From Citreicoccus inhibens (GTDB lineage: Bacteria; Myxococcota; Myxococcia; Myxococcales; Myxococcaceae): a DNA stretch of 64,000 nucleotides. The notes beneath the pieces are model-generated. The model worked only from the letters and a program-made list of their open reading frames with translations, ran no database searches and was not told where the DNA came from. Positions 1 to 64,000 of the stretch are shown here, piece after piece. The stretch covers positions 124,001 to 188,000 of the forward strand of contig NZ_JAHNZT010000009.1 in assembly GCF_019039035.1 (NCBI RefSeq). Direction: 5' to 3'. The translations under genes and the position numbers were made by a program. The stretch's first letter is position 1; every line of letters starts with the position of its first letter.

Positions 1-1
1 A

Positions 2-88
2 GACCCTCACGACTTCACCGAGGCGGATGGCGAGAGCCTGCGCCAGGAGGACGACGCCTCCTTCGAGGAGGACATGGGCGGGAGCTGA
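2..88 (+). CDS. C-terminal end of an upstream gene (partial)
   Basis: An open frame enters from the left edge and stops with TGA at 86-88. The visible 28 residues are strongly acidic, with runs of Asp and Glu such as QEDD and FEEDMGGS, which suggests a flexible tail rather than a folded domain. It lies 3 nt upstream of the next gene's GTG, so the two are probably co-transcribed. The product cannot be identified from this piece. Confidence 0.6.
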   Translation, partial: DPHDFTEADGESLRQEDDASFEEDMGGS

Positions 89-91
89 CGC

Positions 92-1096
92 GTGCGCGCG
101 TCGTCGCGTTGGCTCGTCTATGCGTTGGGCGGTGGGTTGGGGCACCTGACCCGAGCCGCCGCGCTCGCCCGCGTGGCCGCGCGCCGCGGGCACCTCGTGT
201 CGCTGGTGACCAACAGTCCGTTCGCGCCGGGCCTGCCCCTGGAGCCCCTGCTCGGGCCGGGCGTCACGGTGCACCGGCTGGACGCCGCATGGGGCAAGCC
301 CGCGGTGGTGGCGGAGGTGACGCGGCTGTGGACCGCCGCGCCGTGGGACGTGCTCGTGGTGGACACCTTTCCCCGAGGGCTCGCCGGGGAGCTGCCGCCG
401 CTGCTCGCCTCGACGCGCGCGCTTTCGGTGCTGGTGCACCGTGACTTGAATCCCGAGTACGTCGCACGCTTCCCGTTGGCGCAGGCCGTGGATGCTTTCG
501 CGTTGCTCCTGGTGCCAGGGGAGCCCGCGCCGTTCGCCGCGCATCCTCGCGCGGTGCGCACCGCGCCCTGGTTGTTGTTGGAGCGCGAGGCCCTGCTCTC
601 ACGCGAGGCCGCGCGGCGCGAGCTGGGCGCGGAGGGGGACGCACGCCCCCTGGTGGTGGTGGCGGGCTGCGGTCGCGTGGAGGAGGTGGAGGAGATGGGG
701 CGGATCGCCGCGCGGCTGGAGGCGGGGCTCGGCGCGCGGGCGCGGGTGCGGTGGGTGGTGCCGCCGGGCTTCACGTCGCACGGGGCGGCCCTGCCCGTGT
801 GGCCCTTGTTGGCGCTGCTGCCGGGGGTGGACGTGCTGGTGGGCGCGGGGGGCTACAACACGGTGCGAGAGGCGCGGGCCACGGGAACGCCGCTGGTCGC
901 GCTCGCGCGGGCCCGGCGCTACGACCGGCAGGCCGCGCGGTTGCGGCCGGAGGAGCGGGTGGCGGACGCCGAGGCGGTGTGGGCCCGGGTCCAGGAGCTG
1001 CTGCCACCTCGCTCGCGTCTCCCGGCGGAAGCGGACGCCTTTCGGGGCGCCCACACCGCCGTGGAGCACATTGAACGCGCGCTGCTCAGTGCTTGA
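92..1096 (+). CDS. MurG/UGT-like glycosyltransferase family protein
   Basis: The 334-residue product starts at a GTG 3 nt after the preceding stop. Its N-terminus carries a Gly-rich loop followed by GHLTRA (residues 12-21), as in GT-B enzymes of the MurG and UDP-glycosyltransferase type. The C-terminal half has the donor-side pattern: VVVAGCGR near residue 185, then DVLVGAGGYNTVREA, where a sugar nucleotide would bind. There is no signal peptide, so it should act in the cytoplasm or at the inner membrane face. Donor and acceptor are unknown. It ends 11 nt inside the convergent downstream gene. A non-catalytic member of the fold remains possible. Confidence 0.65.
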   Translation: MRASSRWLVYALGGGLGHLTRAAALARVAARRGHLVSLVTNSPFAPGLPLEPLLGPGVTVHRLDAAWGKPAVVAEVTRLWTAAPWDVLVVDTFPRGLAGELPPLLASTRALSVLVHRDLNPEYVARFPLAQAVDAFALLLVPGEPAPFAAHPRAVRTAPWLLLEREALLSREAARRELGAEGDARPLVVVAGCGRVEEVEEMGRIAARLEAGLGARARVRWVVPPGFTSHGAALPVWPLLALLPGVDVLVGAGGYNTVREARATGTPLVALARARRYDRQAARLRPEERVADAEAVWARVQELLPPRSRLPAEADAFRGAHTAVEHIERALLSA

Positions 1097-1469
1097 AGCC
1101 CTGGTGCCCCGCGGCCGGCTCCATGCCGTGGGCCATGATGAAGTGGTAGATGACCTGCGGGTCTTCCTTGGGACCGCCGAACAGCTCGACGAGGAAGTGG
1201 CCCTCGCTGCCCGTCTCCGGGTCCGCGCTGAGGGTGACCTCGGTGACCTCGCGACCCGCCATCACCATCTCCGCCACCAAGGACTTGCCCTTGAGGACCT
1301 GCACCACGTGCTGGCGCTCCTCCTCCATCAGCACCCAGTGGAAGTCATCGTGGTCGAACAACGTGGTGTCCGCCGAGCCACATCGGAGAATGCAGTTGGT
1401 GTGCTCCTGGAGCCAGCGCCAGAAGGCGTCGAAGTTCAGGGTCCGGGTGGGTTGCGAAAGCGTGTCCAT
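1086..1469 (-). CDS. Conserved hypothetical protein, about 127 aa
   Basis: This small soluble protein has no signal peptide or membrane segment. It contains an FDAFWRWLQEH helix near the N-terminus, then a beta-rich stretch with acidic patches such as DPETGSEGHF, and a His-rich tail (IYHFIMAHG...AAGHQGFKH). I do not recognise the family. I chose the ATG at 1469 because translation from there starts MDTLSQP; an upstream in-frame start at 1496 would add nine residues. Its stop codon overlaps the convergent glycosyltransferase-like gene by 11 nt, leaving no room for a separate terminator. Confidence 0.6.
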   Translation of the reverse strand: MDTLSQPTRTLNFDAFWRWLQEHTNCILRCGSADTTLFDHDDFHWVLMEEERQHVVQVLKGKSLVAEMVMAGREVTEVTLSADPETGSEGHFLVELFGGPKEDPQVIYHFIMAHGMEPAAGHQGFKH

Positions 1470-1729
1470 GGTGACCTCGCGCGCGCCCGAGTGCACTGTG
1501 CGCTCCGGGCCACGTCCGCCCTGACTAGCACGGCCGGGGCACTCGCGGGGCGGGCACTTCCCTGCTCACCCGCCCTCGGACCCGCGGGCTGCCGGGCGCC
1601 GTGAATCCCCCACCCTCAGAGGGTGTTGCTCGATGCGGGACGAGGGCACCCCCCTCGGGAGGATTCCAGGGTGGACCGGTGGACGCGCGAAGGACCCGCG
1701 AGGGCGGCCGCATCACCCCAGGAGGTTGC

Positions 1730-3199
1730 ATGAGCCTGCGTGCCTTCTTCTCCGTGACGCTCGGAGCGCTGACGGTCATCACGTTGCTGGCCGCCGCCTC
1801 GCTCGTCGGGTTGACGACGGTGCTGGCGCGCACGGCCGGCACGCTCGGCGACTCCCTGGAGGGCGTGCGGCTGGCCGAGGAGCTGGAGGTGGACTTGCTC
1901 TCCCATGCGCGGATGAGCACCACCCCCACCGCGCGCGACCCGAGCGAAGGCGAGGAGCACGACCGCTCGCTTCAAGAGCTGGAGGCGGAGTTCCCTCGAC
2001 AGCTCGCTGGCCTGGCCGCGACCGCGACCACCGACGCGGAGAAGCACCTGCTGGAAGAGGTGGGCGTGCACATCGACACGTACCTGGCCGCGCAGCGCGC
2101 GCCGCACCTGCGCTCGTCCACGGGCGACCCTCGCGTGGAGCCCTCGCTGGACTCCGCGCTGGAGTCGCTGGAGCGGTTGATCCAACTCAACGTGAACGAG
2201 GCGCAGGCCGCGCGCGACCAGGCCGCGCAGTGGGACGCCACGGCCAACATCGCGGGCCTGAGCCTGAGCGCGCTGATGCTCGTGTCGCTGGTGGGCGTCA
2301 TCCTCTGGCTGCGTCGCTTCGCGCTGCGCCCCGTGGCGGACATCAGTCACGCCATCCGGCGCTTCAGCTCCGACCGGAAGAACACCCGCGCGCCCGAGTC
2401 CGGCCCCACCGAGCTGCGCGAGATGGCGCGCACGTTCAACGAGATGGCCAATCACCTGACGCATCAGCAGGAGCAGCAGCTCGCCTTCCTCGCGGGCGTG
2501 GCCCACGAGCTGCGCAATCCGTTGTCCGCGCTCAAGCTGTCCACCGCCATCGCGGATCCAGGCCGGGCACCGCTGACGCCCGAGCGGATGCAGCGCACGC
2601 TGGCCCTGGTGCGCCGGCAGGTGGCGCGACTGGACCGGATGGTGGGGGACCTGCTGGACGCCACGCGCATCGAGGCGGGCCGGCTGGAGCTTCAGCCCGA
2701 GGTGCGCGACGCGCGCGAGCTGGCTCGCGCCGTGGTGGAGCTGTACCAGTCCGGAGACCCGGGCCACGTGCTGCGCCTGTCGGTGCCGGAGGAGCCGGTG
2801 CTCGTGCGCGCGGATCCCTCCCGGCTGGAGCAGGTGCTGCACAACCTGGTCAGCAACGCGCTGAAGTACTCGCCCTCGGGCAGCAGGGTGGACGTCTCCG
2901 TGTTGAGTCAGGGCGAGGAGGCCATCCTCGCGGTGGCGGACCAGGGCATCGGCATCCCCGTCGAGGAGCGGCGCCAGCTCTTCACGCCCTTCCAGCGCGC
3001 GGGCAATGCGCGGCAGCGCGCTCCGGGCGTGGGGCTGGGGTTGTCCGTGGCCCGTCGCATCGTCGAGGCGCACGGCGGTCGCATCGACGTGGAGAGCGAG
3101 CCCGGGCAGGGCTCCACGTTCCGCGTCCACCTGGCGCTCTTGTCCCCCACCGAGGCCCGTTCGCCGAGGACGGAGGCGCCTCCCGTTCCCGTGCACTGA
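1730..3199 (+). CDS. Membrane sensor histidine kinase (HAMP-HisKA-HATPase)
   Basis: The 489-residue protein has a first transmembrane helix at about 8-30, a periplasmic helical sensor region, and a second helix at about 183-202. A HAMP linker follows, then a HisKA domain with the H-box AHELRNPLS; the phospho-accepting His is residue 259. The HATPase domain shows the N box (LHNLVSNALKYS), G1 (VADQGIGIP), F box (LFTPFQRA) and G2 (GVGLGLSVAR). It should autophosphorylate and pass phosphate to a response regulator, but no regulator gene lies beside it, so it is an orphan kinase. A clean AGGAGG at 1720-1725 sets the ATG at 1730; upstream in-frame starts are unlikely. Confidence 0.9.
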   Translation: MSLRAFFSVTLGALTVITLLAAASLVGLTTVLARTAGTLGDSLEGVRLAEELEVDLLSHARMSTTPTARDPSEGEEHDRSLQELEAEFPRQLAGLAATATTDAEKHLLEEVGVHIDTYLAAQRAPHLRSSTGDPRVEPSLDSALESLERLIQLNVNEAQAARDQAAQWDATANIAGLSLSALMLVSLVGVILWLRRFALRPVADISHAIRRFSSDRKNTRAPESGPTELREMARTFNEMANHLTHQQEQQLAFLAGVAHELRNPLSALKLSTAIADPGRAPLTPERMQRTLALVRRQVARLDRMVGDLLDATRIEAGRLELQPEVRDARELARAVVELYQSGDPGHVLRLSVPEEPVLVRADPSRLEQVLHNLVSNALKYSPSGSRVDVSVLSQGEEAILAVADQGIGIPVEERRQLFTPFQRAGNARQRAPGVGLGLSVARRIVEAHGGRIDVESEPGQGSTFRVHLALLSPTEARSPRTEAPPVPVH

Positions 3200-3301
3200 C
3201 CGGGGGGAATCGTTGCGTGTCGCGCGGAGGGGCCTCGGGAGGGGTGCGTCCGGGCGTCCGCCGGCATACCTTGCGGCCACACCGACTGGAGAGCCGCCTG
3301 G

Positions 3302-3898
3302 ATGATGATGACCCTGCGCCGAGTCATGCCGCTGGCCGCCGTGCTGGCCTTGGGAGGTTGTGCTGGCGCCTCGAAGTCCGCGCCCTCCGGCGAGGTGCAT
3401 GCCCCGCCCGCTGCCTCCGTCATCCAGTCCCACGAGGGGGGCTTCTCCGTGGCCTTCCCAGCGCCCCCCGCCGAGGAGCGGCGCACGCAGAGCACCGAGG
3501 TGGGCGAGGTGACGCTGCACACGTTCATCGCCTCGCGGCCCGACGCGGACGCGGCCTACTACGTCTCGTACACGGACTTCCCGCCCGGCGCGGTGTCGCA
3601 GGCGGATCCGCGTGACGTGGTGTCGCGCGCCAGCCACGGCGCGCTGGAGGCGCTGGGGGCGCAGGACATCTCCGCGCACCCGCTCACCATGGAGGGCGGC
3701 TTCCCAGGACAAGAGGTCGGAGGCCGCGCGGGGCCGCGACGGCTGCGCGGGCGCTTCTTCATGGTGGGCACGCGCCTGTACCAGCAACTCCTGCTGCACC
3801 CCGAGGGACGGCCGCCCTCGGACGCGGACCGCTTCTTCGATTCGTTCAAGCTCGACCCGCGGGTCGCGGCCGAGCTGACCCGCAATCGCGGCTCGTGA
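3302..3898 (+). CDS. Hypothetical lipoprotein
   Basis: The 198-residue product has a lipoprotein signal peptide: a basic start (MMMTLRR), a hydrophobic core and the lipobox LGGC at 17-20. The mature part begins with a low-complexity Ser/Ala/Pro stretch and then a compact mixed alpha/beta domain ending in RFFDSFKLD. This pattern (FSVAFP at the start, FFDSFK at the end) is common in small secreted proteins of myxobacteria and planctomycetes, but no function is known to me. Three consecutive ATG codons allow starts at 3302, 3305 or 3308. It sits about 100 nt after the histidine kinase and may share its transcript. Confidence 0.75.
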   Translation: MMMTLRRVMPLAAVLALGGCAGASKSAPSGEVHAPPAASVIQSHEGGFSVAFPAPPAEERRTQSTEVGEVTLHTFIASRPDADAAYYVSYTDFPPGAVSQADPRDVVSRASHGALEALGAQDISAHPLTMEGGFPGQEVGGRAGPRRLRGRFFMVGTRLYQQLLLHPEGRPPSDADRFFDSFKLDPRVAAELTRNRGS

Positions 3899-3914
3899 GA
3901 CGCGCGCCCCCCAC

Positions 3915-4400
3915 GCGCGCGTCGTCCAGCGAGCCGTAGGCCCCGAGCCGCGGCGGCGCGGAGCCGGGGACCAGCGGGCCCGTGAAGGCGTTGCCCGAGG
4001 CGTACTGGCCATGGAGATAGAGCGCGACCTGCTGGCCGTTCCAGGTGAGCGCCAGGTGCGACCACTCCTGCTCCGGCACGGAGGGGCCGGTGAAGAGGCC
4101 CGCGTCCTGGAACGCGCCGCCGTTCCCCAGATAGGCGCACACGCGCCCGTTCGCGAGGAACAGCCCGAAGCCGTACGCGCTGGGGTAGGTGTGCTGGGTG
4201 ATGTGGCCCTGCCACGGGGCCGCGTTGCGCGGGCGAACCCAGCACTCGACGGAGAAGGCGCTCAGGGCCTGGGTCGCGGGGAGCCCGTTCTCCACGTGGA
4301 CGGAGGAGCCCGGTGTGATGGGCTGGACGTTGGCGGGTGAGAGGGGAAAGTCATACAGCCGCACATCGAGCGCGGTGCTGTTGGGATTCGCCCCCCAGCC
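3915..4400 (-). pseudogene. Remnant of a LamG/concanavalin-like domain protein
   Basis: Read leftward, this stretch encodes a recognisable LamG-type jelly-roll: ALDVRLYDFPLS, then FSVECWVRP, GFGLFLANGRVCAYLG, WSHLALTWNGQQVALYLHG and LGAYGSLDDARV. The frame opens directly after a TGA at 4401-4403, with no signal peptide or plausible start that would supply the missing N-terminus. On the other side the homology stops near 3915 and the frame runs into the antisense of the lipoprotein gene before stopping at 3846. A GTG at 4364 could start a short product. It is best read as a decayed piece of a larger secreted protein. Confidence 0.6.
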
Positions 4401-4403
4401 TCA

Positions 4404-4733
4404 CGATGGACACTGGATGGGGTTGATCGCTGCTGACGCGCAGGTGGAGGGATGTTCCCGCGGTGACACTCCGCTCGGCGTGCGCGTGCGCTCCGGTTGG
4501 ACGGAGGGCGACTGAGGGCTGTTGAGGCGTGGCGGGGCACGCTAGCCCACGGGCCAGACACGATGTCCGCCAGGTGATGAAGGCCCGCGCACCCAGCGCG
4601 GACGCGGATGCGCCCGGACCGTTCCGAAGGGCACTGAATCCGAGTGTGGCGGGACATTCCCTCGGAGTGAGGAGGCAGGCGGTGGGTTGGGAACATGCGC
4701 GATCAGGACCTTTCGTCTAGGCTCACCGTCCGC
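4404..4733. other. Gene-free stretch upstream of the SGNH lipoprotein
   Basis: About 330 nt lie between the LamG remnant and the start of the next gene. No frame here has convincing protein character, and I see no strong hairpin. A purine-rich GAGGAGG at about 4669-4675 lies too far from the likely start at 4734 to be its ribosome binding site. It is probably decayed sequence from the gene that left the LamG remnant. Confidence 0.4.
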
Positions 4734-6485
4734 ATGACGGTTCCGGATGTCTCATGGGGTGGGCGACATGCTCGGCTCCTGCTCCTCGTGAGCGGCTTGC
4801 TGTCGGGGTGCGACGCCGGAGCGCCCCTCCATCGCATCCCTCCACCCGAGGTTCCTCCCCGCGCGACCGCGCCGAGTCCCGACCCGGGCGACGCATCCGC
4901 GCGGTACCCCGGCGAAGCGGGCAGCGAGGCCACCCCTCCGCCAGCTCCGCGCACCGTCGGACCGGAGCCGCAGACGGAAGCACCCCCGCGCGAGCTCGAA
5001 CCCGGACCTGAAGGGGCATCGAAGCCCGAGGTCGCCGAGCCCAGCCAAGGCTCCGCGTCGCGCGACCTCGCAGGAGCAACCGGCGCGACGACTGAGTCGT
5101 CGGCCGTCGCGTCCGCGCAACCCCATGCCGAGCCCTCCGTCGCGCCGAGCGATGCGCACGTCACCGCGGACCCGAGTGCTCCCCATCGCGCGCTTCCTCC
5201 ACCGACCGCGCGAATGAAGTCGCTCCATGCGCTCGCGGCGCAGCTCCAGGCGCCCGGCGGCGCGATTGAAGATCCGTGCCTGCTCCCGGAAGGGAAGGGC
5301 TGTGCTCGCACGGCCCTGTCGCCGTTCTTCGTGTCCATGGACTCGCTGGCGCGGGGCACGACCACTCGGCCCACGGTCATCACGGCGTTTGGCAACTCGT
5401 TGATCGCCGGCGACCGCATCGTGGACATCCTGCGCTTGGAGCTGGGCGACATGCTCGGCGCGGCGGGCCGGGGCGTCCTGCTGGTGGACCGCATGGCCCC
5501 CTACGGAGGCCGCGAGCGCACCACCGCCACGAGCACGGGCTGGGAGCCGCGCACGCTGGGCGAGCTGCGCGCGCCGCCGCTCCCCTTCGGCATCACCGGC
5601 GTCTATCACGTGGCCACCGAGTCAGGCGCCCGGGGCCGCTTCAAGTTGGAGGGTGAGCCGCACGGCACCTTGTGGTGGCAGGACGTCCCGGGCGGTGGCG
5701 CGCTCACCGTGACGAGCCAGGGGCAGGTGCTCGCGCGCACGAAGCCCGAGGGCACCAATCAGGGGCAGTCCACGCGCTTCGACATCCCCGCGGACGCGAA
5801 GTGGCTGGACGTCTCCGTCGAGGGAAAGGACGCGGTGGTCCAGGGCGTGGTGCTGGAGCACGCGCGCCCCGGCATCGTGTTGGACATGCTCGGCGTTCCC
5901 TCCTCGGATGCGCGGCTGTTCGGCCGCTTGGGTGACGGCCTCCTGCGCACGCAGCTCACCGAGCGCGCCCCGCGCCTGCTCCTCTTCTTTCTCGGAGGCA
6001 ATGAGCGTAAGCGGCTGGAGTGGAAGCGCACCACGCCCGAGGTCGTGCGCTCGGACCTGTCCGCCCTGCTGCGCCGCGTGCGCGCCGTCGCGCCGGACAG
6101 CGCGTGCATGGTGGTGGGGCCCATCGACGCGGTGCGGACGGATTCGCCCACGGGGCCGGGCAAGGACCCGCGGCCGTTCCTCGACGCGGTCATCGCGGCG
6201 GAGCGCGAGGTGGCGACGCGCGAGGGCTGCGCCTTCTTCGACCTCTTCTCTGCCATGGGCGGAACGGGCTCGCTGATGCGTTTCCACGCGGCGGGCTTCG
6301 TCCATGACGACCTCGTGCACCCGCGAGGCAAGGGATTGGATGTGTTGGGTCAGCTCGTCACGGACGCGCTCTTGCGCGCGTGGGTGGAAGGAGACGCGAT
6401 GGTGCCTGCACTGACTTCGGATCGCGATGGCGCTCCCGAGCCGTCCCCCACGTCGTCGGCGCAAGTCTCGGAGACCATTCCATGA
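4734..6485 (+). CDS. SGNH/GDSL-type hydrolase lipoprotein
   Basis: The product (583 aa) starts with a lipoprotein signal whose lipobox is LLSGC. A long Pro/Glu/Ser-rich linker follows (to about residue 165), then an SGNH-hydrolase-like domain. Visible catalytic blocks are AFGNS with the candidate nucleophile Ser222, FFLGGNE (block III) and DDLVHP with Asp526 and His529. It would be anchored to a membrane and act on esters, perhaps acetyl groups on polysaccharide; the substrate is unknown. I prefer ATG 4734 because it gives a normal-length signal peptide; ATG 4695 is in frame and possible. Its stop overlaps the next gene's start (ATGA), so the two are translationally coupled. Confidence 0.75.
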   Translation: MTVPDVSWGGRHARLLLLVSGLLSGCDAGAPLHRIPPPEVPPRATAPSPDPGDASARYPGEAGSEATPPPAPRTVGPEPQTEAPPRELEPGPEGASKPEVAEPSQGSASRDLAGATGATTESSAVASAQPHAEPSVAPSDAHVTADPSAPHRALPPPTARMKSLHALAAQLQAPGGAIEDPCLLPEGKGCARTALSPFFVSMDSLARGTTTRPTVITAFGNSLIAGDRIVDILRLELGDMLGAAGRGVLLVDRMAPYGGRERTTATSTGWEPRTLGELRAPPLPFGITGVYHVATESGARGRFKLEGEPHGTLWWQDVPGGGALTVTSQGQVLARTKPEGTNQGQSTRFDIPADAKWLDVSVEGKDAVVQGVVLEHARPGIVLDMLGVPSSDARLFGRLGDGLLRTQLTERAPRLLLFFLGGNERKRLEWKRTTPEVVRSDLSALLRRVRAVAPDSACMVVGPIDAVRTDSPTGPGKDPRPFLDAVIAAEREVATREGCAFFDLFSAMGGTGSLMRFHAAGFVHDDLVHPRGKGLDVLGQLVTDALLRAWVEGDAMVPALTSDRDGAPEPSPTSSAQVSETIP

Positions 6486-8659
6486 GGGGATGCCTCGTTG
6501 CGGTGCTGCTCCTCGTGGGGCGCGTGGCGGGCTCGGCGCAGGAGTCGGCCGCCCCGCGCGTGGAGACCCCCGCCGCTCCGCCCGCGTCCGCGGTCACCGA
6601 GTTCCCGCCCGAGACGCAGCGGGTGTTCGAGGCCATCGTCCGCACGGACCTGGAGGAGGGCCCCATGGCGGGGCTCTCCGTGGGCGTGATGCAGGGGACT
6701 CGGCACTGGTCGCGCGGCTTCGGCTACCGCGACCTGGGCCGCAAGCTGCCCGCCACCGCGCGCACCACGTATCGGATGGCCTCCATCACCAAGTCGTTCA
6801 CGGCGGTGGCCGTTCTCCAACTCGTGGAGCAGGGCAAGCTGGACCTGGACGCGGACATCCGCACGCTGGTGCCGGACTATCCCGTGAAGCAGTGGCCTGT
6901 CACGGTGCGGCAGCTCCTGGGGCACCTGAGCGGCGTGCCCTCCTATGACAGCCCCAAGGCGGGCGAGAACACGCGGCCCGTCACCACGCGCGAGGCCATC
7001 GCGATGTTCTCGCAGAAGCCGCTCGTGTTCGAGCCGGGCACGCGCTACCTGTATTCGACGTGGGGCTTCAACCTGCTCGGCGCGGCGGTGGAGACGGCCT
7101 CCGGGCAGTCGTATCGCGACTACCTGCGCGCGCATGTCTTTGGGCCCGCGGGGATGGTGCACGCGGACCTGGATGAGATGCGCACGCGCGACGAGCACCA
7201 GGCTGTGGGCTACCGCGTGGTGGGCTCGACGCTGAAGCCCTCGCACTTCCTCGACGTGACGAGCCGCTTCGGCGGCGGCGGCACGCGCGCCACGGTGGAT
7301 GATCTCCTCGGCTTCGCGCGGGCGGTGCTGGATGACCGGCTGGTGTCGCGCGCGACGATGGGACGGATGCAGACGTCCATGGCGACGAAGGATGGGCACC
7401 TCACCGACTACGGCATGGGGTTGGCCACGTATCCGTTCCGAGGCCACTACGTCGTCGCGCACGCGGGGGGCCAGCCGGAGACGACCACGCTGCTCATCAT
7501 CCTGCCGGCGGAGGACACGGCCATCGCGCTCGCCACCAACGTGGAGAACGAGGCGAAGCGCCTGCGCCGACTCTCCATCCGCTTGATGGAGCAGGTGGTG
7601 GACGGGGGCGAGGCGCGCCGTGACGTGCACTTCAACGACCCCGTGGATGGCGTGGTGTATTCGGGCATGGGCCGCCTCGCCACCTACGGGCTGGCGTATG
7701 ACGCGTGGGTGACGCGCGGCCCGGGGACGCTCCCTCCGGATCCAAACCTCGCGGGGGCCTTCGCGCGAGTCTCCACGCTGCTGGACCGCAATGTGATTGC
7801 GCGCGAGCCCGCCGCGGCGCTGTCTCGTATCCAGGCCGCCCATGAGCCGCGCGGGGACTCGGTCTTCATCCGAGTGGGCACGCGAATGGCGCGCACGGTG
7901 GCGCAAGCCTTTGGCCCCGAGCGCCTCAATGACTATCGAGCACTGGGTGCCCTGGCTTTCTTCGCGGACTACCTGGCCGCGTGCGAGAAAGTGTCTTGCC
8001 CCGAATCCGAGCGCTTCCGTGACCCGCTGCGCGCGGACATCCAGCGCTTCCTCGCGAGTTGGAAGCGCGCGGACGTGCCAGCGCTGCGGCGCACGCACTT
8101 GGATGAAATCAAGGACCCCGAGCCCTTCTGGCCCGTGCTGAAGGAAGCCGTGTCCAAGGCTCCGGAGGTCCACGCGGACTACTCGGAGGAGATGGTGCAC
8201 GTGGCCGAGCGGACTCCGGCCAAGGACGCCGAGACGCGTCTGCGCTGGATGTCGCGAGCCGTGGAGTTGCATCCGAAGTCCACGGAGGCGCGGCTGACGC
8301 TGGGGCAAGAGCTGCTGGCCGCGCGAGAGGAAGAAGAGGGCATGGCCCACGTGCGCGAGGCGGCGACCACGCCCGAAGGGACGCTCATGCTGACGCCCTC
8401 GGGGTTCCTCAAGAAGGCCAAGATGGCGAAGGGAACGCGGATCGCACGAGGACTCCTGCGGGTGGGAGTCCGTCTGCATCCCAGCGCGCCGGAGTTGTGG
8501 GAGGCGCTCGCGAAGAAGGAACGAGCGCTCGGAGACGCCAGCGCGGCGAAGGCGGCGCTCCAGCAGGCCAGGGCCGCACGTGCCACGCAGAAGGCGCTCG
8601 GGGTCACGGGCGCGGCGGCTGGTGACCCCATGGAACTCGGGACCGTTCCGTCACCCTGA
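6482..8659 (+). CDS. Serine hydrolase, beta-lactamase/class C PBP-like, with helical C-terminal region
   Basis: The 725-residue secreted protein has a signal peptide ending near VAGSAQES. The beta-lactamase-like fold shows S-I-T-K (Ser101, Lys104), a YST triad in place of the usual Y-x-N (Tyr191), and HAGG (His327) in place of KTG, as in the esterase/peptidase branch of the family. It is therefore more likely an esterase or D-amino peptidase than a true beta-lactamase. The last 300 residues are helical and resemble TPR-like repeats (RLTLGQELLAAREEEEG). The ATG overlaps the preceding stop, which links it to the SGNH lipoprotein. Confidence 0.85.
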   Translation: MRGCLVAVLLLVGRVAGSAQESAAPRVETPAAPPASAVTEFPPETQRVFEAIVRTDLEEGPMAGLSVGVMQGTRHWSRGFGYRDLGRKLPATARTTYRMASITKSFTAVAVLQLVEQGKLDLDADIRTLVPDYPVKQWPVTVRQLLGHLSGVPSYDSPKAGENTRPVTTREAIAMFSQKPLVFEPGTRYLYSTWGFNLLGAAVETASGQSYRDYLRAHVFGPAGMVHADLDEMRTRDEHQAVGYRVVGSTLKPSHFLDVTSRFGGGGTRATVDDLLGFARAVLDDRLVSRATMGRMQTSMATKDGHLTDYGMGLATYPFRGHYVVAHAGGQPETTTLLIILPAEDTAIALATNVENEAKRLRRLSIRLMEQVVDGGEARRDVHFNDPVDGVVYSGMGRLATYGLAYDAWVTRGPGTLPPDPNLAGAFARVSTLLDRNVIAREPAAALSRIQAAHEPRGDSVFIRVGTRMARTVAQAFGPERLNDYRALGALAFFADYLAACEKVSCPESERFRDPLRADIQRFLASWKRADVPALRRTHLDEIKDPEPFWPVLKEAVSKAPEVHADYSEEMVHVAERTPAKDAETRLRWMSRAVELHPKSTEARLTLGQELLAAREEEEGMAHVREAATTPEGTLMLTPSGFLKKAKMAKGTRIARGLLRVGVRLHPSAPELWEALAKKERALGDASAAKAALQQARAARATQKALGVTGAAAGDPMELGTVPSP

Positions 8660-8704
8660 GCGGTGTGACACGCGCTGCTCCAGCCCCAGCCGCTCCGTGT
8701 CCGG

Positions 8705-10942
8705 TCAGTGGCCTGTGCGCAGGACCTCGATGGCGCGCAGCAGCTCCGCATCCCTCCCGGCGGCGAGGTCCTCGGCCGTGGGGCCTGCCTCGAAGTCCGG
8801 GACGATGCCCACGCCGTGGAAGCGTGAGCGGTCTGGAAAGAGGAGCTCCATGCCGGTGAGTCTCGGGGTCACGCGCCCGGGCAAGAGCATGTAGGTCACG
8901 TTCCCGTTCGTCCCCGCGCTCTGTCGGCCCACGACCGTCACTCGGTGGGCGGCGGTCAGCATCATCGCGAAGTTCTCCGCCGCGGAAATCGTATTGGGGC
9001 CCACCAGGAGGACGATGGGGCCTCCATAGGAAGGGCTCGACAGCGGCTCCAGCGGATACACCTCGTCTTGCCAGCCGAACTCTTCGGGGCCATTCCATAG
9101 CGGCGTCCGGAAGATGGGCGTGAAGAACTCAGTCGGGATGAGGCGACTGGCCACCTCGTAGCAATTGATGCCCGGGTAGCCGCGCATGTCTATCACCAGA
9201 CCGCTGGCACCTTGCGCGGCGGCGAGGACCGTCCGGAACTCCGCGATCGTGCCGGTCACCTGGTTGGCCAGATTGATGTACTGGAGCTCCGGCGCGCCGA
9301 GGTCCGCGAGGCTGCCTGAGGCTCTCCACGATGGAGGGCCCAGCACCTGCTGCGGCTGGGGCTGGATGCGCACGAAGCGAGTGTTCCCATCGACGTCGCG
9401 CACCCCGAAGGTCCTGGGGCCGTTCATGCTCAGCAGCCGTCGTGAGGCGGCTTCTCGCTTCCAGCCCGGCGTCGCGGCCGAGACGGTCGCCATCTCCGTG
9501 TCCAACCACTCGGACATGGGCTGACCGTCGATGCTCGTCAACGTGTCTCCCGGGTGGAGGTCCTCCTGTACGGAGCGGCGGATGACCAGCTCGCCAGCCA
9601 CATGCTCCAGCATGACGCCGAAGTAGCCGGCCGGAATCGGGCGCTCCAATGGGTAGACGAATGCGTGGCCGTCGTGGAGGACCTCCGAGAAGCGCTGGAG
9701 CAGTCGGACAATCTGGCCGAGCTGCGTGACGGGCGCGGCGTCCACCGTGGCCAGCGTCTCCAGCAGGCGTCCATCAATGCCATCTCCCACGGTGCTGAAG
9801 TAGGGGAAGAACAACCGCGCCGCGCCGTGCATGATGACCAGGTCCGCCCTCGCAATGCCCGGCGAAGCTCCCGGTGGCGGCATGACCTCGAGAGGCATCC
9901 GCTCGAGCGGGGCTCCGCGCGCGACTGGCGCGGTGCGGTCCACCGGCGGCGGGGCTCCGAGGAGCGTGGCGGCTTGGAGCGCTGGCGACGAGGAGAGGGA
10001 TTCGAGGTGGGCCGCTCCGGGCCCGAAGAGGGAGAGGGGCAGGTCGGCCGGAATGACGTCAGGAACCGCCCCCGCCGAATCCTCCAATCGCGAGGTGCGC
10101 ACGAACAGTCCCTTCGCTCCCACGGGCATCCACTTCGACTCCGCGACCTCCGTGTGGACAGGGGCGCCCACGAGCCATGCACGCCGGGCCATCCGCAGGT
10201 CCACGGCGAACTGGGCGGCGGCGGGGGCCAGCTTGGGGCCCGCGAGCAGCACGACGGGAAGCTCCGCCTGACCTGTCGCGGCATACGGCTCGCGGGGGTG
10301 CAGGTCCACGTAGTTGGTGTAGGCGCGGTAGTCGTTTTCGGGAGTCAGCTCGTCCGTCATCCCCACGTTGAAGCGAACGCGCTCGGAGAGTCGCGCGACG
10401 GGCGTGGTGCTGACCGCACCGATGGCACGGGCCAGGGCTTCGTCGAGGCCGGGGGCCGCCGGCAAGTCGCTCAGGTCGATGATGGCCGCGCGGGCATGCC
10501 GGGGCAGATGAAGCGCACCCGTGCCAGGGCGGATGACCGCGAGCGCGCCGATGGAGAGGACCTGGGCGGGGCGCAGTGTCTTGAGAGACACGTCCAATGC
10601 ACAGACGCCTTCCACGGTGTCTGCGTAGCGAACCGTGGCGGCGTCCCAGTTCACGGGGCCGCCCTCCAGCGCGCTGACCAGGGCCAGGTCCACCTCGGTG
10701 TCGCTGCGACCCATGCCAAAGAAGCGCACCTGGCCATGGGCGGCGGACATCGCGACGGGGGCCGGAAGCGTGGTGGCGGGTCCCGCGCGTCCAAAGTCAC
10801 ACCAGGGCTCGGGGGATGTCTGGGATTGTCCCCAGGCACCTCCCCCAAGCAGGGTGAGCAGCACGGTGGTGAGTCGATGATGCCTCGGGCCGCGACGCGC
10901 CAAGACGGCGCCGCGAAGAGCGTGGCGACGGGAACTCGACAT
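8705..10942 (-). CDS. S41-family peptidase (C-terminal processing protease-like)
   Basis: The product (745 aa) has a signal peptide with a twin-Arg-containing n-region (SSSRRHALRG) and a hydrophobic stretch ending near GGGAWGQS. The N-terminal half is an unassigned beta-rich region. A PDZ-like segment (GDTLTSIDGQPM) precedes the S41 domain, which contains GLVIDMRGYPG and the nucleophile region NTISAAENF with Ser653. It probably cleaves exported proteins. The chosen ATG at 10942 has GGAGG upstream; the frame stays open to 11050 but the extra residues are not signal-like. It converges on the serine hydrolase gene, with about 45 nt between stops. Confidence 0.8.
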   Translation of the reverse strand: MSSSRRHALRGAVLARRGPRHHRLTTVLLTLLGGGAWGQSQTSPEPWCDFGRAGPATTLPAPVAMSAAHGQVRFFGMGRSDTEVDLALVSALEGGPVNWDAATVRYADTVEGVCALDVSLKTLRPAQVLSIGALAVIRPGTGALHLPRHARAAIIDLSDLPAAPGLDEALARAIGAVSTTPVARLSERVRFNVGMTDELTPENDYRAYTNYVDLHPREPYAATGQAELPVVLLAGPKLAPAAAQFAVDLRMARRAWLVGAPVHTEVAESKWMPVGAKGLFVRTSRLEDSAGAVPDVIPADLPLSLFGPGAAHLESLSSSPALQAATLLGAPPPVDRTAPVARGAPLERMPLEVMPPPGASPGIARADLVIMHGAARLFFPYFSTVGDGIDGRLLETLATVDAAPVTQLGQIVRLLQRFSEVLHDGHAFVYPLERPIPAGYFGVMLEHVAGELVIRRSVQEDLHPGDTLTSIDGQPMSEWLDTEMATVSAATPGWKREAASRRLLSMNGPRTFGVRDVDGNTRFVRIQPQPQQVLGPPSWRASGSLADLGAPELQYINLANQVTGTIAEFRTVLAAAQGASGLVIDMRGYPGINCYEVASRLIPTEFFTPIFRTPLWNGPEEFGWQDEVYPLEPLSSPSYGGPIVLLVGPNTISAAENFAMMLTAAHRVTVVGRQSAGTNGNVTYMLLPGRVTPRLTGMELLFPDRSRFHGVGIVPDFEAGPTAEDLAAGRDAELLRAIEVLRTGH

Positions 10943-11320
10943 GAGTGGGTGCCTCCAAGGGGTGCTGGCAGGGTGCATCAGACCGGTGACGCAATGAAAG
11001 CCCTGCGCGGCCCGCTGGCTGCTTGGCTGGAATTGAGGCTCGTTCAGCAACGACTTTCAAACGGGAGCCGGTGGAACAGCCAGAACTCGTCCGTCAATCC
11101 GTACGGATTCTGAAGCGCCTTTGGGGCGCCTTTTCACAACCCTTTTCGCCGAGGCGCCGCGCGTCATTGCCCGGGCGGCGTGACAGGACATTCCCTGCCG
11201 CATGACGGCCCCGCGAGGTGATTCCCTCCTGACTGTCCCCAGGGGCCGCGGGTCGGGACAGTGCGGTCGCGCGATGCTCGAAGGGGCGCGTCACCCCGGC
11301 CGGGCTGTCTGCGGCGCACG
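10943..11320. other. Intergenic stretch with a perfect 14-nt palindrome
   Basis: This 378-nt region lies upstream of the S41 peptidase and downstream of the Cys-rich lipoprotein gene; both are transcribed leftward. It contains no credible gene. It holds the palindrome AATCCGTACGGATT at 11096-11109, and beside it a short GCGCC/GGCGC hairpin followed by TTTT at about 11114-11134. The palindrome could be an operator for the peptidase promoter. Confidence 0.4.
11096..11109. promoter_or_regulatory. Palindrome, possible operator
   Basis: AATCCGTACGGATT is a perfect 14-nt inverted repeat, about 155 nt upstream of the S41 peptidase start. A dimeric regulator could bind it, but no cognate regulator gene is adjacent. 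Confidence 0.3.
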
Positions 11321-12700
11321 TCACCGACTGCAGAGTGTTCCCGCCGTCGTGTTGCCGACGCAGCCGCCGAAGTATTGATTGGGTGTGGCGGTCAGGTAGC
11401 CGCAGTTCTGCCAGTTGCAGGCGTTGCCTTCGGTGTCACTCCCGAGCGGCGTGCACACTCGCATGGGCGAGTTCGCCCCGCAGTCCGTTCCGGTCGTTGG
11501 TGACGCAATGCATGCGTAGGCGGTGCCGACGTAGCGCAGGTTGTCCGCGGTCCAGTAGTTGTGCGTGGGAATGGCGATTCCAGGGCGGTTGACCCATTGG
11601 CTCGCGGTGCTCGCCGTCCAGCCGGAGGCGCAGAGGGTGCTGCGCTGGTCCCAAGTCACCTTGCCGGCGCAGCCCACGAGGTTGTCGGCGAAGACCTGCT
11701 CGTTGGTGCCATCGGCGCAGCCTGAATCGGGAATGCAGAGCGCGCCCGCCGTGAGGTTCCCCGCACAGCCGCCGAAGTATTGGTCCGGCGGGGGCAGGGA
11801 GTTGAAGCCGCAGTGGGCCCAGCTACAGGTGTTGCCTTCGGGGTCCGCTCCCGCCGCCTTGCAGACATGCATGGATTGTCCCGTACGGCAGCTCGTGCCA
11901 GTGGTGGTGCTCACGGCGCAGGCGGACTCGGTGCCGATGTACTTGAGGTTGTCCTGGGTCCAGTAGTGGTGCGTGGGCGCGGTGGTGCCTCGCAGATGGA
12001 CCCACTCCGCCGCCGTCGCCAGTCGATACCCCTGGGCGCACAAGAAGGCCCGATTCGCCCAGGCGGCCTTGCCCGCACAGCCGACCATTCCACCGGAGAA
12101 GGTCTGCTCGATGGAGCCGTCCGCGCAGCCCTTGGCGATGCACAGCGTTCCGGCGGTCACGTTGCCCACACAGCCGCCGTAGTACCGGTTGGGTGAGATG
12201 GTTCCGTAACCACAGTTTCTCCAGTTGCAGGCGTTGCCTTCCGGATCGCTCGCAGCCGCGGTGCACACCCTCATGGGGGTGTTCGGGCCGCAGCTCGTTC
12301 CGGCCGTCGCCGAGACGGCGCATGCGGTGGCGTCGCCGCTGTAGCGCAGGTGGTCGTCGGTCCAGTAGTCGTGGGTCGGCGCCGTGCCGTTGGAGCGCGT
12401 GTTCCAGTCCGCTGCGGTCGCCGGCACATAGCCCGAGCCGCAGAGGGAGGCGCGCTGGTCCCAGGTCACCCTGCCCGCGCAGCCGACCATGCCGTTGGAG
12501 AAGGTCTGCTCCGGGGTGCCATCGGCGCACGGACCGCTGGGGGCCGCGGTGGATTCTTGCGCGACGTCCTCGGGGCCGGACCAAGCCTCTCCCATCCGCC
12601 CTTCGGGTTCGAAGGGCAGGGGGACGTTGCATGCGACGGTGACCAACCCCGCGCCCATCGCGAGCTGCTTCGCCAATGACCTGAACCCCGCGCGCGTCAT
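11321..12700 (-). CDS. Secreted lipoprotein with three Cys-rich tandem repeats
   Basis: The product (459 aa) begins with a lipoprotein signal; the lipobox is VTVAC at about residues 20-24. After a short linker there are three repeats of roughly 125-130 residues. Each starts CADGTxEQxF, then VGCAGKVTW and LCASG, a Trp/His/Tyr block (APTHxYWTxDNLRY), a SACAVS-type segment, and closes with CNWxNCGY and YFGGCVGN plus TAGTLC. The regular cysteines imply a disulfide-rich fold outside the cytoplasm. I do not recognise a named family. The ATG at 12700 fits the signal peptide best; the frame is open upstream. It is divergent from the zinc-ribbon gene at 12895. Confidence 0.7.
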   Translation of the reverse strand: MTRAGFRSLAKQLAMGAGLVTVACNVPLPFEPEGRMGEAWSGPEDVAQESTAAPSGPCADGTPEQTFSNGMVGCAGRVTWDQRASLCGSGYVPATAADWNTRSNGTAPTHDYWTDDHLRYSGDATACAVSATAGTSCGPNTPMRVCTAAASDPEGNACNWRNCGYGTISPNRYYGGCVGNVTAGTLCIAKGCADGSIEQTFSGGMVGCAGKAAWANRAFLCAQGYRLATAAEWVHLRGTTAPTHHYWTQDNLKYIGTESACAVSTTTGTSCRTGQSMHVCKAAGADPEGNTCSWAHCGFNSLPPPDQYFGGCAGNLTAGALCIPDSGCADGTNEQVFADNLVGCAGKVTWDQRSTLCASGWTASTASQWVNRPGIAIPTHNYWTADNLRYVGTAYACIASPTTGTDCGANSPMRVCTPLGSDTEGNACNWQNCGYLTATPNQYFGGCVGNTTAGTLCSR

Positions 12701-12894
12701 CAACCACCACCCCTGTGCGACAGCCCGCTTCGATGCGAGAAGGCAGGCGACTTGCCTTGAGTTGTGTCGATGCACCAGCGCCCTGAGAGCGGTGTCAAAG
12801 GTCGGATAGGTTATGGTCGCGGCTTCAGGATTCCTCCGCGTCAGAGGCTCTCTCCGAGCCACGGCGCGCCTGTCGTGCAAGGGTGGTCGCCTCG

Positions 12895-13773
12895 ATGGTC
12901 CTCTCCTGTCCCCAGTGTCAGTCCCCGTTCAAACCGGGGGCCTTGTCCTGTTCCTCATGTGGCGCGTCCTTCTCGCGGCCCGCCTCGCCCGAGTCCGATG
13001 CGCCTGTCTGCGCCATCCACCCTGAGTTGCAGGGGCTGAGGGCGTGCTCGCGCTGTGGGTCCTTCGCGTGCGCCCAGTGTCTGCGCGCGGCCCCGTCCGG
13101 TGCCGTGCTGTGCGTGCAGTGCCATGAGCGCGTGCCCTCGGGGCTGCTGCCGTGGGACCGCCGCGCCGAGCTGGGGACGCTGAAGGCCTACTGGCAGACG
13201 TGTCTGGGCATGCTCATGCGGCCCATGGCGACGCTCGACAACGCGCGGCCCTCGGGGGCCATCTCGGACTCTCTCCTGTTCATGGTGTTCAGCGTGGTGT
13301 CGGGCACGCTCTCCACGGGACTGCTCACGGTCGTGGTCATGGCCATCTTTCCGTCGGTCTCCTTGGACCCCTCCGTCAATGCGGGCTCATCGCGTGACGT
13401 GCTGGCGGGCATCTCCGTGCTCATGCTGGTGGGCGTGCCGCTGTTCACCCTGCTGATCCAGGTCGTCAATGCGTGCCAGGACCACCTGCTCTTGAAGTTT
13501 GCGGGAACGAAGCAGCCCCTGGCGGTGACGATTCGCGCGCATGCGCTGTCCCAGGCTCCCTACATCGCGGGCGTGATTCCCTTCATTGGCTCGTACTCGG
13601 CGCCCGTCTGGGCCATCGGGTTGCGCGTGGTGACGTACCGCAAGCTGCATGGGGTGAGCTGGGGCTCGGCTGCCGTGGGAGCACTGGCCGTCCCCGCGCT
13701 GTGGTGCTGTCTCTTCGGCGGGGGGTATCTGGCCGCGATCTTCGCGGTGGGGTTCATGGCGAACCACCACTGA
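12895..13773 (+). CDS. Zinc-ribbon membrane protein with YIP1-like domain
   Basis: The 292-residue protein opens with a double zinc ribbon (CPQCQ...CSSCG) at residues 4-22. A second Cys/His module resembling a B-box follows (CAIHPE, CSRCGSFACAQC, CVQC). The rest is an integral membrane domain with about five helices, including LLFMVFSVVSGTLSTG and LIQVVNACQDHLLLKFAG, in the arrangement of YIP1 family proteins. It is likely an inner-membrane protein of unknown role. I chose ATG 12895 over the GTG at 12883 because it places MVLSCPQC at the start, as usual for such ribbons. Its stop is 12 nt from the convergent remnant downstream. Confidence 0.75.
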   Translation: MVLSCPQCQSPFKPGALSCSSCGASFSRPASPESDAPVCAIHPELQGLRACSRCGSFACAQCLRAAPSGAVLCVQCHERVPSGLLPWDRRAELGTLKAYWQTCLGMLMRPMATLDNARPSGAISDSLLFMVFSVVSGTLSTGLLTVVVMAIFPSVSLDPSVNAGSSRDVLAGISVLMLVGVPLFTLLIQVVNACQDHLLLKFAGTKQPLAVTIRAHALSQAPYIAGVIPFIGSYSAPVWAIGLRVVTYRKLHGVSWGSAAVGALAVPALWCCLFGGGYLAAIFAVGFMANHH

Positions 13774-13785
13774 CGCTCGCGCAGG

Positions 13786-13959
13786 TCAGCGCGGCGGCGC
13801 GAGCACCTCGGCCAGCCACTCGAGCACCACACCTCCGCGCGCGGCGTGGCGCAGGTCCTGGTGGGTGACGCCCCATACCTCGCGGATGGGCAGGCCCGCC
13901 GCGCAGGCCGCCAGGAGCACCAGGGGGTTGCTGCAACACACGGCGACGCGCACGCCGAG
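13786..13959 (-). pseudogene. C-terminal remnant of an unknown gene
   Basis: Read leftward, the last 57 codons before the TGA at 13786-13788 look like real protein: VAVCCSNPLVLLAACAAGLP, then REVWGVTHQDL and a helix ending EVLAPPR. Upstream, at about 13960, the homology-like character stops; the frame continues only as the antisense of an alcohol dehydrogenase fragment. The N-terminus is therefore missing and no start is evident. The family is not recognised. Confidence 0.45.
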
Positions 13960-13962
13960 CAG

Positions 13963-14073
13963 CGCGTGCACCCGGTGGTGGACCGCGTGTTCCCGTTCGA
14001 GGAGGTCGTCGCGGCGTTCCGTCACCTGGAGGCCGGGACGCAGGTCGGCAAGGCGGTCATTCGCATCCCCTGA
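13963..14073 (+). pseudogene. C-terminal remnant of a zinc/quinone-type alcohol dehydrogenase
   Basis: The final 36 codons read HPVVDRVFPFEEVVAAFRH, then LEAGTQVGKAVIRIP, ending in TGA at 14073. This is the standard C-terminus of medium-chain dehydrogenase/reductases of the quinone oxidoreductase group (substrate-side helix followed by GK-V-I). Everything upstream is missing: at about 13960 the sequence switches to the antisense of the neighbouring remnant. It is a deletion scar and cannot encode an active enzyme. Confidence 0.6.
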
Positions 14074-14170
14074 AGGGAAGCGCACGACCCTGTCCCCCGC
14101 TTCCCTACGTAGAGGGCCGCAATGGGAGGCGTCGTGTGACGTAGGCTGGCGGGGAGGACGCGCTCCGCTC

Positions 14171-14740
14171 ATGCCCTTGCATCCCGTTCCTGTTGCTTCG
14201 ACTCCCGCCCCCGTTCCCTCCGGTCTCCGACTTCCGGCGGTGCTCCGGCCCCATTCGAGCCTGTTCACGTACTACGTGCTCTCGGCGCTGCTCTCGGGAC
14301 CGGCGTTCCCCCTGATGCTGGCGTACCTGTACTTCCGCTTCCACACGCTCCGCTACGAGCTCGACGAAGAGGGGCTCACCATGCGCTGGGGCATCCTCTT
14401 CCGGCGTGAGGTGTCCCTCACCTACGCGCGCCTCCAGGACATCCACCTGACGAGCAACGTGGTGGAGCGCTGGCTCGGGCTGGGGCGCGTGCAACTCCAG
14501 ACGGCGAGCGGCAGTTCCGAGGCGGAGGTGACCATCGAGGGGCTGCGCGAGTTCGAGGCGATGCGCGACTTTCTCTATGGCCGCATGCGCGGCGCGAAGG
14601 AGCACGTGCTCCCTGCCGCGGAGCCCTTGGCGCTGACGGACAGCGCGCGACTCGCGGAGGCGCTGCGAGAGGTGGCCGCCGAGGTGCGGGCCCTGCGCGC
14701 GGAACTCGATGCTCGGGCGAAGGGAGGCCGCGATGTCTGA
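14171..14740 (+). CDS. PH-domain (YdbS/bPH2-like) membrane protein
   Basis: The 189-residue protein has a hydrophobic hairpin at about 30-58 (YYVLSALLSGPAFPLMLAY), then a bacterial PH fold of the bPH2 type: RYELDEEGLTMRWGILFRRE followed by YARLQDIHL, NVVERWLGLGRVQLQT and EAEVTIEGL. A C-terminal helix (LREVAAEVRALRAEL) could form a coiled coil. It is likely membrane-bound with unknown partners. It overlaps the next gene by 8 nt. That gene encodes a second protein of the same fold, so the two may form a hetero-complex, as YdbS/YdbT-type pairs do. Confidence 0.75.
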   Translation: MPLHPVPVASTPAPVPSGLRLPAVLRPHSSLFTYYVLSALLSGPAFPLMLAYLYFRFHTLRYELDEEGLTMRWGILFRREVSLTYARLQDIHLTSNVVERWLGLGRVQLQTASGSSEAEVTIEGLREFEAMRDFLYGRMRGAKEHVLPAAEPLALTDSARLAEALREVAAEVRALRAELDARAKGGRDV

Positions 14741-15494
14741 GACGACACGCTCCTGGCTCATGCGGGTGCTGAAGGTCCCGCCCACGCCGCAGCCCCCGGG
14801 AGGAGCGCCGGACTCGCTGCGCATCTTCCGCGCGGCGCGCCCCTTCTATCGCTACAAGTGTTTCCTTTGGACCGCGCGACAGCTCGCCTCGGCGGTGGGT
14901 CTGTGCGTGGGCTTCATCTTCGTGGAGATGGTGCTGGCGCGCCTCACGTATGCGCCCGCGGCGTGGGTGCTCAGGCTGGTCGAGACCTTCGTGTGGGTGG
15001 CCTACTTCGTCCAGGTCCCCGTCACCCTCGCGGTGCTGCGGCTCGACTTCGAGCTGCGTTGGTACATGGTGACCGACCGCAGCCTCCGCGTGCGCGAGGG
15101 AATCCTGCACCTGCGTGAGAAGACGATGACCTTCGCCAACATCCAGGAGGTCGCCATCTCGCAAGGGCCTGTCCAGCGCATGCTCGGCATCGCGGACGTG
15201 CGCGTGAGGTCCGCCGGCGGCGGTTCCCGAGGCCCCGCGCACGAGTCCGGGGGCGCCACGGAGAGCGCGCACGAGGCCTACTTCCGAGGCGTCTCTGACG
15301 CAGCCGCCATTCGCGATGTCATCCGCGACCGGGTGCGCCAATACCGAGACACGGGACTTGGAGATCCCGACGCTCCGGCCCCCGCCGTGCTGGCGCCTCG
15401 GGTGGAGGCTGGCTCCTCCCCGCTGGATGCCGCCCATGTGCTGTTGACCGAGGTGCGCGGGCTCCGCCAATCCCTCACACCGCCCCGAGGCTGA
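14733..15494 (+). CDS. PH-domain membrane protein, second of a coupled pair
   Basis: The 253-residue product has two hydrophobic segments at about 45-95, then the bPH2 signature: RWYMVTDRSLRVREGILHL followed by KTMTFANIQEVAISQGPVQ and RMLGIADVRVRSAGGG. A poorly conserved C-terminal tail ends in DAAHVLLTEVRGLRQSL, which echoes the helical tail of the gene before it. The ATG at 14733 lies inside the upstream gene and is preceded by GGGAGG, so translation is coupled. It is probably an inner-membrane partner of the preceding product. Confidence 0.75.
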   Translation: MSETTRSWLMRVLKVPPTPQPPGGAPDSLRIFRAARPFYRYKCFLWTARQLASAVGLCVGFIFVEMVLARLTYAPAAWVLRLVETFVWVAYFVQVPVTLAVLRLDFELRWYMVTDRSLRVREGILHLREKTMTFANIQEVAISQGPVQRMLGIADVRVRSAGGGSRGPAHESGGATESAHEAYFRGVSDAAAIRDVIRDRVRQYRDTGLGDPDAPAPAVLAPRVEAGSSPLDAAHVLLTEVRGLRQSLTPPRG

Positions 15495-15557
15495 GCGACG
15501 GCGCGGGGTGGCTCGTGTCCGCTGCGTGGGAGGTGCGATGCTGGTGGACCTTCCGCC

Positions 15558-16052
15558 ATGATGACCACCCCGCGCCCCGTCCCGACCGAGCCCCCCGCCG
15601 CGTCCGTCTTCCCTTCCTTCGGTGTGCCGCTGCCCGCCGCGCGCCTCATGGCGCACGCTGGCGCGTGGCTCATGCTGCTGGGGTTGCTCACCGGCGGCTA
15701 TGTGTCCTCCGCCATGACGGGCAAGGTGCCCGCGGATCCCCACATGGCCCTGGCCGCGCACCTCAACGCGCTGATGGGGACCTTCTTCCTGTTGGGCGTG
15801 GCGTGGACGCTGCCCATGCTGCGCTACGGCGCTCGCGGCCAGCACCGGCTCGCCTGGGCTGTCATCGTGGCCAACTTCTCCAACTGGGCGGTCACCTGCG
15901 TGAAGGCCTGGCTCCGCGTATCCGGAGTCGACCTCGTCGGACAGCCCGCCAACGACGCCATCTTTCTCCTGCTCACTGTCAGCGTGGTGCTGCCGGCGCT
16001 GCTCGCCGCCGGGGCGTGGGTCTATGGCTTTCGACGCGCAAGTGTTGGGTAG
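15558..16052 (+). CDS. Hydroxylaminobenzene mutase-like membrane protein
   Basis: The 164-residue integral membrane protein has four predicted helices (about 30-55, 68-88, 97-117 and 132-155). The stretch PADPHMALAAHLNALMGTFF and the overall size resemble the small HabA/HabB hydroxylaminobenzene mutases, which isomerise hydroxylaminobenzene to 2-aminophenol. I infer the relationship from pattern and length only; a physiological role other than nitroarene metabolism is likely in this host. ATG codons at 15558 and 15561 are both possible. It ends just before an unusually AT-rich stretch. Confidence 0.55.
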   Translation: MMTTPRPVPTEPPAASVFPSFGVPLPAARLMAHAGAWLMLLGLLTGGYVSSAMTGKVPADPHMALAAHLNALMGTFFLLGVAWTLPMLRYGARGQHRLAWAVIVANFSNWAVTCVKAWLRVSGVDLVGQPANDAIFLLLTVSVVLPALLAAGAWVYGFRRASVG

Positions 16053-16169
16053 TGAAATGTTCGGCTTTATCTGATTTTTAAGATATTTCTAGTTCAAGTA
16101 TGTCCATGGCCCTCTCCAACCCGTTGCCGGAGCTCGGCCCGCGGTGCGAGCCCACGACAGAGGTGCCTC
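16053..16169 (+). promoter_or_regulatory. AT-rich leader, probable promoter of the FSGR-domain operon
   Basis: Positions 16058-16100 are strikingly AT-rich (for example GATTTTTAAGATATTTCTAG) against a background near 70% GC. The stretch lies 70-110 nt upstream of the 16170 start. Such a drop usually marks a promoter or regulatory region in this kind of genome. I cannot assign -35 and -10 boxes with confidence. Confidence 0.4.
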
Positions 16170-16991
16170 ATGGTGACTGTCGAGCTGGACATCTTCTCGG
16201 GACGTCCCAATCCCCGCTGGACGCTGTCTCGGAAGGAAGCCAACGCGCTGGCCGAGCGTGTGCGGGCGGACCCGTCGCTGTTGTTGCCGATGGACGCGGA
16301 CACGGGGGGATTGGGTTATCGCGGCTTCATCCTCACGGTGCAGGACACGCCGGCCGCGGAAGGGTGGATGCGCGCGGGGTTGCCGTCGCGGGTGCGGCTG
16401 GGTGGGCGATTCCAGCCGGGGGCCATGGAGAGCTCCGCGTTCCTGCTGCACACGGCTGAGCACTCGCGGTTGGACTTGAGGGACCCGGGCGAGGTGTTGG
16501 GCGTGGCCGAGGAGGGCATCACGATGTCGTCGGAGGTGCAGGGGCTCTACGCGGCCTGCGCGACGTCCTATTACACCACCGACACGGACTTCTCGTTCTG
16601 GAACGCGTCGGCCTATCTGACCTACAACAACTGTTACAACTACGCGAGCAACAGCCGCACCAACACCTTCGCGCAGCCGGGGCGCGCGTCGGGTTCGATG
16701 TACAGCGCCATGACGTGCGCGAACGTCGGGGCGGCGGCGACGCGAGATGGTTGGCAGACGGCGTGTCGCGCGGACAACAACCTCAATGTCTGTCTGGTCA
16801 TCTGGCCGAACACGGACTACCACTGGTATCGGCTGGCTGTGAATGGGCACTGGTGCCACAAGCCGGGGCAGACGGCCGCGCGCAACTACGACAACAGCTT
16901 GAATTGGATCACCAACCCCGAGACGTGTGACCGCGGTGGCTACACGACGTTCTGCGGCTACTACCGTGGCTTCAACCTCACGGTGTCGTGA
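16170..16991 (+). CDS. FSGR-domain protein with papain-like C-terminal domain, function unknown
   Basis: The 273-residue protein has two parts. The N-terminal domain (1 to about 125) starts VELDIFSGRPNPRW and contains GLGYRGFIL. The C-terminal domain (about 140-273) is rich in Cys, Tyr and Asn. It contains NNCYNYAS with Cys155, DYHWYRLAVNGHWCHKPGQ with His218, and Asp241 in YDNS. That Cys/His/Asp order fits a papain-like fold; this is inference. There is no signal peptide. The N-terminal domain recurs in the next gene, so the two are a duplicated pair within one operon. Confidence 0.6.
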   Translation: MVTVELDIFSGRPNPRWTLSRKEANALAERVRADPSLLLPMDADTGGLGYRGFILTVQDTPAAEGWMRAGLPSRVRLGGRFQPGAMESSAFLLHTAEHSRLDLRDPGEVLGVAEEGITMSSEVQGLYAACATSYYTTDTDFSFWNASAYLTYNNCYNYASNSRTNTFAQPGRASGSMYSAMTCANVGAAATRDGWQTACRADNNLNVCLVIWPNTDYHWYRLAVNGHWCHKPGQTAARNYDNSLNWITNPETCDRGGYTTFCGYYRGFNLTVS

Positions 16992-17002
16992 GGAGGGGAC
17001 TC

Positions 17003-17458
17003 GTGGCGCGCGCGCTGTGGCTGGTGCTCTGCGGAGCGGGAGTCTGGGGCTGTGCGGCGGGGGGCACGCAGGACGCGCCCACGCCGGCGCGGTCGGAACG
17101 GAGCGAGGTCATGTCGCCGGGGCGCGTGAGCGTGGACATGTTCAGCGGTCGGGAGCCTCCCGCCTGGGCGCTGACGACGGACGAGGCCCAGGCGGCGCGG
17201 GAGTTGGTGAAGTCGTTGCCGGTGGGGACCCATCGGATACCGGACGTGGGGCTGGGCTACCGTGGCTTCGACGTGGCGTGGGCGGATGGCGCGCACGCGA
17301 AGGTGTACCGCGACGTGGTGGTGCTCTCGCAGGGCGAGCGCACGGTGTTGTACCAGGACGCGGGGCGGAAGATGGAGCAGTGGCTGCTGACCGGAGCGAG
17401 GTCGCACCTGGCGCCGGAGTTGTTCGTGGCCTTGGAGTCACAGGTTCAGTCGCCGTAG
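17003..17458 (+). CDS. FSGR-domain lipoprotein
   Basis: Translation from GTG 17003 gives a short lipoprotein signal (MARALWLVLCGAGVWGC), with the acylated Cys at about residue 17. The mature domain has VSVDMFSGREPPAWAL and GLGYRGFDV, matching the N-terminal domain of the gene before it. AGGAGG at 16991-16996 sits 6 nt before GTG 17003 and decides this start. An earlier GTG at 16988, overlapping the previous stop, is also in frame. The product would be a surface-anchored stand-alone copy of the FSGR domain. Function unknown. Confidence 0.65.
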   Translation: MARALWLVLCGAGVWGCAAGGTQDAPTPARSERSEVMSPGRVSVDMFSGREPPAWALTTDEAQAARELVKSLPVGTHRIPDVGLGYRGFDVAWADGAHAKVYRDVVVLSQGERTVLYQDAGRKMEQWLLTGARSHLAPELFVALESQVQSP

Positions 17459-17489
17459 CAACGCAAGCGTTCATCCGCAGGAGGAACCC

Positions 17490-17738
17490 ATGGTTGGAGA
17501 CTCGTCGAACCGCCGTACGTTCCTGAAGGCGATGGGCCTCACCGCCGCCTCCTCGCTGCTGCCGGTCGGGCTGGGCGCGAGCGTGGCTGGAGCCGCCTCG
17601 GTGCCCAGTGGATTGGGCTCGCTGGAGGCGTGGCTCCTGGACACGGGCATCGCCTCGATGGAGGCGGGCGTGTACGTGGCCGCGCGCCAGGAGTTGGGGG
17701 CCCTGCTCTCGGCTCGCGGTGAGGCACTGCCGTACTGA
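17490..17738 (+). CDS. Small Tat-signal protein, 82 aa
   Basis: The product starts with a twin-arginine signal, SNRRTFLKAMGLTAASSLLP (RR at 8-9), and cleavage is likely near VAGAAS at about residue 37. Only about 45 mature residues remain, forming one or two helices (SLEAWLLDTGIASMEAGVY, then ARQELGALLS). A strong AGGAGG precedes the ATG by 6 nt. It follows the FSGR lipoprotein by 31 nt and is likely the last gene of that operon. Export through Tat suggests it folds or binds a partner before transport; it may carry another protein with it. Confidence 0.65.
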   Translation: MVGDSSNRRTFLKAMGLTAASSLLPVGLGASVAGAASVPSGLGSLEAWLLDTGIASMEAGVYVAARQELGALLSARGEALPY

Positions 17739-17784
17739 GGTGAGTTTCACGGAGGAGCACGGAGTGGGTCATGCTGCTCGCGCT

Positions 17785-18186
17785 TCAGGATGGCGCCATC
17801 GTCGCTGATGGCGTAGCTGGCGCCGACGTCCAGGGCGGCGGGGCGAGCCCGCAGCGCGTGTCCTCCTTGGGGGTGAAGTGGATGAAGGTCATCGCTTCGC
17901 CACGCTGGACCCAGGCGTCAAAGCTCTCGATGCGGTAGAGGCATTGAGTGACTGCGTCCGCTGAGCTGGGTGCATTGCTGCCGGGCGGGCGAAAGTCATC
18001 CATGGCGATGCGCAGCGCGGCCAGAGCAGGCCCCTCAACGGTGTTTGTGGGCTCGGACGACCACTTTGGGACCTCGTGCCTGGTCGTGACTTCGGGTGGG
18101 GCCTTGGGGGGCTCTTGATGAATGTGGCCACAGCCCCATGCGCTCCAGAGGACTGCGAGAGAGAGCCAGGAGGCGCGCCGTGTCAT
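17785..18186 (-). CDS. Hypothetical lipoprotein, apparently frameshifted near its end
   Basis: The annotated frame gives 133 residues with a lipobox at SAWGC and a mature domain with VTQCLYRIESFDAWVQRGEAM, then FIHFTPKEDTRCGLAPP. After that point the frame turns into a low-complexity tail and stops at 17785. A shifted frame reads LDVGASYAISDDGAILKRE and stops at 17747, which looks like the natural C-terminus of such lipoproteins. One extra base in the GGCGGCGGGG stretch at about 17831-17842 would explain this. It could be a sequencing error or a recent mutation. Function unknown. Confidence 0.6.
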   Translation of the reverse strand: MTRRASWLSLAVLWSAWGCGHIHQEPPKAPPEVTTRHEVPKWSSEPTNTVEGPALAALRIAMDDFRPPGSNAPSSADAVTQCLYRIESFDAWVQRGEAMTFIHFTPKEDTRCGLAPPPWTSAPATPSATMAPS

Positions 18187-18368
18187 CAGGACCTCGCTCC
18201 TTGCTCAGCAAGTCGTTCGTGATGCGTTGGAGTGGATGACATTCTGGGGCGACAGGAAAGGGCCTTCACTCAGTGGGGGCTCATTCCGCGTGAAAGTGCG
18301 GCTCACTGGACGGTGGGCCTTGTCGAGAGGCGTGGGCAGGTTGCTTGGGACATGGCAGCGTGCGTGGC

Positions 18369-19271
18369 GTGAGTGAGCCCCTGTTCGATGATCTCCTGGG
18401 ACTGGCCTGCTTCGCGCGCGTCGTCGAGCATCGCTCGTTCTCTCGCGCGGCCTCGGTGCTGGGCGTGTCCAAGTCCGTGGTCAGCAGTCGCGTGTCTCGC
18501 CTGGAGTCTCGCGTGGGTGAGCGCTTGCTCATCCGTACCACTCGCAAGCTGAGCGTCACCGATGTGGGCCTGAAGGTGTACTCGCATGTCTCGCGCATGC
18601 TTCAGGAGGCGGGCGCGGCCACGCGGGGTGCATCGGATGTGGAGCGAGGTACGCTCCGGCTCAACGCGCCCGTCAGCTTCGCGCAAATGTATCTGGCTGC
18701 GCCGCTGGCCCGCTTTCTTGCCGCTCATCCGCACACCACTGTCGAAATCTCGCTGAGTGATCGCCTCGTGGATCTCGTGGAGGAACGCGTGGACGTGGCG
18801 CTGCGCATCTCGCGGCTCCGAGACTCCAGCCTCGTGGCGCGCCGGCTCGCGAGCACGGCGCTGCACGTCTGCGCGTCCCCCGCGTATCTGAGGCGACGGG
18901 GAACTCCCGAGCGCCCCGAGGACCTGCTCCATCATGACTGTCTTCGCTACTCACACCTGCGCATGCAGGACGAGTGGCGCTTCTATGGCCCGGAGGGACG
19001 CATCCCCATTCCCGTGGCGGGTCCGCTCGTCGCGGGCAATGGCTCGATGCTTCGGGAGGCGGTCGCGGAAGGTGTGGGCCTCGCCGTGCTTCCGCGCTTC
19101 ATGGTCGCTGAGGACTTACGCAGCGGACGACTCGTCACGGTGCTCGATGCCTTCGCGCCACGCCCTGTGAGCATCTATGCCGTGCATGCCTCTGGCCGGG
19201 CTCCCGCGCCTCGGGTTCGCGCGCTCCTGGATGTCCTGGCCGCGGAGTTCCGCGTCGCTCCCTGGACCTGA
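18369..19271 (+). CDS. LysR-family transcriptional regulator
   Basis: The 300-residue product has the LysR winged helix-turn-helix at residues 1-60: FARVVEHRSFSRAASVLGVS, SKSVVSSRVSRLE and RLLIRTTRKLSVT. A substrate-binding domain of the periplasmic-binding fold follows to the end (GTLRLNAPVSFAQMYLAAPL, then GNGSMLREAVAEGVGLAVLP). This subtype, with an NAPVSFG-like motif, commonly controls adjacent oxidoreductase or efflux genes. The DoxX gene 129 nt downstream in the same direction is the likely target. I chose GTG 18369; an in-frame GTG at 18345 is also possible. Confidence 0.85.
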   Translation: MSEPLFDDLLGLACFARVVEHRSFSRAASVLGVSKSVVSSRVSRLESRVGERLLIRTTRKLSVTDVGLKVYSHVSRMLQEAGAATRGASDVERGTLRLNAPVSFAQMYLAAPLARFLAAHPHTTVEISLSDRLVDLVEERVDVALRISRLRDSSLVARRLASTALHVCASPAYLRRRGTPERPEDLLHHDCLRYSHLRMQDEWRFYGPEGRIPIPVAGPLVAGNGSMLREAVAEGVGLAVLPRFMVAEDLRSGRLVTVLDAFAPRPVSIYAVHASGRAPAPRVRALLDVLAAEFRVAPWT

Positions 19272-19399
19272 AGGCCGCTGATTGTTCTTTCCCCAGAACA
19301 ATTCGTTCGCCACACACGCCTTCCGAAGTCGCGGTGTCCGGCACATGTCCTGTCGTGAGGGAGAGGCCGTCTCTCCCACCCACTTCAGGAGCCCACGAC

Positions 19400-19834
19400 A
19401 TGAGCCGCACCGATTCCTTCCTTGCCCCCGCCGCCGCCGCCACGTTGCTGCGGTGGGCGCTGGGCGCCGTGTTCCTCGCGCACGCCTACGCCAAGCTGTT
19501 CCTGTTCACCCTGCCGGGCACCGCGCAGTTCTTCGAGGCGCACGGCTTCCCGGGCTGGACTGCTTACCCCGTGTTCATCGTGGAGCTGCTCGGCGGGCTC
19601 GCGCTGCTCACGGGCTTTCGCTCGCGGTGGGTCTCGCTCGGACTGATTCCGGTGATGTTGGGGGCCCTGAAGCCGCACCTCGGCAATGGCTGGATGTTCT
19701 CCAGCGCGGGCGGAGGCTGGGAGTACGTCGCCTTCCTCATCGCCGCGCTCGCTGCGCAAGCGCTGCTCGGAAGCGGCCTGTACTCGCTCGATGAGGTGAC
19801 TGGAAAGAGTTCCGGTGCGCCGCGCTCGGCGTGA
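19400..19834 (+). CDS. DoxX-family membrane protein
   Basis: The 144-residue protein has the four-helix DoxX arrangement. The first helix carries LLRWALGAVFLAHAYAKLFL, with PGTAQFFEAHGFPGW after it, then FIVELLGGLALLTGFRSRWV. These match the DoxX/SURF4-like oxidoreductase family, which acts in the inner membrane in thiol or sulfur stress defence. AGGAG at 19387-19391 supports ATG 19400 rather than upstream in-frame starts. It probably answers to the LysR regulator immediately upstream. Confidence 0.8.
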   Translation: MSRTDSFLAPAAAATLLRWALGAVFLAHAYAKLFLFTLPGTAQFFEAHGFPGWTAYPVFIVELLGGLALLTGFRSRWVSLGLIPVMLGALKPHLGNGWMFSSAGGGWEYVAFLIAALAAQALLGSGLYSLDEVTGKSSGAPRSA

Positions 19835-20223
19835 GCGTCCGCGGTGATTGCAGCCTCTAACGAAAGCCAGGACGGGGTTGGGGTTGAGGGGCTGATGTGT
19901 GAACTTGGCCTCGACGCCTTCTGGCGGTGTGTGGCTCGCTTGCCACCTCCTCTGTTAGAGGTTGCAGCGCGGCAGCGTGGCCCCGGCCCTGAGATGAAGC
20001 CGAGGCCAATCGCGCCTGGGCCGATGTCTGCTGGTGGACAGTTCGCAGCGAGATGAGCCGCACGGAGAAATCGCAAGCAGCCCCGTCGGCCGCCCTCTGC
20101 CAGGCTGGGCCCACGTCTCTGGCGCTGAAGGCAGTTCATCTGGCGCTGGCCGTTCTGGTACCACGCTCACCCGTCTTGACGCGCTGTTGTTCGGGTCGTG
20201 AGTGTTGCCTGCCGGGGGGCTTC
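19835..20223. other. Intergenic stretch with a terminal inverted-repeat element
   Basis: These 389 nt between DoxX and the SBBP/vWD gene hold no credible gene. The main structure is a pair of inverted 14-mers at 19848-19861 and 19954-19967 (12 of 14 positions complementary) enclosing about 92 nt. The remainder, up to the GGGGGGC before the next ATG, shows nothing clear and must hold the promoter of the large downstream gene. Confidence 0.4.
19848..19967. repeat. 120-nt element bounded by inverted repeats
   Basis: TTGCAGCCTCTAAC at the left end and GTTAGAGGTTGCAG at the right end are inverted copies with two mismatches. The interior is G-rich on the left (GGGGTTGGGGTTGAGGGG). It may be a miniature transposable element or a structured RNA; sequence alone does not decide. 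Confidence 0.35.
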
Positions 20224-22965
20224 ATGCGTGCATTGTGGATGCTGTTGTGCTTCGTGGTGGTAGCTAGGGCAGACGCGGAAGCGAAGCCACCGCCCCAGCT
20301 CAAACAGGAGCTGGTTCCGACGGGAGTCGGTGGGACGCTGGATTGGATTTGCCAGCTCGGGACGCCCGATGATGAGAAGGGGCAGGCGGTCGCTACGACG
20401 CGGGAAGGTGTCTACTCGACGGGGTATTCCACTGGCACCTTCGACTCCAACGTTCCCGTCGGCGCGTCTGACGTGGTCGCCGTGAAGCACCTGCCGACGG
20501 GGGCGAAGGTCTGGTCCAAGCAGTACGGGACTGCCGTTCAGGATGTCGCCACGGCCATTGCAACCTACGACGTGGTGCACGCCACGCCCGAGATCTACAT
20601 CACAGGCTATACATTGGGGAGCTGGGGCGCCCCCAGTGCGGGAGGCTTCGACCCCTTCCTCCTCAAGGTCGATCCGACCACTGGCGCCACTGTCTGGGTT
20701 CGCCAGTTCGGCTCCGGAGCGTCCGACCAGGCCTTCGGCGTGGCCACGGACCCGACGGGCGCCGTCTATGTGGCAGGGCATACCGCTGGCAACCTTGCGG
20801 CGCCCACCAAGGGCGGCAGCGACCTTTTCGTAGCCAAGTACAGCGCCACAGGCGCGCAGGTATGGATTCGTCAGCTCGGCTCGTCGGGGGACGAGTTTGT
20901 CAAGGGCGTGGCCACGGACGCCGAGAACAATGTCTATGTCGCAGGGCAGACCTCGGGTTCATTGGGGAGTGCGTCGAGTGGCTCCACTGATCTGTTCCTG
21001 GTCAAGTACGACTCTGCCGGGAACCTCCAGTGGATCAGGCAGATGGGGACCCCCGGTGCGGAGTCCGTCTTCGGCGTGGCGACCTCCCGGCGACTCAGTG
21101 GCGCCGTCGATGTCTATGTTGTGGGCTACACCGGTGGCGCGTTCGACGGACATGCCTTCGTGGGGGGCTACGACGCCATCGTGGTCAGCTTCGCGAGCAA
21201 TGGCGAAAAACAGTGGTCGGACCAGTTTGGGACGCTGGGGAGTGATCTCGCGTTGGCCATCGCCTCCGACGGTGGTGCGAACGTCTATGTCACGGGGCGC
21301 ACCAACTACGATCTCGACACCAATGCTGCGGATTCGAGCGACAACATTTTCATGCTCAAATACGCGGTCGGTGGCGGTCCTCTGCTATTCAAGCGCCAAC
21401 TCGGCTCGGTCAACGCCGCTGACCCCAGTGTGCAGAACGACAGCGGGCTGGGGGTGGCCGCGGACATCAATGACAGTGTCTATGTGACGGGCTACACCCA
21501 GGGTGGGTTCACCAATCCTGCGACGACGAATGCGGGCTCCAATGACTATGTCCTGCTGCGCTTCACGGATGGTTGCCAGATCAATACTCCTGGCCAGTGC
21601 GGCATCGGTTATGGCTGGGGTGACCCACACCTCGTGACCTTCGACGGTCGCGCTTATGACTTCCAGGGGGCCGGAGAGTTCATCCTGGTCGAGAGCACCA
21701 CGACAACCCCGCTCACCGTCCAGGCTCGGATGCGTCCGTGGGGGACGAGCAGGGTGGTGAGTGTGATGACTGCATTGGCGACGCGGCTGGGCACGAACCG
21801 CGTAGGCATCTACTTGGGGGCCGGTGGGGCAGAGGTGAGGGTGGATGGCCTCTTGCTCCCCATTGCCACGGGCAGCATCGTTCCGCTGCCGGGTGGTGGC
21901 CGCATCCTCCATCGGGACGAGAACTCCTACGTGCTTTACTACCCGGGCCAGGACCGGTTGATTGTCACTGTCAATGGCACCTACCTGGACGCCAACTTTT
22001 CGCTGCCAACCACACGCCGAGGAAAGATTCGTGGGTTGTTGGGGAACTACGACGGTTCCATCCTGAACGACCTTGCCCTGCGCAATGGAACCTTCTTCAC
22101 CTCGCCCCTGACCTTCGCGCAGCTCTACACCGGCGCTCAGAACATGGCGTCGAGCTGGCGCATTACCGCGCAGGAGTCACTGTTTGACTACGGCCCGAAC
22201 GAGTCCACCGAGTTCTTCACCGATGTGAACTTCCCGGAGGTTCCGACGTCTGTCTCGGGTTTGTCAGCCGCGCAGCGGGACGCCGCCAGGACGATCTGCA
22301 TGCAGGCCGGTATCCAGGGCGCGGCCATTCTCGATAACTGCGTCTTGGACGTCGCGTTGACGCAGAACAGCGCCTTCGCCACGGCAGCTGCCCTGCTCGA
22401 GCGGCAGGTTCAGGTCCAGGGCGGAGGGACGCTTCCAGTCCCGACCTCGGCCGGACAGCGGGTCTATTTCTCCAACTTCCAGAACGGCGTGGGCCAGGAA
22501 TGGAGCTCGACGGCGGTGAGCACCACACCGCAGCAGGGCCGGACTTTTCTTGGGGAGTTCAAGTCGCAGGCCGTCTACTTGAGTCTGCAACAGCTCCCTG
22601 CTCACGCCTCCGTCACGGTGAGCTTTGACCTGCTCATTCTCCGGGATTGGGCCGGAGAGGGCTCACCCGCAGGCGGTTCCTGGGGCAACAACTGGGGAAT
22701 GGTCCTCAATGGGCAGTCCGTCCTGGAGACCACGTTCTCCAACGTCAGCTACCTCCAGTCGTACCCTGCGTTGCACAGCTCTCCGCGCTCCGGCTCCGAG
22801 GCCAACAACACGTTGGGCTACCCGTGGGGGGACTCTCTCTATCGATTGAAACTCAAGGTGAGTTCGACGTCGCCAGGGCTGCTGCTGGAGTTCCACGGCC
22901 AGGGATTGGATGGCGCGAACAACAAGGCCTGGGGACTGGACAACGTCGAAGTCTTGGTCGAGTAG
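20224..22965 (+). CDS. Secreted SBBP-repeat and von Willebrand factor D domain protein
   Basis: The 913-residue product starts with a signal peptide (MRALWMLLCFVVVARADAEA). Residues about 35-430 are beta-propeller (SBBP) repeats with recurring units such as DVVAVKHLPTGAKVWSKQYG, VDPTTGATVWVRQFGS and NNVYVAGQTSGSL. A von Willebrand D domain follows at about 460-640 (CGIGYGWGDPHLVTFDG, then RGKIRGLLGNYDGS). The C-terminal 130 residues form a jelly-roll-like domain. Such proteins are extracellular adhesins or matrix components in myxobacteria. ATG 20224 is preceded by GGGGGGC; the upstream open frame lacks signal character. Confidence 0.85.
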   Translation: MRALWMLLCFVVVARADAEAKPPPQLKQELVPTGVGGTLDWICQLGTPDDEKGQAVATTREGVYSTGYSTGTFDSNVPVGASDVVAVKHLPTGAKVWSKQYGTAVQDVATAIATYDVVHATPEIYITGYTLGSWGAPSAGGFDPFLLKVDPTTGATVWVRQFGSGASDQAFGVATDPTGAVYVAGHTAGNLAAPTKGGSDLFVAKYSATGAQVWIRQLGSSGDEFVKGVATDAENNVYVAGQTSGSLGSASSGSTDLFLVKYDSAGNLQWIRQMGTPGAESVFGVATSRRLSGAVDVYVVGYTGGAFDGHAFVGGYDAIVVSFASNGEKQWSDQFGTLGSDLALAIASDGGANVYVTGRTNYDLDTNAADSSDNIFMLKYAVGGGPLLFKRQLGSVNAADPSVQNDSGLGVAADINDSVYVTGYTQGGFTNPATTNAGSNDYVLLRFTDGCQINTPGQCGIGYGWGDPHLVTFDGRAYDFQGAGEFILVESTTTTPLTVQARMRPWGTSRVVSVMTALATRLGTNRVGIYLGAGGAEVRVDGLLLPIATGSIVPLPGGGRILHRDENSYVLYYPGQDRLIVTVNGTYLDANFSLPTTRRGKIRGLLGNYDGSILNDLALRNGTFFTSPLTFAQLYTGAQNMASSWRITAQESLFDYGPNESTEFFTDVNFPEVPTSVSGLSAAQRDAARTICMQAGIQGAAILDNCVLDVALTQNSAFATAAALLERQVQVQGGGTLPVPTSAGQRVYFSNFQNGVGQEWSSTAVSTTPQQGRTFLGEFKSQAVYLSLQQLPAHASVTVSFDLLILRDWAGEGSPAGGSWGNNWGMVLNGQSVLETTFSNVSYLQSYPALHSSPRSGSEANNTLGYPWGDSLYRLKLKVSSTSPGLLLEFHGQGLDGANNKAWGLDNVEVLVE

Positions 22966-23068
22966 CTTCCGCCCTGCTCATGGGAAGCCTCGCTCACAGG
23001 GACCCAGGGGGCGTGAACTGACACCCGGCGCCTTCTGGCGGAGTTGGGGTCCCTTGCTGTCGCCGACT

Positions 23069-23091
23069 CGCCCCAGGAAGAAGCTGGGGCG
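23069..23091. terminator. Hairpin between convergent genes
   Basis: CGCCCCAG pairs perfectly with CTGGGGCG around a 7-nt GAAGAAG loop. It lies between the ends of the vWD gene (22965) and the phosphoribosyltransferase gene (23208), so it can serve both directions. There is no T-tract. A weaker AGGGACCC/GGGTCCCT pairing lies at 22998-23054. Confidence 0.5.
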
Positions 23092-23207
23092 CCAGAGCGG
23101 GTGCCCTGAGCTGCCGACGTCCGACAGGTGATGAATGCAGGGACGGGATGCACTTCGGCTCCCACGTCATGCAGCCGCGCTGGCTGTGCTTGTAAGGTGT
23201 CTGAGGT

Positions 23208-23873
23208 TCACGGCGCGGAGGGCTCGGTGGCGGGTTGCGCCTGATGGGCGCGGTCGAGCAGCAAGGACACCTCCTCGTCGCTCACCGGCCGGAAGTCGTT
23301 GTACCAGGCGCCAATGGCCCACAGGTTCGTGGGCTCTCGTACGCTGACGACGGCGTCCACCTCCGAGCGCAGCTCCGCGGCGGTCTCCGCGGAAGCCACG
23401 GGCGTCGCCAGCACGAGCACTCGCGGACTCAGCCTTCGCAGGGCCTGGATGGCCGCCCTCGCGGTGCTCCCCGTGGCGAGCCCGTCATCCACCAGCAACA
23501 CCGTGCGCCCGCGCACCTGGGGCAGCGTGCGCCCCTCTCGGTATCGCTGCACTCGGCGCTCCAGCTCGCGCTTCTCGCTCGCTGACACCTCGCGCACTTC
23601 GTCGGGTTGCACGTCGTTCATTTGAAGGACGTTTCGGTTGAGGTAGATGGCGCCACCCTCCGCGATGGCGCCCATGGCCAGCTCCGGCTGCCAGGGGACG
23701 CCCAGCTTGCGCACGCCGAGCACCTCCAGCGGGAGGCCCAGGGCTGTTGCTACCTCGTAGCCCACCACGACGCCGCCGCGTGGCAGGGCGAGCACCACTG
23801 TGTCCTCGTCCGCGAAGGCACCCAGTCTCCGCGCCAGGAGCTGGCCCGCTTCATGTCGGTCCTGGAATCGCAT
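23208..23873 (-). CDS. Phosphoribosyltransferase-domain protein
   Basis: The 221-residue protein has the type I phosphoribosyltransferase fold: VLALPRGGVVVGYEVA near the N-terminus, a hood region with GAIAEGGAIYLN, and the PRPP loop VLLVDDGLATGST at residues 126-138. Proteins of this type are linked with stress islands and may act on an unidentified base or as regulators. It shares its start (MRFxDRxxAG) and end (YNDFRPVSDEE) with the gene at 46132, so the two are paralogues. It lies downstream of nicotinate phosphoribosyltransferase in the same direction, with about 50 nt between, and is likely co-transcribed with it. Confidence 0.85.
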   Translation of the reverse strand: MRFQDRHEAGQLLARRLGAFADEDTVVLALPRGGVVVGYEVATALGLPLEVLGVRKLGVPWQPELAMGAIAEGGAIYLNRNVLQMNDVQPDEVREVSASEKRELERRVQRYREGRTLPQVRGRTVLLVDDGLATGSTARAAIQALRRLSPRVLVLATPVASAETAAELRSEVDAVVSVREPTNLWAIGAWYNDFRPVSDEEVSLLLDRAHQAQPATEPSAP

Positions 23874-23924
23874 CGCCGTTCTCCTGTGGCCTCACGTCAC
23901 GTGGCGCGTGGTGCCTCTCTTCAA

Positions 23925-25265
23925 TCAGGGCGCGGCGGCCCAGTCGGCTTCCAGCCGCGCGAGGGCTTGGGCCAGTTCGGGTGCCACGTTCACCCGGTAG
24001 GGAGGGCTCGCTGGCGTCAGCTCCAAGAGTCGAGGTGGCAGCGTGGCGACCTCATGGCGCGCGTGCGCTTGGATATGGGGCAGCGGCGGGGAGGTCTCGG
24101 GCAGTCGCTTCCCCGCGCGCATCACGGGGCGCAGCAGCGGCCGTCCAGCCGCCTCGTGACCGCGGCGGGTGAGGGTGTCGTGCTTCGCGCTCCCGTCCTC
24201 TTCGCGGCGGAACACCTGCTTGCGGCCGGGATGGAGCACCTTCGCGGCGGACAGCTTGGTGCGGTCTCGGTCCGCGTAGGTCACCAGCTTGTAAGCCATG
24301 TCGAGCGCGGGCGCGTCCTTCGACACGCCCATCGCCGTGCCCACGCCGAAGGCGTTGATGGGCGCATCGCTCGCCACCAGCCGCGCCACGCTGTCCTCGT
24401 CCAATCCGCCACTCGCCACCAACTGGATGCGGGTCAGTCCCGCGTCGTCGAGGATGCGCCTTGCTTCGCGCGACAGCGTGAGGAGATCGCCTGAGTCCAA
24501 GCGCATGGCGCGCACGTGGAAGGACTCACGCTGCGCTTGGGCGAGGCGCACCACGCGCCGCACGCCGCGCAGGGTGTCGTAGGTGTCCACGAGCAACGTG
24601 GCCTCGGGGTAGCGCCGGGTGAAGGCTCGGAAGGCCTCGTCCTCGTCTTCGTGGGCTTGCACGTAGCTGTGCGCCAGGGTTCCGGAGAGCGGGATGCCGT
24701 AGCGCCAGCCAGCCGCGACGTTGGAGGTCCCCGTCACGCCCGCGATGAAGGCCGCGCGCGCCACCTTCATGCCCGCGTCGATGCCGTGCATGCGCCGCAG
24801 TCCGAAGTCCACCACGGGTCTGCCCGCCGCGGCCTGCACCACGCGCGAGGCCTTCGAGGCCGCCATCGTCTGGAGATGAACCTGGTTGATCAGCACCGTC
24901 TCCACGAGCTGGGCCATGGGAAGCGGCGCCGTGACTTCCAGCAGCGGCTCCTCCGCGAAGACGGGCGTGCCCTCGGGCATCGCGTCCACGTCTCCGGTGA
25001 AGCGGAAGCGCTCCATCCAATCGAGGAGCCGCCGCGAGAACAGGCCGCGCGAGTCCAACCACTCCAGCGCCGCGCTCCCGAAGCGCAGGCTCTCCAGATA
25101 GTCGAGCGCGTCCTCGAGTCCCGCCGCCAGCAAGTAGTTGCGCTGTGGAGGCAGCACGCGGACGAAGAGGCTGAAGGTGGCGGATGCTTCCATTCCCTCG
25201 GCGAGGTAGGCGTCCGCCATCGTCAGTTCATACAGGTCCAGCAGCAGCGCGGTGTCTTCCTCCAT
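23925..25265 (-). CDS. pncB: Nicotinate phosphoribosyltransferase
   Basis: The 446-residue product matches this family from its start (LLLDLYELTMADAYLAEGM). It carries the substrate and PRPP contacts in GLRRMHGIDAGMKVARAAFI and GTSNVAAGWRYGIPLSGTLA, and ends with the MRLDSGDLLTLSREAR and GGLDEDSVARL segments. It makes nicotinate mononucleotide from nicotinate and PRPP in NAD salvage. ATG 25265 has GGAGT upstream. It sits between the thioredoxin and the phosphoribosyltransferase genes, all leftward, forming a three-gene unit. The symbol is a family name; no experimental evidence is implied. Confidence 0.88.
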   Translation of the reverse strand: MEEDTALLLDLYELTMADAYLAEGMEASATFSLFVRVLPPQRNYLLAAGLEDALDYLESLRFGSAALEWLDSRGLFSRRLLDWMERFRFTGDVDAMPEGTPVFAEEPLLEVTAPLPMAQLVETVLINQVHLQTMAASKASRVVQAAAGRPVVDFGLRRMHGIDAGMKVARAAFIAGVTGTSNVAAGWRYGIPLSGTLAHSYVQAHEDEDEAFRAFTRRYPEATLLVDTYDTLRGVRRVVRLAQAQRESFHVRAMRLDSGDLLTLSREARRILDDAGLTRIQLVASGGLDEDSVARLVASDAPINAFGVGTAMGVSKDAPALDMAYKLVTYADRDRTKLSAAKVLHPGRKQVFRREEDGSAKHDTLTRRGHEAAGRPLLRPVMRAGKRLPETSPPLPHIQAHARHEVATLPPRLLELTPASPPYRVNVAPELAQALARLEADWAAAP

Positions 25266-25275
25266 GGTGACTCCT

Positions 25276-25725
25276 TCATGCGGTGGCTCCCGCCGCACTC
25301 CCTTGCGTCGCGGAGGCCACCCAGCGCTCCAGGTCCGGGCGAGGCAGCACGCCACTGCGCCGCGCCACCTCGCGCCCCCCCGCGTACACGATGAAGGTGG
25401 GGATGCCGCGCACGTTCAGCTCCGAGGCTGCGCGGGGATGCGCCTCCGTGTTGAGCTTGAGCACGAGCATCTTGCCGGGATTCGCCCGACCCACCTCGTC
25501 GAGGATGGGGCCTGCCACGCGACAGGGGCCACACCATGGGGCCCACAGGTCGAGCAACACCGGCACCGGTGAGGACGCCATGGCTCGGTGCAGCCCGTCT
25601 CCGTCCACTTCTTGCGGCGCTCCGGACAGGTCGAGCGGCCGCTGACAGCGGCCACACGTGGGAGCGCCTGGTGGGGGAGGCTCGGGGACGCGGTTGAACG
25701 CACCACAGGCGGCGCAGCGGAACAT
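25276..25725 (-). CDS. trxC: Thioredoxin with N-terminal zinc ribbon (TrxC type)
   Basis: The 149-residue protein has two Cys pairs (C4/C7 and C24/C27) forming a small zinc ribbon, then a thioredoxin fold with the active site WAPWCGPC (C65, C68). The cis-Pro loop is RGIPTFIVY. This layout is that of thioredoxin 2 (TrxC), a cytoplasmic disulfide reductase with roles in oxidative stress. GGAGG precedes ATG 25725. It is the first gene of the leftward unit and its stop lies 10 nt before the nicotinate phosphoribosyltransferase start, so they are co-transcribed. Confidence 0.88.
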   Translation of the reverse strand: MFRCAACGAFNRVPEPPPPGAPTCGRCQRPLDLSGAPQEVDGDGLHRAMASSPVPVLLDLWAPWCGPCRVAGPILDEVGRANPGKMLVLKLNTEAHPRAASELNVRGIPTFIVYAGGREVARRSGVLPRPDLERWVASATQGSAAGATA

Positions 25726-25969
25726 GGTCACCTCCGACACGGCCCTTCGCGGGTGAGGGGCTCTCGGGATTGAAGATAGGGCGTGCTCGGCCGAATGGCC
25801 TGTTGCCGCGTCCTCGGCGCGGGACGGCGCGGTGGTTCGGGGCCCCGCTCGGCGTCTCGCTTGGCGCGAGCGCGCTAGGGTGTGCAGGTTTTCCGCGCCC
25901 GGCCTGATGGGGTCGGCCCACGGGTCTTTCGCTGCACGGTCGCGGAGGTCGCCAGACAGGAGAGCGTGT

Positions 25970-26998
25970 ATGCGATTGGCTGTCTTCGATACCCACCGCT
26001 TCGACAGGGCCGCGCTGGACGAGGCCAACGCGGGCTTTGGCCATGCGCTTACGTACCTCGAGCCCCGGTTGGAGCCACAGACCGCACGGCTGGCCGAGGG
26101 CTTCCCCGCGGTGTGCTCCTTCGTCAACGACAAGGTGAACGCGGACACGCTCGAGGTCTTGACGCAGGGCGGTGTCCGGCTCATCGCGACGCGCTCCGCG
26201 GGCTACAACCACATCGACCTTGTCGCGGCGGACCGACTGGGTATTCGCGTGGCGCGCGTGCCGGCGTACTCACCCAACGCGGTGGCGGAGTACGCCGTGG
26301 CCCTGGTGCTGTCGCTGGTGCGCCACATTCCCCGCGCGTCCGTGCGTGTGCGGGATTGGAACTTCTCGCTCGATGGGTTGGTGGGCGTCGACCTCCACGC
26401 GCGGACGGTGGGCGTGGTGGGGACGGGACGCATTGGTCGCGTGGCGGCGCGCATCTTCCGAGGCTTCGGCTGCCGGGTGCTCTGCTACGACGTGAATCCG
26501 GATCCGGAGTGGGAGCGCGAGCTGGGGGTGCGCTTCGCGCCGCTCGACACCGTCTTCGCGGAGTCGGACATCCTCAGCCTGCATGTGCCGCTGACGCCGA
26601 GCACCCTTCACATGGTGAACGCGGAGGCGCTGGCGCGGATGAAGCGCGGGGTGGTGCTCGTCAACACGGGGCGGGGGGCGCTCATCGACAGTCGCGCGCT
26701 GCTCAACGCGCTGAAGTCTGGCCATGTCGGCGCCGCGGGCCTGGATGTGTACGAGGAAGAAGAGGGCATCTTCTTCGAGGACCTCTCCGGGCAGGTGCTA
26801 CAGGACGACGTGCTGGCGCGGCTGCTCACCTTCCCCAACGTCCTCGTCACCGCGCATCAAGCGTTCCTGACCCGCGAGGCGCTGAACAACATCGCGGCCA
26901 CGACGCTCGGCAACGTGCGGGCCTTCGAGCGGGGGGAGCCGCTCGACAACGAGGTCCGCGCCGAGGAGGTCTTGCGCGCCGCATCCCCTGTGCGCTGA
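25970..26998 (+). CDS. D-lactate dehydrogenase-type 2-hydroxyacid dehydrogenase
   Basis: The 342-residue enzyme has the NAD-binding fingerprint VGVVGTGRIGRVAARIF and the catalytic Arg in TRSAGYNHIDL. The family signature LHVPLTPSTLHMVN, the Glu in DVYEEEEG and the catalytic His in VTAHQAFLTREAL are also present. Length and the C-terminal LDNEV match fermentative D-lactate dehydrogenase (LdhA), which reduces pyruvate to D-lactate. AGGAG sits before ATG 25970. It is divergent from trxC across 244 nt and 56 nt upstream of the universal stress gene, so it belongs to a low-oxygen or stress group. Confidence 0.85.
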   Translation: MRLAVFDTHRFDRAALDEANAGFGHALTYLEPRLEPQTARLAEGFPAVCSFVNDKVNADTLEVLTQGGVRLIATRSAGYNHIDLVAADRLGIRVARVPAYSPNAVAEYAVALVLSLVRHIPRASVRVRDWNFSLDGLVGVDLHARTVGVVGTGRIGRVAARIFRGFGCRVLCYDVNPDPEWERELGVRFAPLDTVFAESDILSLHVPLTPSTLHMVNAEALARMKRGVVLVNTGRGALIDSRALLNALKSGHVGAAGLDVYEEEEGIFFEDLSGQVLQDDVLARLLTFPNVLVTAHQAFLTREALNNIAATTLGNVRAFERGEPLDNEVRAEEVLRAASPVR

Positions 26999-27054
26999 GG
27001 GGCTGACTTCTCGCGAGGCGGCCTGCTGCCTCGCTGTCTCGAACTGGAGGCGTC

Positions 27055-28353
27055 ATGTCGCTGGTCTGTGCCACCAACTTCTCCAACACCGCCGTGCGCG
27101 CGTCCACCGCCGCGGCGGAGCTGGCCCGGCGGATGGGCGAGCCGATGCAGCTCGTGCATGTGCTCAACCCGGACTCGGCCCGTGCCTTCGGTCGTCCCTT
27201 CTTCGAGGCGGCGGAGGGCGCGCTGGCGGGCGAGGTGAAGCGCCTGCGCGCGCTGGGCGCGACGGTGGAGGGACAGTTGCTCACGGGAGAGCCGGCGGCG
27301 GTGCTGGATGCCCACGCGCGTGAGCAGCAGGCGTCGTTGGTGGTGACCTCGGGGCCCAGCAAGGAGGCCCCGTTCCTGGGCGTGGGCGGGACGGTGGATC
27401 GGTTGGCGCAGACGCTGAGTGTGCCGTTGCTCGTGGTGCGCGACGCCGCGCCGTTCGAGGCATGGGTACGCGGTGAGCGTCCGCTGCGCATCATGTTGGG
27501 CGTGGACCGCTCGCTGCCCTTCGAGGCCGCGCGAGACTGGGTGCGCGGGCTGCGTCGGTGGGGGGCGGTGGAGGTCGTGGGCGGACGCGTGGCATGGGCG
27601 GATGAGGAGTACCAACGGCTGGGGCTGCCGCGCTCGCCTGTGTCTGGAGAGCTGACGCCCGAGCTGCGGCGCGCGCTGGAGCGGGAGACGGCCGCGTTGC
27701 TCGCGCCGTTGGGAGAGAGTGGGGCGCCTCCGCGTTTCGTGTTGGAGGAGGGGCTCGGGCGCATCGCGGACAGTCTGGTGGCGCTGGCGGAGCGGGAGAA
27801 GGTGGACCTGCTCGTGGTGGGCGCGCATCACCGCCGAGCGTTCGGGAGGTTGTGGAGCGTGTCGTTCCACGCGCTGCGGCTGGCGCCCATGTCGGTGGCG
27901 TGCGTGCCCACGCAGGCCACGACGGGGGCGATGGATGCGGCGCTGCCCGAGTTCCAAGAGGTGCTGGTGTCGACGGACTTCTCCGTGACGGGCAATCGCG
28001 CGGTCGCCTACGCCTGTGGACTGGCGAAGCCGGGGGGCACGGTGCGTCTGCTGCACGTCGCGGACAAGGCGCCCACGCCCGAGCAGGACGCCGCGCTGCG
28101 GAAGCAACTGCAGGCCCTGGTGCCGAGCACCACCGAGAGCAGCGGTCGGCGCGTCGTGGTGGAGGTGCTCACCGGCCGAGACGTGGCGGCCACGGTGCTT
28201 CAGGCCGCCGAGCGGTTCGGAGTGGACGCGGTGGTGCTGGGTTCACGAGGCCGTTCGGGGCTGAAGCGCGCGGTGCTCGGCTCGGTGACGCAACAGGTGA
28301 TGCTGCACGCGACGCGGCCCGTTCTCGTCGTGAATCCACCCACGGGTGGATGA
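27055..28353 (+). CDS. Tandem universal stress protein
   Basis: The 432-residue product contains repeated Usp domains. The first is at about 1-145 (LVCATNFSNTAVRASTAAAE). The last is at about 300-430 (VLVSTDFSVTGNRAVAYACG) and ends with the ATP-binding motif VLGSRGRSGLKRAVLGSV. A middle segment of about 150 residues (LLVVGAHHRRAFGRLWSVS) looks like a further, degenerate copy. Usp proteins bind ATP and aid survival during growth arrest. GGAGG at about 27044 supports ATG 27055. It follows the D-lactate dehydrogenase gene and is probably in the same operon. Its stop is 2 nt from the convergent SUKH-like gene. Confidence 0.82.
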   Translation: MSLVCATNFSNTAVRASTAAAELARRMGEPMQLVHVLNPDSARAFGRPFFEAAEGALAGEVKRLRALGATVEGQLLTGEPAAVLDAHAREQQASLVVTSGPSKEAPFLGVGGTVDRLAQTLSVPLLVVRDAAPFEAWVRGERPLRIMLGVDRSLPFEAARDWVRGLRRWGAVEVVGGRVAWADEEYQRLGLPRSPVSGELTPELRRALERETAALLAPLGESGAPPRFVLEEGLGRIADSLVALAEREKVDLLVVGAHHRRAFGRLWSVSFHALRLAPMSVACVPTQATTGAMDAALPEFQEVLVSTDFSVTGNRAVAYACGLAKPGGTVRLLHVADKAPTPEQDAALRKQLQALVPSTTESSGRRVVVEVLTGRDVAATVLQAAERFGVDAVVLGSRGRSGLKRAVLGSVTQQVMLHATRPVLVVNPPTGG

Positions 28354-28355
28354 GG

Positions 28356-29003
28356 TCAGCGGTTCACGGGGAGGTTCACGCCCTTGAACTTGACCTTCGC
28401 TCCATCCGGCAGATGGGAGATCTGCCGGGCGACGTGCGCCAGGAAGCGCACGTGCTCCAGCGCGCTGATGGCGCGGATGCTGAGCGCAGCAGGGTCTGCT
28501 TTGGCCCAGAGTGGCGGGTAGCAGTTCAGGAGCTTCCCCGGCTCCAGCGTGTGCCCGTCCTTGCGGAAGCGGGTCAGCACCCATGCGTCGAAGAGTCCCT
28601 CCGGGGCCTGCGAGGTTCGCGCGAGGAACTCGAGGAGCCCAATCTCCAGAGGTTCGACCTTGCCCCAGTGCGCCGACAGGTGAAGCACCTTGCCGTCGCG
28701 CAGGAGGTACTGATTGCCCACGCTGTCCTGCCCGAAGGGGATGTCTCGCGCGTCGACGGCGGGGAACAGCTTCGCGATCGAGTGCTCACCCTTCCACGCG
28801 GCTTCCAGCGAGTGCCACTCGGGCACATTCCCCACACCGCGCAGGTGGAACGCACCATGGAACGCGATGAAGCCGTTCACCTGCGTGAGCCCGTTGCGAA
28901 GGTCCTCGGGCAGCTCGTTGAGGATCGCCGCGTCGTCCTGGACGGGCTCGCCCAGGTAGGTCAGGTCGGTGAGTTGGAGAACGGGGACTTCGTCTTCACT
29001 CAT
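28356..29003 (-). CDS. SUKH (SMI1/KNR4)-like protein
   Basis: The 215-residue soluble protein has the SUKH-like order LNELPEDLRNGLTQVNGFIA, then a loop, then FPAVDARDIPFGQDSVGNQ followed by YLLRDGKVLHLSAHWG. SUKH proteins often act as immunity proteins to secreted toxins, but here no toxin is adjacent. The upstream neighbour is a phosphatase gene whose stop lies 2 nt before this ATG, so the two form an operon. A housekeeping regulatory role is therefore equally likely. The assignment rests on pattern only. Confidence 0.6.
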   Translation of the reverse strand: MSEDEVPVLQLTDLTYLGEPVQDDAAILNELPEDLRNGLTQVNGFIAFHGAFHLRGVGNVPEWHSLEAAWKGEHSIAKLFPAVDARDIPFGQDSVGNQYLLRDGKVLHLSAHWGKVEPLEIGLLEFLARTSQAPEGLFDAWVLTRFRKDGHTLEPGKLLNCYPPLWAKADPAALSIRAISALEHVRFLAHVARQISHLPDGAKVKFKGVNLPVNR

Positions 29004-29005
29004 GC

Positions 29006-29668
29006 TCAGGAGTCTACGTCCACGTAGGAGTGCTTCGCGCGCACGGAATAGAAGCGGCCCTCGGGCAGCACGTAGGCCGTGAGCTTCCCGCCGTAGACGC
29101 ACCCCGAGTCCAAGCCCAAGGCGTAGGGGTGCTTCTGGAGTCCGCGCAGCGCATCGTGCCCGAAGATGATCAGCTCAGGTCCCGGCCACCAGCTCGCCCA
29201 GGGCTCGCCGTCGTCCACGCGCTTCGAGGGCGTGCCGTCCTTCGCGATGCTGCGCAGGTTCAGCAAGCTCTCCTCGGGCTGCTTCTCCAGCGGGATGCCC
29301 GGCACCACGCCGCCATGCACGGCGATGACGTTCAGGTCCGGGAAGCGCCGGTAGGCGGGCAGGGACTCCAGATAGGCCCAGTCCTCGGCGCACAGCGTGT
29401 CCACCACTTGCTGGTGCTCGGGCTTGAGCTTCTTGCCCGGCACCACGCGGCCCGCGTGCCAGCGCAGCACGTGCGCATCGTGGTTGCCCTTCACCGCGAG
29501 GAAGCCGCCCTCACGCGCTCGTCGAATCACGCCGGCGGAGTCCGGGCCCTTGGCCACGAGGTCGCCCACCAGCACCACGCGGTCTCCCGGGCGCCAGTTG
29601 CACTCGGCCAGCAGGGCGTCCAGCTCCCGAGCACAGCCGTGGACATCTCCGATGAAGAGCGTTCGCAT
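29006..29668 (-). CDS. Calcineurin-like metallophosphatase (ApaH/PrpA type)
   Basis: The 220-residue enzyme has the metallophosphatase blocks in order: GDVHG (residues 8-12), GDLVAKGPDS, KGNHDAHVLRW, AVHGGVVPG and IFGHDA. These bind a two-metal centre, usually Mn or Fe. The length and the VLVGDLVAKGPDS pattern resemble bacterial PP2A-like phosphatases or diadenosine tetraphosphatases; the substrate is not decided by sequence. GGGAGGG precedes ATG 29668. It is the first gene of a two-gene unit with the SUKH-like protein. Confidence 0.82.
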   Translation of the reverse strand: MRTLFIGDVHGCARELDALLAECNWRPGDRVVLVGDLVAKGPDSAGVIRRAREGGFLAVKGNHDAHVLRWHAGRVVPGKKLKPEHQQVVDTLCAEDWAYLESLPAYRRFPDLNVIAVHGGVVPGIPLEKQPEESLLNLRSIAKDGTPSKRVDDGEPWASWWPGPELIIFGHDALRGLQKHPYALGLDSGCVYGGKLTAYVLPEGRFYSVRAKHSYVDVDS

Positions 29669-29739
29669 CGCGTCCCTCCCTTTAGTTCGCTCCGAGCCCC
29701 AGGAGGGAGGACTTCCTCGCGCTGTGACACATTCCCTAC

Positions 29740-32730
29740 TCAACGCGCGGTGGGCGCGACCACTCGCGTCGGCCGAGGCTGCTTCGCCAGCCAGGCATCC
29801 GCGCGCTTCAAGCCCTCCTGTCCTCGGGAGCCAGCCTGCGCGAACACCGCGTGTGCCTCGGTGACCAGCCGCATCGCCCGCTCGCGGTCCATGTCGGTGA
29901 CCCACAAGGCCTGTCCCAACAGGAAGCCCGCCCAGGCCCGTTGCAGCGGCGTCTGCGTGGAGTGCGGTCGGCCCGCCAGCGCCAGTTCGAACAGGGGCAC
30001 CGCCTCGCGAGCGCGACCCAGGTGCTCCATGTACGCGAGCCCGAGGTCCAGCATGGTCGCCGTCCAGTAACCGTAGGGGTCATCCTCTCGCGCTTCCAAG
30101 ATGCTCCGGGCACGTTGGAACTCGCGCAGCGCCTCCTGCGGATGCTTCAGGCGCAGCTGGAGCTGCGCGATGCTCCGGGTCGCCAGCGCGAGGTACGGAT
30201 GGTGCGGTCCGAGCCGCCGCTCCATCGGCTCCAGGATGGCCTGGAGTCGCGCCAGGGCCGCCGCGGGCTGACCGCCTTGCGCGAGCAGGCTCGCCAGGTT
30301 GTTGACGAGCAGCAGGGTGGTGGAGTTGTCCGGCCCCTCGGACTTCAGCGCGATGGCCAGCGCGCGCTCCGTCATGCGCACCGCCTCTTCGTGACGCCCC
30401 AATCCCTGCCACGCCGCCGCGACGGAGTTCATCGCGAACGCCACCTCCACATGCTGGGGTCCCAGCGCTCGCTCCAACATCTCCAGCGCGCTCTTGGCCA
30501 GCTGCTCCGTCTGAGGGAACTCGCGCCGCCGCCAGTGCACCTCCGCCACCTCGAGCTGCGCGCGCGCCACGTCGGGATGATCCGGACCGAGCGCCTTCTC
30601 CCGGGTCGCGAGCACCTGATGAAAGAGTTGCAGCGCCTCGTCCATGCGAAGCTGCGCGATGCGCGTGGAGCCCAGGTCCAACCGCACGTCGGCGACCTCC
30701 AGGCTCTCCGGCCCGAAGGCGCGCTCCAGCCGCGCGAGCGCGGCCTCTTGTTGCTCGGCCGCTTCGGTGTACTGCCCTTGGGCGAAGAGCAGCAGCCCGA
30801 CGTTGGCTTGCAGGTGCGCGCGCAGCACGTCGTCACCGCCCAGTCGCTCGATGGCCGCTTCGGCGCGGGCCTTCCAGCGATGCGCGAGGGCGTACTGCTC
30901 CAGCGATTCGCCCGTGACTCGCACCAGCCGCGTCCACGCGCGCGCCGCCGCCGCGTCGTTGCGGCTGGCCTCCGCCGCGCCCAGGGCCTCGAAGAGCGTG
31001 GTCTCCGCGCCGTGTGCGTCTCCGGCCTCCGCGCGCAGCTCGCCCAGGAGGAGCAGGGCGTCCGCGACGGCGTACTTGTCTCCCGTGTCGCGCGCTTCCT
31101 TCGCGACGGGCTCCAGCACGGTCAGCGCCTGGGCGTACTTGCCCGCGGCCTTGAGGGCTCGGACGTGGATGAGCTTGTGGCGCAGGGCCTCTTCTCTCGC
31201 GCGCGCCTGCGCATCCTCGGACAAGGGCTCACGGGCGAGCAGCGCGGTCAGGTCCGAGCAGCCCGAGATGGGCGGCAGCTCCTGCGACGCGCGCGCGGAC
31301 AGCTCCACCATGTCCGCGTCCGCGCGGGCGAAGAGCTGTGTGAGCGCCGCCACCTCGGCCAAGCGGTTGTCCAGGCAGCGCATGCGTCGCGCCATCACCG
31401 CTTCGGATTGGTCGCCTCGGAGTCGCGTGGCCTCGCACGCGGTGGTGCGCGTCGTCACCCACGCGGCGGTGTAGGCGTCCAACTCGCGCTGCACGCGTCG
31501 CCACGCCGCCGCGGCGAAGGGCTTGTCCGTGGCGAGGAAGGCCTGCTCGATGGCCCGCTGCTGCGACGGCCCCCAGACGCTGGCGAGTTCCTCCGCCGCT
31601 CCCGCGCAGGCTCGCGCGCGCCAGGCATGCACGGAGTGGGTGATGCCCACGGCGATGACCACGAGCGCCACGCCGCCCAGCGCTTGAAGCGGCCGATGCC
31701 AGCGCGCGCCCGGGGACTGCTGGAGCGCGGCCAGCAGGGACTCCATCTGGGCGTAGCGGTCGGAGGGGCTCGCGGCCAGCCCGCGCGCCAGCACGCGCCG
31801 CACCCACGGCGGTACATGCGTCCCCTTGGGCGGTGGACGCAGACGCCCCGCGAGCGCCTCATCGGCCAGCTCGCGTGCGTCGTGGCCCGAGAAGGGCCGC
31901 TCGCCATGCAGGGCTTCGTAGAGCGCGACGCAGAAGGCGAACTCGTCGGTGCGCGCATCCGCGGGGACGCTGGGCGATTGCTGCTCCGGGGCCATGTACG
32001 CGGGCGTGCCTCCCGCGAAGGGCGTCGCATCCTTCGTCCGGCTGGAGAGCGAGCGCGCCAGCCCGAAGTCCGTCACGCGCACGCGCCCATCCGCGCCCAC
32101 CAGCAGGTTCTCGGGCTTGAAGTCTCCGTGCACCAATCCCGCTGCGTGCGCCGCCGCGAGGCCTCGGCCCGCGTCCAGGAAGACGGAGAGCACCTGCCGC
32201 CACGAGCGCGGCGCGGCGGCCAGCCAGGCCCGCAGCGTGCGCGCCTCCTCCACGCGCTCCATGGCCAGGAAGATGCGATCGCCGAAGGTGCCCACGTCGT
32301 AGATGGGCACCACGTTGGGATGGGAGACGCGGGCCATGCTCTGCGCTTCCCGCAAGAGCAGCGCGCGACCCTTCTCCTCCTCCAACCCCAGCGCGCTGAC
32401 GCGCAGGAGCTTCAGCGCCACGCGGCGATCCAACTCCGGGTCATAGGCGCTGTAGATGACGCCCATGGCCCCCGCGCCGAGCGGCTCCAGCACCAGATAG
32501 CGCCCCACCGCGGTGCCCTTGTCCAGCGTGGCATCCGCGCCGCGCGGACGAGGGGGGGCCTCGGCGGGCTGCGGAGACTCGGGCTCGGGGTGCTGCGCGC
32601 GCAGGGCCTCCGCGACGAGGCGGCGACACGCGGCGCAGGTGTCCAGGTGCTCATCCACCTCGGGGCGTCGCTCGGGCGGAAGCTCGCCGAGTAGCAGCGC
32701 CATGAAGGTGGTCTCGTCCAGGCAGCCCAT
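29740..32730 (-). CDS. Ser/Thr protein kinase with zinc-finger N-terminus and TPR sensor region
   Basis: The 996-residue protein starts with an anti-sigma-like zinc finger (HLDTCAACRRLVAEAL, residues 28-43). The kinase domain spans about 78-345, with GAGAMG (P-loop), Lys107 in VALKLL, HGDFKPEN (His201, Asp203) and DFG at 221-223. One transmembrane helix follows at about 350-370 (ALGGVALVVIAVGI). The C-terminal 600 residues are tetratricopeptide repeats (for example LGPDHPDVARAQLEVAEVHW). It should signal by phosphorylation and bind partners through the TPR region. It starts 15 nt after the sigma factor stop, so the two are one unit. Confidence 0.9.
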   Translation of the reverse strand: MGCLDETTFMALLLGELPPERRPEVDEHLDTCAACRRLVAEALRAQHPEPESPQPAEAPPRPRGADATLDKGTAVGRYLVLEPLGAGAMGVIYSAYDPELDRRVALKLLRVSALGLEEEKGRALLLREAQSMARVSHPNVVPIYDVGTFGDRIFLAMERVEEARTLRAWLAAAPRSWRQVLSVFLDAGRGLAAAHAAGLVHGDFKPENLLVGADGRVRVTDFGLARSLSSRTKDATPFAGGTPAYMAPEQQSPSVPADARTDEFAFCVALYEALHGERPFSGHDARELADEALAGRLRPPPKGTHVPPWVRRVLARGLAASPSDRYAQMESLLAALQQSPGARWHRPLQALGGVALVVIAVGITHSVHAWRARACAGAAEELASVWGPSQQRAIEQAFLATDKPFAAAAWRRVQRELDAYTAAWVTTRTTACEATRLRGDQSEAVMARRMRCLDNRLAEVAALTQLFARADADMVELSARASQELPPISGCSDLTALLAREPLSEDAQARAREEALRHKLIHVRALKAAGKYAQALTVLEPVAKEARDTGDKYAVADALLLLGELRAEAGDAHGAETTLFEALGAAEASRNDAAAARAWTRLVRVTGESLEQYALAHRWKARAEAAIERLGGDDVLRAHLQANVGLLLFAQGQYTEAAEQQEAALARLERAFGPESLEVADVRLDLGSTRIAQLRMDEALQLFHQVLATREKALGPDHPDVARAQLEVAEVHWRRREFPQTEQLAKSALEMLERALGPQHVEVAFAMNSVAAAWQGLGRHEEAVRMTERALAIALKSEGPDNSTTLLLVNNLASLLAQGGQPAAALARLQAILEPMERRLGPHHPYLALATRSIAQLQLRLKHPQEALREFQRARSILEAREDDPYGYWTATMLDLGLAYMEHLGRAREAVPLFELALAGRPHSTQTPLQRAWAGFLLGQALWVTDMDRERAMRLVTEAHAVFAQAGSRGQEGLKRADAWLAKQPRPTRVVAPTAR

Positions 32731-32745
32731 CGCGCGCGTCCGCCC

Positions 32746-33684
32746 TCAGTCGAGCCGCGAGCGCAGCAAGCGACTCAAGTTGATGTCGAGCTGGCTGGAG
32801 ATGAGCCGGAGCACGCTGTCGAGCTGCGAGCGGGAGAGGTTCAGCCGCTCGGCGAGCAACTGGCGCGTGCGCGCGAGCAGCTCCTCCTGCGCGCCCACCA
32901 CCCACCGCGCCGCCGTGGAGCGATGCACGCCATACAGCGCGCCGAGCTGGTCGATGCTCAGCCCATCCAGGTACTTCAGCCGCAGGAAGTTGCGCTGCCT
33001 CGGGGCCAGCGCGCCGAGCGCGGCGCTGAACGAGGCCCCGAACTCCGCGCGATACGTCGTCTTGAGGTAGAGCAGCTCCGGGTCATCGCCGGGTGACACC
33101 AGCATGGACAGGTCGCCCTCTTCTGGCGGAGGCGTGCTGGCGTGCTGCCGCTGCCAATCCAGCGCGAGCCAGAGCGCCGCGGCGCGAACCCAGCCCCCCA
33201 GCGGTCCCGTGCCGGGGTACGCGGCCAGCCGCGCCGGGACGTCCGCGCTCCCCAGCAACATGCGCTGACGCAGCGACTGGCGCACCTCATCCAGACCGGG
33301 GGCGGGCAACCGCAGGCGCGCCACCGCGAGGCCCACCTCGGGGAGCAGGTGCTTCTCGAACGCGGCCAGCGCCGCGGGCACACCATCCGCGGCGGCGCGC
33401 GCGAGGTAGAGGTCCGACAGGTGCAACTTCTCCAGCCCCGGCTCCGCGGTGTCTCCCGGCAGCAAGCGCGCGAGGTGCGCGACGAAGCGGAGTGCGTCCT
33501 GCTCCACCTCGGGCCATGGCGAGCGCGCGGCGTCCCAGGCGCGGGCGAGCGCGACCTGGAGCGCGGACAGGACATGGGGAGCGGCGGTGCCTCCTCGGGC
33601 GGCGAGGAAGGCCTGGGCCAGATGCACGTCCGATGGGGACACGGCAGCGGACGATAGCACCGGCGCTTCACCCGGCGCCCACAC
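32746..33684 (-). CDS. Sigma-70 family sigma factor, myxobacterial kinase-linked type
   Basis: The 312-residue product ends in a region-4-like helix-turn-helix: LGALAPRQRNFLRLKYLDGL followed by SIDQLGALYGVHRSTAARWV. Upstream is a weakly conserved region 2 (LPEVGLAVARLRLPAPGLDE). It resembles the myxobacterial sigma-70 family that I recall as typically lying beside Ser/Thr kinase genes (TIGR03001-type). The kinase gene immediately downstream fits that. It probably directs RNA polymerase to a small regulon under kinase control. The GTG start at 33684 is a best guess; the beginning of the protein is low complexity. Confidence 0.75.
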   Translation of the reverse strand: MWAPGEAPVLSSAAVSPSDVHLAQAFLAARGGTAAPHVLSALQVALARAWDAARSPWPEVEQDALRFVAHLARLLPGDTAEPGLEKLHLSDLYLARAAADGVPAALAAFEKHLLPEVGLAVARLRLPAPGLDEVRQSLRQRMLLGSADVPARLAAYPGTGPLGGWVRAAALWLALDWQRQHASTPPPEEGDLSMLVSPGDDPELLYLKTTYRAEFGASFSAALGALAPRQRNFLRLKYLDGLSIDQLGALYGVHRSTAARWVVGAQEELLARTRQLLAERLNLSRSQLDSVLRLISSQLDINLSRLLRSRLD

Positions 33685-33841
33685 CGCCTCGCGTCACACC
33701 GGCGGTGGCGTCCCACCTCTCCCTGGGGGTGCGAGGGGGCGCGTGCTCGGGACCCGGGCGGGCACGTGCGGGCGGGCGGCCACGCTCCCCCATGGCCCGC
33801 GCATTGCTGGTAAGGGTCGCCTCACCGTGGTGGAGGTCAAC

Positions 33842-35047
33842 GTGGAGCAAGTGGGTGGTGGTCCGGGCGATGCGACACATGCCTCGTGGCTGGAGCTGAG
33901 CGCGTCCAATCTGCGGCACAACGTGTCGGTGTTTCGGAGCCTGGAGCGCGCGGGCGCCACGCCGCGCGCCGTGGGGGTGGTGCTCAAGGGCAACGCCTAC
34001 GGGCACGGGCTCGCGCAGGTGCTGCCGGTGGTGCACGGCTCGGTGGATGTCCTCTACTTCATCGCTCCGCAGGACGCGCTCTTCGCCCGAGCGTACGAGC
34101 AGGCGAACGGGCTTGCGCCCCGTCAGATGCTGGTGCTGGGCGCGGTGGGGGCCGAGGAGTCGGTGGCGCTCGCTCGCGCGGGCGTGGACGCGGTGGTGGC
34201 CGACCACGGCTGGGTGGAGGCCGTGCCCCTGTTGCGCGCCGCGCGGCTGGAGCGCCCGCTGCGCGTGCACGTGCACATCGACACGGGCCTGGGGCGCGAG
34301 GGCTTCACGCTGGAGCAGCTCCCGCGCGAGGCGCACTTCCTGACCGAGTCGCGCGATGTCCTCCAGGTGGTGGGCGCGCTCAGCCACTTCGCCAACACGG
34401 AGGACGTGACGGAGCAGGGCTACGCGCTGGCGCAGCTCGACGCGTTCGAGACGGGGCTGGCCTTCCTCGCCGCGCAGCACGCCAGCGATGCGCCGTTGCA
34501 GCGGCACATCGCCGCGAGCGCCGCCACGCTGGTGCTGCCCCAGGCGCGCTACGAGGCCGTGCGCGTGGGCATCGCGCTGTATGGGTTCTGGCCTTCGCCG
34601 GAGACGCGGCTGTCGGCGCGGCTGGTGCTGGGCGAGCTGCCGGTGCTCAAGCCCGTGCTGTCCTGGCGCTGCCGCAGTCAGGTGGTGAAGTGGCTGCCGG
34701 CGGGCAGCTACGTGGGCTACGGCTGCACGTACCGCTGCCCCGAGCCCACGCGCATCGCGGTGCTGCCGGTGGGCTACTACGACGGCTATCCCCGGCTCGC
34801 CTCGGGCAAGGCGCACGTGCTGGTGAACGGCCGCCGCTGCCCGGTGCTGGGGCGCGTGATGATGAACCACCTCATCGTGGACGTGACGCGCGCCACCTCG
34901 GACGAGCGGCCGGTGACGGCCACGCTGCTCGGGCGGGACGGCGAGGAGTCCGTGTCCGCCGAGTCGCTCGCGGGCTGGGCGCAGACCCTCCACTACGAGT
35001 TGGTCACCCGCCTGGGCGCGCACCTGCGGCGGGTGGTGGTGGAGTAG
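33842..35047 (+). CDS. alr: Alanine racemase
   Basis: About 400 residues. The PLP lysine lies in GVVLKGNAYGHGLAQV near the N-terminus. HVHIDTGLGREGF lines the barrel. The C-terminal domain contains YGCTYRCPEPTRIAVLPVGY, then YDGYPR, the family signature, and VLGRVMMNHLIVDV. It interconverts L- and D-alanine for peptidoglycan. GGAGG at 33832-33836 favours GTG 33842; other in-frame GTG codons at 33827 and 33830 are possible. It ends 7 nt before the convergent acyltransferase. A racemase with broader specificity (Bsr-like) cannot be excluded; no signal peptide is seen. Confidence 0.85.
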   Translation: MEQVGGGPGDATHASWLELSASNLRHNVSVFRSLERAGATPRAVGVVLKGNAYGHGLAQVLPVVHGSVDVLYFIAPQDALFARAYEQANGLAPRQMLVLGAVGAEESVALARAGVDAVVADHGWVEAVPLLRAARLERPLRVHVHIDTGLGREGFTLEQLPREAHFLTESRDVLQVVGALSHFANTEDVTEQGYALAQLDAFETGLAFLAAQHASDAPLQRHIAASAATLVLPQARYEAVRVGIALYGFWPSPETRLSARLVLGELPVLKPVLSWRCRSQVVKWLPAGSYVGYGCTYRCPEPTRIAVLPVGYYDGYPRLASGKAHVLVNGRRCPVLGRVMMNHLIVDVTRATSDERPVTATLLGRDGEESVSAESLAGWAQTLHYELVTRLGAHLRRVVVE

Positions 35048-35054
35048 CCCCGCG

Positions 35055-36068
35055 CTACGGCGTCGCGGGCGGCGACACGGCGGCGACCGGCGGCTGCACC
35101 TTCCAGCGCCGGTGCAGCCACAGCCACTGCTCGGGGTACTTGCGGATGCAGCGCTCCAGCGCGGCCGTCACGCGCGCGGTGTGCTCGGTGATGGGGTCGG
35201 CCACCTCGCCGGGCCGAGGCGGGAGGATGGGGCCCTCCACCTCCAGGCGGAACTTCGCGCCGGGGCCTCCCGGGCGCACGCCCATCACCACGAAGACGGG
35301 CGCGCCGGTGCGCTCGGCCGCGACGGCCATGGCGGGCGTGGTGGAGGCCAGCGTCCCGAAGAAGGGGACGAACACCGCGGACTTCGCGGGCAGCGCCTGG
35401 TCCAGCAGCATGTACGCGGACTCGCCTCGGTCCACCGCGTCGACAATCTCCTGGATGGCGCCGCGCGGATAGATGAGGCCCGCGCCCGCCGTCAGCCGGT
35501 TCTCGGCGATGCGCGTGTTGAGCGCGCCCTTCAGCGGACGCACCAGCGCGTTGAGGGGCACGCCCCAGCGGATGAGCATCTGCCCCGCCAGCTCCCAGTT
35601 GCCGAAGTGCGCCGTCACCAGCATCGCGCCCTTGCCCGTGGCCGCGCGGGCCTGGAGCGCCGCGAACGCTTCTTCCCCCACGATGCCCTGCTGGTCCCAG
35701 TCCGGCGTCAGCCGGTCTCCGCTGGGCAGTGACTCCACCACCACGCGCGCCATGTTGATGTACGCGCCGCGCGCGATGGCGAGCCGCTCCGCCTCGCTCT
35801 TCTCGGGCATCGCCATGGCCAGGTTCTCCATCGCCACGCGCCGACGGATGCGCAGGTGGAACGCCAGCGAACCAAGGAAGCGAGCGAGCGCATCACGCGC
35901 TCCGGGGGACAGGGCCGTGAGTAGCGCCCAGATGCCCTTTGTCAGAAAGGCGACAATCGCGCCGGGCGGCGTCCCGATGATGCGCCGCAGGTGCTCGGGC
36001 GGCGCCTTGTGACGATCGACCGCGTTCGTTTCTGGGACGGCTGGAGAGATTTTCGCGAGAGCAGGCAC
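35055..36068 (-). CDS. Lysophospholipid/lipid A acyltransferase (LpxL/HtrB family)
   Basis: The product (337 aa) has one N-terminal hydrophobic anchor (IVAFLTKGIWALLTALSPGA). The family's H-x4-E motif is at AHFGNWELAG. NALVRPLKGALNTRIAENR, AYMLLDQALP and FFGTLASTTPAMAVAAERT follow. It should transfer an acyl chain from acyl-ACP to the lipid A precursor at the inner membrane. GTG 36068 has GGAG 8 nt upstream and gives a sensible N-terminus. The same frame stays open far upstream, but that part is antisense to the aminopeptidase gene. It is divergent from the aminopeptidase across about 96 nt. Confidence 0.85.
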   Translation of the reverse strand: MPALAKISPAVPETNAVDRHKAPPEHLRRIIGTPPGAIVAFLTKGIWALLTALSPGARDALARFLGSLAFHLRIRRRVAMENLAMAMPEKSEAERLAIARGAYINMARVVVESLPSGDRLTPDWDQQGIVGEEAFAALQARAATGKGAMLVTAHFGNWELAGQMLIRWGVPLNALVRPLKGALNTRIAENRLTAGAGLIYPRGAIQEIVDAVDRGESAYMLLDQALPAKSAVFVPFFGTLASTTPAMAVAAERTGAPVFVVMGVRPGGPGAKFRLEVEGPILPPRPGEVADPITEHTARVTAALERCIRKYPEQWLWLHRRWKVQPPVAAVSPPATP

Positions 36069-36164
36069 GGCGCGCACTCCATCGCGAAGCGGGCGTGACG
36101 GCAAGGCCACCCTCTTCCGTGCGGCGCTACCCTGCTCGCCCGGTCTGCGCCACACTGCCGCGCC

Positions 36165-38918
36165 ATGCCCAACCTCTTCCGTCGCACGGCGCTCGCCGCC
36201 GTCACCCTGCTCGCTGCGTGCAGTGGCTCGCGGGCGCTCGCACCCGACGCGCCAACGTCCTCCCGCGAGGCCGCTGCTTCCGCGCCGAAGGCCACGCCCA
36301 CCGCGCCCACGCTGCGCCTGCCAGAGGACGTGAAGCCCACGGGCTATCGCGTGGAGCTCGCGATGGATCCGAAGGCGCCCACCTTCCAGGGCTCCGTGGA
36401 CATCGACCTCGCGGTGCTCAAGCCCACGTCGGTCGTGTGGCTCAACGGCACGGCGCTCGAGGTGAAGCAGGCCACGCTGGTGCAGGGCGGCAAGCCCGTG
36501 GGCGTGACGCCCGTGGTGGGCGGCAAGGACTTCCTGGGCTTCGTGCTGGAGGCGCCGCTCTCGATGGGCTCGGCGCACCTGCGCGTCGAGTACACGGGCA
36601 CCGCGTCCGAGCGCGAGGTGAGCGGCGCCTTCCGCGTGAACGAGGATGGTGACTGGTACGTCTACACGCAGTTCGAGCCGCTGGGCGCGCGGCGCGCGTT
36701 CCCCACGTTCGACGAGCCGGGCTTCAAGGTGCCGTGGGAGCTGAGCCTCCGCGTGCCCGAGGGCAACGTGGCCGTCACCAACACGCCCGAGGTCTCTCGC
36801 GAGCCGGGGGCGGACCACACCGTCACCTTCCACTTCGCGCGCACGCAGCCCTTGCCCAGCTATCTCATCGCGTTTGGCGTGGGCCCCTTCGACTTCGCGC
36901 CCGCGGCGGACTCGGGCCAGAAGAAGGTGAAGACGCGCATCATCACGCCCAAGGGCCGCGCGGGCGAGGCCGCGTACGCCGCGGAGATGACGCCGCGAAT
37001 CATCGAGCAGCTGGAGACGTACTTCGGCTCGCCCTACGCCTACGAGAAGCTGGACGTGATGGCGGTGCCGCTGATGGGCGGCGCGATGGAGAACCCGGGG
37101 CTCGTCACGTTCAACTCGCGGCTCATCCTGTCCAAGCCCGAGGAGGACACCATGCGCCGTCAGCGCAGCTTCGTGGGCGTGCAGGTCCACGAGCTGGCGC
37201 ACCAGTGGTTCGGTGACCTCGTCACCATGGCGTGGTGGGACGACCTGTGGCTCAACGAGTCGTTCGCGTCGTGGATGGAGGCGCGCATCCTCGGCACCTG
37301 GCAGCCCACGTGGGACGAGACGGTGAAGCGGGTGGGGGAGCGCAGCTACGCGCTCAAGGAGGACGGCCTGCTGTCCGCGCGCCGCATCCGCCAGCCCATC
37401 GAGAGCAATGACGACGTGGTCAACGCGTTTGACGGCATCACCTACGGCAAGGGCTCGGCGGTGCTGGCGATGACGGAGGCGTGGCTGGGCGAGGACGTCT
37501 TCCGGCGCGGCATCCAGCGGCACCTGCGCGCGCACGCGGGCGGCAACGCCACCGCGAAGGACTTCCTGGCCGCGATGTCCGCCGAGGCGGGCAAGGACGT
37601 GGGCGCGGTGATGGACACCTTCCTGGACCAGGGCGGCGCGCCCACGGTGTCCGTCGAGCTGGAGTGCGGCGGGGGCCAGCCTCGCGTGCTCCTCTCCCAG
37701 AGCCGCTACCTGCCGCTGGGCTCGATGCGGCCGGCGCCGCAGCAGTGGAAGGTGCCGGTGTGCGTGAAGTACGCGGCGGGAGACAAGGTGGCCCGAGCGT
37801 GCACGGTGCTGGAGCAGGAGCACGCCGAGCTGGCGCTGCCCGAGTCCAAGGGCTGCCCCGCGTGGGTGTTCCCCAACGCGGAGGGCGCGGGCTACTTCCG
37901 CATGCAGCTCTCCCAGGACCTGCGCGCGAAGCTGATGAAGACCGGCTACGCCAGGCTGTCCCGCCTGGAGCGGGTGGCGCTCCTCGGTGACGCGCTCGCG
38001 CTGGTGGAGGCGGGCGCGCTGCCGGCCGCCGAGGCGCTGCCGTTGTTGGAGCAGGCCGCGAAGGATCCGGACCGCCAGATTTTCGAAGCGGGCCTGGAGC
38101 TGTTGTCCCTGGTGGAGCCGAGCCTGCTGGCCGACGGCCGGCGCGAGGATGTGCAGCGCTACATGCGCGACCTCTTCAGCGCGCGGGCGCGCAAGCTCGG
38201 CTTCACGCCGCGCGCCGGCGAGAGCGAGGACACGCGGCTGTTGCGGCCCATCGTGGTGCGGCTCGCGGGCTCCTCGGGCGCGGATGCACAGCTCGTGACC
38301 GAGGCGAGCGCCCTGGCAGCGAAGTGGCTGACGGACCGCCGGGCGGTGGCGCCCGAGATGGTGGAGCCCGCGCTCGACATCGCCGTGAAGCGCGGGACCG
38401 CGGCCTTCCACGCCCAGCTCCTCTCGGCGCTTCGTCAGGAGAAGGACCGCCGGAACCGGCAGGTCATGTTGGGCGCGCTGGGCCACACCGTTGACCCGGA
38501 CCGCGTGCGCGCGAACCTGTCGCTCATCGTGGACAAGGAGCAGGACCCGCGCGAGACCATGTGGCTGCTCCTGGGGGCCTCGCGCGACACGCGCACGCAG
38601 GACCTGGCGTTCGACTTCGTGAAGACGCACTACGACGAGCTGGCGGGCGCCAACGGGAAGGCGGCGCTGCTTCCCGAGGAGTTCATCCCCCACCTCGTCT
38701 ACATCGGCTCGTCGTACTGCGACGCGGGCAAGCGCGCGCAGTTCGCCCAGTTCTTCACCGAGCGCAACGCGAAGGTCTCGGGCGGCTCGCGCGAGCTGGC
38801 GAAGGTGCTGGAGTCGGTGGACCAGTGCATCGCGCTGAAGCAGGCCCAGGGCGCGAGCCTGGAGTCCTTCTTCGCCGGTCGCGCCGCGAAGGCGCCCAAG
38901 GCCCCGGTCGCGCGCTAG
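36165..38918 (+). CDS. M1-family aminopeptidase, lipoprotein
   Basis: The 917-residue protein has a lipoprotein signal with lipobox LLAAC (residues 15-19). The M1 domain contains the exopeptidase motif GGAMEN, then the zinc site HELAHQWFGD (HELAH at 342-346) with the third ligand Glu in LWLNESFASW. The C-terminal half is the helical ERAP1-like domain. It should trim N-terminal residues from peptides outside the cytoplasm, useful for feeding on prey protein. Length is normal for the family. The start codon is the only ATG that fits the signal peptide. Confidence 0.92.
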   Translation: MPNLFRRTALAAVTLLAACSGSRALAPDAPTSSREAAASAPKATPTAPTLRLPEDVKPTGYRVELAMDPKAPTFQGSVDIDLAVLKPTSVVWLNGTALEVKQATLVQGGKPVGVTPVVGGKDFLGFVLEAPLSMGSAHLRVEYTGTASEREVSGAFRVNEDGDWYVYTQFEPLGARRAFPTFDEPGFKVPWELSLRVPEGNVAVTNTPEVSREPGADHTVTFHFARTQPLPSYLIAFGVGPFDFAPAADSGQKKVKTRIITPKGRAGEAAYAAEMTPRIIEQLETYFGSPYAYEKLDVMAVPLMGGAMENPGLVTFNSRLILSKPEEDTMRRQRSFVGVQVHELAHQWFGDLVTMAWWDDLWLNESFASWMEARILGTWQPTWDETVKRVGERSYALKEDGLLSARRIRQPIESNDDVVNAFDGITYGKGSAVLAMTEAWLGEDVFRRGIQRHLRAHAGGNATAKDFLAAMSAEAGKDVGAVMDTFLDQGGAPTVSVELECGGGQPRVLLSQSRYLPLGSMRPAPQQWKVPVCVKYAAGDKVARACTVLEQEHAELALPESKGCPAWVFPNAEGAGYFRMQLSQDLRAKLMKTGYARLSRLERVALLGDALALVEAGALPAAEALPLLEQAAKDPDRQIFEAGLELLSLVEPSLLADGRREDVQRYMRDLFSARARKLGFTPRAGESEDTRLLRPIVVRLAGSSGADAQLVTEASALAAKWLTDRRAVAPEMVEPALDIAVKRGTAAFHAQLLSALRQEKDRRNRQVMLGALGHTVDPDRVRANLSLIVDKEQDPRETMWLLLGASRDTRTQDLAFDFVKTHYDELAGANGKAALLPEEFIPHLVYIGSSYCDAGKRAQFAQFFTERNAKVSGGSRELAKVLESVDQCIALKQAQGASLESFFAGRAAKAPKAPVAR

Positions 38919-38932
38919 TCGCGGTCCGTGTG

Positions 38933-38964
38933 GTGTCCCCGGGCCAGCGTGGGCCCGGGGGCAC
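38933..38964. terminator. Strong hairpin between convergent genes
   Basis: GTGTCCCCGGGCC pairs with GGCCCGGGGGCAC: 13 pairs, one of them G-U, around a 6-nt loop. It lies between the stops of the M1 aminopeptidase (38918) and the enoyl-CoA hydratase (38981). No T-tract follows, but the position fits a bidirectional terminator. Confidence 0.6.
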
Positions 38965-38980
38965 GTAGCGTTCCGCGGGC

Positions 38981-39733
38981 CTACTTCCGGGCGCGGGACA
39001 TGAACGACATGAAGGCCTCGCGGGCCTCGTCGGACTGGAGGCGCTGGACGAACTCGGCGCCCTCGCGCTTGAGGGCTTCCTCGACCTCGGCGCGGATGGG
39101 GCCGCGCACCAGGCGCTTGGTGACGCGCAGGGCCTCGGCGGGCCGCGCGGCGAAGGCGCGGGCGCGCTCCAGGGCGGTCTCGTGGAGGGTGGCCTCGGGG
39201 AGCACCTTGTTGATGAGCCCGGCGCGCAGCGCGGTGGCGGCGTCGAACGGCTCGCCCAGCATCAGCAGCTCGGACGCGAGCGCGAGCCCCGCGACGCGCG
39301 GCAGGAGCAGGCTGCTGGCGCCCTCCGCGCACAGCCCCAGGTTGACGAAGGGCATGTGGAAGCGCGTCTTCTCTCCCGCGAGCACGTAGTCGCAGTGCAG
39401 CAGCATCGTCGTGCCGATGCCCACCGCGGGGCCCTCGACGGCGGCGACGACGGGCTTGCTGAAGCGCACGAGCGCGCGCAGGAACTGGAACACGGCGCTG
39501 TCCTCGCCGGTGGGCGGGTGCTCCAGGAAGTCGCCGATGTCATTGCCGGCGGTGAAGATGCCGCCCGCGCCCTTGAGCAGCACCACGCGCACGTCGCCGT
39601 CGGCATCGGCCTGCTGGAGCGCCTGGGTGGCCGCCTCGTACATGTCATGCGTGAAGGCGTTCTTCTTCTCGGGGCGGTTCAGGGTGAGGGTGAGAATCCC
39701 CTCGGCCCGCTGCGTCAAGATGGTGTCGGACAT
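38981..39733 (-). CDS. Enoyl-CoA hydratase/isomerase family protein
   Basis: The 250-residue crotonase-fold protein has FTAGNDIGDF (oxyanion-hole loop), AVEGPAVGIGTTMLLHCDYV and FVNLGLCAEGASSLLLPR with a conserved Glu at the second catalytic position. LTLNRPEKKNAFTHDMYEA is the N-terminal signature. The first catalytic Glu position is less clear, so an isomerase of the PaaG type is possible as well as a hydratase. It acts on acyl-CoA in fatty acid or aromatic degradation. ATG 39733 is chosen because the residues upstream have no family character. It is divergent from the pentapeptide gene. Confidence 0.85.
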   Translation of the reverse strand: MSDTILTQRAEGILTLTLNRPEKKNAFTHDMYEAATQALQQADADGDVRVVLLKGAGGIFTAGNDIGDFLEHPPTGEDSAVFQFLRALVRFSKPVVAAVEGPAVGIGTTMLLHCDYVLAGEKTRFHMPFVNLGLCAEGASSLLLPRVAGLALASELLMLGEPFDAATALRAGLINKVLPEATLHETALERARAFAARPAEALRVTKRLVRGPIRAEVEEALKREGAEFVQRLQSDEAREAFMSFMSRARK

Positions 39734-39853
39734 GGCGGCGCAGCCTAGCCGAGTCCGGCGCGCGGCACGCGTCCGGGGTGACATTGACCGTGCCTATCCG
39801 ACAGGGCGGGAGAGGGGTTGGCCGCTTGGTGTCCGGGGCGCTATGCCCGGGGC

Positions 39854-40522
39854 ATGTCCACGCCTCCGGCTCGGCCCGCTTCGGACCCTCAGCGACTCCT
39901 CACGGAAGAGACGTTCGAGGGGGAGACCTTCACCAATCTGGACCTTGAGAGCGCGGACCTGCGTGGCAAGGAGTTCTTCCGGTGCTCGTTCCAGGACTCG
40001 CGCTTCCAGGGGAGCGTGTGGTCGAAGGCGAAGCTGGAGGAGTGTGTCTATTCGAGCTGTGACCTGACGCGCGCGCAGTTCTCGCAGACGGCGATGCGGG
40101 GGGTGCGCTTCGAGAACTCGAAGTTGATGGGCATTGATTGGTCGGTGGTGGCGCCCTTCCACGAGATGTCCTTCGAGGGGTGCAACCTGCGCTACGGCTC
40201 CTTCCTGGGGCTCATCTTGCGCAAGACGCGCATCGTCCAGTGCATCGCGCTGGAGACGAGCTTCACGGACATGGACCTCGCGGAGACGGACTTCGAAGGA
40301 ACGGACCTCTCGGGCTGCACGTTCCACAACTGCAACCTCACGCGAGCGGACTTCCAGAACGCGATGGGCGTCTTCATCGACCCCGCGAGGAACCGCGTGA
40401 AAGAGACCCGGGTGCCCGTGGAGGCCGCGGTGCAACTGGCGAAGTCCCTGGGGCTGGTGGTGCCCGGTTACGGAGAGGGACCCAAGCTGGGGGCGGGAGG
40501 GGAGCGCAAGCGACGGCGCTGA
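39854..40522 (+). CDS. Pentapeptide-repeat protein
   Basis: The 222-residue protein is built of A(D/N)Lxx-type repeats from about residue 20 to 175, for example FTNLDLESADLRGKEFFRC, FSQTAMRGVRFENSKLMGID and DLAETDFEGTDLSGCTFHN. These form a right-handed quadrilateral beta-helix. The layout, with a break near WSVVAPFHEM, resembles Qnr-like proteins that protect DNA gyrase; whether it does so here is unknown. A basic tail (GGERKRRR) ends the protein. There is no signal peptide. ATG 39854 is preferred to the open frame upstream. Confidence 0.8.
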   Translation: MSTPPARPASDPQRLLTEETFEGETFTNLDLESADLRGKEFFRCSFQDSRFQGSVWSKAKLEECVYSSCDLTRAQFSQTAMRGVRFENSKLMGIDWSVVAPFHEMSFEGCNLRYGSFLGLILRKTRIVQCIALETSFTDMDLAETDFEGTDLSGCTFHNCNLTRADFQNAMGVFIDPARNRVKETRVPVEAAVQLAKSLGLVVPGYGEGPKLGAGGERKRRR

Positions 40523-40535
40523 GGTGGCGCGCGCG

Positions 40536-40799
40536 TCATGCCAAGACCGCGTGGGGCGCCGAGGCCGCCTTCGCGGGGACGAACTCTTCGGGCGGAGCCG
40601 AGAACCCGTTCCAGAACACCCAGAGCCGGCGGCACGGATGGCATTTGAGGAAGCTGCTCATCGACGAATAGACAGCCTCCGCATCCACCTGCCCCGAGAA
40701 CCGGTCAAAGTCGAAGTCCGACATAAAGAGCCACTCGTCAGGACAGGGAATCTGGCCGTAGGGAATCTGCCGACCGCATGTACAATTCCAGCTTGGCAT
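40536..40799 (-). CDS. Small Cys-rich protein next to the toxin island, function unknown
   Basis: The 87-residue product has a likely zinc site: CTCGRQIPYGQIPC at the N-terminus (C6, C8, C19) and CHPC at about 53-56. Between them is an acidic segment (DFDFDRFSGQVDAE). It starts at ATG 40799 with a strong GGGAGG upstream. It lies 125 nt downstream of the Imm1-like gene in the same direction, so it could be the last gene of the toxin-immunity operon. I do not recognise the family. It could be an orphan immunity or an adaptor protein; this is inference from position only. Confidence 0.6.
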   Translation of the reverse strand: MPSWNCTCGRQIPYGQIPCPDEWLFMSDFDFDRFSGQVDAEAVYSSMSSFLKCHPCRRLWVFWNGFSAPPEEFVPAKAASAPHAVLA

Positions 40800-40923
40800 T
40801 CGTTTCCTCCCAAGAGTGATTCGGCTGCCGGCTCAGTCGCGCGAGCAGACTGTTGCTGGATGCTGGCCAGAAGCTCGCGAGCCTGACCTGCTTCACTCTC
40901 GCCAGTTCCTTTCCGTAGGACTT

Positions 40924-41358
40924 CTAGATCCTGTGAACTGGTTCTCCATCGGCCATGCGTCGGAGGCGCTCGTCTGATCGCCTCCAAGACGCAGAAGGAA
41001 GTCGTCCTCCTGTGGAGAAATAGTACTCGGCGGCAAGTACAGCCTGTTTGACGTCAACCAGGGCGTCGCGGGTGAGCGTTTGCATCCGTGTCCCAACGAC
41101 ACATTCGATCAGGTCAGCTGATTGGGTCGAATCAACAAGGTCGTATTCTTCAACCTCTCCGACAGCGCGAATAGAAATGAAAAGTCCAGAGGGTTTGCAG
41201 CGACTGATAATCATGAATTGATCGCTGGTTTCTGACTCGCCCATGGAGAGCGTGCATACTTCGCCAAGAGATAGGCGCTCAATCGCATCGAGTACCAAGC
41301 TCCACTCTGTGGACTCCTCATCACCATCGACTCCAACGTATTTTACGAAGCTCATCAT
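40924..41358 (-). CDS. Imm1-like immunity protein
   Basis: The 144-residue cytoplasmic protein carries acidic surface segments (VGVDGDEESTEWSL) and ends its core with AAEYYFSTGGRLPSASW. This resembles the closing helix and Trp of Imm1-family immunity proteins. From memory, Imm1 is commonly found beside toxins of the deaminase superfamily, which matches the gene upstream. Its ATG overlaps the toxin stop (ATGATGA), so it is translated with the toxin, as expected for protection of the producer. It should bind and inhibit the deaminase domain. The assignment rests on pattern and context. Confidence 0.65.
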   Translation of the reverse strand: MMSFVKYVGVDGDEESTEWSLVLDAIERLSLGEVCTLSMGESETSDQFMIISRCKPSGLFISIRAVGEVEEYDLVDSTQSADLIECVVGTRMQTLTRDALVDVKQAVLAAEYYFSTGGRLPSASWRRSDERLRRMADGEPVHRI

Positions 41359-42674
41359 TGCCCCAATGGGTAGACGCGCCCTTCCGGGTACTTAGGATCA
41401 TGCACCTCTACCTCTTTCAGTCCCAGGATATGCCTCGCATTTGAGATTGATCGCAAGCAATAAGGACACAACTCCCTGTCAACGAAGAGCCGCGCTCTCT
41501 TGCCCTGCGCGTTATCCATGAATGCTCGATAGAAGACGGTCCCTTCGGCATGATCAACGAATGGGACAGTGGCGCCCCCATTTGCCCCATTCTCCAATGC
41601 CGCCTCCCTGACTAGCTCAAGAAAGGCCGGGCGATCTGATTTTGGAATCCCTGCCTCTTGTCCAAAGTATCGCCGACCGTCGATTTCCAGCATTGCCAGA
41701 GTTGACGTGTCCCCGCTCGAGCCTGCACGAGGAAGTCCTAGCTGCGCTCTCCGCTGCGCAAGGAGCATCGATGCTTGCCGATATTCCGCCGAACGGAAAT
41801 TGATCCGTATGGGCGGAGGTATCCCTGGCACATTTGTCGCCAGCCCCTCGGCCTCAATATCGGAAAACATCCAGGTTGGCAGGTGCTCAACTGGGAGGCT
41901 CTGGCGAAGTTCGCCATAGCCATATTGGGCGCCAACTGCACCAAGCGCAACGAGCGATGCCCCATACACGCATCGCCCATAGTCTCCACTCGAAGATACT
42001 GCAACTTGCCCTGCGCCTTGCCCAATTGCCTGCCCGCTAAAATACAGCGCAACCCCGACAGCCGCCACTTTCCCCAGTCGCCCAGTCTTCCCTGTCAGCG
42101 CGAGGGCAGGCGGAACAGCGCACATGTCAATGCCGCGTTCGAGTGCCCCGAAATGGTCGATCTGATCTAGTGTGCGGACGTGGTTGGGGTCTTCATATGT
42201 CTGGGATGCGACATCCAGGGCGTAGCCGAGCGCCACTCCTGCTGCCAAGCCTTTTGGGCCGCCAGTGTAAAGTCCAATTGCGGCGGCTGTCGAGGTCATC
42301 TTTCCTCGGACTTCGCCTTGATTCATTGCGAGTGTGACGTTCTCTACCTGTCGCGAGTCTTGACAGAATTTGATTGTCAGGCCGGTAAGATCTGCAGCGC
42401 CACACATGAGCGCCAAGCCATTCCCGGGCGCCGAGGGCTCTAGTGATTGACGTCCATCCGGATCTGTATGGCGAAGCGGATTTGAGCTTGCATACAGCCA
42501 GGGCGTGAATTCAATGGGTTGGGGTAGGCGTTGCTGGGTCGCGAGGATGTCCCCCAGCAACGGGTCCTCGGATAGGAAGCGGCCCGTTCCTGCGTCGTAC
42601 CATCGAGCTGATGCGGTGATGGGGAAAATAATCAAGAGCAGTAGGTATAGATGTTTTGAGAGTGCTCTTTTCAT
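41355..42674 (-). CDS. Orphan RHS-tip protein with C-terminal deaminase-like toxin domain
   Basis: The 439-residue protein begins with a hydrophobic signal-like helix (MKRALSKHLYLLLLIIFPIT). It then enters directly the RHS core end: RWYDAGTGRFLSEDPL, followed by WLYASSNPLRHTDPDGR (about 24-75), which is where full RHS proteins cut off their toxin. A glycine-rich hydrophobic region follows. The last 100 residues hold HAEG (His375, Glu377) and CPYC (Cys403, Cys406), the zinc motif of cytidine deaminase-fold toxins, closest in pattern to SCP1.201/DddA-like members. It lacks the about 1000-residue RHS cage. It overlaps its neighbours on both sides by stop/start. Confidence 0.75.
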   Translation of the reverse strand: MKRALSKHLYLLLLIIFPITASARWYDAGTGRFLSEDPLLGDILATQQRLPQPIEFTPWLYASSNPLRHTDPDGRQSLEPSAPGNGLALMCGAADLTGLTIKFCQDSRQVENVTLAMNQGEVRGKMTSTAAAIGLYTGGPKGLAAGVALGYALDVASQTYEDPNHVRTLDQIDHFGALERGIDMCAVPPALALTGKTGRLGKVAAVGVALYFSGQAIGQGAGQVAVSSSGDYGRCVYGASLVALGAVGAQYGYGELRQSLPVEHLPTWMFSDIEAEGLATNVPGIPPPIRINFRSAEYRQASMLLAQRRAQLGLPRAGSSGDTSTLAMLEIDGRRYFGQEAGIPKSDRPAFLELVREAALENGANGGATVPFVDHAEGTVFYRAFMDNAQGKRARLFVDRELCPYCLRSISNARHILGLKEVEVHDPKYPEGRVYPLGQ

Positions 42675-43876
42675 TGGGGCTCACCCATATCCAACGGGCT
42701 GAACTGAGCGCAGCGATTGCCAGGAGCGGGTCCGCAGAGTTGCGAGCAAACGCGCAGGACGCTCCCGGGTTCGTGCGATGCGCGATTGAAGACAATTGGG
42801 TCTACTGCCAAGGCAAACTGGATGGGCTTTCCGCCAGGTGTGAATAGCGTAGATAAATCAAACGCCGGGGGTTCTGGGCGCCTTGCTTCTGCCTCTGTTC
42901 CCCCTAGTGTAGATACCCTTTTCCAGTAGTCGCGAGCCAGCGGGCGGGGTGCCCCAAGCCGCGTCGTGATTTGTGCGTAGCTCAGAGCAAGTCGTGTTGC
43001 CTCCCTTGCTCGTGCAGCCTTGAGAGGCGGCCCATTCGTATCCGTTCCCCTCACTGATACCTGCATGGCCGCCAGATAGTTATGGGCAAGCGCGAGATTC
43101 CAATTGGCTGTCACGCTGCGCGGATGGACCGTGAGGGTGAGTTCCGAAAGGCGCGCAGCAAGCCCGATGTTCCAATCCTTCATGAGGCGGGCCGCAGCCT
43201 CTGCAATCAGTGCTCCCAGCAGTTCCCTTTTGGCGAGGGAGCGCATCATGGAGCCAGAAGACCGTGCCTCCTTGGGAACCTCCAAGTCTAGAATAATCCT
43301 CTCGTCATCCACCTCACCCCCACCAGAGGTTGCCTCGATGTTAGATCGATATTTCCCGTCTGAGTAGCGCAGGAAGAAATGGTGAGGGGCTTCTACCATG
43401 GCCACTGGGTAATTGAGGCGTTCAGCTACGGCGTACCAGAGCACCGGAAGAGAAACACAGTTGCCTTTCTTTGATTCAAGCAGTCGCCATAGGGAGGAAG
43501 CATCGACCCGCTCGCCTAGTGGGTCAGCCTTGTCGTAGGCATAGTTGTTCTCTCGATAGATCACTTGGTTGATGGCGCGAATCCTGTAATCAGGGTCTGT
43601 GCGTCCGCCCACCAGGGTGCGCACCTGGTCTGCAAGTAGGTTAATGCGACGCAGCCCTTCGCTGACGTTGGTGTCTGGATCCACGAATGAGCCCAAGCGC
43701 AAGGACGCTTCGCCGATGCTTAGGCGCTCCTCCGGGAGTGCTAGCAATTCCTTTGCAGCGCGCACCATGGGTGGTTCCTCTGTGGCCCGCGCAGGGGTTG
43801 GCCACCAGAGAAGTAGGGCGATGGCTGAGAGTAACCCTCTGAATGCGCTGCCGAGATTGGGTTGCAAGCTGACCAT
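42671..43876 (-). CDS. Secreted transglutaminase-like (SirB1-type) protein, first gene of the toxin operon
   Basis: The 401-residue product has a signal peptide (FRGLLSAIALLLWWPTPARA). The transglutaminase-like domain (about 60-185) shows RENNYAYDKADPLGERVDA, KKGNCVSLPVLWY with Cys140, and VEAPHHFFLRY with His165/166. This is the pattern of SirB1-like cysteine hydrolase folds. The C-terminal half is helical, with TPR-like NWNLALAHNYLAAM. Its TGA overlaps the ATG of the RHS toxin gene. It could process or escort the toxin; that is inference. ATG 43876 fits the signal peptide; the frame is open upstream. Confidence 0.75.
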   Translation of the reverse strand: MVSLQPNLGSAFRGLLSAIALLLWWPTPARATEEPPMVRAAKELLALPEERLSIGEASLRLGSFVDPDTNVSEGLRRINLLADQVRTLVGGRTDPDYRIRAINQVIYRENNYAYDKADPLGERVDASSLWRLLESKKGNCVSLPVLWYAVAERLNYPVAMVEAPHHFFLRYSDGKYRSNIEATSGGGEVDDERIILDLEVPKEARSSGSMMRSLAKRELLGALIAEAAARLMKDWNIGLAARLSELTLTVHPRSVTANWNLALAHNYLAAMQVSVRGTDTNGPPLKAARAREATRLALSYAQITTRLGAPRPLARDYWKRVSTLGGTEAEARRPEPPAFDLSTLFTPGGKPIQFALAVDPIVFNRASHEPGSVLRVCSQLCGPAPGNRCAQFSPLDMGEPQ

Positions 43877-43936
43877 GGTTGTGCGGTGGTAGGGATACCA
43901 TGCCCGGCTGACGCCGAGAATGCGGTATGTCACTAC

Positions 43937-43962
43937 AGAGGTGCTTCTTGAGAAGCATCTCT
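43937..43962. promoter_or_regulatory. 26-nt inverted repeat upstream of the toxin operon
   Basis: AGAGGTGCTTCT and AGAAGCATCTCT form a 12-pair inverted repeat (one G-T) with a 2-nt centre. It lies 61 nt upstream of the transglutaminase-like start and about 100 nt upstream of the divergent PD40 gene. The position fits an operator for either promoter. A hairpin in RNA is less likely with so small a loop. Confidence 0.4.
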
Positions 43963-44059
43963 GCGTGCCGTCCTTTTGCGCGTCGAGAGTTGTGCGCCGG
44001 GGCGCATGTCGGGTCCGCGGATGTAGAACAGTAGGGCGCTTGGGCGATATGACCTTGGC

Positions 44060-45187
44060 GTGTCCTTGCGTGCCGCGTCCTTGAGTGCCGTTGGCATCGC
44101 TGTCCGCTGCTTCTGCCCGTGCGCGGTGCCCCTCCCGGGCGGCGCTGCTCCTCCCTCCGAGCCCGCTCTGTTCAGCGAGGGCGTCAGCTCCACGGGGGAC
44201 ATGGAGTCGCATACCCAGCTCACTCCGGACGGCAAGACGCTCTATTTCCTCAAGGGCAACATCGCGTACACCACGTGGACCCTCCTGCAATCCAGTTACC
44301 GGGACGGAAAGTGGTCCACTCCCGAGGTCGCTCCGTTCTCCGGTGCCTATGCGGACGCCGACTCCTTCATCACCGCGGATGGTCACCGGTTCTTCTTCAT
44401 CTCCAACCGCGCGCTGGATGGAAAAGGTCCTCTGCGCCCGGACCTGGATATCTGGATGATGGAGCGCCAGGGCTCCGGCTGGAGCGAGCCGCGTCACCTT
44501 CCCGAGCCCATCAACAGTGACCAGGATGAATGGTTCCCCACTGTCACGCGCGACGGCACGCTGTACTTCGGCTCGGAGCGTCTCGGTGGTCAGGGCGGTT
44601 CAGACATCTACCGCGCCGCTCGCGGCAGTGACGGCGCCTTCCTTGTCCCGGAGAACCTCGGTCGTCCGGTGAATACGCCGGGCTTCGAGTACGAGCCGCT
44701 CGTCTCTCCGGATGGGCGCTTCATGGTGCTCGCCGCCGCGCGTGAGGGCGGGATGGGCTCGCTGGACCTCTACCTCAGCTACCAGGACAAGGAGGGCAAC
44801 TGGTCCGAGCCCAAGGGCCTGGAGCCTCGCTTCAACACGCGCGCCACGGACATTGGCGCGAAGTTCTCTCCCGACGGGCGCCTGTTCTTCTTCTCCCGCG
44901 TGCGTCAGCGCACGGCCTTGGCGGCGGCTCCGTTCCGCATTGGGTACTCGGAGCGGCTCAGGCGCTCGCATGCGCCGCAGAACGGACTGGGTGACCTGTA
45001 CGTCGTGGACGCGCGGGCGCTCGGCATCGAGGGGGGCTCGGCCGAGGCCCTTCGCAGGGACGGCTGTAGAGAGTCGCGGGCTACGGCCGCAGGGCGCGGG
45101 CCACCAGCGGGGCCAGCGTCACCACCTGGTGCGGGAAGGGCAGCCCCTGCGGCGGCTCCACGCTGTCGCTGCTCACCAGCCGCTTGA
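44060..45187 (+). CDS. PD40 (WD40-like) beta-propeller protein
   Basis: The product (375 aa in this frame) has a weak N-terminal signal region. It then has repeats of the PD40 type: MESHTQLTPDGKTLYFLKGN, YADADSFITADGHRFFFISN, DEWFPTVTRDGTLYFGSERL and YEPLVSPDGRFMVLAAAREG. Such propellers occur in TolB-like and secreted proteins. The last real-looking segment is GLGDLYVVDARALGIEG; after a run of six G at 45034-45039 the frame becomes low complexity and runs 107 nt into the convergent Prs gene. A one-base insertion there would stop it at 45069. The GTG start at 44060 is uncertain. Confidence 0.7.
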   Translation: MSLRAASLSAVGIAVRCFCPCAVPLPGGAAPPSEPALFSEGVSSTGDMESHTQLTPDGKTLYFLKGNIAYTTWTLLQSSYRDGKWSTPEVAPFSGAYADADSFITADGHRFFFISNRALDGKGPLRPDLDIWMMERQGSGWSEPRHLPEPINSDQDEWFPTVTRDGTLYFGSERLGGQGGSDIYRAARGSDGAFLVPENLGRPVNTPGFEYEPLVSPDGRFMVLAAAREGGMGSLDLYLSYQDKEGNWSEPKGLEPRFNTRATDIGAKFSPDGRLFFFSRVRQRTALAAAPFRIGYSERLRRSHAPQNGLGDLYVVDARALGIEGGSAEALRRDGCRESRATAAGRGPPAGPASPPGAGRAAPAAAPRCRCSPAA

Positions 45188-45980
45188 TAGGCATTGCACT
45201 CAATCGCTCGCGCGCGGCGCCCACCAGGAGCGCGTGCGTCGTCACCACGGTAAAGTCATCCGCGCAGCCCGCCGTGCGCAGCTCACTCGCGGCGGCGGCG
45301 AGCGTGCCTCCCGTGGACACCATGTCGTCCACGAGGATGGGGCGCTTGCCTCGCACGTCTCCGAGGAGGCCGTGTGTCTCCACCTCGCTGTCGCTCAAGC
45401 GCGCCTTGTGCACCACCGCCCAAGGCGTCCCGAGCAGCTTGGCCAGCGCCTCGGCGCGCTTCACCGCGCCCAGGTCCGGCGCCACCACCACGGACGTGCC
45501 AGTGACGTGCGGGCGCAGCGCCTCGGCGAGCACGGGCAGCGCGGAGAGGTTCTCCAGCGGCGCGCCGAAGCAGCCCTCCAGCGCGGGGTTGTGCAAGTCC
45601 ACCGCGAGCAGCCGTTCGAAGCGCCCTCGCGCCATCAGGTCGGCCACGAGCCGCCCGCCCAGGGCCTCGCCGGGCCTGCCGCGCCGATCCTGTCGCGCAT
45701 AGCCCACGTAGGGCACCACGGCCTCCATGCGCGCGGCCCCCGCGCGCCAGCACGCATCGGCGAGCAACAGCAGCTCCAGCAGGTGCTCACCCACGGGCGC
45801 GGACGCGGATTGCACCAGCACCACGGCGCGCCCGCGCACCATGTCGGCGGGCACCTCCACGTGCATCTCTCCGTCGGGGAATCGCTCCAACTTGCACGCG
45901 GCCGGCGCGACGCCGAGCGCCTGGGCGAGCGCTCGACCGAGGTGGGGACTGGCGCTGCCAATGACGAGGACGGGGTCCAT
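45081..45980 (-). CDS. prs: Ribose-phosphate pyrophosphokinase
   Basis: The 299-residue enzyme has KLERFPDGEMHVEVP near residue 30, VGYARQDRRGRPGEALGGRL (flexible ATP loop), VDLHNPALEGCFGAPLENL (metal-binding signature) and the PRPP loop ILVDDMVSTGGTL. It makes PRPP from ribose 5-phosphate and ATP. It is shorter and more divergent than the housekeeping enzyme (about 315 aa), as in stress-island versions found next to phosphoribosyltransferases. It is divergent from the phosphoribosyltransferase at 46132, which would use its product. ATG 45980 starts MDPVLVIG; the upstream open frame is antisense noise. Confidence 0.85.
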   Translation of the reverse strand: MDPVLVIGSASPHLGRALAQALGVAPAACKLERFPDGEMHVEVPADMVRGRAVVLVQSASAPVGEHLLELLLLADACWRAGAARMEAVVPYVGYARQDRRGRPGEALGGRLVADLMARGRFERLLAVDLHNPALEGCFGAPLENLSALPVLAEALRPHVTGTSVVVAPDLGAVKRAEALAKLLGTPWAVVHKARLSDSEVETHGLLGDVRGKRPILVDDMVSTGGTLAAAASELRTAGCADDFTVVTTHALLVGAARERLSAMPIKRLVSSDSVEPPQGLPFPHQVVTLAPLVARALRP

Positions 45981-46131
45981 GGGCCCGTACCCTAGCGCGC
46001 CTTCCCCTCGTTGCTTCCACCGGTCCCGCCCTCCTCGCGAGCACCCCGACGGGGGAGGCCCCGCTCGCGCCTCCGCCGCCAGTCGGCGCCACCGTGCTTT
46101 TCCTTTGGGAGAGCGATGGAGGTGGGAGCCG

Positions 46132-46815
46132 ATGCGCTTTCGGGACCGAGCGGACGCGGGCAGGCGACTCGCGGGGTTGCTGTTGCCGTACCGGGGCGCG
46201 GACGTCCGCGTGCTGGGGCTGGCGCGAGGTGGAGTGCGCGTCGCCTTCGAGGTGGCGCGCGCGCTGGAGGCGCCCCTGGACATGTGGGTGGCTCGCCACC
46301 TGGGCAGTGCCTCCAACGCGCCGAACGTGGGCGCGGTGTCCGAAGGAGGTGGGCTCTACCTGGACTCGGAGGCGGCGCGGCTGTCGCTCGTCCCGGAGGT
46401 CGAGCTGCGAGCCCTGGCCACCGAGGAGCTCTCGGACATCGAGCGCCACGCGAGACAGCTCCGAGACCGCCCGCCGCCCGAGGTGCGCGGCTGCACGGTG
46501 CTGCTCGTGGACGACGGCATGGTGACGGGCTCCACGCTCTGCGCCTCCATCCGCGCGCTGCGGCAGTTGGGGCCGCGCCGGATTGTCGCGGGCGCGGGCG
46601 TGGCGACAGCGCGCGCGCTGGAGGTCGTGCGGGCCGAGGCCGACGCGGTGCTGTGCGTGGAGGTCTCTCCGGGGATGGGGGCGGTGTCGGAGGCCTATGA
46701 CGACTTCCGCCCGGTGACGGACGTGGAAATGGAGCAGCTCCTGGAGGTGGCGCGACTCCCGGCGCCGTCGCACGCGGTGCTGGACTCGACGGACCTGGGT
46801 GGTCGCTGGATGTGA
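46132..46815 (+). CDS. Phosphoribosyltransferase-domain protein, paralogue of 23208
   Basis: The 227-residue protein has the PRPP loop VLLVDDGMVTGST (about 123-135), preceded by LGLARGGVRVAFEVA. It shares the start MRFRDRADAG and the end YDDFRPVTDVEMEQLL with the copy at 23208. The hood segment VGAVSEGGGLYLDSEA differs, so substrates may differ. GGAGG precedes ATG 46132. It is the first gene of a rightward unit with archease and the hydrolase-OsmC fusion, and divergent from prs, an arrangement that fits co-regulation by stress. Confidence 0.85.
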   Translation: MRFRDRADAGRRLAGLLLPYRGADVRVLGLARGGVRVAFEVARALEAPLDMWVARHLGSASNAPNVGAVSEGGGLYLDSEAARLSLVPEVELRALATEELSDIERHARQLRDRPPPEVRGCTVLLVDDGMVTGSTLCASIRALRQLGPRRIVAGAGVATARALEVVRAEADAVLCVEVSPGMGAVSEAYDDFRPVTDVEMEQLLEVARLPAPSHAVLDSTDLGGRWM

Positions 46816-46824
46816 GGAGGACCC

Positions 46825-47274
46825 ATGCAGGTGGAAGCCGAAGGACGAGCGGTGGTGCCCGCGCGCTGGGAGCGCTTCACCCGCGGCCCCGACGTGGGTA
46901 TCCGAGGCATCGGGCGCTCCGTGGAGCAGTCCTTCGAGATGGCCGCGCTCGCGCTCAGCTCGCTCGTGGAGGACCCGCGCCGGGTGCAGGCCCGTGAGGA
47001 GATTGAGCTCGAGTGCGAGGCGCGCGCCACGGACCGGCTGCTGGCGGATTGGCTGCGCCACGTGGTGGGCGCCATGGTGTCGGGGCAGGTGCGCTTCCAC
47101 TGCTTCGTCGTGCGCATCGACGGGCCTCGGCTGTTCGGCCATGGCTACGGCGAGCGGGTGGAGCCGACTCTCGAGCCTCGAACACCCGCGGTGACAGGCG
47201 CCACGCTGGCGGAGGTGTCGGTGCGCCAGGGCGCGGACGGACTGTGGACGGCCGAGTGCCTGGTCGAGCTCTGA
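46825..47274 (+). CDS. Archease family protein
   Basis: The 149-residue protein has the archease pattern: RWERFTRGPDVGIRGIGRSV, then EQSFEMAALALSSLVEDP, the central RLLADWLRHVV and an acidic end. Archease speeds RtcB-type RNA ligase turnover by helping guanylate it, and can act as a chaperone for other enzymes. No rtcB is present in this window, so its partner here is unknown. GAGGAGG precedes ATG 46825, 9 nt after the phosphoribosyltransferase stop, so the two are co-transcribed. Confidence 0.8.
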   Translation: MQVEAEGRAVVPARWERFTRGPDVGIRGIGRSVEQSFEMAALALSSLVEDPRRVQAREEIELECEARATDRLLADWLRHVVGAMVSGQVRFHCFVVRIDGPRLFGHGYGERVEPTLEPRTPAVTGATLAEVSVRQGADGLWTAECLVEL

Positions 47275-47328
47275 GCTGAAGCGCGGAGGCGAGGCGGGCG
47301 GGTTCGGCCACGCGAGGAGGCGACGGAC

Positions 47329-48534
47329 ATGGGGACGCGGACGGTGTCCTTTTCGGCGCGGAGTGGGGCGCGGACGCAGGGTGCGTTGGAGCTGCCGCTC
47401 GGGCGGCCCGCGGCCAGCGCGGTGCTCGTCTCGTGCTTCGCGTGTCTGGGTGAGTCGCCGGGCCCCGCGCGCCTGGCGCATGCCCTGGTGTCCCGGGGCT
47501 TCGCGGTGCTCCGCCTGGACTTCACCGCGCGGGATGGGGGCGGTCACCCGGACACCGTGCCCAGCGTGGCCGCGGTGGTGGACGCGGCGGCGTGGCTGAG
47601 CGCGGAGGGCTTCCCTCCGCCGCGACTGATGGTGGGCCACAGCCTGGGAGGCACGGCTGCGGCGGTCGCGGTGGCTCGGCTGCCCGAGGTGGCGGCGCTG
47701 GCCCTGGTGAATGCGCCCGCGGGCGGCAGTGGCTTGCTCGCGCGCCTCACGCCCGCGGAGCAGGCGGCGGGGGAGGGCGAGCTGCACCTGGGGCCCGGGC
47801 GACTGCGATTGGGGCACGACTTCCTCGCGGCCATCGCGGAGGCGCGCGTGTCCGAGGCGCTGAGCGGCTTCCCCGGCGCGGTGCTCGTGCTGCACGCGCC
47901 CGCGGACCGGTACGTGGGCCTGGAGAGCGCGCGGAAGCTGGTGGCGAGCGCCCGTCGCCCCGCCAGCCTGGTGATGTTGGACGGCGCGGACCACTTCCTC
48001 TCGCGCGAGCGGGATGCCTCGTTCGCGGCGGACGTGCTGGGCCCGTGGGCGGTGCGCGAGGTCGCGCCCGTGGCCGAGCGCGAGGCGCCGCTGCCCTCGG
48101 GCGTGGTGGAGGTGCGCGAGGCGGGGCAGGGCCGGTTCGCCCAGGACATCCGCGCGGGGCTGCACCGGCTGCGCGCGGACGAGCCCCTGTCACTGGGAGG
48201 CTTGGACACCGGGCCCACGCCGTATGGCCTGCTCGCGGCGGCGCTGGGCGCGTGCACGTCCATGACCCTGCGCCTGTACGCCGAGCGCAAGGGCTGGCCC
48301 CTGGAGCGCGTCAGCGTCCGGCTGAGCCATGACAAGGTCCACGCCAAGGACTGCGCGGAGTGCGAGCAGCGGGACGGCAAGGTGGACCGCCTGGAGCGCG
48401 TCATCCGCCTGGAGGGGCCGCTGACGGACGCACAGCGTGAGCGGCTGTTGCACATCGCGGACCTGTGCCCGGTGCACCGCTCGCTGTCGTCGATGGAAGT
48501 CGAGGTCCGCACCCGGATGGCGGAATCAACGTGA
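47329..48534 (+). CDS. Alpha/beta hydrolase fused to OsmC domain
   Basis: The 401-residue protein joins two folds. Residues 1 to about 250 are an alpha/beta hydrolase with VGHSLGG (Ser105), an Asp in LVLHAPADRYVGL and His in LDGADHFLSRE. Residues about 260-401 are OsmC-like, with GACTSMTLRLYAERKGWPL (Cys309) and ADLCPVHRSLSS (Cys380), the peroxidatic pair of OsmC/Ohr. It could reduce organic hydroperoxides released from, or presented on, lipids. This bifunctional arrangement is known in many bacteria. GAGGAGG precedes ATG 47329. It ends the PRPP/archease unit. Confidence 0.88.
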   Translation: MGTRTVSFSARSGARTQGALELPLGRPAASAVLVSCFACLGESPGPARLAHALVSRGFAVLRLDFTARDGGGHPDTVPSVAAVVDAAAWLSAEGFPPPRLMVGHSLGGTAAAVAVARLPEVAALALVNAPAGGSGLLARLTPAEQAAGEGELHLGPGRLRLGHDFLAAIAEARVSEALSGFPGAVLVLHAPADRYVGLESARKLVASARRPASLVMLDGADHFLSRERDASFAADVLGPWAVREVAPVAEREAPLPSGVVEVREAGQGRFAQDIRAGLHRLRADEPLSLGGLDTGPTPYGLLAAALGACTSMTLRLYAERKGWPLERVSVRLSHDKVHAKDCAECEQRDGKVDRLERVIRLEGPLTDAQRERLLHIADLCPVHRSLSSMEVEVRTRMAEST

Positions 48535-48593
48535 GCCCTCGGGGCTGGGGACTGCTATAGGGACCGCCCCCTTCCTGGATTGGATGTCCGCAC

Positions 48594-49145
48594 ATGCATT
48601 CCCGTGACACGAACCTGGTGTGGCTGGACCTGGAGATGACCGGACTCGACCCCGAGTCCTGCGCCATCATCGAGGCCGGCGTCATCATCACCGGACCGGA
48701 CCTGGACATCCGGGAGGAGCAGGGCTGGGTCATCTGGCAGCCGGAGGAGATGCTCGCGCGCATGGAGCCCGTCGTGCGCGAGATGCACACGCGCAACGGC
48801 CTGCTGGAGAAGGTCCGCTCCTCCACCACGTCCCTGCGCGTGGCCGAGCGAGAGATGATGTCGCTGGTGGCGGGCCACTGCGGCGTCCACGAGGGCATCC
48901 TCGCGGGCAACTCCATCCACACGGACCGGCGCTTCCTCGCGGAGTACATGCCCATGCTCGACCGCTACCTGCACTACCGCATGGTGGACGTGACGAGCCT
49001 CAAGGTGCTGGCGCGCGCCTGGTACCCCAACCTCGTCGAGCCGCGGAAGCCGCCCAGTGCCCACACCGCGCTGGCGGACCTGCGCGCGAGCATCAACGAG
49101 CTGCGCTACTACCGCGAGATTCTCTTCCGGGCCACGCCGGGCTGA
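48594..49145 (+). CDS. orn: Oligoribonuclease
   Basis: The 183-residue exonuclease has the DEDDh residues: VWLDLEMTGLDP (Asp12, Glu14), ILAGNSIHTDRRFLAEY and SAHTALADLRASI, with His and Asp of motif III. It degrades 2-5 nt RNA and pGpG to mononucleotides, the last step of RNA and cyclic-di-GMP turnover. Length is normal. It follows the OsmC fusion by 59 nt and ends 1 nt from the convergent response regulator, so no terminator fits between them. Confidence 0.92.
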   Translation: MHSRDTNLVWLDLEMTGLDPESCAIIEAGVIITGPDLDIREEQGWVIWQPEEMLARMEPVVREMHTRNGLLEKVRSSTTSLRVAEREMMSLVAGHCGVHEGILAGNSIHTDRRFLAEYMPMLDRYLHYRMVDVTSLKVLARAWYPNLVEPRKPPSAHTALADLRASINELRYYREILFRATPG

Positions 49146-49146
49146 G

Positions 49147-49518
49147 TCACGGGCTGGCGCGCGGCGCGCCGTCGAGCAGTCCGGCGATGGTGTCCAGCAG
49201 CGTGTCCAGCTCGAAGGGCTTGGCCAGGAAGCGGGCGCTGGCCTTGCGCTCCTCCTCGGAGATGCGGCCGGCGCTCATCACCACCACGGGCAGGTCTCGC
49301 GTGGTGGCGTCCTCGCGCATGCGGCGCAGCATCTCGCGCCCGTCCATCACCGGCATCATCAGGTCCAGGAGCACCAGGTCCGGCTTCACCTGGGCCAGCC
49401 GCTCCAGGCCCTCGGCGCCGTTGAAGGCGGTGGCCACGTCGTAGCCCTCCACGGAGAGGATGTCTTGGAGCGCCTCGACGATGGCCACCTCGTCATCCAC
49501 GATGAGCAGCCGCTTCAT
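49147..49518 (-). CDS. Single-domain response regulator
   Basis: The 123-residue receiver domain has the acidic pair DDE at 8-10, the phospho-acceptor Asp52 in LVLLDLMMPV, Ser in VVVMSAG and the conserved Lys in FLAKPF. It has no output domain, so it must act by binding a partner. Its ATG overlaps the stop of the KaiC-like gene (ATGA), so the two are translated together and probably interact. It may take phosphate from one of the orphan histidine kinases of the cell. Confidence 0.9.
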   Translation of the reverse strand: MKRLLIVDDEVAIVEALQDILSVEGYDVATAFNGAEGLERLAQVKPDLVLLDLMMPVMDGREMLRRMREDATTRDLPVVVMSAGRISEEERKASARFLAKPFELDTLLDTIAGLLDGAPRASP

Positions 49519-50993
49519 GCGCGGCCCCCCCGCTTCCCCGCCGCCCGTGGGCGGGTGGGGCGCTTGCGGCCTCGCGACGCGTCATCGCGGGCGGTGATGC
49601 CCTCGGGCCCGATGGTGTACAGGCGCAAGGACGGGTCGTTGTCGCTCTCGCGCATCTTCAGCACGGAGAGCACGCGGTGGCGCCGCGCGCGCAGCTCCAC
49701 GAAGCGCAGCAGGATGATGTTGTCGACCACGGCCTCCAGGCCGGACTGCGGCGTGCTCGGCTCCTGGCCCACGAGCGTGTGCGTCTCCTGCGCGATGAGC
49801 ACGCTGACATGGCGCTCGCGCAGCATGTTCATCACCGCCACGAGGAAGCGCGGCAGCCGCTCCGGAGACATGGACTCCTGCGCGAAGGTCACCAGCCCGT
49901 CCAGGAACAGCCGCCGCACCTGGTGCTGCTCCACGTGCTCCAGCAGCCGTTGCACCAGGGCGTCCGGCGGCGCCTCCACATCCACCTGCGTCTCCAGCCG
50001 CACGTGCCCCTTGGCCACGTGCGCACGCAAGTCCAGCCCCACGCCGCCCGCGGCCTGGAGCAGCCGCGAGGGCATCTCCTGGAACCCGAGGTACAGCCCG
50101 GGCTCATCGCGCCGCGCGCCCTCGGCCAGGAAGTGCAGCCCCAACAGCGTCTTGCCCGTGCCCGGCGCGCCGAACAGCAAGGTGGACGTGTCGCGCACCA
50201 GCCCACCCGTCAGCATGGCGTCCAGCCAGGGCAGGCCGAAGCTCAGGCGCTGGCGCGGGTCGGGGACCTCGGCGGGGGGATGGAAGTAGAGCGCCTCGGC
50301 GCGCGGGAAGACGCGCACGCCCGCGTCGCTGATGTCGAAGGCGTGCCGGCCTGGGAGCTGCGCGCCCCCTCGGAACTTGGGCACCTCCACGCCGCGCACG
50401 GCCTTGAGCCCGAGCACGTCCAGCGACAGGGCCACCACGCCATCCACCAGGGCGAACTGTGAGTCCTCTCCATCCGGAGGCCGCCCGGTGAGCAGCAGCG
50501 TGGTGCAGCCCGCGAGCGCGCTCTGCACGCACAGCGCATGGAGGAACTCGCGGAAGGCCAGCCGCGACTCGGCGTACTCCTCCGCGGCGGAGAGTCCGTC
50601 GAGCACCAGCGTGGTGGCGTCGTGCTCGCGCACCGCGCGGAAGATGAGGCGGTTGAGGCCCGTGAGCCCCTCGCCCTTCAGGGCCGCGGAGCCGCTGACG
50701 TAGTGCAGCGAGCGCCCCACGGCCTCGGGTTGGAAGAAGCCCAGGGGAGACAGGTGCAGCACCATGCGCGAGTGGGACTCGGTCAGCACGGTGACGTAGA
50801 CCGCGCGCCCACCCAGGGCCACGGTGGCGAAGCAGAACTGGTTGCCGAGCAGCGTCTTCCCCGTGCCCGGCATGCCCGTGAGAATGTACGTGCCGCCGCG
50901 CAGCCAGCCGCCGCGCAGCAAGGTGTCCAGCCCGTCCACTCCGGTGGGGACTCGGGGCGCGGGCCCGGTCGGAAGGTCAGGGGATTCCGTCAC
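49515..50993 (-). CDS. KaiC-like double RecA-domain ATPase
   Basis: The 492-residue protein has two RecA-type domains. The first Walker A is GMPGTGKT (40-47); the second is GAPGTGKTLL at about 270. Each is followed by a hydrophobic Walker B strand (TTLVLDGLSAAEEY and VRRLFLDGLVTFAQ). This is the KaiC layout, but no KaiA or KaiB is present. A basic Arg/Lys/Pro tail ends the protein. Outside cyanobacteria such proteins are thought to work as ATP-driven signalling switches with two-component partners, which fits the coupled receiver gene. It ends a leftward two-gene unit. Confidence 0.85.
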   Translation of the reverse strand: MTESPDLPTGPAPRVPTGVDGLDTLLRGGWLRGGTYILTGMPGTGKTLLGNQFCFATVALGGRAVYVTVLTESHSRMVLHLSPLGFFQPEAVGRSLHYVSGSAALKGEGLTGLNRLIFRAVREHDATTLVLDGLSAAEEYAESRLAFREFLHALCVQSALAGCTTLLLTGRPPDGEDSQFALVDGVVALSLDVLGLKAVRGVEVPKFRGGAQLPGRHAFDISDAGVRVFPRAEALYFHPPAEVPDPRQRLSFGLPWLDAMLTGGLVRDTSTLLFGAPGTGKTLLGLHFLAEGARRDEPGLYLGFQEMPSRLLQAAGGVGLDLRAHVAKGHVRLETQVDVEAPPDALVQRLLEHVEQHQVRRLFLDGLVTFAQESMSPERLPRFLVAVMNMLRERHVSVLIAQETHTLVGQEPSTPQSGLEAVVDNIILLRFVELRARRHRVLSVLKMRESDNDPSLRLYTIGPEGITARDDASRGRKRPTRPRAAGKRGGRA

Positions 50994-51098
50994 GCGTGCT
51001 CCTTCCGCCTTCTGTGCGCAAGGTAGGCCATGCCGCGTGAGCGGCCACGTCTTCAGACGCGGTGTGTCCGGAATCCAGCGCTGGCGGTGGTCCGTCTT

Positions 51099-52670
51099 TC
51101 AGCTTGCGAGCACATCGCCCCGCGCGGCGGTGCCCAAACGCTCGCGCAGCACGTGCTTCTGCACCTTGCCCAGCGCGTTGCGGGGCAGGGCTTGCGCGAA
51201 CACGACGCGGCGCGGCTTCTTGAAGCTCGCCAGCCGCTCACGGCACCACTCCACGAGCACCGCGGCATCCGGCGTGACGCCCGCGGTAGGGACGACGACG
51301 GCCACCACCTGCTCGCCGAAGTCCGCGTCCGGCATGCCGAGCACGGCCACCTCCGCGACGGAGGGGTGCGAGGCGAGCACCTCCTCCACCTCGCGCGGGT
51401 AGATGTTGAAGCCGCCGCTGATGATGAGCTCCCGCGCGCGGCCGGTGATGCGCAGGTAGCCGTCCGCGTCGAACGCGCCCAGGTCGCCCGTGCGGAACCA
51501 ACCCGCCAGGTCGAAGGACTCGGTGGTGGCGTCCGGACGTCGCCAGTAGCCCGCGAAGACGTGGGGCCCGCGCACCTCGATTTCGCCCGTCTCGTCGGCG
51601 GCCACGGGCTGACGGGTGCGCACGTCCACCACGCGCGCCTCCTGGCCCGGGAAGGCGAAGCCCACCGTGCCCGGGCGGCGCTCGCCGTCATACGGGTGGG
51701 TGGTGTTCATGAGGGTCTCCGTCATCCCGTAGCGCTCCAGGATGCGCTGACCGAACTCCGCTTCGATGTCATGGCAGAGCTGTGGGCTCAGCGGCGCGGA
51801 GCCGGACACCCACAGGCGCAGCCGCCGAGGCTTCACGCCCGTGCGCCGCGTCTCCTCCAGCAGCCGCCCGTACATGGTGGGCACGCCGAAGAAGAGCGTG
51901 AGGCGCGCATCGTCACGCAGCGCGGCGAGCGCCTCGGACGCGACGAAGCGGCGGCGAAGGTCCACCGTGGCGCCGGTGAACAGGGTGCCATGCAGCCCCA
52001 CCATGAGCCCGTGGGTGTGGAAGAGCGGGAGGGTGAGCAGCAGTCGGTCCGCGTCCGTCCAGCGCCACGCCTCGGCGACGGCGCGCACGTTGGCCAGCAG
52101 GTTGCGGTGCAGCAGCATGGCGCCCTTGGAGCGGCCGGTGGTGCCAGACGTGTAGCCCAGCACCGCGAGGTCCTCCGCGCGCGGCAGCGACAGCGCGGCC
52201 TGCGAGGCCTCGCCCTCCGCGAGCAGCGTGGCGAAGGGCAGCTCCGTCAGCGAGGTGGGCAGCGCGAGGGCGGGCGGCTCCACGGTGATGAGCCATTGCA
52301 AGGCGGGGAGCTGCTCGTGAAGCGGCACGAGCTCCGCGGAGCCCGCGGTGCCGGTGACACACGCGCGCACCTCCGCGTCCGCGAGGATGTGGGCCAGCTC
52401 CACCTGGCGGTACGCGGTGTTGACGAGCACCACGACTCCGCCCGCGGCCTGCACGCCCAGATAGGCGATGACGAACGCGGCGCTGTTCTCCTGGAACAGG
52501 GCCACGCGCTCGCCGGGCTGGAGGCCGCGGTGCTTCAGGCCCCGCGCGAACCGCGTGACGCTTTGCGCCAGCTCTCCTCGCGTGAAGGACTCCTGCTCGA
52601 AGGTCAGCAGCGGGCGCTGCGGCTCGGCGCGAGCGAGGTCGAGGAAGACTTCGAGCAGGGAGGAGGTCAT
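51099..52670 (-). CDS. AMP-forming acyl-CoA synthetase
   Basis: The 523-residue enzyme has the adenylate-forming motifs LGYTSGTTGRSKGAMLLHRN (P-loop), RYGMTETLMNT, GWFRTGDLGAFDADGYL, then ITGRARELIISGGFNIYP, and the catalytic Lys in PRNALGKVQK. It activates a carboxylic acid through an acyl-AMP to a CoA ester. Size and motifs would also fit malonyl-CoA synthetase (MatB-like); substrate cannot be decided. ATG 52670 has GAGG-type upstream bases and starts MTSSLLEVF; the frame remains open far upstream only as antisense to the LVIVD genes. Confidence 0.88.
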   Translation of the reverse strand: MTSSLLEVFLDLARAEPQRPLLTFEQESFTRGELAQSVTRFARGLKHRGLQPGERVALFQENSAAFVIAYLGVQAAGGVVVLVNTAYRQVELAHILADAEVRACVTGTAGSAELVPLHEQLPALQWLITVEPPALALPTSLTELPFATLLAEGEASQAALSLPRAEDLAVLGYTSGTTGRSKGAMLLHRNLLANVRAVAEAWRWTDADRLLLTLPLFHTHGLMVGLHGTLFTGATVDLRRRFVASEALAALRDDARLTLFFGVPTMYGRLLEETRRTGVKPRRLRLWVSGSAPLSPQLCHDIEAEFGQRILERYGMTETLMNTTHPYDGERRPGTVGFAFPGQEARVVDVRTRQPVAADETGEIEVRGPHVFAGYWRRPDATTESFDLAGWFRTGDLGAFDADGYLRITGRARELIISGGFNIYPREVEEVLASHPSVAEVAVLGMPDADFGEQVVAVVVPTAGVTPDAAVLVEWCRERLASFKKPRRVVFAQALPRNALGKVQKHVLRERLGTAARGDVLAS

Positions 52671-52720
52671 GTCGCGGCGCCTCGGGGAACAAAGGGGAAC
52701 GCCTGACACATCGCACGTGG

Positions 52721-52731
52721 GGGGGCTTGCG
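52721..52731 (+). promoter_or_regulatory. Conserved upstream block, LVIVD copy 1
   Basis: GGGGGCTTGCG lies about 70 nt before ATG 52791 and is preceded by CCTGACA about 18 nt upstream. The same block lies 74 and 72 nt before the other two LVIVD starts, so it is likely part of a shared promoter or operator. Confidence 0.4.
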
Positions 52732-52790
52732 TGAAGGGTTGGCTTCTGGACGAAACTCGCGCCGGGGGCCGGCATTGCGCGAGGTGTGGA

Positions 52791-54371
52791 ATGCAACTGC
52801 GTCGCCGCCCATGGCTTGGAGTGCTGGTCGTCTCGTTGTGGGGCTGGGGGTGTTCTTCCTCCAGCCCCGCGTCCCCGCCCGACTCGGGCTCTGTCGTGCC
52901 GGAGTGGGATGGCACGGCGGTCCCGCTGGAGGAAGTGGGAGACCCGGTGGATGCGGGCACGCCGAGCGCGTGCCGCGTCGTCAAGGATGCGGGCCCGGGG
53001 GTCGCGTGTGGTGACTTCGCCACCTTCGACTTGTCGGGGTGCAAGCGCGAGACGCTCGCGCGGGTGTCGGAGACGGGCGTCTTCTATGGCTCGGTTGGCG
53101 CCTTGGCCTTTCATGGCGACGCGGGCGCCTTCGCGGATGGGTTCCCCGCGGACAAGGCGCTGCGCGATGGCACCACCCTGTACGCCACCGCGGAGTACGT
53201 CACGCTCACCAACACGCGCCGGGTTCGCGTGGCCATCGCGGCCTGCGAGGCTCCCACGCCGGACCTGGTGAAGAGCTGCAGGTCGTTCTGCGTCAACGGG
53301 AAGCTCTCGGGCTGGGACTTTGGAGACCTCAACCAGGTGGGCGCGCCCGGCAGTCAGCCCGAGTCCTCCGGCGGGCTCCAGCTCTCCTCCGAGTCCTTCG
53401 TCACGCAGGGCGAGCCCGTGGATGTCTATGTCACCCACGAGCGCGCCTACGTCGTGTCCATTGATTCGCTCTGGGGACGCGGGGGGCTCACCGTCTTCGA
53501 CGTGCGCGACCGTGCGCACCCCGTGCTCAAGAAGGTCATCCACATCGATGGGGACAGCTACTGGAACGCGGCCTGGTCCAAGGGCGACACGCTGTACGTC
53601 GCGAGCAAGGCCCGCGGCGTGCTCCTCTTCGACATCCGCCAGCCGGACGATCCGCAGTTCCTGCGCGCCCTGCCCGGGGGAGAAGCCATCAACGTCCACA
53701 CGATGTTCGTGGATGGGGACATCCTCTTCGCGATGGTGCTGGATCCCGTGGCGAGCACGCTCATCTTCGACATCTCCAACCCGTCCGAGCCCGTGCTCCT
53801 CGATCGCTACGTCACCCCAACAGGGCCGGATGCGTGGCCCGTCACCTATACGCATGACGCGTTCGCCTACCAGGGGCGCCTCTACGTCAATCAGCAGGGG
53901 GAGGGATACGTCATCGTGGACGTCACGGACCCGAGCGCACCGCGCAAGCTGGGCGCGTATCGCTTCCCCGACACCTTCACGCACGCCAGCGCCGTGGGGA
54001 CCTTCGCGGGCCGCACCATCGCGTTCGAGGGCGGCGAGAACTACGGCGCGCACCTGCGCGTGCTCGACGTCACGGACCCCGCGAACATCGTGAAGATTGG
54101 CGAGTACGGCTTGGGCACGTACTCCATCCACAACATGCTGCTGCGCGGTAAACGGCTCTACGTCGCCTACTACCAGCTGGGCCTGCGAGTGCTGGATGTC
54201 TCCAACCCCACCCGTCCGCGCGAGGTCGCACACTACGCCACGTATCGGGATACGGACCCTTACAGATGGGGCGATATGTTCGAGGGCGCCATCGGGATCC
54301 GCATCCCGGGGGATGGGTTCGTCTACCTGGTGGATACCTCGCGCGGCTTGCTCATCCTCAATGAACTGTGA
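52791..54371 (+). CDS. LVIVD-repeat lipoprotein, copy 1 of 3
   Basis: The 526-residue product has a lipoprotein signal (MQLRRRPWLGVLVVSLWGWG, then C). After a Ser/Pro linker there is a Cys-containing N-terminal domain. From about residue 210, LVIVD-type propeller repeats begin: VDVYVTHERAYVVSIDSLWG, GLTVFDVRDRAHPVLKKVI, DTLYVASKARGVLLFDI and RLYVAYYQLGLRVLDVSNP. It should form a surface-exposed beta-propeller. It is the first of three tandem paralogues with the same design. ATG 52791 is chosen by match to the starts of the other copies. Confidence 0.82.
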   Translation: MQLRRRPWLGVLVVSLWGWGCSSSSPASPPDSGSVVPEWDGTAVPLEEVGDPVDAGTPSACRVVKDAGPGVACGDFATFDLSGCKRETLARVSETGVFYGSVGALAFHGDAGAFADGFPADKALRDGTTLYATAEYVTLTNTRRVRVAIAACEAPTPDLVKSCRSFCVNGKLSGWDFGDLNQVGAPGSQPESSGGLQLSSESFVTQGEPVDVYVTHERAYVVSIDSLWGRGGLTVFDVRDRAHPVLKKVIHIDGDSYWNAAWSKGDTLYVASKARGVLLFDIRQPDDPQFLRALPGGEAINVHTMFVDGDILFAMVLDPVASTLIFDISNPSEPVLLDRYVTPTGPDAWPVTYTHDAFAYQGRLYVNQQGEGYVIVDVTDPSAPRKLGAYRFPDTFTHASAVGTFAGRTIAFEGGENYGAHLRVLDVTDPANIVKIGEYGLGTYSIHNMLLRGKRLYVAYYQLGLRVLDVSNPTRPREVAHYATYRDTDPYRWGDMFEGAIGIRIPGDGFVYLVDTSRGLLILNEL

Positions 54372-54399
54372 TCCGGAGCCGTGAGCCGGAGGGACGGCG

Positions 54400-54432
54400 C
54401 CCCGTGAGACATGGCTGATACGTCTCACGGGG
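54400..54432. terminator. Perfect 11-bp hairpin after LVIVD copy 1
   Basis: CCCCGTGAGAC pairs perfectly with GTCTCACGGGG around an 11-nt loop. It starts 29 nt after the stop of copy 1 and overlaps the conserved GGGGGCTTGCG block of copy 2. It may terminate copy 1, regulate copy 2, or both. Confidence 0.55.
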
Positions 54433-54439
54433 GCTTGCG
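54429..54439 (+). promoter_or_regulatory. Conserved upstream block, LVIVD copy 2
   Basis: GGGGGCTTGCG lies 74 nt before ATG 54503, preceded by GGCTGATA where copies 1 and 3 have CCTGACA. It overlaps the right arm of the hairpin at 54400-54432. Confidence 0.4.
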
Positions 54440-54502
54440 GGAAGCGCGCGGCTGTGTTCGAAATCCCTTCTTGAAGGGGCCGGCCATTGCGAGAGGTATC
54501 CG

Positions 54503-56074
54503 ATGCAGCTGCGTCGCCGTCCATGGCTTCATTTGTTGGCCGTTTCCCTTCTGAGCTGGGGGTGCTCCTCCAAGCCCACGCCTCCCCCGGACCCCGAGAC
54601 CCCCACGCCCGAGTGGGATGGCACCGCGGTGCCGCTGGAGGAGCTGGGAGACGTGATTGACGCGGGCACCCCGAGCGCGTGCGGGACGCTCGCGGACGCG
54701 GGCCCGGGGGTCGAGTGTGGGGACCTCGCCGCCTTCGACCTCTCGGGCTGCAACCGCGCCTCGCTCGCGCAGGTGCCGGCCGTGGGCATCTTCCAGGGCG
54801 GGGTTGGCTCCGTGGCCATGCAGGGGGATGCGGGCACGTTCGTGAGCGGGCTTCGGGGCGAGCTGTACCGGGACGCGACCTCCCTGCATGCGTCCATGAC
54901 CTATGTCACGAAGCGCAACTTCCACATCCGCACGGCGATCGCCGCCTGTGAGGCGCCGAACCCCGACCTGGTGAAGGTCTGCGTCGCCACGTGCCGCGAC
55001 GGCAAGCTCATGTTCTTGGATCGCGGCGACCTCAACCGCATTGGCAAGGTCGACAATCAGCAGCCCGTGTCCGAGGGCGGCATCAACCTGGCCTCCGAGT
55101 CCTATGTCGCGATGGGCGAGCCCGTGGATGTCTATGTCACCCACGACCACGCCTATGTCGTCTCCATCGATGGCCTGGAGGGGACGGGGGGGCTCACCAT
55201 CTTCGATGTCCGCGACCGGGCCCATCCTGTCTTCAAGAAGCAGATCCGGATGGATGGTGACAGCTACTGGAACGCGGTCTGGGCCACGGGCGACACGCTG
55301 TACATCGGGAGCAACTCCCACGGCGTGCTCGTCTATGACATCCACGACCCGGCCAACCCGCAGTACCTGAGGGCCGTGGGGGGTGACACCATCAACGTGC
55401 ACACGTTCTTCGTGGACGGGGACATCCTCTACGCGATGTCTCCCATGCCCGCGCCGAGCGTGTTCGTGTTCGACATCAAGAAGCCCAACGAGCCGGTGCT
55501 GCTCCAGAAGATCGTCATCCCGCTGTCTCCCACGGCATATCCGACCGCGTACCCGCACGATGCGTTCGCCTACCAGGGGCGCCTCTACGTCAACAACATC
55601 CTGGACGGGTACGTCATCCTGGACGTCACCAACCCGAGTGTGTCGACGGAGCTGGGGGCGTACCGCTTCGAGGGCAGCCTGTCACACGCGAACGCGGTGG
55701 GCACCTTCGCGGGCCGCACCATCGCGTTCGAGGGCGGCGAAGGCATCGCGACGCACTTGCGACTGCTGGACGTCACGGACCCGGCGCACATCGTGAAGAT
55801 TGGCGAGTACCAGCTGGGTAACTCCTCCATCCACAACATGATTCTCCGTGGGAAGCGGCTCTACGTCGCCTACTACCAGGAGGGCGTGCGCGTGCTGGAC
55901 GTCTCCAATCCCACCCAGCCGAAGGAGATTGCCCGCTACTCCACGTATCGGGACACGGACCCCTTCCGGGTGGGTAACTTCCTGGAGGGCTCCATCGGAA
56001 TGCGCGTGCCGGGAGATGGCTTCGTCTACGTGGTGGACACCTCGCGCGGACTGCTGATCTTCAACGAGCTGTAA
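54503..56074 (+). CDS. LVIVD-repeat lipoprotein, copy 2 of 3
   Basis: The 523-residue paralogue starts MQLRRRPWLHLLAVSLLSWG, then C (lipobox), with the same Cys-bearing N-terminal domain and LVIVD propeller: DVYVTHDHAYVVSIDGLEG, GLTIFDVRDRAHPVFKKQI, TLYIGSNSHGVLVYDIHDP and AYYQEGVRVLDVSNP. The lipoprotein signal and propeller are nearly identical in plan to copy 1, while the region after the signal has drifted. It is likely a surface protein; ligand unknown. Its 3-prime end is overlapped on the other strand by the open frame that leads out of the DUF4279 remnant. Confidence 0.82.
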   Translation: MQLRRRPWLHLLAVSLLSWGCSSKPTPPPDPETPTPEWDGTAVPLEELGDVIDAGTPSACGTLADAGPGVECGDLAAFDLSGCNRASLAQVPAVGIFQGGVGSVAMQGDAGTFVSGLRGELYRDATSLHASMTYVTKRNFHIRTAIAACEAPNPDLVKVCVATCRDGKLMFLDRGDLNRIGKVDNQQPVSEGGINLASESYVAMGEPVDVYVTHDHAYVVSIDGLEGTGGLTIFDVRDRAHPVFKKQIRMDGDSYWNAVWATGDTLYIGSNSHGVLVYDIHDPANPQYLRAVGGDTINVHTFFVDGDILYAMSPMPAPSVFVFDIKKPNEPVLLQKIVIPLSPTAYPTAYPHDAFAYQGRLYVNNILDGYVILDVTNPSVSTELGAYRFEGSLSHANAVGTFAGRTIAFEGGEGIATHLRLLDVTDPAHIVKIGEYQLGNSSIHNMILRGKRLYVAYYQEGVRVLDVSNPTQPKEIARYSTYRDTDPFRVGNFLEGSIGMRVPGDGFVYVVDTSRGLLIFNEL

Positions 56075-56173
56075 GGTGCTGGGGGCGAGCCGCGTGCGGT
56101 GCGGCGACGGCTCGCCCTGGCCAGGCTCTGTGGGGGGCGCCTCGGAGCGCGTGCGACTCGGAGCAGCCGGCGG

Positions 56174-56590
56174 AAGCGCCGCGACCTTGCCCCCGCACTT
56201 GGGGGAGGCCGCGGCTGAACCGTGGCCTGACGAGGAAGCCCAGTCACAGCTCACCCGCCTGCGAAGCCCTGGTGGGGGTTGCAGCGCTCTGGGCTTTTCT
56301 GCGACCGGAGCAAGCTGCTGACGTAGCCAGTCGAGGTGTCGCCGCACATCTTTGGATTGGACCCGTTCCTCCGATTCGAGGAACCAGCCATTCACCATCA
56401 CCGTCCGAGTTCGCCCGCGACTGTTCGTCTTCACCTCGCCAACACGATTGGTTTTCGCGGGCACGAGGTTGAGGGAGTGTGTCACCTCGTCAGGGGATGT
56501 GTTGCCATTGTAGATGCACGGTGTGCAGAACGCCTCGGCACATGAGCTGTCGTCATCATTGTATGGGGTGAAGGGAGGCGGGATTGTCAC
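56174..56590 (-). pseudogene. Truncated DUF4279-like gene between LVIVD copies 2 and 3
   Basis: Read leftward from GTG 56590, the first 139 codons look like a DUF4279 protein: a central VMVNGWFLESEERVQSKDVR, then RHLDWLRQQLAPVAE, then RVSCDWASSSGHGSAAASPK. After about 56173 the typical C-terminal beta-strand is absent, and the frame runs on as antisense of LVIVD copy 2 to a stop at 55682. The proper C-terminus is therefore lost, perhaps by the event that placed the LVIVD copies around it. A live gene with an unusual 3-prime end cannot be ruled out. Confidence 0.5.
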
Positions 56591-56646
56591 GCGGATGAGG
56601 CTGTCATGATGGGGTTGGAGCGAGCCGCCGGGGGGACCTGGATGAC

Positions 56647-56665
56647 TCACCCCGTCATGGGGTGA
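56647..56665. promoter_or_regulatory. Inverted repeat in the divergent region of LVIVD copy 3
   Basis: TCACCCC and GGGGTGA flank a 5-nt GTCAT centre. The repeat lies 57 nt upstream of the DUF4279 start and 125 nt upstream of LVIVD copy 3. It may be an operator; no regulator is adjacent. Confidence 0.3.
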
Positions 56666-56717
56666 CCGCACCCGCCCGGGGGGCACGTGCTGAGAAGAAT
56701 GCCTGACAGTTCGCGAG

Positions 56718-56728
56718 GGGGCTTGCGA
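56718..56728 (+). promoter_or_regulatory. Conserved upstream block, LVIVD copy 3
   Basis: GGGGGCTTGCG lies 72 nt before ATG 56790 and is preceded by CCTGACA, as in copy 1. The sequence between block and gene is not otherwise well conserved, which argues that the block is kept for a reason. Confidence 0.4.
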
Positions 56729-56789
56729 CCTACACGTGGCTGTGCGCGAACGTGTCGATACGGGGGGCCGGCAAAGGTGTGGAGGTCGA

Positions 56790-58367
56790 ATGCAATCGCA
56801 TCGTCGTCCTTTGCTGCGTGTGCTGGCCTTTTCCCTGCTGTGTTGGGGGTGCTCATCCTCCAGTCCCACGTCCCCGCCGGATTCGGGCACCGTCACGCCC
56901 GGCTGGGACGGCACCGCGGTGCCGTTGGAGGAGTGGGGGGACGTGTTCGACGCGGGGACCCCGAGCGCCTGCCGAATGGTTGAGGACGCGGGCGCTGGGG
57001 TCGAGTGTGGCGACCTCGCCACCTTCGAACTCTCCGGGTGTGACCGGGCCTCGCTCGCGCGGGTGCCTGCGATGGGCATCTTCTCGGGGGTGAGCGGTGC
57101 CTTGGCCATGCAGGGGGATGCGGGGACCTTCCTCGTCGGAGGACCGGTGGAGCAGCTGCGACGGGAGGACGGCACCCTGTATGCGTCCGTGCGCTACACC
57201 ACCAAGCGCAACGCCCACATGCGCGTGGCATTCGCCGCCTGCGAGGCGCCGACTTCTGAGCAGGTGAAGGGCTGCCTCGTCACCTGCCGCGAGGGGGTCT
57301 TCTCGGGCTTGGAGCGCGGGGACTTCAACCAGCTGGGCAAGAGCGATGGCACGCCGGAGGCCTCCGGCGGCCTCCAGCGCATCTCCGAGTCCTTCGTCCC
57401 GCTGGGCATGCCCGCGGACGTGTACGTCACCCACGACCACGCCTACGTCGTGTCGCTGGATCACCCTCACGGAGAGGGAGGACTCACGGTCTTCGACGTG
57501 AGCGACCGAGCGCATCCCGTGCTCAAGAAGGTCATCCACCTGGACGGTGACAGCTATTGGAACGCGGTCTGGTCCAAGGGCGACACGCTGTATGTCGCGA
57601 GCAAGGCCCACGGCGTGCTCGTCTTTGACATCCACCAGCCCGCCGACCCACAGCTCCTTCGCGCCGTGCCGGGCGGGGACCCCCTCAACGTGCACACGCT
57701 GTTCCTGGATGGGGACCTCCTCTACGCGATGTCGCAGGCGCCCACGCCGAGCATTCTCGTGTTCGATGTCCGCGCGCCCTCCGCGCCCGTGCTGCTCCAG
57801 CGCATCGTCATCCCCCTGCCCCCAGAAGCGTCGGCGTTGTCCTATCCGCACGACGCGTTCGCCTATCAAGGGCGCCTCTACGTGAACCACATGGGAGATG
57901 GGTATGTCGTCCTGGACGCCACCCAGCCGACCACGTCCCGTGAGCTGGGCGCATACCGCTTCACGGACAGCTACTCGCACGCCAATGCCCTGGGCACCTT
58001 CGCGGGCCGCACCATCGCGTTCGAGGGCGGCGAAGGCGTCGCCGCGCACCTGCGGGTGCTCGACGTCACGGATCCAGCGCACATCGTGAAGATTGGGGAG
58101 TACAGCCTGGGTACGTACTCCATCCACAACATGATCCTGCGGGGCACGACGCTCTACATCGCCTACTACCAGGAGGGCCTGCGGGTGCTGGATGTCTCCA
58201 ACCCCACCCAGCCCCGCGAGATTGCCCACTACGCCACCTACCGGGACTCGGACCCCTTCCGTATCGGAGACCTCTTCGAGGGCGCCATCGGCATCCGCGT
58301 CCCGGGTGACGGCTTCGTCTACCTGGTGGACACCTCGCGCGGCCTGCTCGTGTTCAAGGAGCTGTGA
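56790..58367 (+). CDS. LVIVD-repeat lipoprotein, copy 3 of 3
   Basis: The 525-residue paralogue starts MQSHRRPLLRVLAFSLLCWG, then C. The N-terminal domain and the propeller follow the plan of copies 1 and 2 (DVYVTHDHAYVVSLDHPHG, GLTVFDVSDRAHPVLKKVI, TLYVASKAHGVLVFDIHQP and YYQEGLRVLDVSNPTQP). GGAGG lies just before ATG 56790. It is separated from copy 2 by the DUF4279 remnant, so the three are not a simple unbroken tandem array. It ends 51 nt from the convergent phospholipase gene. Confidence 0.82.
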   Translation: MQSHRRPLLRVLAFSLLCWGCSSSSPTSPPDSGTVTPGWDGTAVPLEEWGDVFDAGTPSACRMVEDAGAGVECGDLATFELSGCDRASLARVPAMGIFSGVSGALAMQGDAGTFLVGGPVEQLRREDGTLYASVRYTTKRNAHMRVAFAACEAPTSEQVKGCLVTCREGVFSGLERGDFNQLGKSDGTPEASGGLQRISESFVPLGMPADVYVTHDHAYVVSLDHPHGEGGLTVFDVSDRAHPVLKKVIHLDGDSYWNAVWSKGDTLYVASKAHGVLVFDIHQPADPQLLRAVPGGDPLNVHTLFLDGDLLYAMSQAPTPSILVFDVRAPSAPVLLQRIVIPLPPEASALSYPHDAFAYQGRLYVNHMGDGYVVLDATQPTTSRELGAYRFTDSYSHANALGTFAGRTIAFEGGEGVAAHLRVLDVTDPAHIVKIGEYSLGTYSIHNMILRGTTLYIAYYQEGLRVLDVSNPTQPREIAHYATYRDSDPFRIGDLFEGAIGIRVPGDGFVYLVDTSRGLLVFKEL

Positions 58368-58378
58368 GTCGGGTGGCG

Positions 58379-58405
58379 CGCCGCGCGGCGCTGAGTCGCG
58401 CGGCG
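58379..58405. terminator. Hairpin between convergent genes
   Basis: CGCCGCGCG pairs perfectly with CGCGCGGCG around a 9-nt loop. It lies between the stops of LVIVD copy 3 (58367) and the phospholipase gene (58419) and could stop transcription from both sides. There is no T-tract. Confidence 0.5.
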
Positions 58406-58418
58406 GGCCGTGTGCGCG

Positions 58419-64000: not shown

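Follow-up and report, generated by a model that had tools for sequence, protein, structure and literature searches.

An operon of Citreicoccus inhibens pairs a predicted papain-like hydrolase with a lipoprotein that carries the hydrolase's N-terminal FSGR domain

Why would a protein that resembles an enzyme and has no signal peptide be encoded next to a lipoprotein that shares its N-terminal domain and a tiny protein with a twin-arginine signal? The three genes lie in a 9.0-Mb Myxococcaceae genome, that of Citreicoccus inhibens, within the 64,000-nucleotide stretch of DNA that we analyzed as a whole (the window). All three predicted open reading frames are present where they had been placed (Table 1). 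They run in the same direction, the start of gene 2 overlaps the stop of gene 1 as GTGA and AGGAGG precedes gene 3; the three probably form one operon. The AT-rich leader that had been noted ahead of the genes is real: 60 bp of it reach an AT content of 68%, more than any other 60 bp in the window (mean 31%), and a similar stretch lies upstream of gene 1 in relatives whose flanks are unrelated (58–68% in most, 47–53% in two). When read by eye, the leaders of several relatives show TTGAC...TATTTC/TATCC; a strict sigma-70 scan and a terminator scan found nothing above chance.

Relative to the sister species, the operon differs mostly at third codon positions (for gene 1, 16, 5 and 28 differences at codon positions 1, 2 and 3), as expected for genes kept by selection. 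In other genera (Corallococcus and Myxococcus relatives), BLASTN finds similarity over approximately 16139–17741 and not in the adjoining flanks, whose genes are common to the sister species only; beyond the operon, the same comparison gives only scattered matches at ~13–14 kb in the window. Because DNA similarity between genera ends at the operon edges, the operon looks like a self-contained accessory cassette. Of 195 Myxococcota genomes, 20 have a relative of gene 1 (E up to 1e-3). Elsewhere in the window, positions 41001–44000 have a G+C content of 55–58% against a window mean of ~69%, which suggests an acquired segment.

Table 1. Features of the operon and its leader, with positions in the window
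Feature	Position	Strand	Description
AT-rich leader	16040..16109	+	Probable promoter region; TATTTC inside is a -10-like element
Gene 1	16170..16991	+	273 aa; no signal peptide; FSGR domain followed by papain-like domain
Gene 1 N-terminal FSGR domain, residues 1-118	16170..16523	+	Motifs FSGRPNP, LGYRGF
Gene 1 C-terminal papain-like (NlpC/P60-like) domain, residues 136-273	16575..16988	+	Predicted from AlphaFold2 model and PDB matches
Cys155 codon	16632..16634	+	Putative nucleophile at helix N-terminus; invariant 38/38; modelled helix begins here
His218 codon	16821..16823	+	Putative catalytic histidine on beta strand; invariant 38/38; modelled strand 216-222
His230 codon	16857..16859	+	Candidate third residue with NlpC/P60-like CHH spacing; His 35, Gln 2, Asp 1 of 38
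Asp241 codon	16890..16892	+	Third residue of the original prediction; Asp 36, Gly 2 of 38
Gene 2	16988..17458	+	156 aa; lipoprotein, FSGR domain only
Gene 2 lipobox cysteine Cys22	17051..17053	+	Kept in all close-family myxobacterial gene 2 copies
Gene 2 FSGR domain, residues 44-154	17117..17449	+	Profile E 4e-32
Gene 3	17490..17738	+	82 aa; Tat-signal mini-protein
Twin-arginine codons R8-R9 of SNRRTFLK	17511..17516	+	Invariant in 14 aligned copies

In sequence-library searches with gene 1, we found nothing above cut-off, and no Pfam or NCBIfam family matched it above cut-off, C10 families included. PF00877 (NlpC/P60, C40) does not match gene 1 even with E allowed to reach 5, nor relatives of the catalytic domain with E allowed to reach 1; the two main families of the operon, catalytic and FSGR, are both without a Pfam model above cut-off. 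A first full-length AlphaFold2 model, built with 18 mostly close relatives, had pLDDT values mostly below 50 in the catalytic domain and was discarded; fold searches with it were uninformative. With 34 diverse relatives, including sequences from Acidobacteriota, Alphaproteobacteria, another proteobacterial order and phage contigs, the catalytic domain is modelled at a pLDDT of 84.8 and a pTM of 0.82. In the Foldseek list of PDB matches to this model, MepS and related peptidases are on top, with a best E of 0.14 that falls short of usual significance, and the VIA-align list consists almost wholly of NlpC/P60, T6SS amidase, C39 or other papain-like proteins, with Z of at most 4.1, also short of the usual threshold. 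The entries ranked highest by the two programs are MepS, Tae3, Tae1, LytE, CwlO and further NlpC/P60 or papain-like proteins. The individual matches are weak, but we judge, by eye rather than against a control list, that the agreement of the lists goes beyond chance expectation. The C-terminal domain is modelled as a papain-like fold with NlpC/P60-type proteins as its best, though weak, structural matches, as the original prediction of a papain-like domain had it, and gene 1 probably encodes a papain-like hydrolase, predicted to cut cell wall or protein.

Strong structural matches to the catalytic domain come from viral proteins in BFVD: F2Y2U4 (E 4.8e-9), M1HB16 (1.2e-4) and A0A1V0SF80 (2.8e-3), the last from the giant virus Hokovirus HKV1. 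Mobile elements hold further relatives. An Anaeroplasmataceae phage (NatCom_34063, L044:3252-6283) encodes, close to a holin gene, a 732-aa fusion of the catalytic domain to a trypsin-like domain; the gene after it is for a lipoprotein-like protein that has no FSGR. Four viral contigs of large phages (121–166 kb; L129, L130, L131, L140) encode stand-alone leaderless catalytic-domain proteins of ~180 aa, one of them frame-broken, and a contig classed as viral (L047:5544-6450) has a frame-broken remnant of an FSGR-catalytic gene. On a Vibrio sp. plasmid (NZ_MZ496297.1, L058:520-4600), a distant catalytic-domain relative follows genes for a C45-family peptidase and an asparaginase-domain protein, neighbors that suggest an amide-hydrolysis gene cluster.

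One Pfam family, DUF7689 (PF24738), comes near its cut-off in remote relatives: E is 0.0012 for L135, 0.029 for the full-length phage fusion L044 and 9e-4 for one member of the set A2. Among the matches listed, relatives reach at most 19.9 bits against a gathering cut-off of 22.6 bits. The remote relatives share the motif order of DUF7689 (NC-aromatic, PG, His, W.xK.G); unlike them, gene 1 itself has no DUF7689 match, and a comparison of its profile to that of DUF7689 domains from myxobacteria yielded a probability below 1%, although the motif was aligned as expected (DYHWYR...SHKPG with THGAL...SKIG). A literature search on DUF7689 found no paper. In the Myxococcaceae genus g19 (L111-L124), DUF7689 is common as the C-terminal domain of ~450–590-aa proteins. 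Matches to AMPK1_CBM (0.028), DUF7629, Imm53 and Toxin_R_bind_N (on the LamG part of a relative) were rejected as below cut-off or due to the LamG fold.

The domain that genes 1 and 2 had been predicted to have in common is found in both by an FSGR profile (residues 1–117 of gene 1 at E 9e-30, residues 44–154 of gene 2). Gene 2 has a signal peptide up to Cys22, followed by a Ser/Ala/Pro-rich tether; its description as an FSGR-only lipoprotein agrees with the conservation of this cysteine, though the lipobox is the non-canonical VWGC. In the first full-length model, the FSGR domain of gene 1 had pLDDT values mostly of 65–90 over residues 1–100, with 53 at residues 41–50 and 54–56 at residues 101–120, and searches using that model found no recognizable fold relative for it. 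In an FSGR tree of limited resolution, most copies of gene 2, whether from Myxococcota, Acidobacteriota or Alphaproteobacteria, fall into one group (85/86), apart from gene 1 domains; because of this grouping, the pairing of an enzyme with an FSGR-only protein looks old, rather than the product of repeated local duplication. An AU test did not reject a tree in which the FSGR domains of all gene 1 proteins form a single clade (p 0.41).

We asked how regularly the two genes occur together. There are 23 FSGR-only genes in Myxococcota, and 19 of the 20 that could be assessed lie directly downstream of an enzyme gene; the count leaves out G065, G076 and G087 (L097, L098, L096), which have N-masked sequence directly upstream. 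In the Acidobacteriota and Alphaproteobacteria, all seven enzyme loci of the clade (L012, L013, L014, L107, L108, L128, L137) have an FSGR-only gene directly downstream. Homologues of the two genes are thus neighbors as a rule, in three phyla, and not rarely. Some enzymes have no FSGR domain of their own and yet have an FSGR-only neighbor: the catalytic domain is joined to LamG at L028, L029, L030, L031 and L067, to a signal peptide at L032 and to TIG at L107, with LamG (L028) and TIG (L107) confirmed by Pfam. Because a partner that bound nothing but FSGR domains would have no reason to persist beside enzymes without FSGR, the FSGR-only partner most likely recognizes the catalytic domain. Not every relative has such a partner: L005, L006, L011 and L035 lack it and keep gene 3 alone, and family members at L036/L037, on Rhizobium and Streptomyces plasmids and in phages are also without one. 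Plasmids searched for an FSGR-only homologue of the one at L032 had none.

Judged by eye, the export signals of the two partners go together. Outside the myxobacteria, a leaderless enzyme has a leaderless partner (L012, L013, L014, L108 and L137), and an exported enzyme has an exported partner at L028, L032 and L107. In the close myxobacterial family, a leaderless enzyme is paired with a lipoprotein and the operon carries gene 3; L027 is an exception: its enzyme is leaderless and its partner exported, yet it lacks gene 3.

These data suggest how the two proteins may work together. Gene 1 would be a cysteine hydrolase with a papain-like fold of NlpC/P60 type, either a peptidase or an amidase, and its N-terminal FSGR domain would most likely be a propeptide that holds it inactive inside the cell. 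Since our searches found no recognizable fold relative of the FSGR domain, this propeptide role rests on position and pairing. Gene 2 would be a free, membrane-anchored copy of the domain; acting in trans, it would bind the catalytic domain and, as a propeptide-like inhibitor, shield the envelope of the producer. The original prediction had left decoy, inhibitor and receptor open as relationships; the inhibitor is now favored, and a tether or decoy that acts through FSGR–FSGR contact is disfavored by the FSGR-less enzymes that keep their partner.

The main rival, which overlaps with the inhibitor reading, is that gene 1 is a peptidoglycan amidase or endopeptidase effector delivered by contact (for example, by a T6SS) and that gene 2 is an envelope immunity protein. 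A leaderless NlpC/P60-like protein with Tae1 and Tae3 among its matches, an adjoining partner that is exported and a patchy, self-contained cassette would all be consistent with this. However, we saw no secretion genes by eye among the immediate neighbors (14.7–19.3 kb), gene 2 is homologous to the enzyme's own N-terminus, and the two proteins are both leaderless in several phyla and elsewhere both have ordinary signal peptides. We regard an effector with its immunity protein as unlikely. Distinctly unlikely, in our estimate, is the proposal that FSGR is a dimerization or ligand module through which gene 2 keeps gene 1 tethered at the membrane without inhibiting it. The shared domain and the lipoprotein nature of gene 2 fit such an anchor or receptor; against it, the enzymes at L028, L032 and L107 keep an FSGR-only partner while lacking FSGR themselves, and the partner at these loci and in other phyla is soluble or leaderless and hence no anchor.

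Gene 3 offers a candidate export route for gene 1. Gene 3 had been called a tiny Tat-exported protein, and its SNRRTFLK twin-arginine motif agrees with this, though its score against Pfam TAT_signal is 19.7 bits, under the 22.7-bit cut-off. Its mature part is only ~45 residues long and its C-terminal half is conserved (ELWLLDTG...LYxxARQ). Across 33 genomes, all 15 gene 3 sites lie beside gene 1 (one is split over two contigs), and away from gene 1 the same genomes gave a single marginal match (E 0.009). Gene 3 has two features of a Tat hitchhiker carrier: it is a small twin-arginine protein, and it is obligately linked to a leaderless partner. The Tat pathway exports folded complexes. Because gene 3 occurs only beside gene 1, we suggest, by analogy with MelC1/MelC2, that it is a candidate carrier and that the gene 1 protein, which has no leader, would leave the cell in folded form by hitchhiking on gene 3. 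It had been predicted that gene 1 either acts inside or leaves by another route; the second option thereby gains a candidate. The same linkage, together with the conserved C-terminal half, could also mean that gene 3 is a substrate or product, a small Tat-exported peptide processed by gene 1. This seems quite improbable: gene 3 is absent from the distant enzyme–FSGR pairs and hence is not a general substrate, and a leaderless gene 1 protein would meet gene 3 outside only if it were itself exported.

The residues of the putative active site bear on whether gene 1 is an enzyme at all. In 38 sequences, Cys155, Asp216, His218, Trp228 and Lys231 are invariant. In the predicted triad of Cys155, His218 and Asp241, the first two residues are thus conserved throughout and the third is uncertain, with Gly in place of Asp241 in two remote members. 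In MepS, His119 and His131 are 12 residues apart, the same spacing as between His218 and His230 of gene 1. NlpC/P60 enzymes have a Cys-His-His triad (PMC10318531). Because of this triad and this spacing, the aligned sequences make His230 at least as good a candidate for the third residue as Asp241. An argument from disulfides was tried and rejected: Cys183/Cys262 and Cys208/Cys229 co-vary strongly by simple counting, but on the tree there are no more than four independent pairs, and the Cys208/Cys229 pair is confined to a single clade. Cys183/Cys262 was dropped as a sign of an oxidizing compartment because there are too few independent events. That the catalytic domain is an inactive binding module could be argued from the weak structural match and the uncertain third residue, but is highly improbable with Cys155 and His218 kept in all sequences from several phyla and phages.

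Taken together, we favor a scheme in which gene 1 is a hydrolase with an FSGR propeptide, gene 2 its inhibitor and gene 3 its Tat carrier; as a whole it is tentative and, in our estimate, falls a little short of probable. It builds on the shared domain, the papain-like model, the invariant cysteine and histidine, the adjacency of the pair in three phyla and the linkage of gene 3 to gene 1. From these we infer the catalytic activity, its substrate, the prodomain role, the inhibition and the co-export through Tat. A bolder claim is that the genes represent an undescribed module that crosses phyla: a new NlpC/P60-like family, with FSGR serving both as a propeptide in cis and as a membrane-anchored inhibitor in trans, and with a Tat mini-carrier recruited in myxobacteria to export a leaderless zymogen. 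We consider this somewhat unlikely. If true, it would add an enzyme family and an inhibitor domain, both new and both without a Pfam model. The two would form a portable pair that recurs in soil-dwelling and predatory bacteria, the enzyme having relatives in phages and a giant virus. The operon would also illustrate how a cysteine hydrolase that has no leader can leave the cell folded with its producer still protected. With three small genes and one candidate each for nucleophile, inhibitor and carrier, the operon would be a simple test bed.

Parts of this scheme have counterparts in known systems. Like the NlpC/P60 superfamily (MepS/Spr, Tae1, Tae3, LytE), gene 1 is predicted to have a compact papain-like fold, with a Cys at a helix start, a His on a strand and another His 12 residues on; unlike these proteins, it has no PF00877 match and its structural Z is only ~4. 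For the export route, the precedent is the tyrosinase of Streptomyces, in which MelC2 is exported through Tat by hitchhiking on MelC1 (PMC2758597). There, too, a leaderless enzyme is encoded beside a small Tat-signal protein; however, the proteins are unrelated to those described here, MelC1 also inserts copper, and the co-export of gene 1 with gene 3 is our proposal. For the inhibitor, one precedent is SpeB–Spi (streptopain, MEROPS C10), in which Spi is a propeptide analogue (PMC2873492). As in our operon, a papain-like enzyme has a homologue of its N-terminal domain encoded next door. In contrast to SpeB, gene 1 has no detectable C10 similarity and a compact NlpC/P60-like core, its partner in the operon is a lipoprotein accompanied by a Tat mini-protein, and the inhibition is proposed. 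In the bfp/bfi operons of Bacteroides fragilis, C10 cysteine proteases are co-transcribed with small exported inhibitors, lipoprotein or periplasmic, some with lipoprotein signals (PMC2873492). In contrast to gene 2, the bfi inhibitors resemble staphostatins rather than a propeptide, and the bfp proteases have lipoprotein signals of their own. By analogy with these systems, the best-supported reading is that the logic of SpeB–Spi and of the B. fragilis operons has been reached here with unrelated proteins.

What the first reader, a model, noticed from the sequence alone, without database searches (positions are those of the whole stretch)
40924..43876. Three-gene toxin operon: transglutaminase-like protein, RHS-tip deaminase toxin, Imm1-like immunity
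The three genes overlap stop-to-start (ATGA at 42671-42674 and ATGATGA at 41355-41358), so their products are made in fixed order and ratio. The toxin ends in a deaminase-like HAE/CPYC pair and the next gene looks like an Imm1 immunity protein; both links are established associations for polymorphic toxins. What is unusual is the obligatory first gene, a secreted SirB1/transglutaminase-like Cys-His protein. It may cleave, crosslink or escort the toxin, giving a toxin-processor-immunity set not known to me.
Basis: partly seen in the sequence, partly recalled or inferred. Interest (0 to 1): 0.85.

Follow-up and report, generated by a model that had tools for sequence, protein, structure and literature searches.

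The report
Toxin tip with dedicated transglutaminase-like partner
A soil bacterium carries a swappable three-gene weapon set in which a secreted enzyme-like protein travels with a cut-down toxin and its antidote, hinting at an undescribed way of loading or processing toxins.

Summary
Three minus-strand genes overlap stop-to-start: a secreted transglutaminase-like (TG) protein; a toxin with signal peptide, half an RHS core and a MafB19-type deaminase tip; and a weak Imm1-like gene. The 10 strong TG loci found in 195 Myxococcota genomes, and the 4 distinct loci found on plasmids (rhizobia), are each followed by a signal-peptide/half-RHS-core gene with differing tips. None of 13 other RHS frames (200-686 aa) that I inspected in genomes without such a TG has a signal peptide at the core. 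Linked TGs keep Cys-His-Glu, whereas 40 of 47 other relatives have Pro at the Cys site. The predicted fold is closest to menin. In two rhizobia the TG gene sits exactly between an RHS cage gene lacking its tip and the half-core tip gene: a split RHS toxin. At the window's site a sister species carries a SitA5/AHH toxin with Imm11 instead. I infer that the TG protein acts in the periplasm on the exposed RHS strand of the tip (processing, loading or joining it). That step is not shown. My literature searches found no description of this system.

The parts
42671..43876 (-). Secreted transglutaminase-like (Transglut_core2) + TPR protein, 401 aa, signal-peptide-like N-terminus
   Evidence: fold:
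43457..43459 (-). Codon of Cys140 (putative nucleophile, KKGNC); His166 at 43379-43381, Glu181 at 43334-43336
   Evidence: C in 13 of 13 readable linked TGs (the 14th, G157, is unreadable there); H and E in 14 of 14
41355..42674 (-). Toxin, 439 aa: signal peptide (1-23), half RHS core (24-75), linker, deaminase tip
42606..42674 (-). Signal peptide ending ASA, predicted cut directly before the RHS strand RWYDAGTGRF (read by eye and AxA rule, no signal-peptide program)
42450..42605 (-). C-terminal half of the RHS-associated core (RWYD...GRFLSEDP...YASSNPLRHTDPDGR)
41433..41741 (-). MafB19-like deaminase tip (HAE ... CPYC)
   Evidence: 27.3 bits, cut-off 27; relatives
40924..41358 (-). Probable immunity gene, divergent Imm1
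   Evidence: below cut-off; a homologous deaminase in B. glumae is followed by an Imm1 gene; weak blastp to it, E 0.005 in a set of four sequences
40894..44033 (.). Exchangeable cassette: replaced by a SitA5-type toxin and Imm11 at the same site in a sister species; GC 52-59% in the six 500-base steps from 41000 to 43999

Best explanation
This is an exchangeable polymorphic-toxin cassette of an undescribed layout: TG partner, half-core RHS toxin, immunity. Both the TG protein and the toxin go to the periplasm by Sec signal peptides. Signal peptidase exposes the RHS strand at the very N-terminus of the toxin (Arg-Trp/Tyr). The TG protein, a menin-like TG+TPR scaffold that keeps a Cys-His-Glu/Asn site, binds that strand and acts on it, processing or loading the tip so that it can be delivered; the immunity protein protects the maker. 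Shown by sequence: gene set, linkage, half-core, position of the signal peptide, conserved Cys-His, cassette exchange. Inferred: periplasmic meeting, direct TG action on the RHS half-core, delivery route, target.
For: Linkage: 10 of 10 strong Myxococcota TG loci and 4 of 4 distinct plasmid loci. Reverse: of 12 hits in 6 carrier genomes that cover only the later part of the RHS core, 10 are the TG-linked genes, 1 is an IS-displaced tip without signal peptide, 1 was not inspected; of 13 other RHS frames read in genomes without a strong TG hit, 0 have a signal peptide at the core and 12 show more core upstream. Cys kept in 13 of 13 readable linked TGs; Pro in 40 and Cys in 7 of 47 unlinked relatives. 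Linked TGs form one group (93/88) with two subclades, which match the two points at which the RHS core is cut. In 13 of 14 linked toxins the likely mature N-terminus is the Arg/Lys of the RHS strand (12 by the AxA pattern, C. sicarius by eye). In N. petrolearium and R. lentis the TG gene lies between a tipless RHS cage and the half-core. Model closest to menin, Z 18.9 against 8.5 for the next fold.
Against: No activity is shown. TG-fold proteins, menin among them, can be inactive scaffolds. The two TG subclades and two cut points could have been inherited together once. One rhizobial half-core gene (S. chiapasense) has no TG beside it. No cage gene lies in the stretches read around the 10 Myxococcota cassettes (two are cut short by contig ends). 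The TG model is modest (mean pLDDT 64.9; residues 311-401 below 50), and Foldseek's TM-scores to menin are only 0.29-0.40. The linked group's support is 93/88, below the program's strict mark. Some frames are broken: TG in G011, G048 C676 and G157; toxin in C. sicarius, mostly in fragmented or metagenome assemblies.
Confidence: 0.6

Rival explanations
1. The TG protein is a protein-joining enzyme (transpeptidase): it cuts a tipless RHS cage after Gly in ..DPAFG/RF.. and joins it to the freed N-terminal Arg/Lys of the half-core tip, rebuilding a whole RHS core and loading interchangeable tips onto one cage.
For: Rhizobial gene order cage-TG-tip, cage and TG overlapping by ATGA in N. petrolearium and R. 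lentis (TG and tip are 27 bases apart in N. petrolearium); cages end GRF(I/V/L)P(K/R)DD in 3 of 3 split cases (one an IS-disrupted remnant) while the unsplit paralogue beside one of them, and fragments in R. etli and Shinella, read GRFISPDD; tips begin (R/K)F(I/V)SPD after the signal peptide, so a join at G/R restores the canonical core.
Against: No tipless cage beside the myxobacterial cassettes; the 5 other RHS core hits in the window's genome span both halves (four from position 1, one from 13) and run on into their own tips. Myxobacterial type A tips start earlier in the core. The one 1-32 partial core found in a carrier genome is a contig end. The Mesorhizobium tip has an extra stretch before RFISPD.
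Confidence: 0.2
2. The TG protein is a protease that trims the half-core or cage tail and frees the tip (like LapG, a periplasmic TG-fold protease).
For: Cys-His kept; LapG appears among the structural matches (Z 7.9); cleavage of the tip is required for RhsA-dependent killing (PMC8765631, passages).
Against: The window toxin keeps both Asp positions of the RHS autoprotease, so a second protease is not obviously needed; Z 7.9 may be only a common arrangement.
Confidence: 0.25
3. The TG protein is a catalytically silent, menin-like chaperone or escort that binds the exposed RHS strand and stands in for the missing cage.
For: Menin-like TG+TPR fold; human menin lacks the Cys and is a scaffold (PMC10318531, passages); the likely mature toxin begins with the RHS strand in 13 of 14 cases.
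Against: Retention of Cys, His and Glu in linked TGs while 40 of 47 unlinked relatives have Pro at the Cys site.
Confidence: 0.25
4. The TG gene is only a hitch-hiking neighbour, co-inherited in mobile cassettes.
For: The window's cassette is low in GC and exchangeable.
Against: Linkage persists from myxobacteria to rhizobial plasmids while tips and downstream genes change.
Confidence: 0.07

Closest known systems
RHS / YD-repeat polymorphic toxins (T6SS RhsA, Sec-type myxobacterial Rhs)
   Same: Variable C-terminal toxin behind an RHS-associated core; immunity gene downstream
   Different: No cage or YD repeats in the window's toxin; only the C-terminal half of the core, placed straight after a signal peptide, plus a TG partner
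RHS toxins with fused inactive transglutaminase domain (Zhang et al. 2012, PMC3482391, passages seen)
   Same: TG-type domain and signal peptide in RHS toxins
   Different: There the TG domain is fused at the N-terminus of the RHS protein and has lost triad residues; here it is a separate protein with Cys-His-Glu kept
Tc toxin B/C subunits
   Same: RHS shell made from two polypeptides, tip on the second (PMC8765631 passages; otherwise recalled)
   Different: No TG partner in what I saw; here the second piece is only half a core
SitBAI of myxobacteria (PMC5562445, passages seen)
   Same: Accessory-toxin-immunity order with overlapping genes; accessory protein with type I signal; a SitA5 toxin occupies the same site in a sister species
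   Different: SitA is a lipoprotein with an escort domain; SitB was reported without recognisable homology; here there is no lipobox and the accessory protein is a TG
SirB1 / Transglut_core2 proteins and menin
   Same: TG+TPR architecture
   Different: SirB1-like relatives found here have Pro for Cys; menin is eukaryotic and human menin lacks the Cys (PMC10318531 passages)

Membership tests
Polymorphic toxin system | Conserved N-terminus joined to differing C-terminal toxin domains | tested here: met
   MafB19-type, EndoU and SsdA_C tips behind the same N-terminus; 9 of 11 other toxins scanned gave no family above cut-off
Polymorphic toxin system | Cognate immunity gene directly downstream | tested here: inconclusive
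   of 5 other downstream genes scanned, 2 match immunity families (CdiI_4 at C68, Imm5 in C. sicarius), 3 match none; window gene Imm1 below cut-off
RHS toxin | Complete RHS-associated core and YD repeats | tested here: not met
   only core positions 34-75 of 76; no RHS repeat hit at this locus
RHS toxin | Asp dyad and PxxxxDPxG cleavage motif | tested here: inconclusive
   window: D37 and D71 present, NPLRHTDPDG fits, but spacing is 34, not 22, and the next residue is R, not W/L/F (motif and dyad from PMC8765631)
RHS toxin with fused inactive TG (Zhang 2012) | TG fused to the toxin, triad lost | tested here: not met
   separate gene; Cys, His and Glu kept
SirB1 (NF008188) | Equivalog score 391 | tested here: not met
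   25.7 bits
Transglut_core2 (PF13369) | Pfam gathering score | tested here: met
   58.4 against 23.5
Active transglutaminase/Cys protease | Cys-His-Asp/Asn catalytic triad with activity | tested here: inconclusive
   Cys and His kept; third site Glu181 or Asn179; activity not testable here
Menin fold | TG-like domain followed by TPR helices | tested here: met
   Z 18.9 over 248 residues, 13% identity, TM-scores 0.29-0.40; shared fold only
SitBAI | Toxin is a lipoprotein with a SitA escort domain | tested here: not met
   no lipobox in the window toxin (by eye); NCBIfam scan of the toxin gave only Rhs_assc_core
MafB19-like deaminase (PF14437) | Pfam gathering score; HAE and CxxC motifs | tested here: met
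   27.3 against 27, both motifs present; structure model of the domain too poor to use
Imm1 (PF14430) | Pfam gathering score | tested here: not met
   16.8 against 22.4; weak blastp to two neighbours of homologous deaminases
Type II secretion substrate | Secretion by T2SS | not testable with these tools
   a gsp cluster lies beside the split RHS locus in N. petrolearium; none in the 28 kb read around the R. lentis locus

The most novel reading that the evidence does not exclude
A dedicated TG-fold enzyme covalently joins separately exported toxin tips to an RHS cage by transpeptidation, rebuilding a split RHS core after export and letting one shell be armed with many tips.
Probability: 0.18. 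Interest if true: 0.92.

Novelty: new variant of a known kind. Interest (0 to 1): 0.72.

Why it matters
How Sec-exported RHS toxins are loaded, processed and delivered is an open matter in the papers I saw (PMC10433427 and PMC13018210, passages). A toxin reduced to the last part of the RHS core and paired with a Cys-containing menin-like TG protein gives a small system in which that step can be tested. It would also give a role to part of the Transglut_core2 family, whose bacterial function is stated to be unknown (PMC10318531, passages), and might reveal an enzyme that joins proteins.

Tried and rejected
Tipless cage in carrier genomes: the only RHS core hit covering positions 1-32 alone (G088 C46) ends at the contig edge, so it is no evidence. 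The 5 other RHS core hits of the window's genome span both halves and have tips; RHS repeats lie in four of these frames and nowhere else.

A second Cys-keeping TG group (GSC motif, 7 of the 47 unlinked relatives): the surroundings of 5 of the 7 were read and list no RHS tip; not part of this system as far as seen.

Deaminase fold: the single-sequence model has mean pLDDT 44.9 and was not searched. Sequence search of solved structures gave nothing useful for the toxin and listed only TPR-type proteins for the TG profile. In 195 phylum genomes the deaminase domain hits the window's genome and, weakly (27% identity, E 1.9e-4), one other.

Phage and viral sources of the TG: none found; none for the deaminase in viral contigs. 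The 88-aa gene at 40536-40799 as a second immunity gene: rejected, as it also stands in the sister species' flank; no plasmid relatives, no Pfam match.

First genome-contig scan found nothing; the second, with a broader alignment, gave three named loci. These scans rest on short peptide patterns, and in the genome searches only the top candidates per genome were scored (19, 9), so more distant or additional loci may be missed.

Literature: searches. One paper held transglutaminase, RHS repeat and polymorphic toxin together (PMC3482391; passages seen). Passages seen of PMC8765631, PMC13018210, PMC10433427, PMC10318531, PMC5562445 and PMC8546572; all others only as listings. Absence in print rests on these searches of open-licence PMC papers alone.
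Full report
1. What is there. The three genes are as described, on the minus strand, with ATGA overlap at 42671-42674 and ATGATGA at 41352-41358. The first product has a Transglut_core2 domain; the second matches only positions 34-75 of 76 of the RHS-associated core, straight after a signal peptide, then a MafB19-type deaminase just over Pfam's cut-off; the third is a sub-threshold Imm1. Relatives of the deaminase on plasmids (5 of 72,556 records) include an ordinary RHS protein of Burkholderia glumae, followed by an annotated Imm1 gene, and a HecA-type adhesin of Agrobacterium. This supports the toxin-immunity pairing and shows that the tip itself is not tied to TG.

2. Linkage. The window's genome (9.05 Mb, Myxococcota) holds three such cassettes with TG about 69% identical and differing tips. 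In 96 family genomes 33 have some TG hit at E 1e-3 or better, but the strong hits form 9 loci in 5 genomes; in 195 phylum genomes a tenth is added, with a gap in E-value from 4e-61 to 8e-27 to the next relative (9 candidates scored per genome). All 10 are followed on the same strand by a signal-peptide/half-core gene. Three of the five carriers besides the window's genome are named: Corallococcus sicarius, an Archangium MAG and an uncultured Myxococcales MAG. Of 72,556 plasmid records, 5 carry a relative: Neorhizobium petrolearium, Rhizobium lentis, R. leguminosarum and two Mesorhizobium plasmids with the same element, that is 4 distinct loci, all followed by a half-core gene. Of 11 other toxins scanned only 2 have a tip with a Pfam family above cut-off: EndoU with a CdiI_4 gene downstream, and SsdA_C (in a frame apart from its half-core, C. 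sicarius) with an Imm5 gene downstream.

3. Reverse test. In six carrier genomes 12 hits cover only the later part of the RHS core: 10 are the TG-linked genes, one is a tip displaced by an insertion element without a signal peptide, one (E 0.41) was not inspected. With a profile of signal peptide plus half-core on 96 genomes, the match reaches the signal peptide only in the 9 known loci among the rows listed; that profile was built from those nine, so this is partly circular, and further rows were not listed. I therefore read 13 other RHS frames of 200-686 aa in genomes without a strong TG hit: none has a signal peptide at the core, 12 of 13 show more RHS core upstream in frame, and one (L184) has unrelated-looking frame upstream. 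One exception to the linkage is a half-core gene with signal peptide in Sinorhizobium chiapasense without an adjacent TG.

4. The TG partner. On an alignment of 14 linked and 47 unlinked relatives (one further hit, a stretch of the window itself, was dropped), Cys140 is kept in 13 of 13 readable linked proteins, His166 and Glu181 in 14 of 14, Asn179 in 13 of 14. Of the unlinked ones 40 of 47 have Pro at the Cys site and 7 of 47 (the GSC group) have Cys. A tree of 13 linked (G157 left out) and 34 of the 47 unlinked proteins (13 near-copies left out) puts the linked ones together (93/88), beside the GSC group (100/98) and apart from the SirB1-like ones (100/99). Within the linked group two subclades (98/97 and 99/98) match two cut points in the RHS core: before the strand that corresponds to RYYD..GRF in seven, before the one that corresponds to RF.SP in the other six (G157, not in the tree, has the second kind; Mesorhizobium has an extra stretch before it). 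This is consistent with recognition of the half-core by the TG, but a single shared history would give the same pattern. The model (mean pLDDT 64.9, usable within 32-319) is closest to menin, Z 18.9 over 248 residues, the next fold at 8.5; Foldseek's TM-scores for menin are low, 0.29-0.40.

5. The rhizobial comparison. In N. petrolearium a full RHS gene and a split one flank a type II secretion gene cluster. The full one reads ..NARYYDPAFGRFISPDDWDP..; the split cage ends ..NARYYDPAFGRFIPKDD.., then TG, then signal peptide and RFISPDTMDP.. plus tip. R. lentis has the same order; in R. leguminosarum a cage remnant ending GRFLPRDD.. precedes TG; in Mesorhizobium a Tn3 transposase gene precedes TG. 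The two pieces together hold one whole core, and joining them after the Gly would restore it exactly. That is my most novel reading; it does not carry over simply to the myxobacterial cassettes, which have no cage beside them in the stretches read.

6. Mobility. The window's cassette has GC 52-59% in the six 500-base steps from 41000 to 43999 (62% in the step 40500-40999), against 65-77% in the other steps between 36000 and 50000. In a sister species the flanks are about 94% identical, but 40894-44033 is replaced by a SitA5-family protein with an AHH nuclease tip and an Imm11 gene. SitA toxins act in kin discrimination of myxobacteria (PMC5562445 and PMC8546572, passages). The same site thus holds different toxin-immunity sets in two species.

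7. Judgement. That the three genes are one conserved, exchangeable unit is well supported. That the TG protein acts on the exposed RHS strand is the best inference (about 0.6). Whether it cuts, joins or merely escorts is open. It is a new variant of polymorphic toxin systems: the nearest described cases that I saw are RHS toxins with a fused, inactive TG (PMC3482391, passages) and SitBAI, and defining features of both were tested and not met.

Noticed in passing
L200 3488-5704 (sister species G014, site of window 40894-44033): Same chromosomal site holds a SitA5-family AHH toxin and Imm11 instead of the TG cassette: a toxin-immunity exchange spot.
   Followed up: yes
L116 1993-8274 and L114 2309-10151 (N. 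petrolearium plasmid): A type II secretion gene cluster is flanked by an unsplit RHS gene and a split RHS-TG-tip set with near-identical N-termini.
   Followed up: partly
L003/L046 (G000 C68 locus): Paralogous cassette with an EndoU tip and CdiI_4 immunity gene.
   Followed up: partly
L039 5502-7295 (Corallococcus sicarius): Cassette with SsdA_C-type deaminase tip in a separate frame from its half-core, followed by Imm5.
   Followed up: no
L085-L089: A second Cys-keeping TG group (GSC motif) lies next to a large protein of about 580-720 aa in all five stretches read, and near a glycosyltransferase-like and an epimerase-like gene in three of them; function unknown.
   Followed up: no
window 40536-40799: 88-aa minus-strand gene with Cys motifs, no Pfam match, shared with the sister species' flank.
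   Followed up: partly
L041 2092-2985, L042 2634-3404, L084 4567-5193, L040 4076-5125: Tips without a Pfam family above cut-off: one weakly PPPDE-peptidase-like (E 0.023), two with an HExxH stretch by eye, one with a GIY-YIG-like stretch by eye.
   Followed up: no
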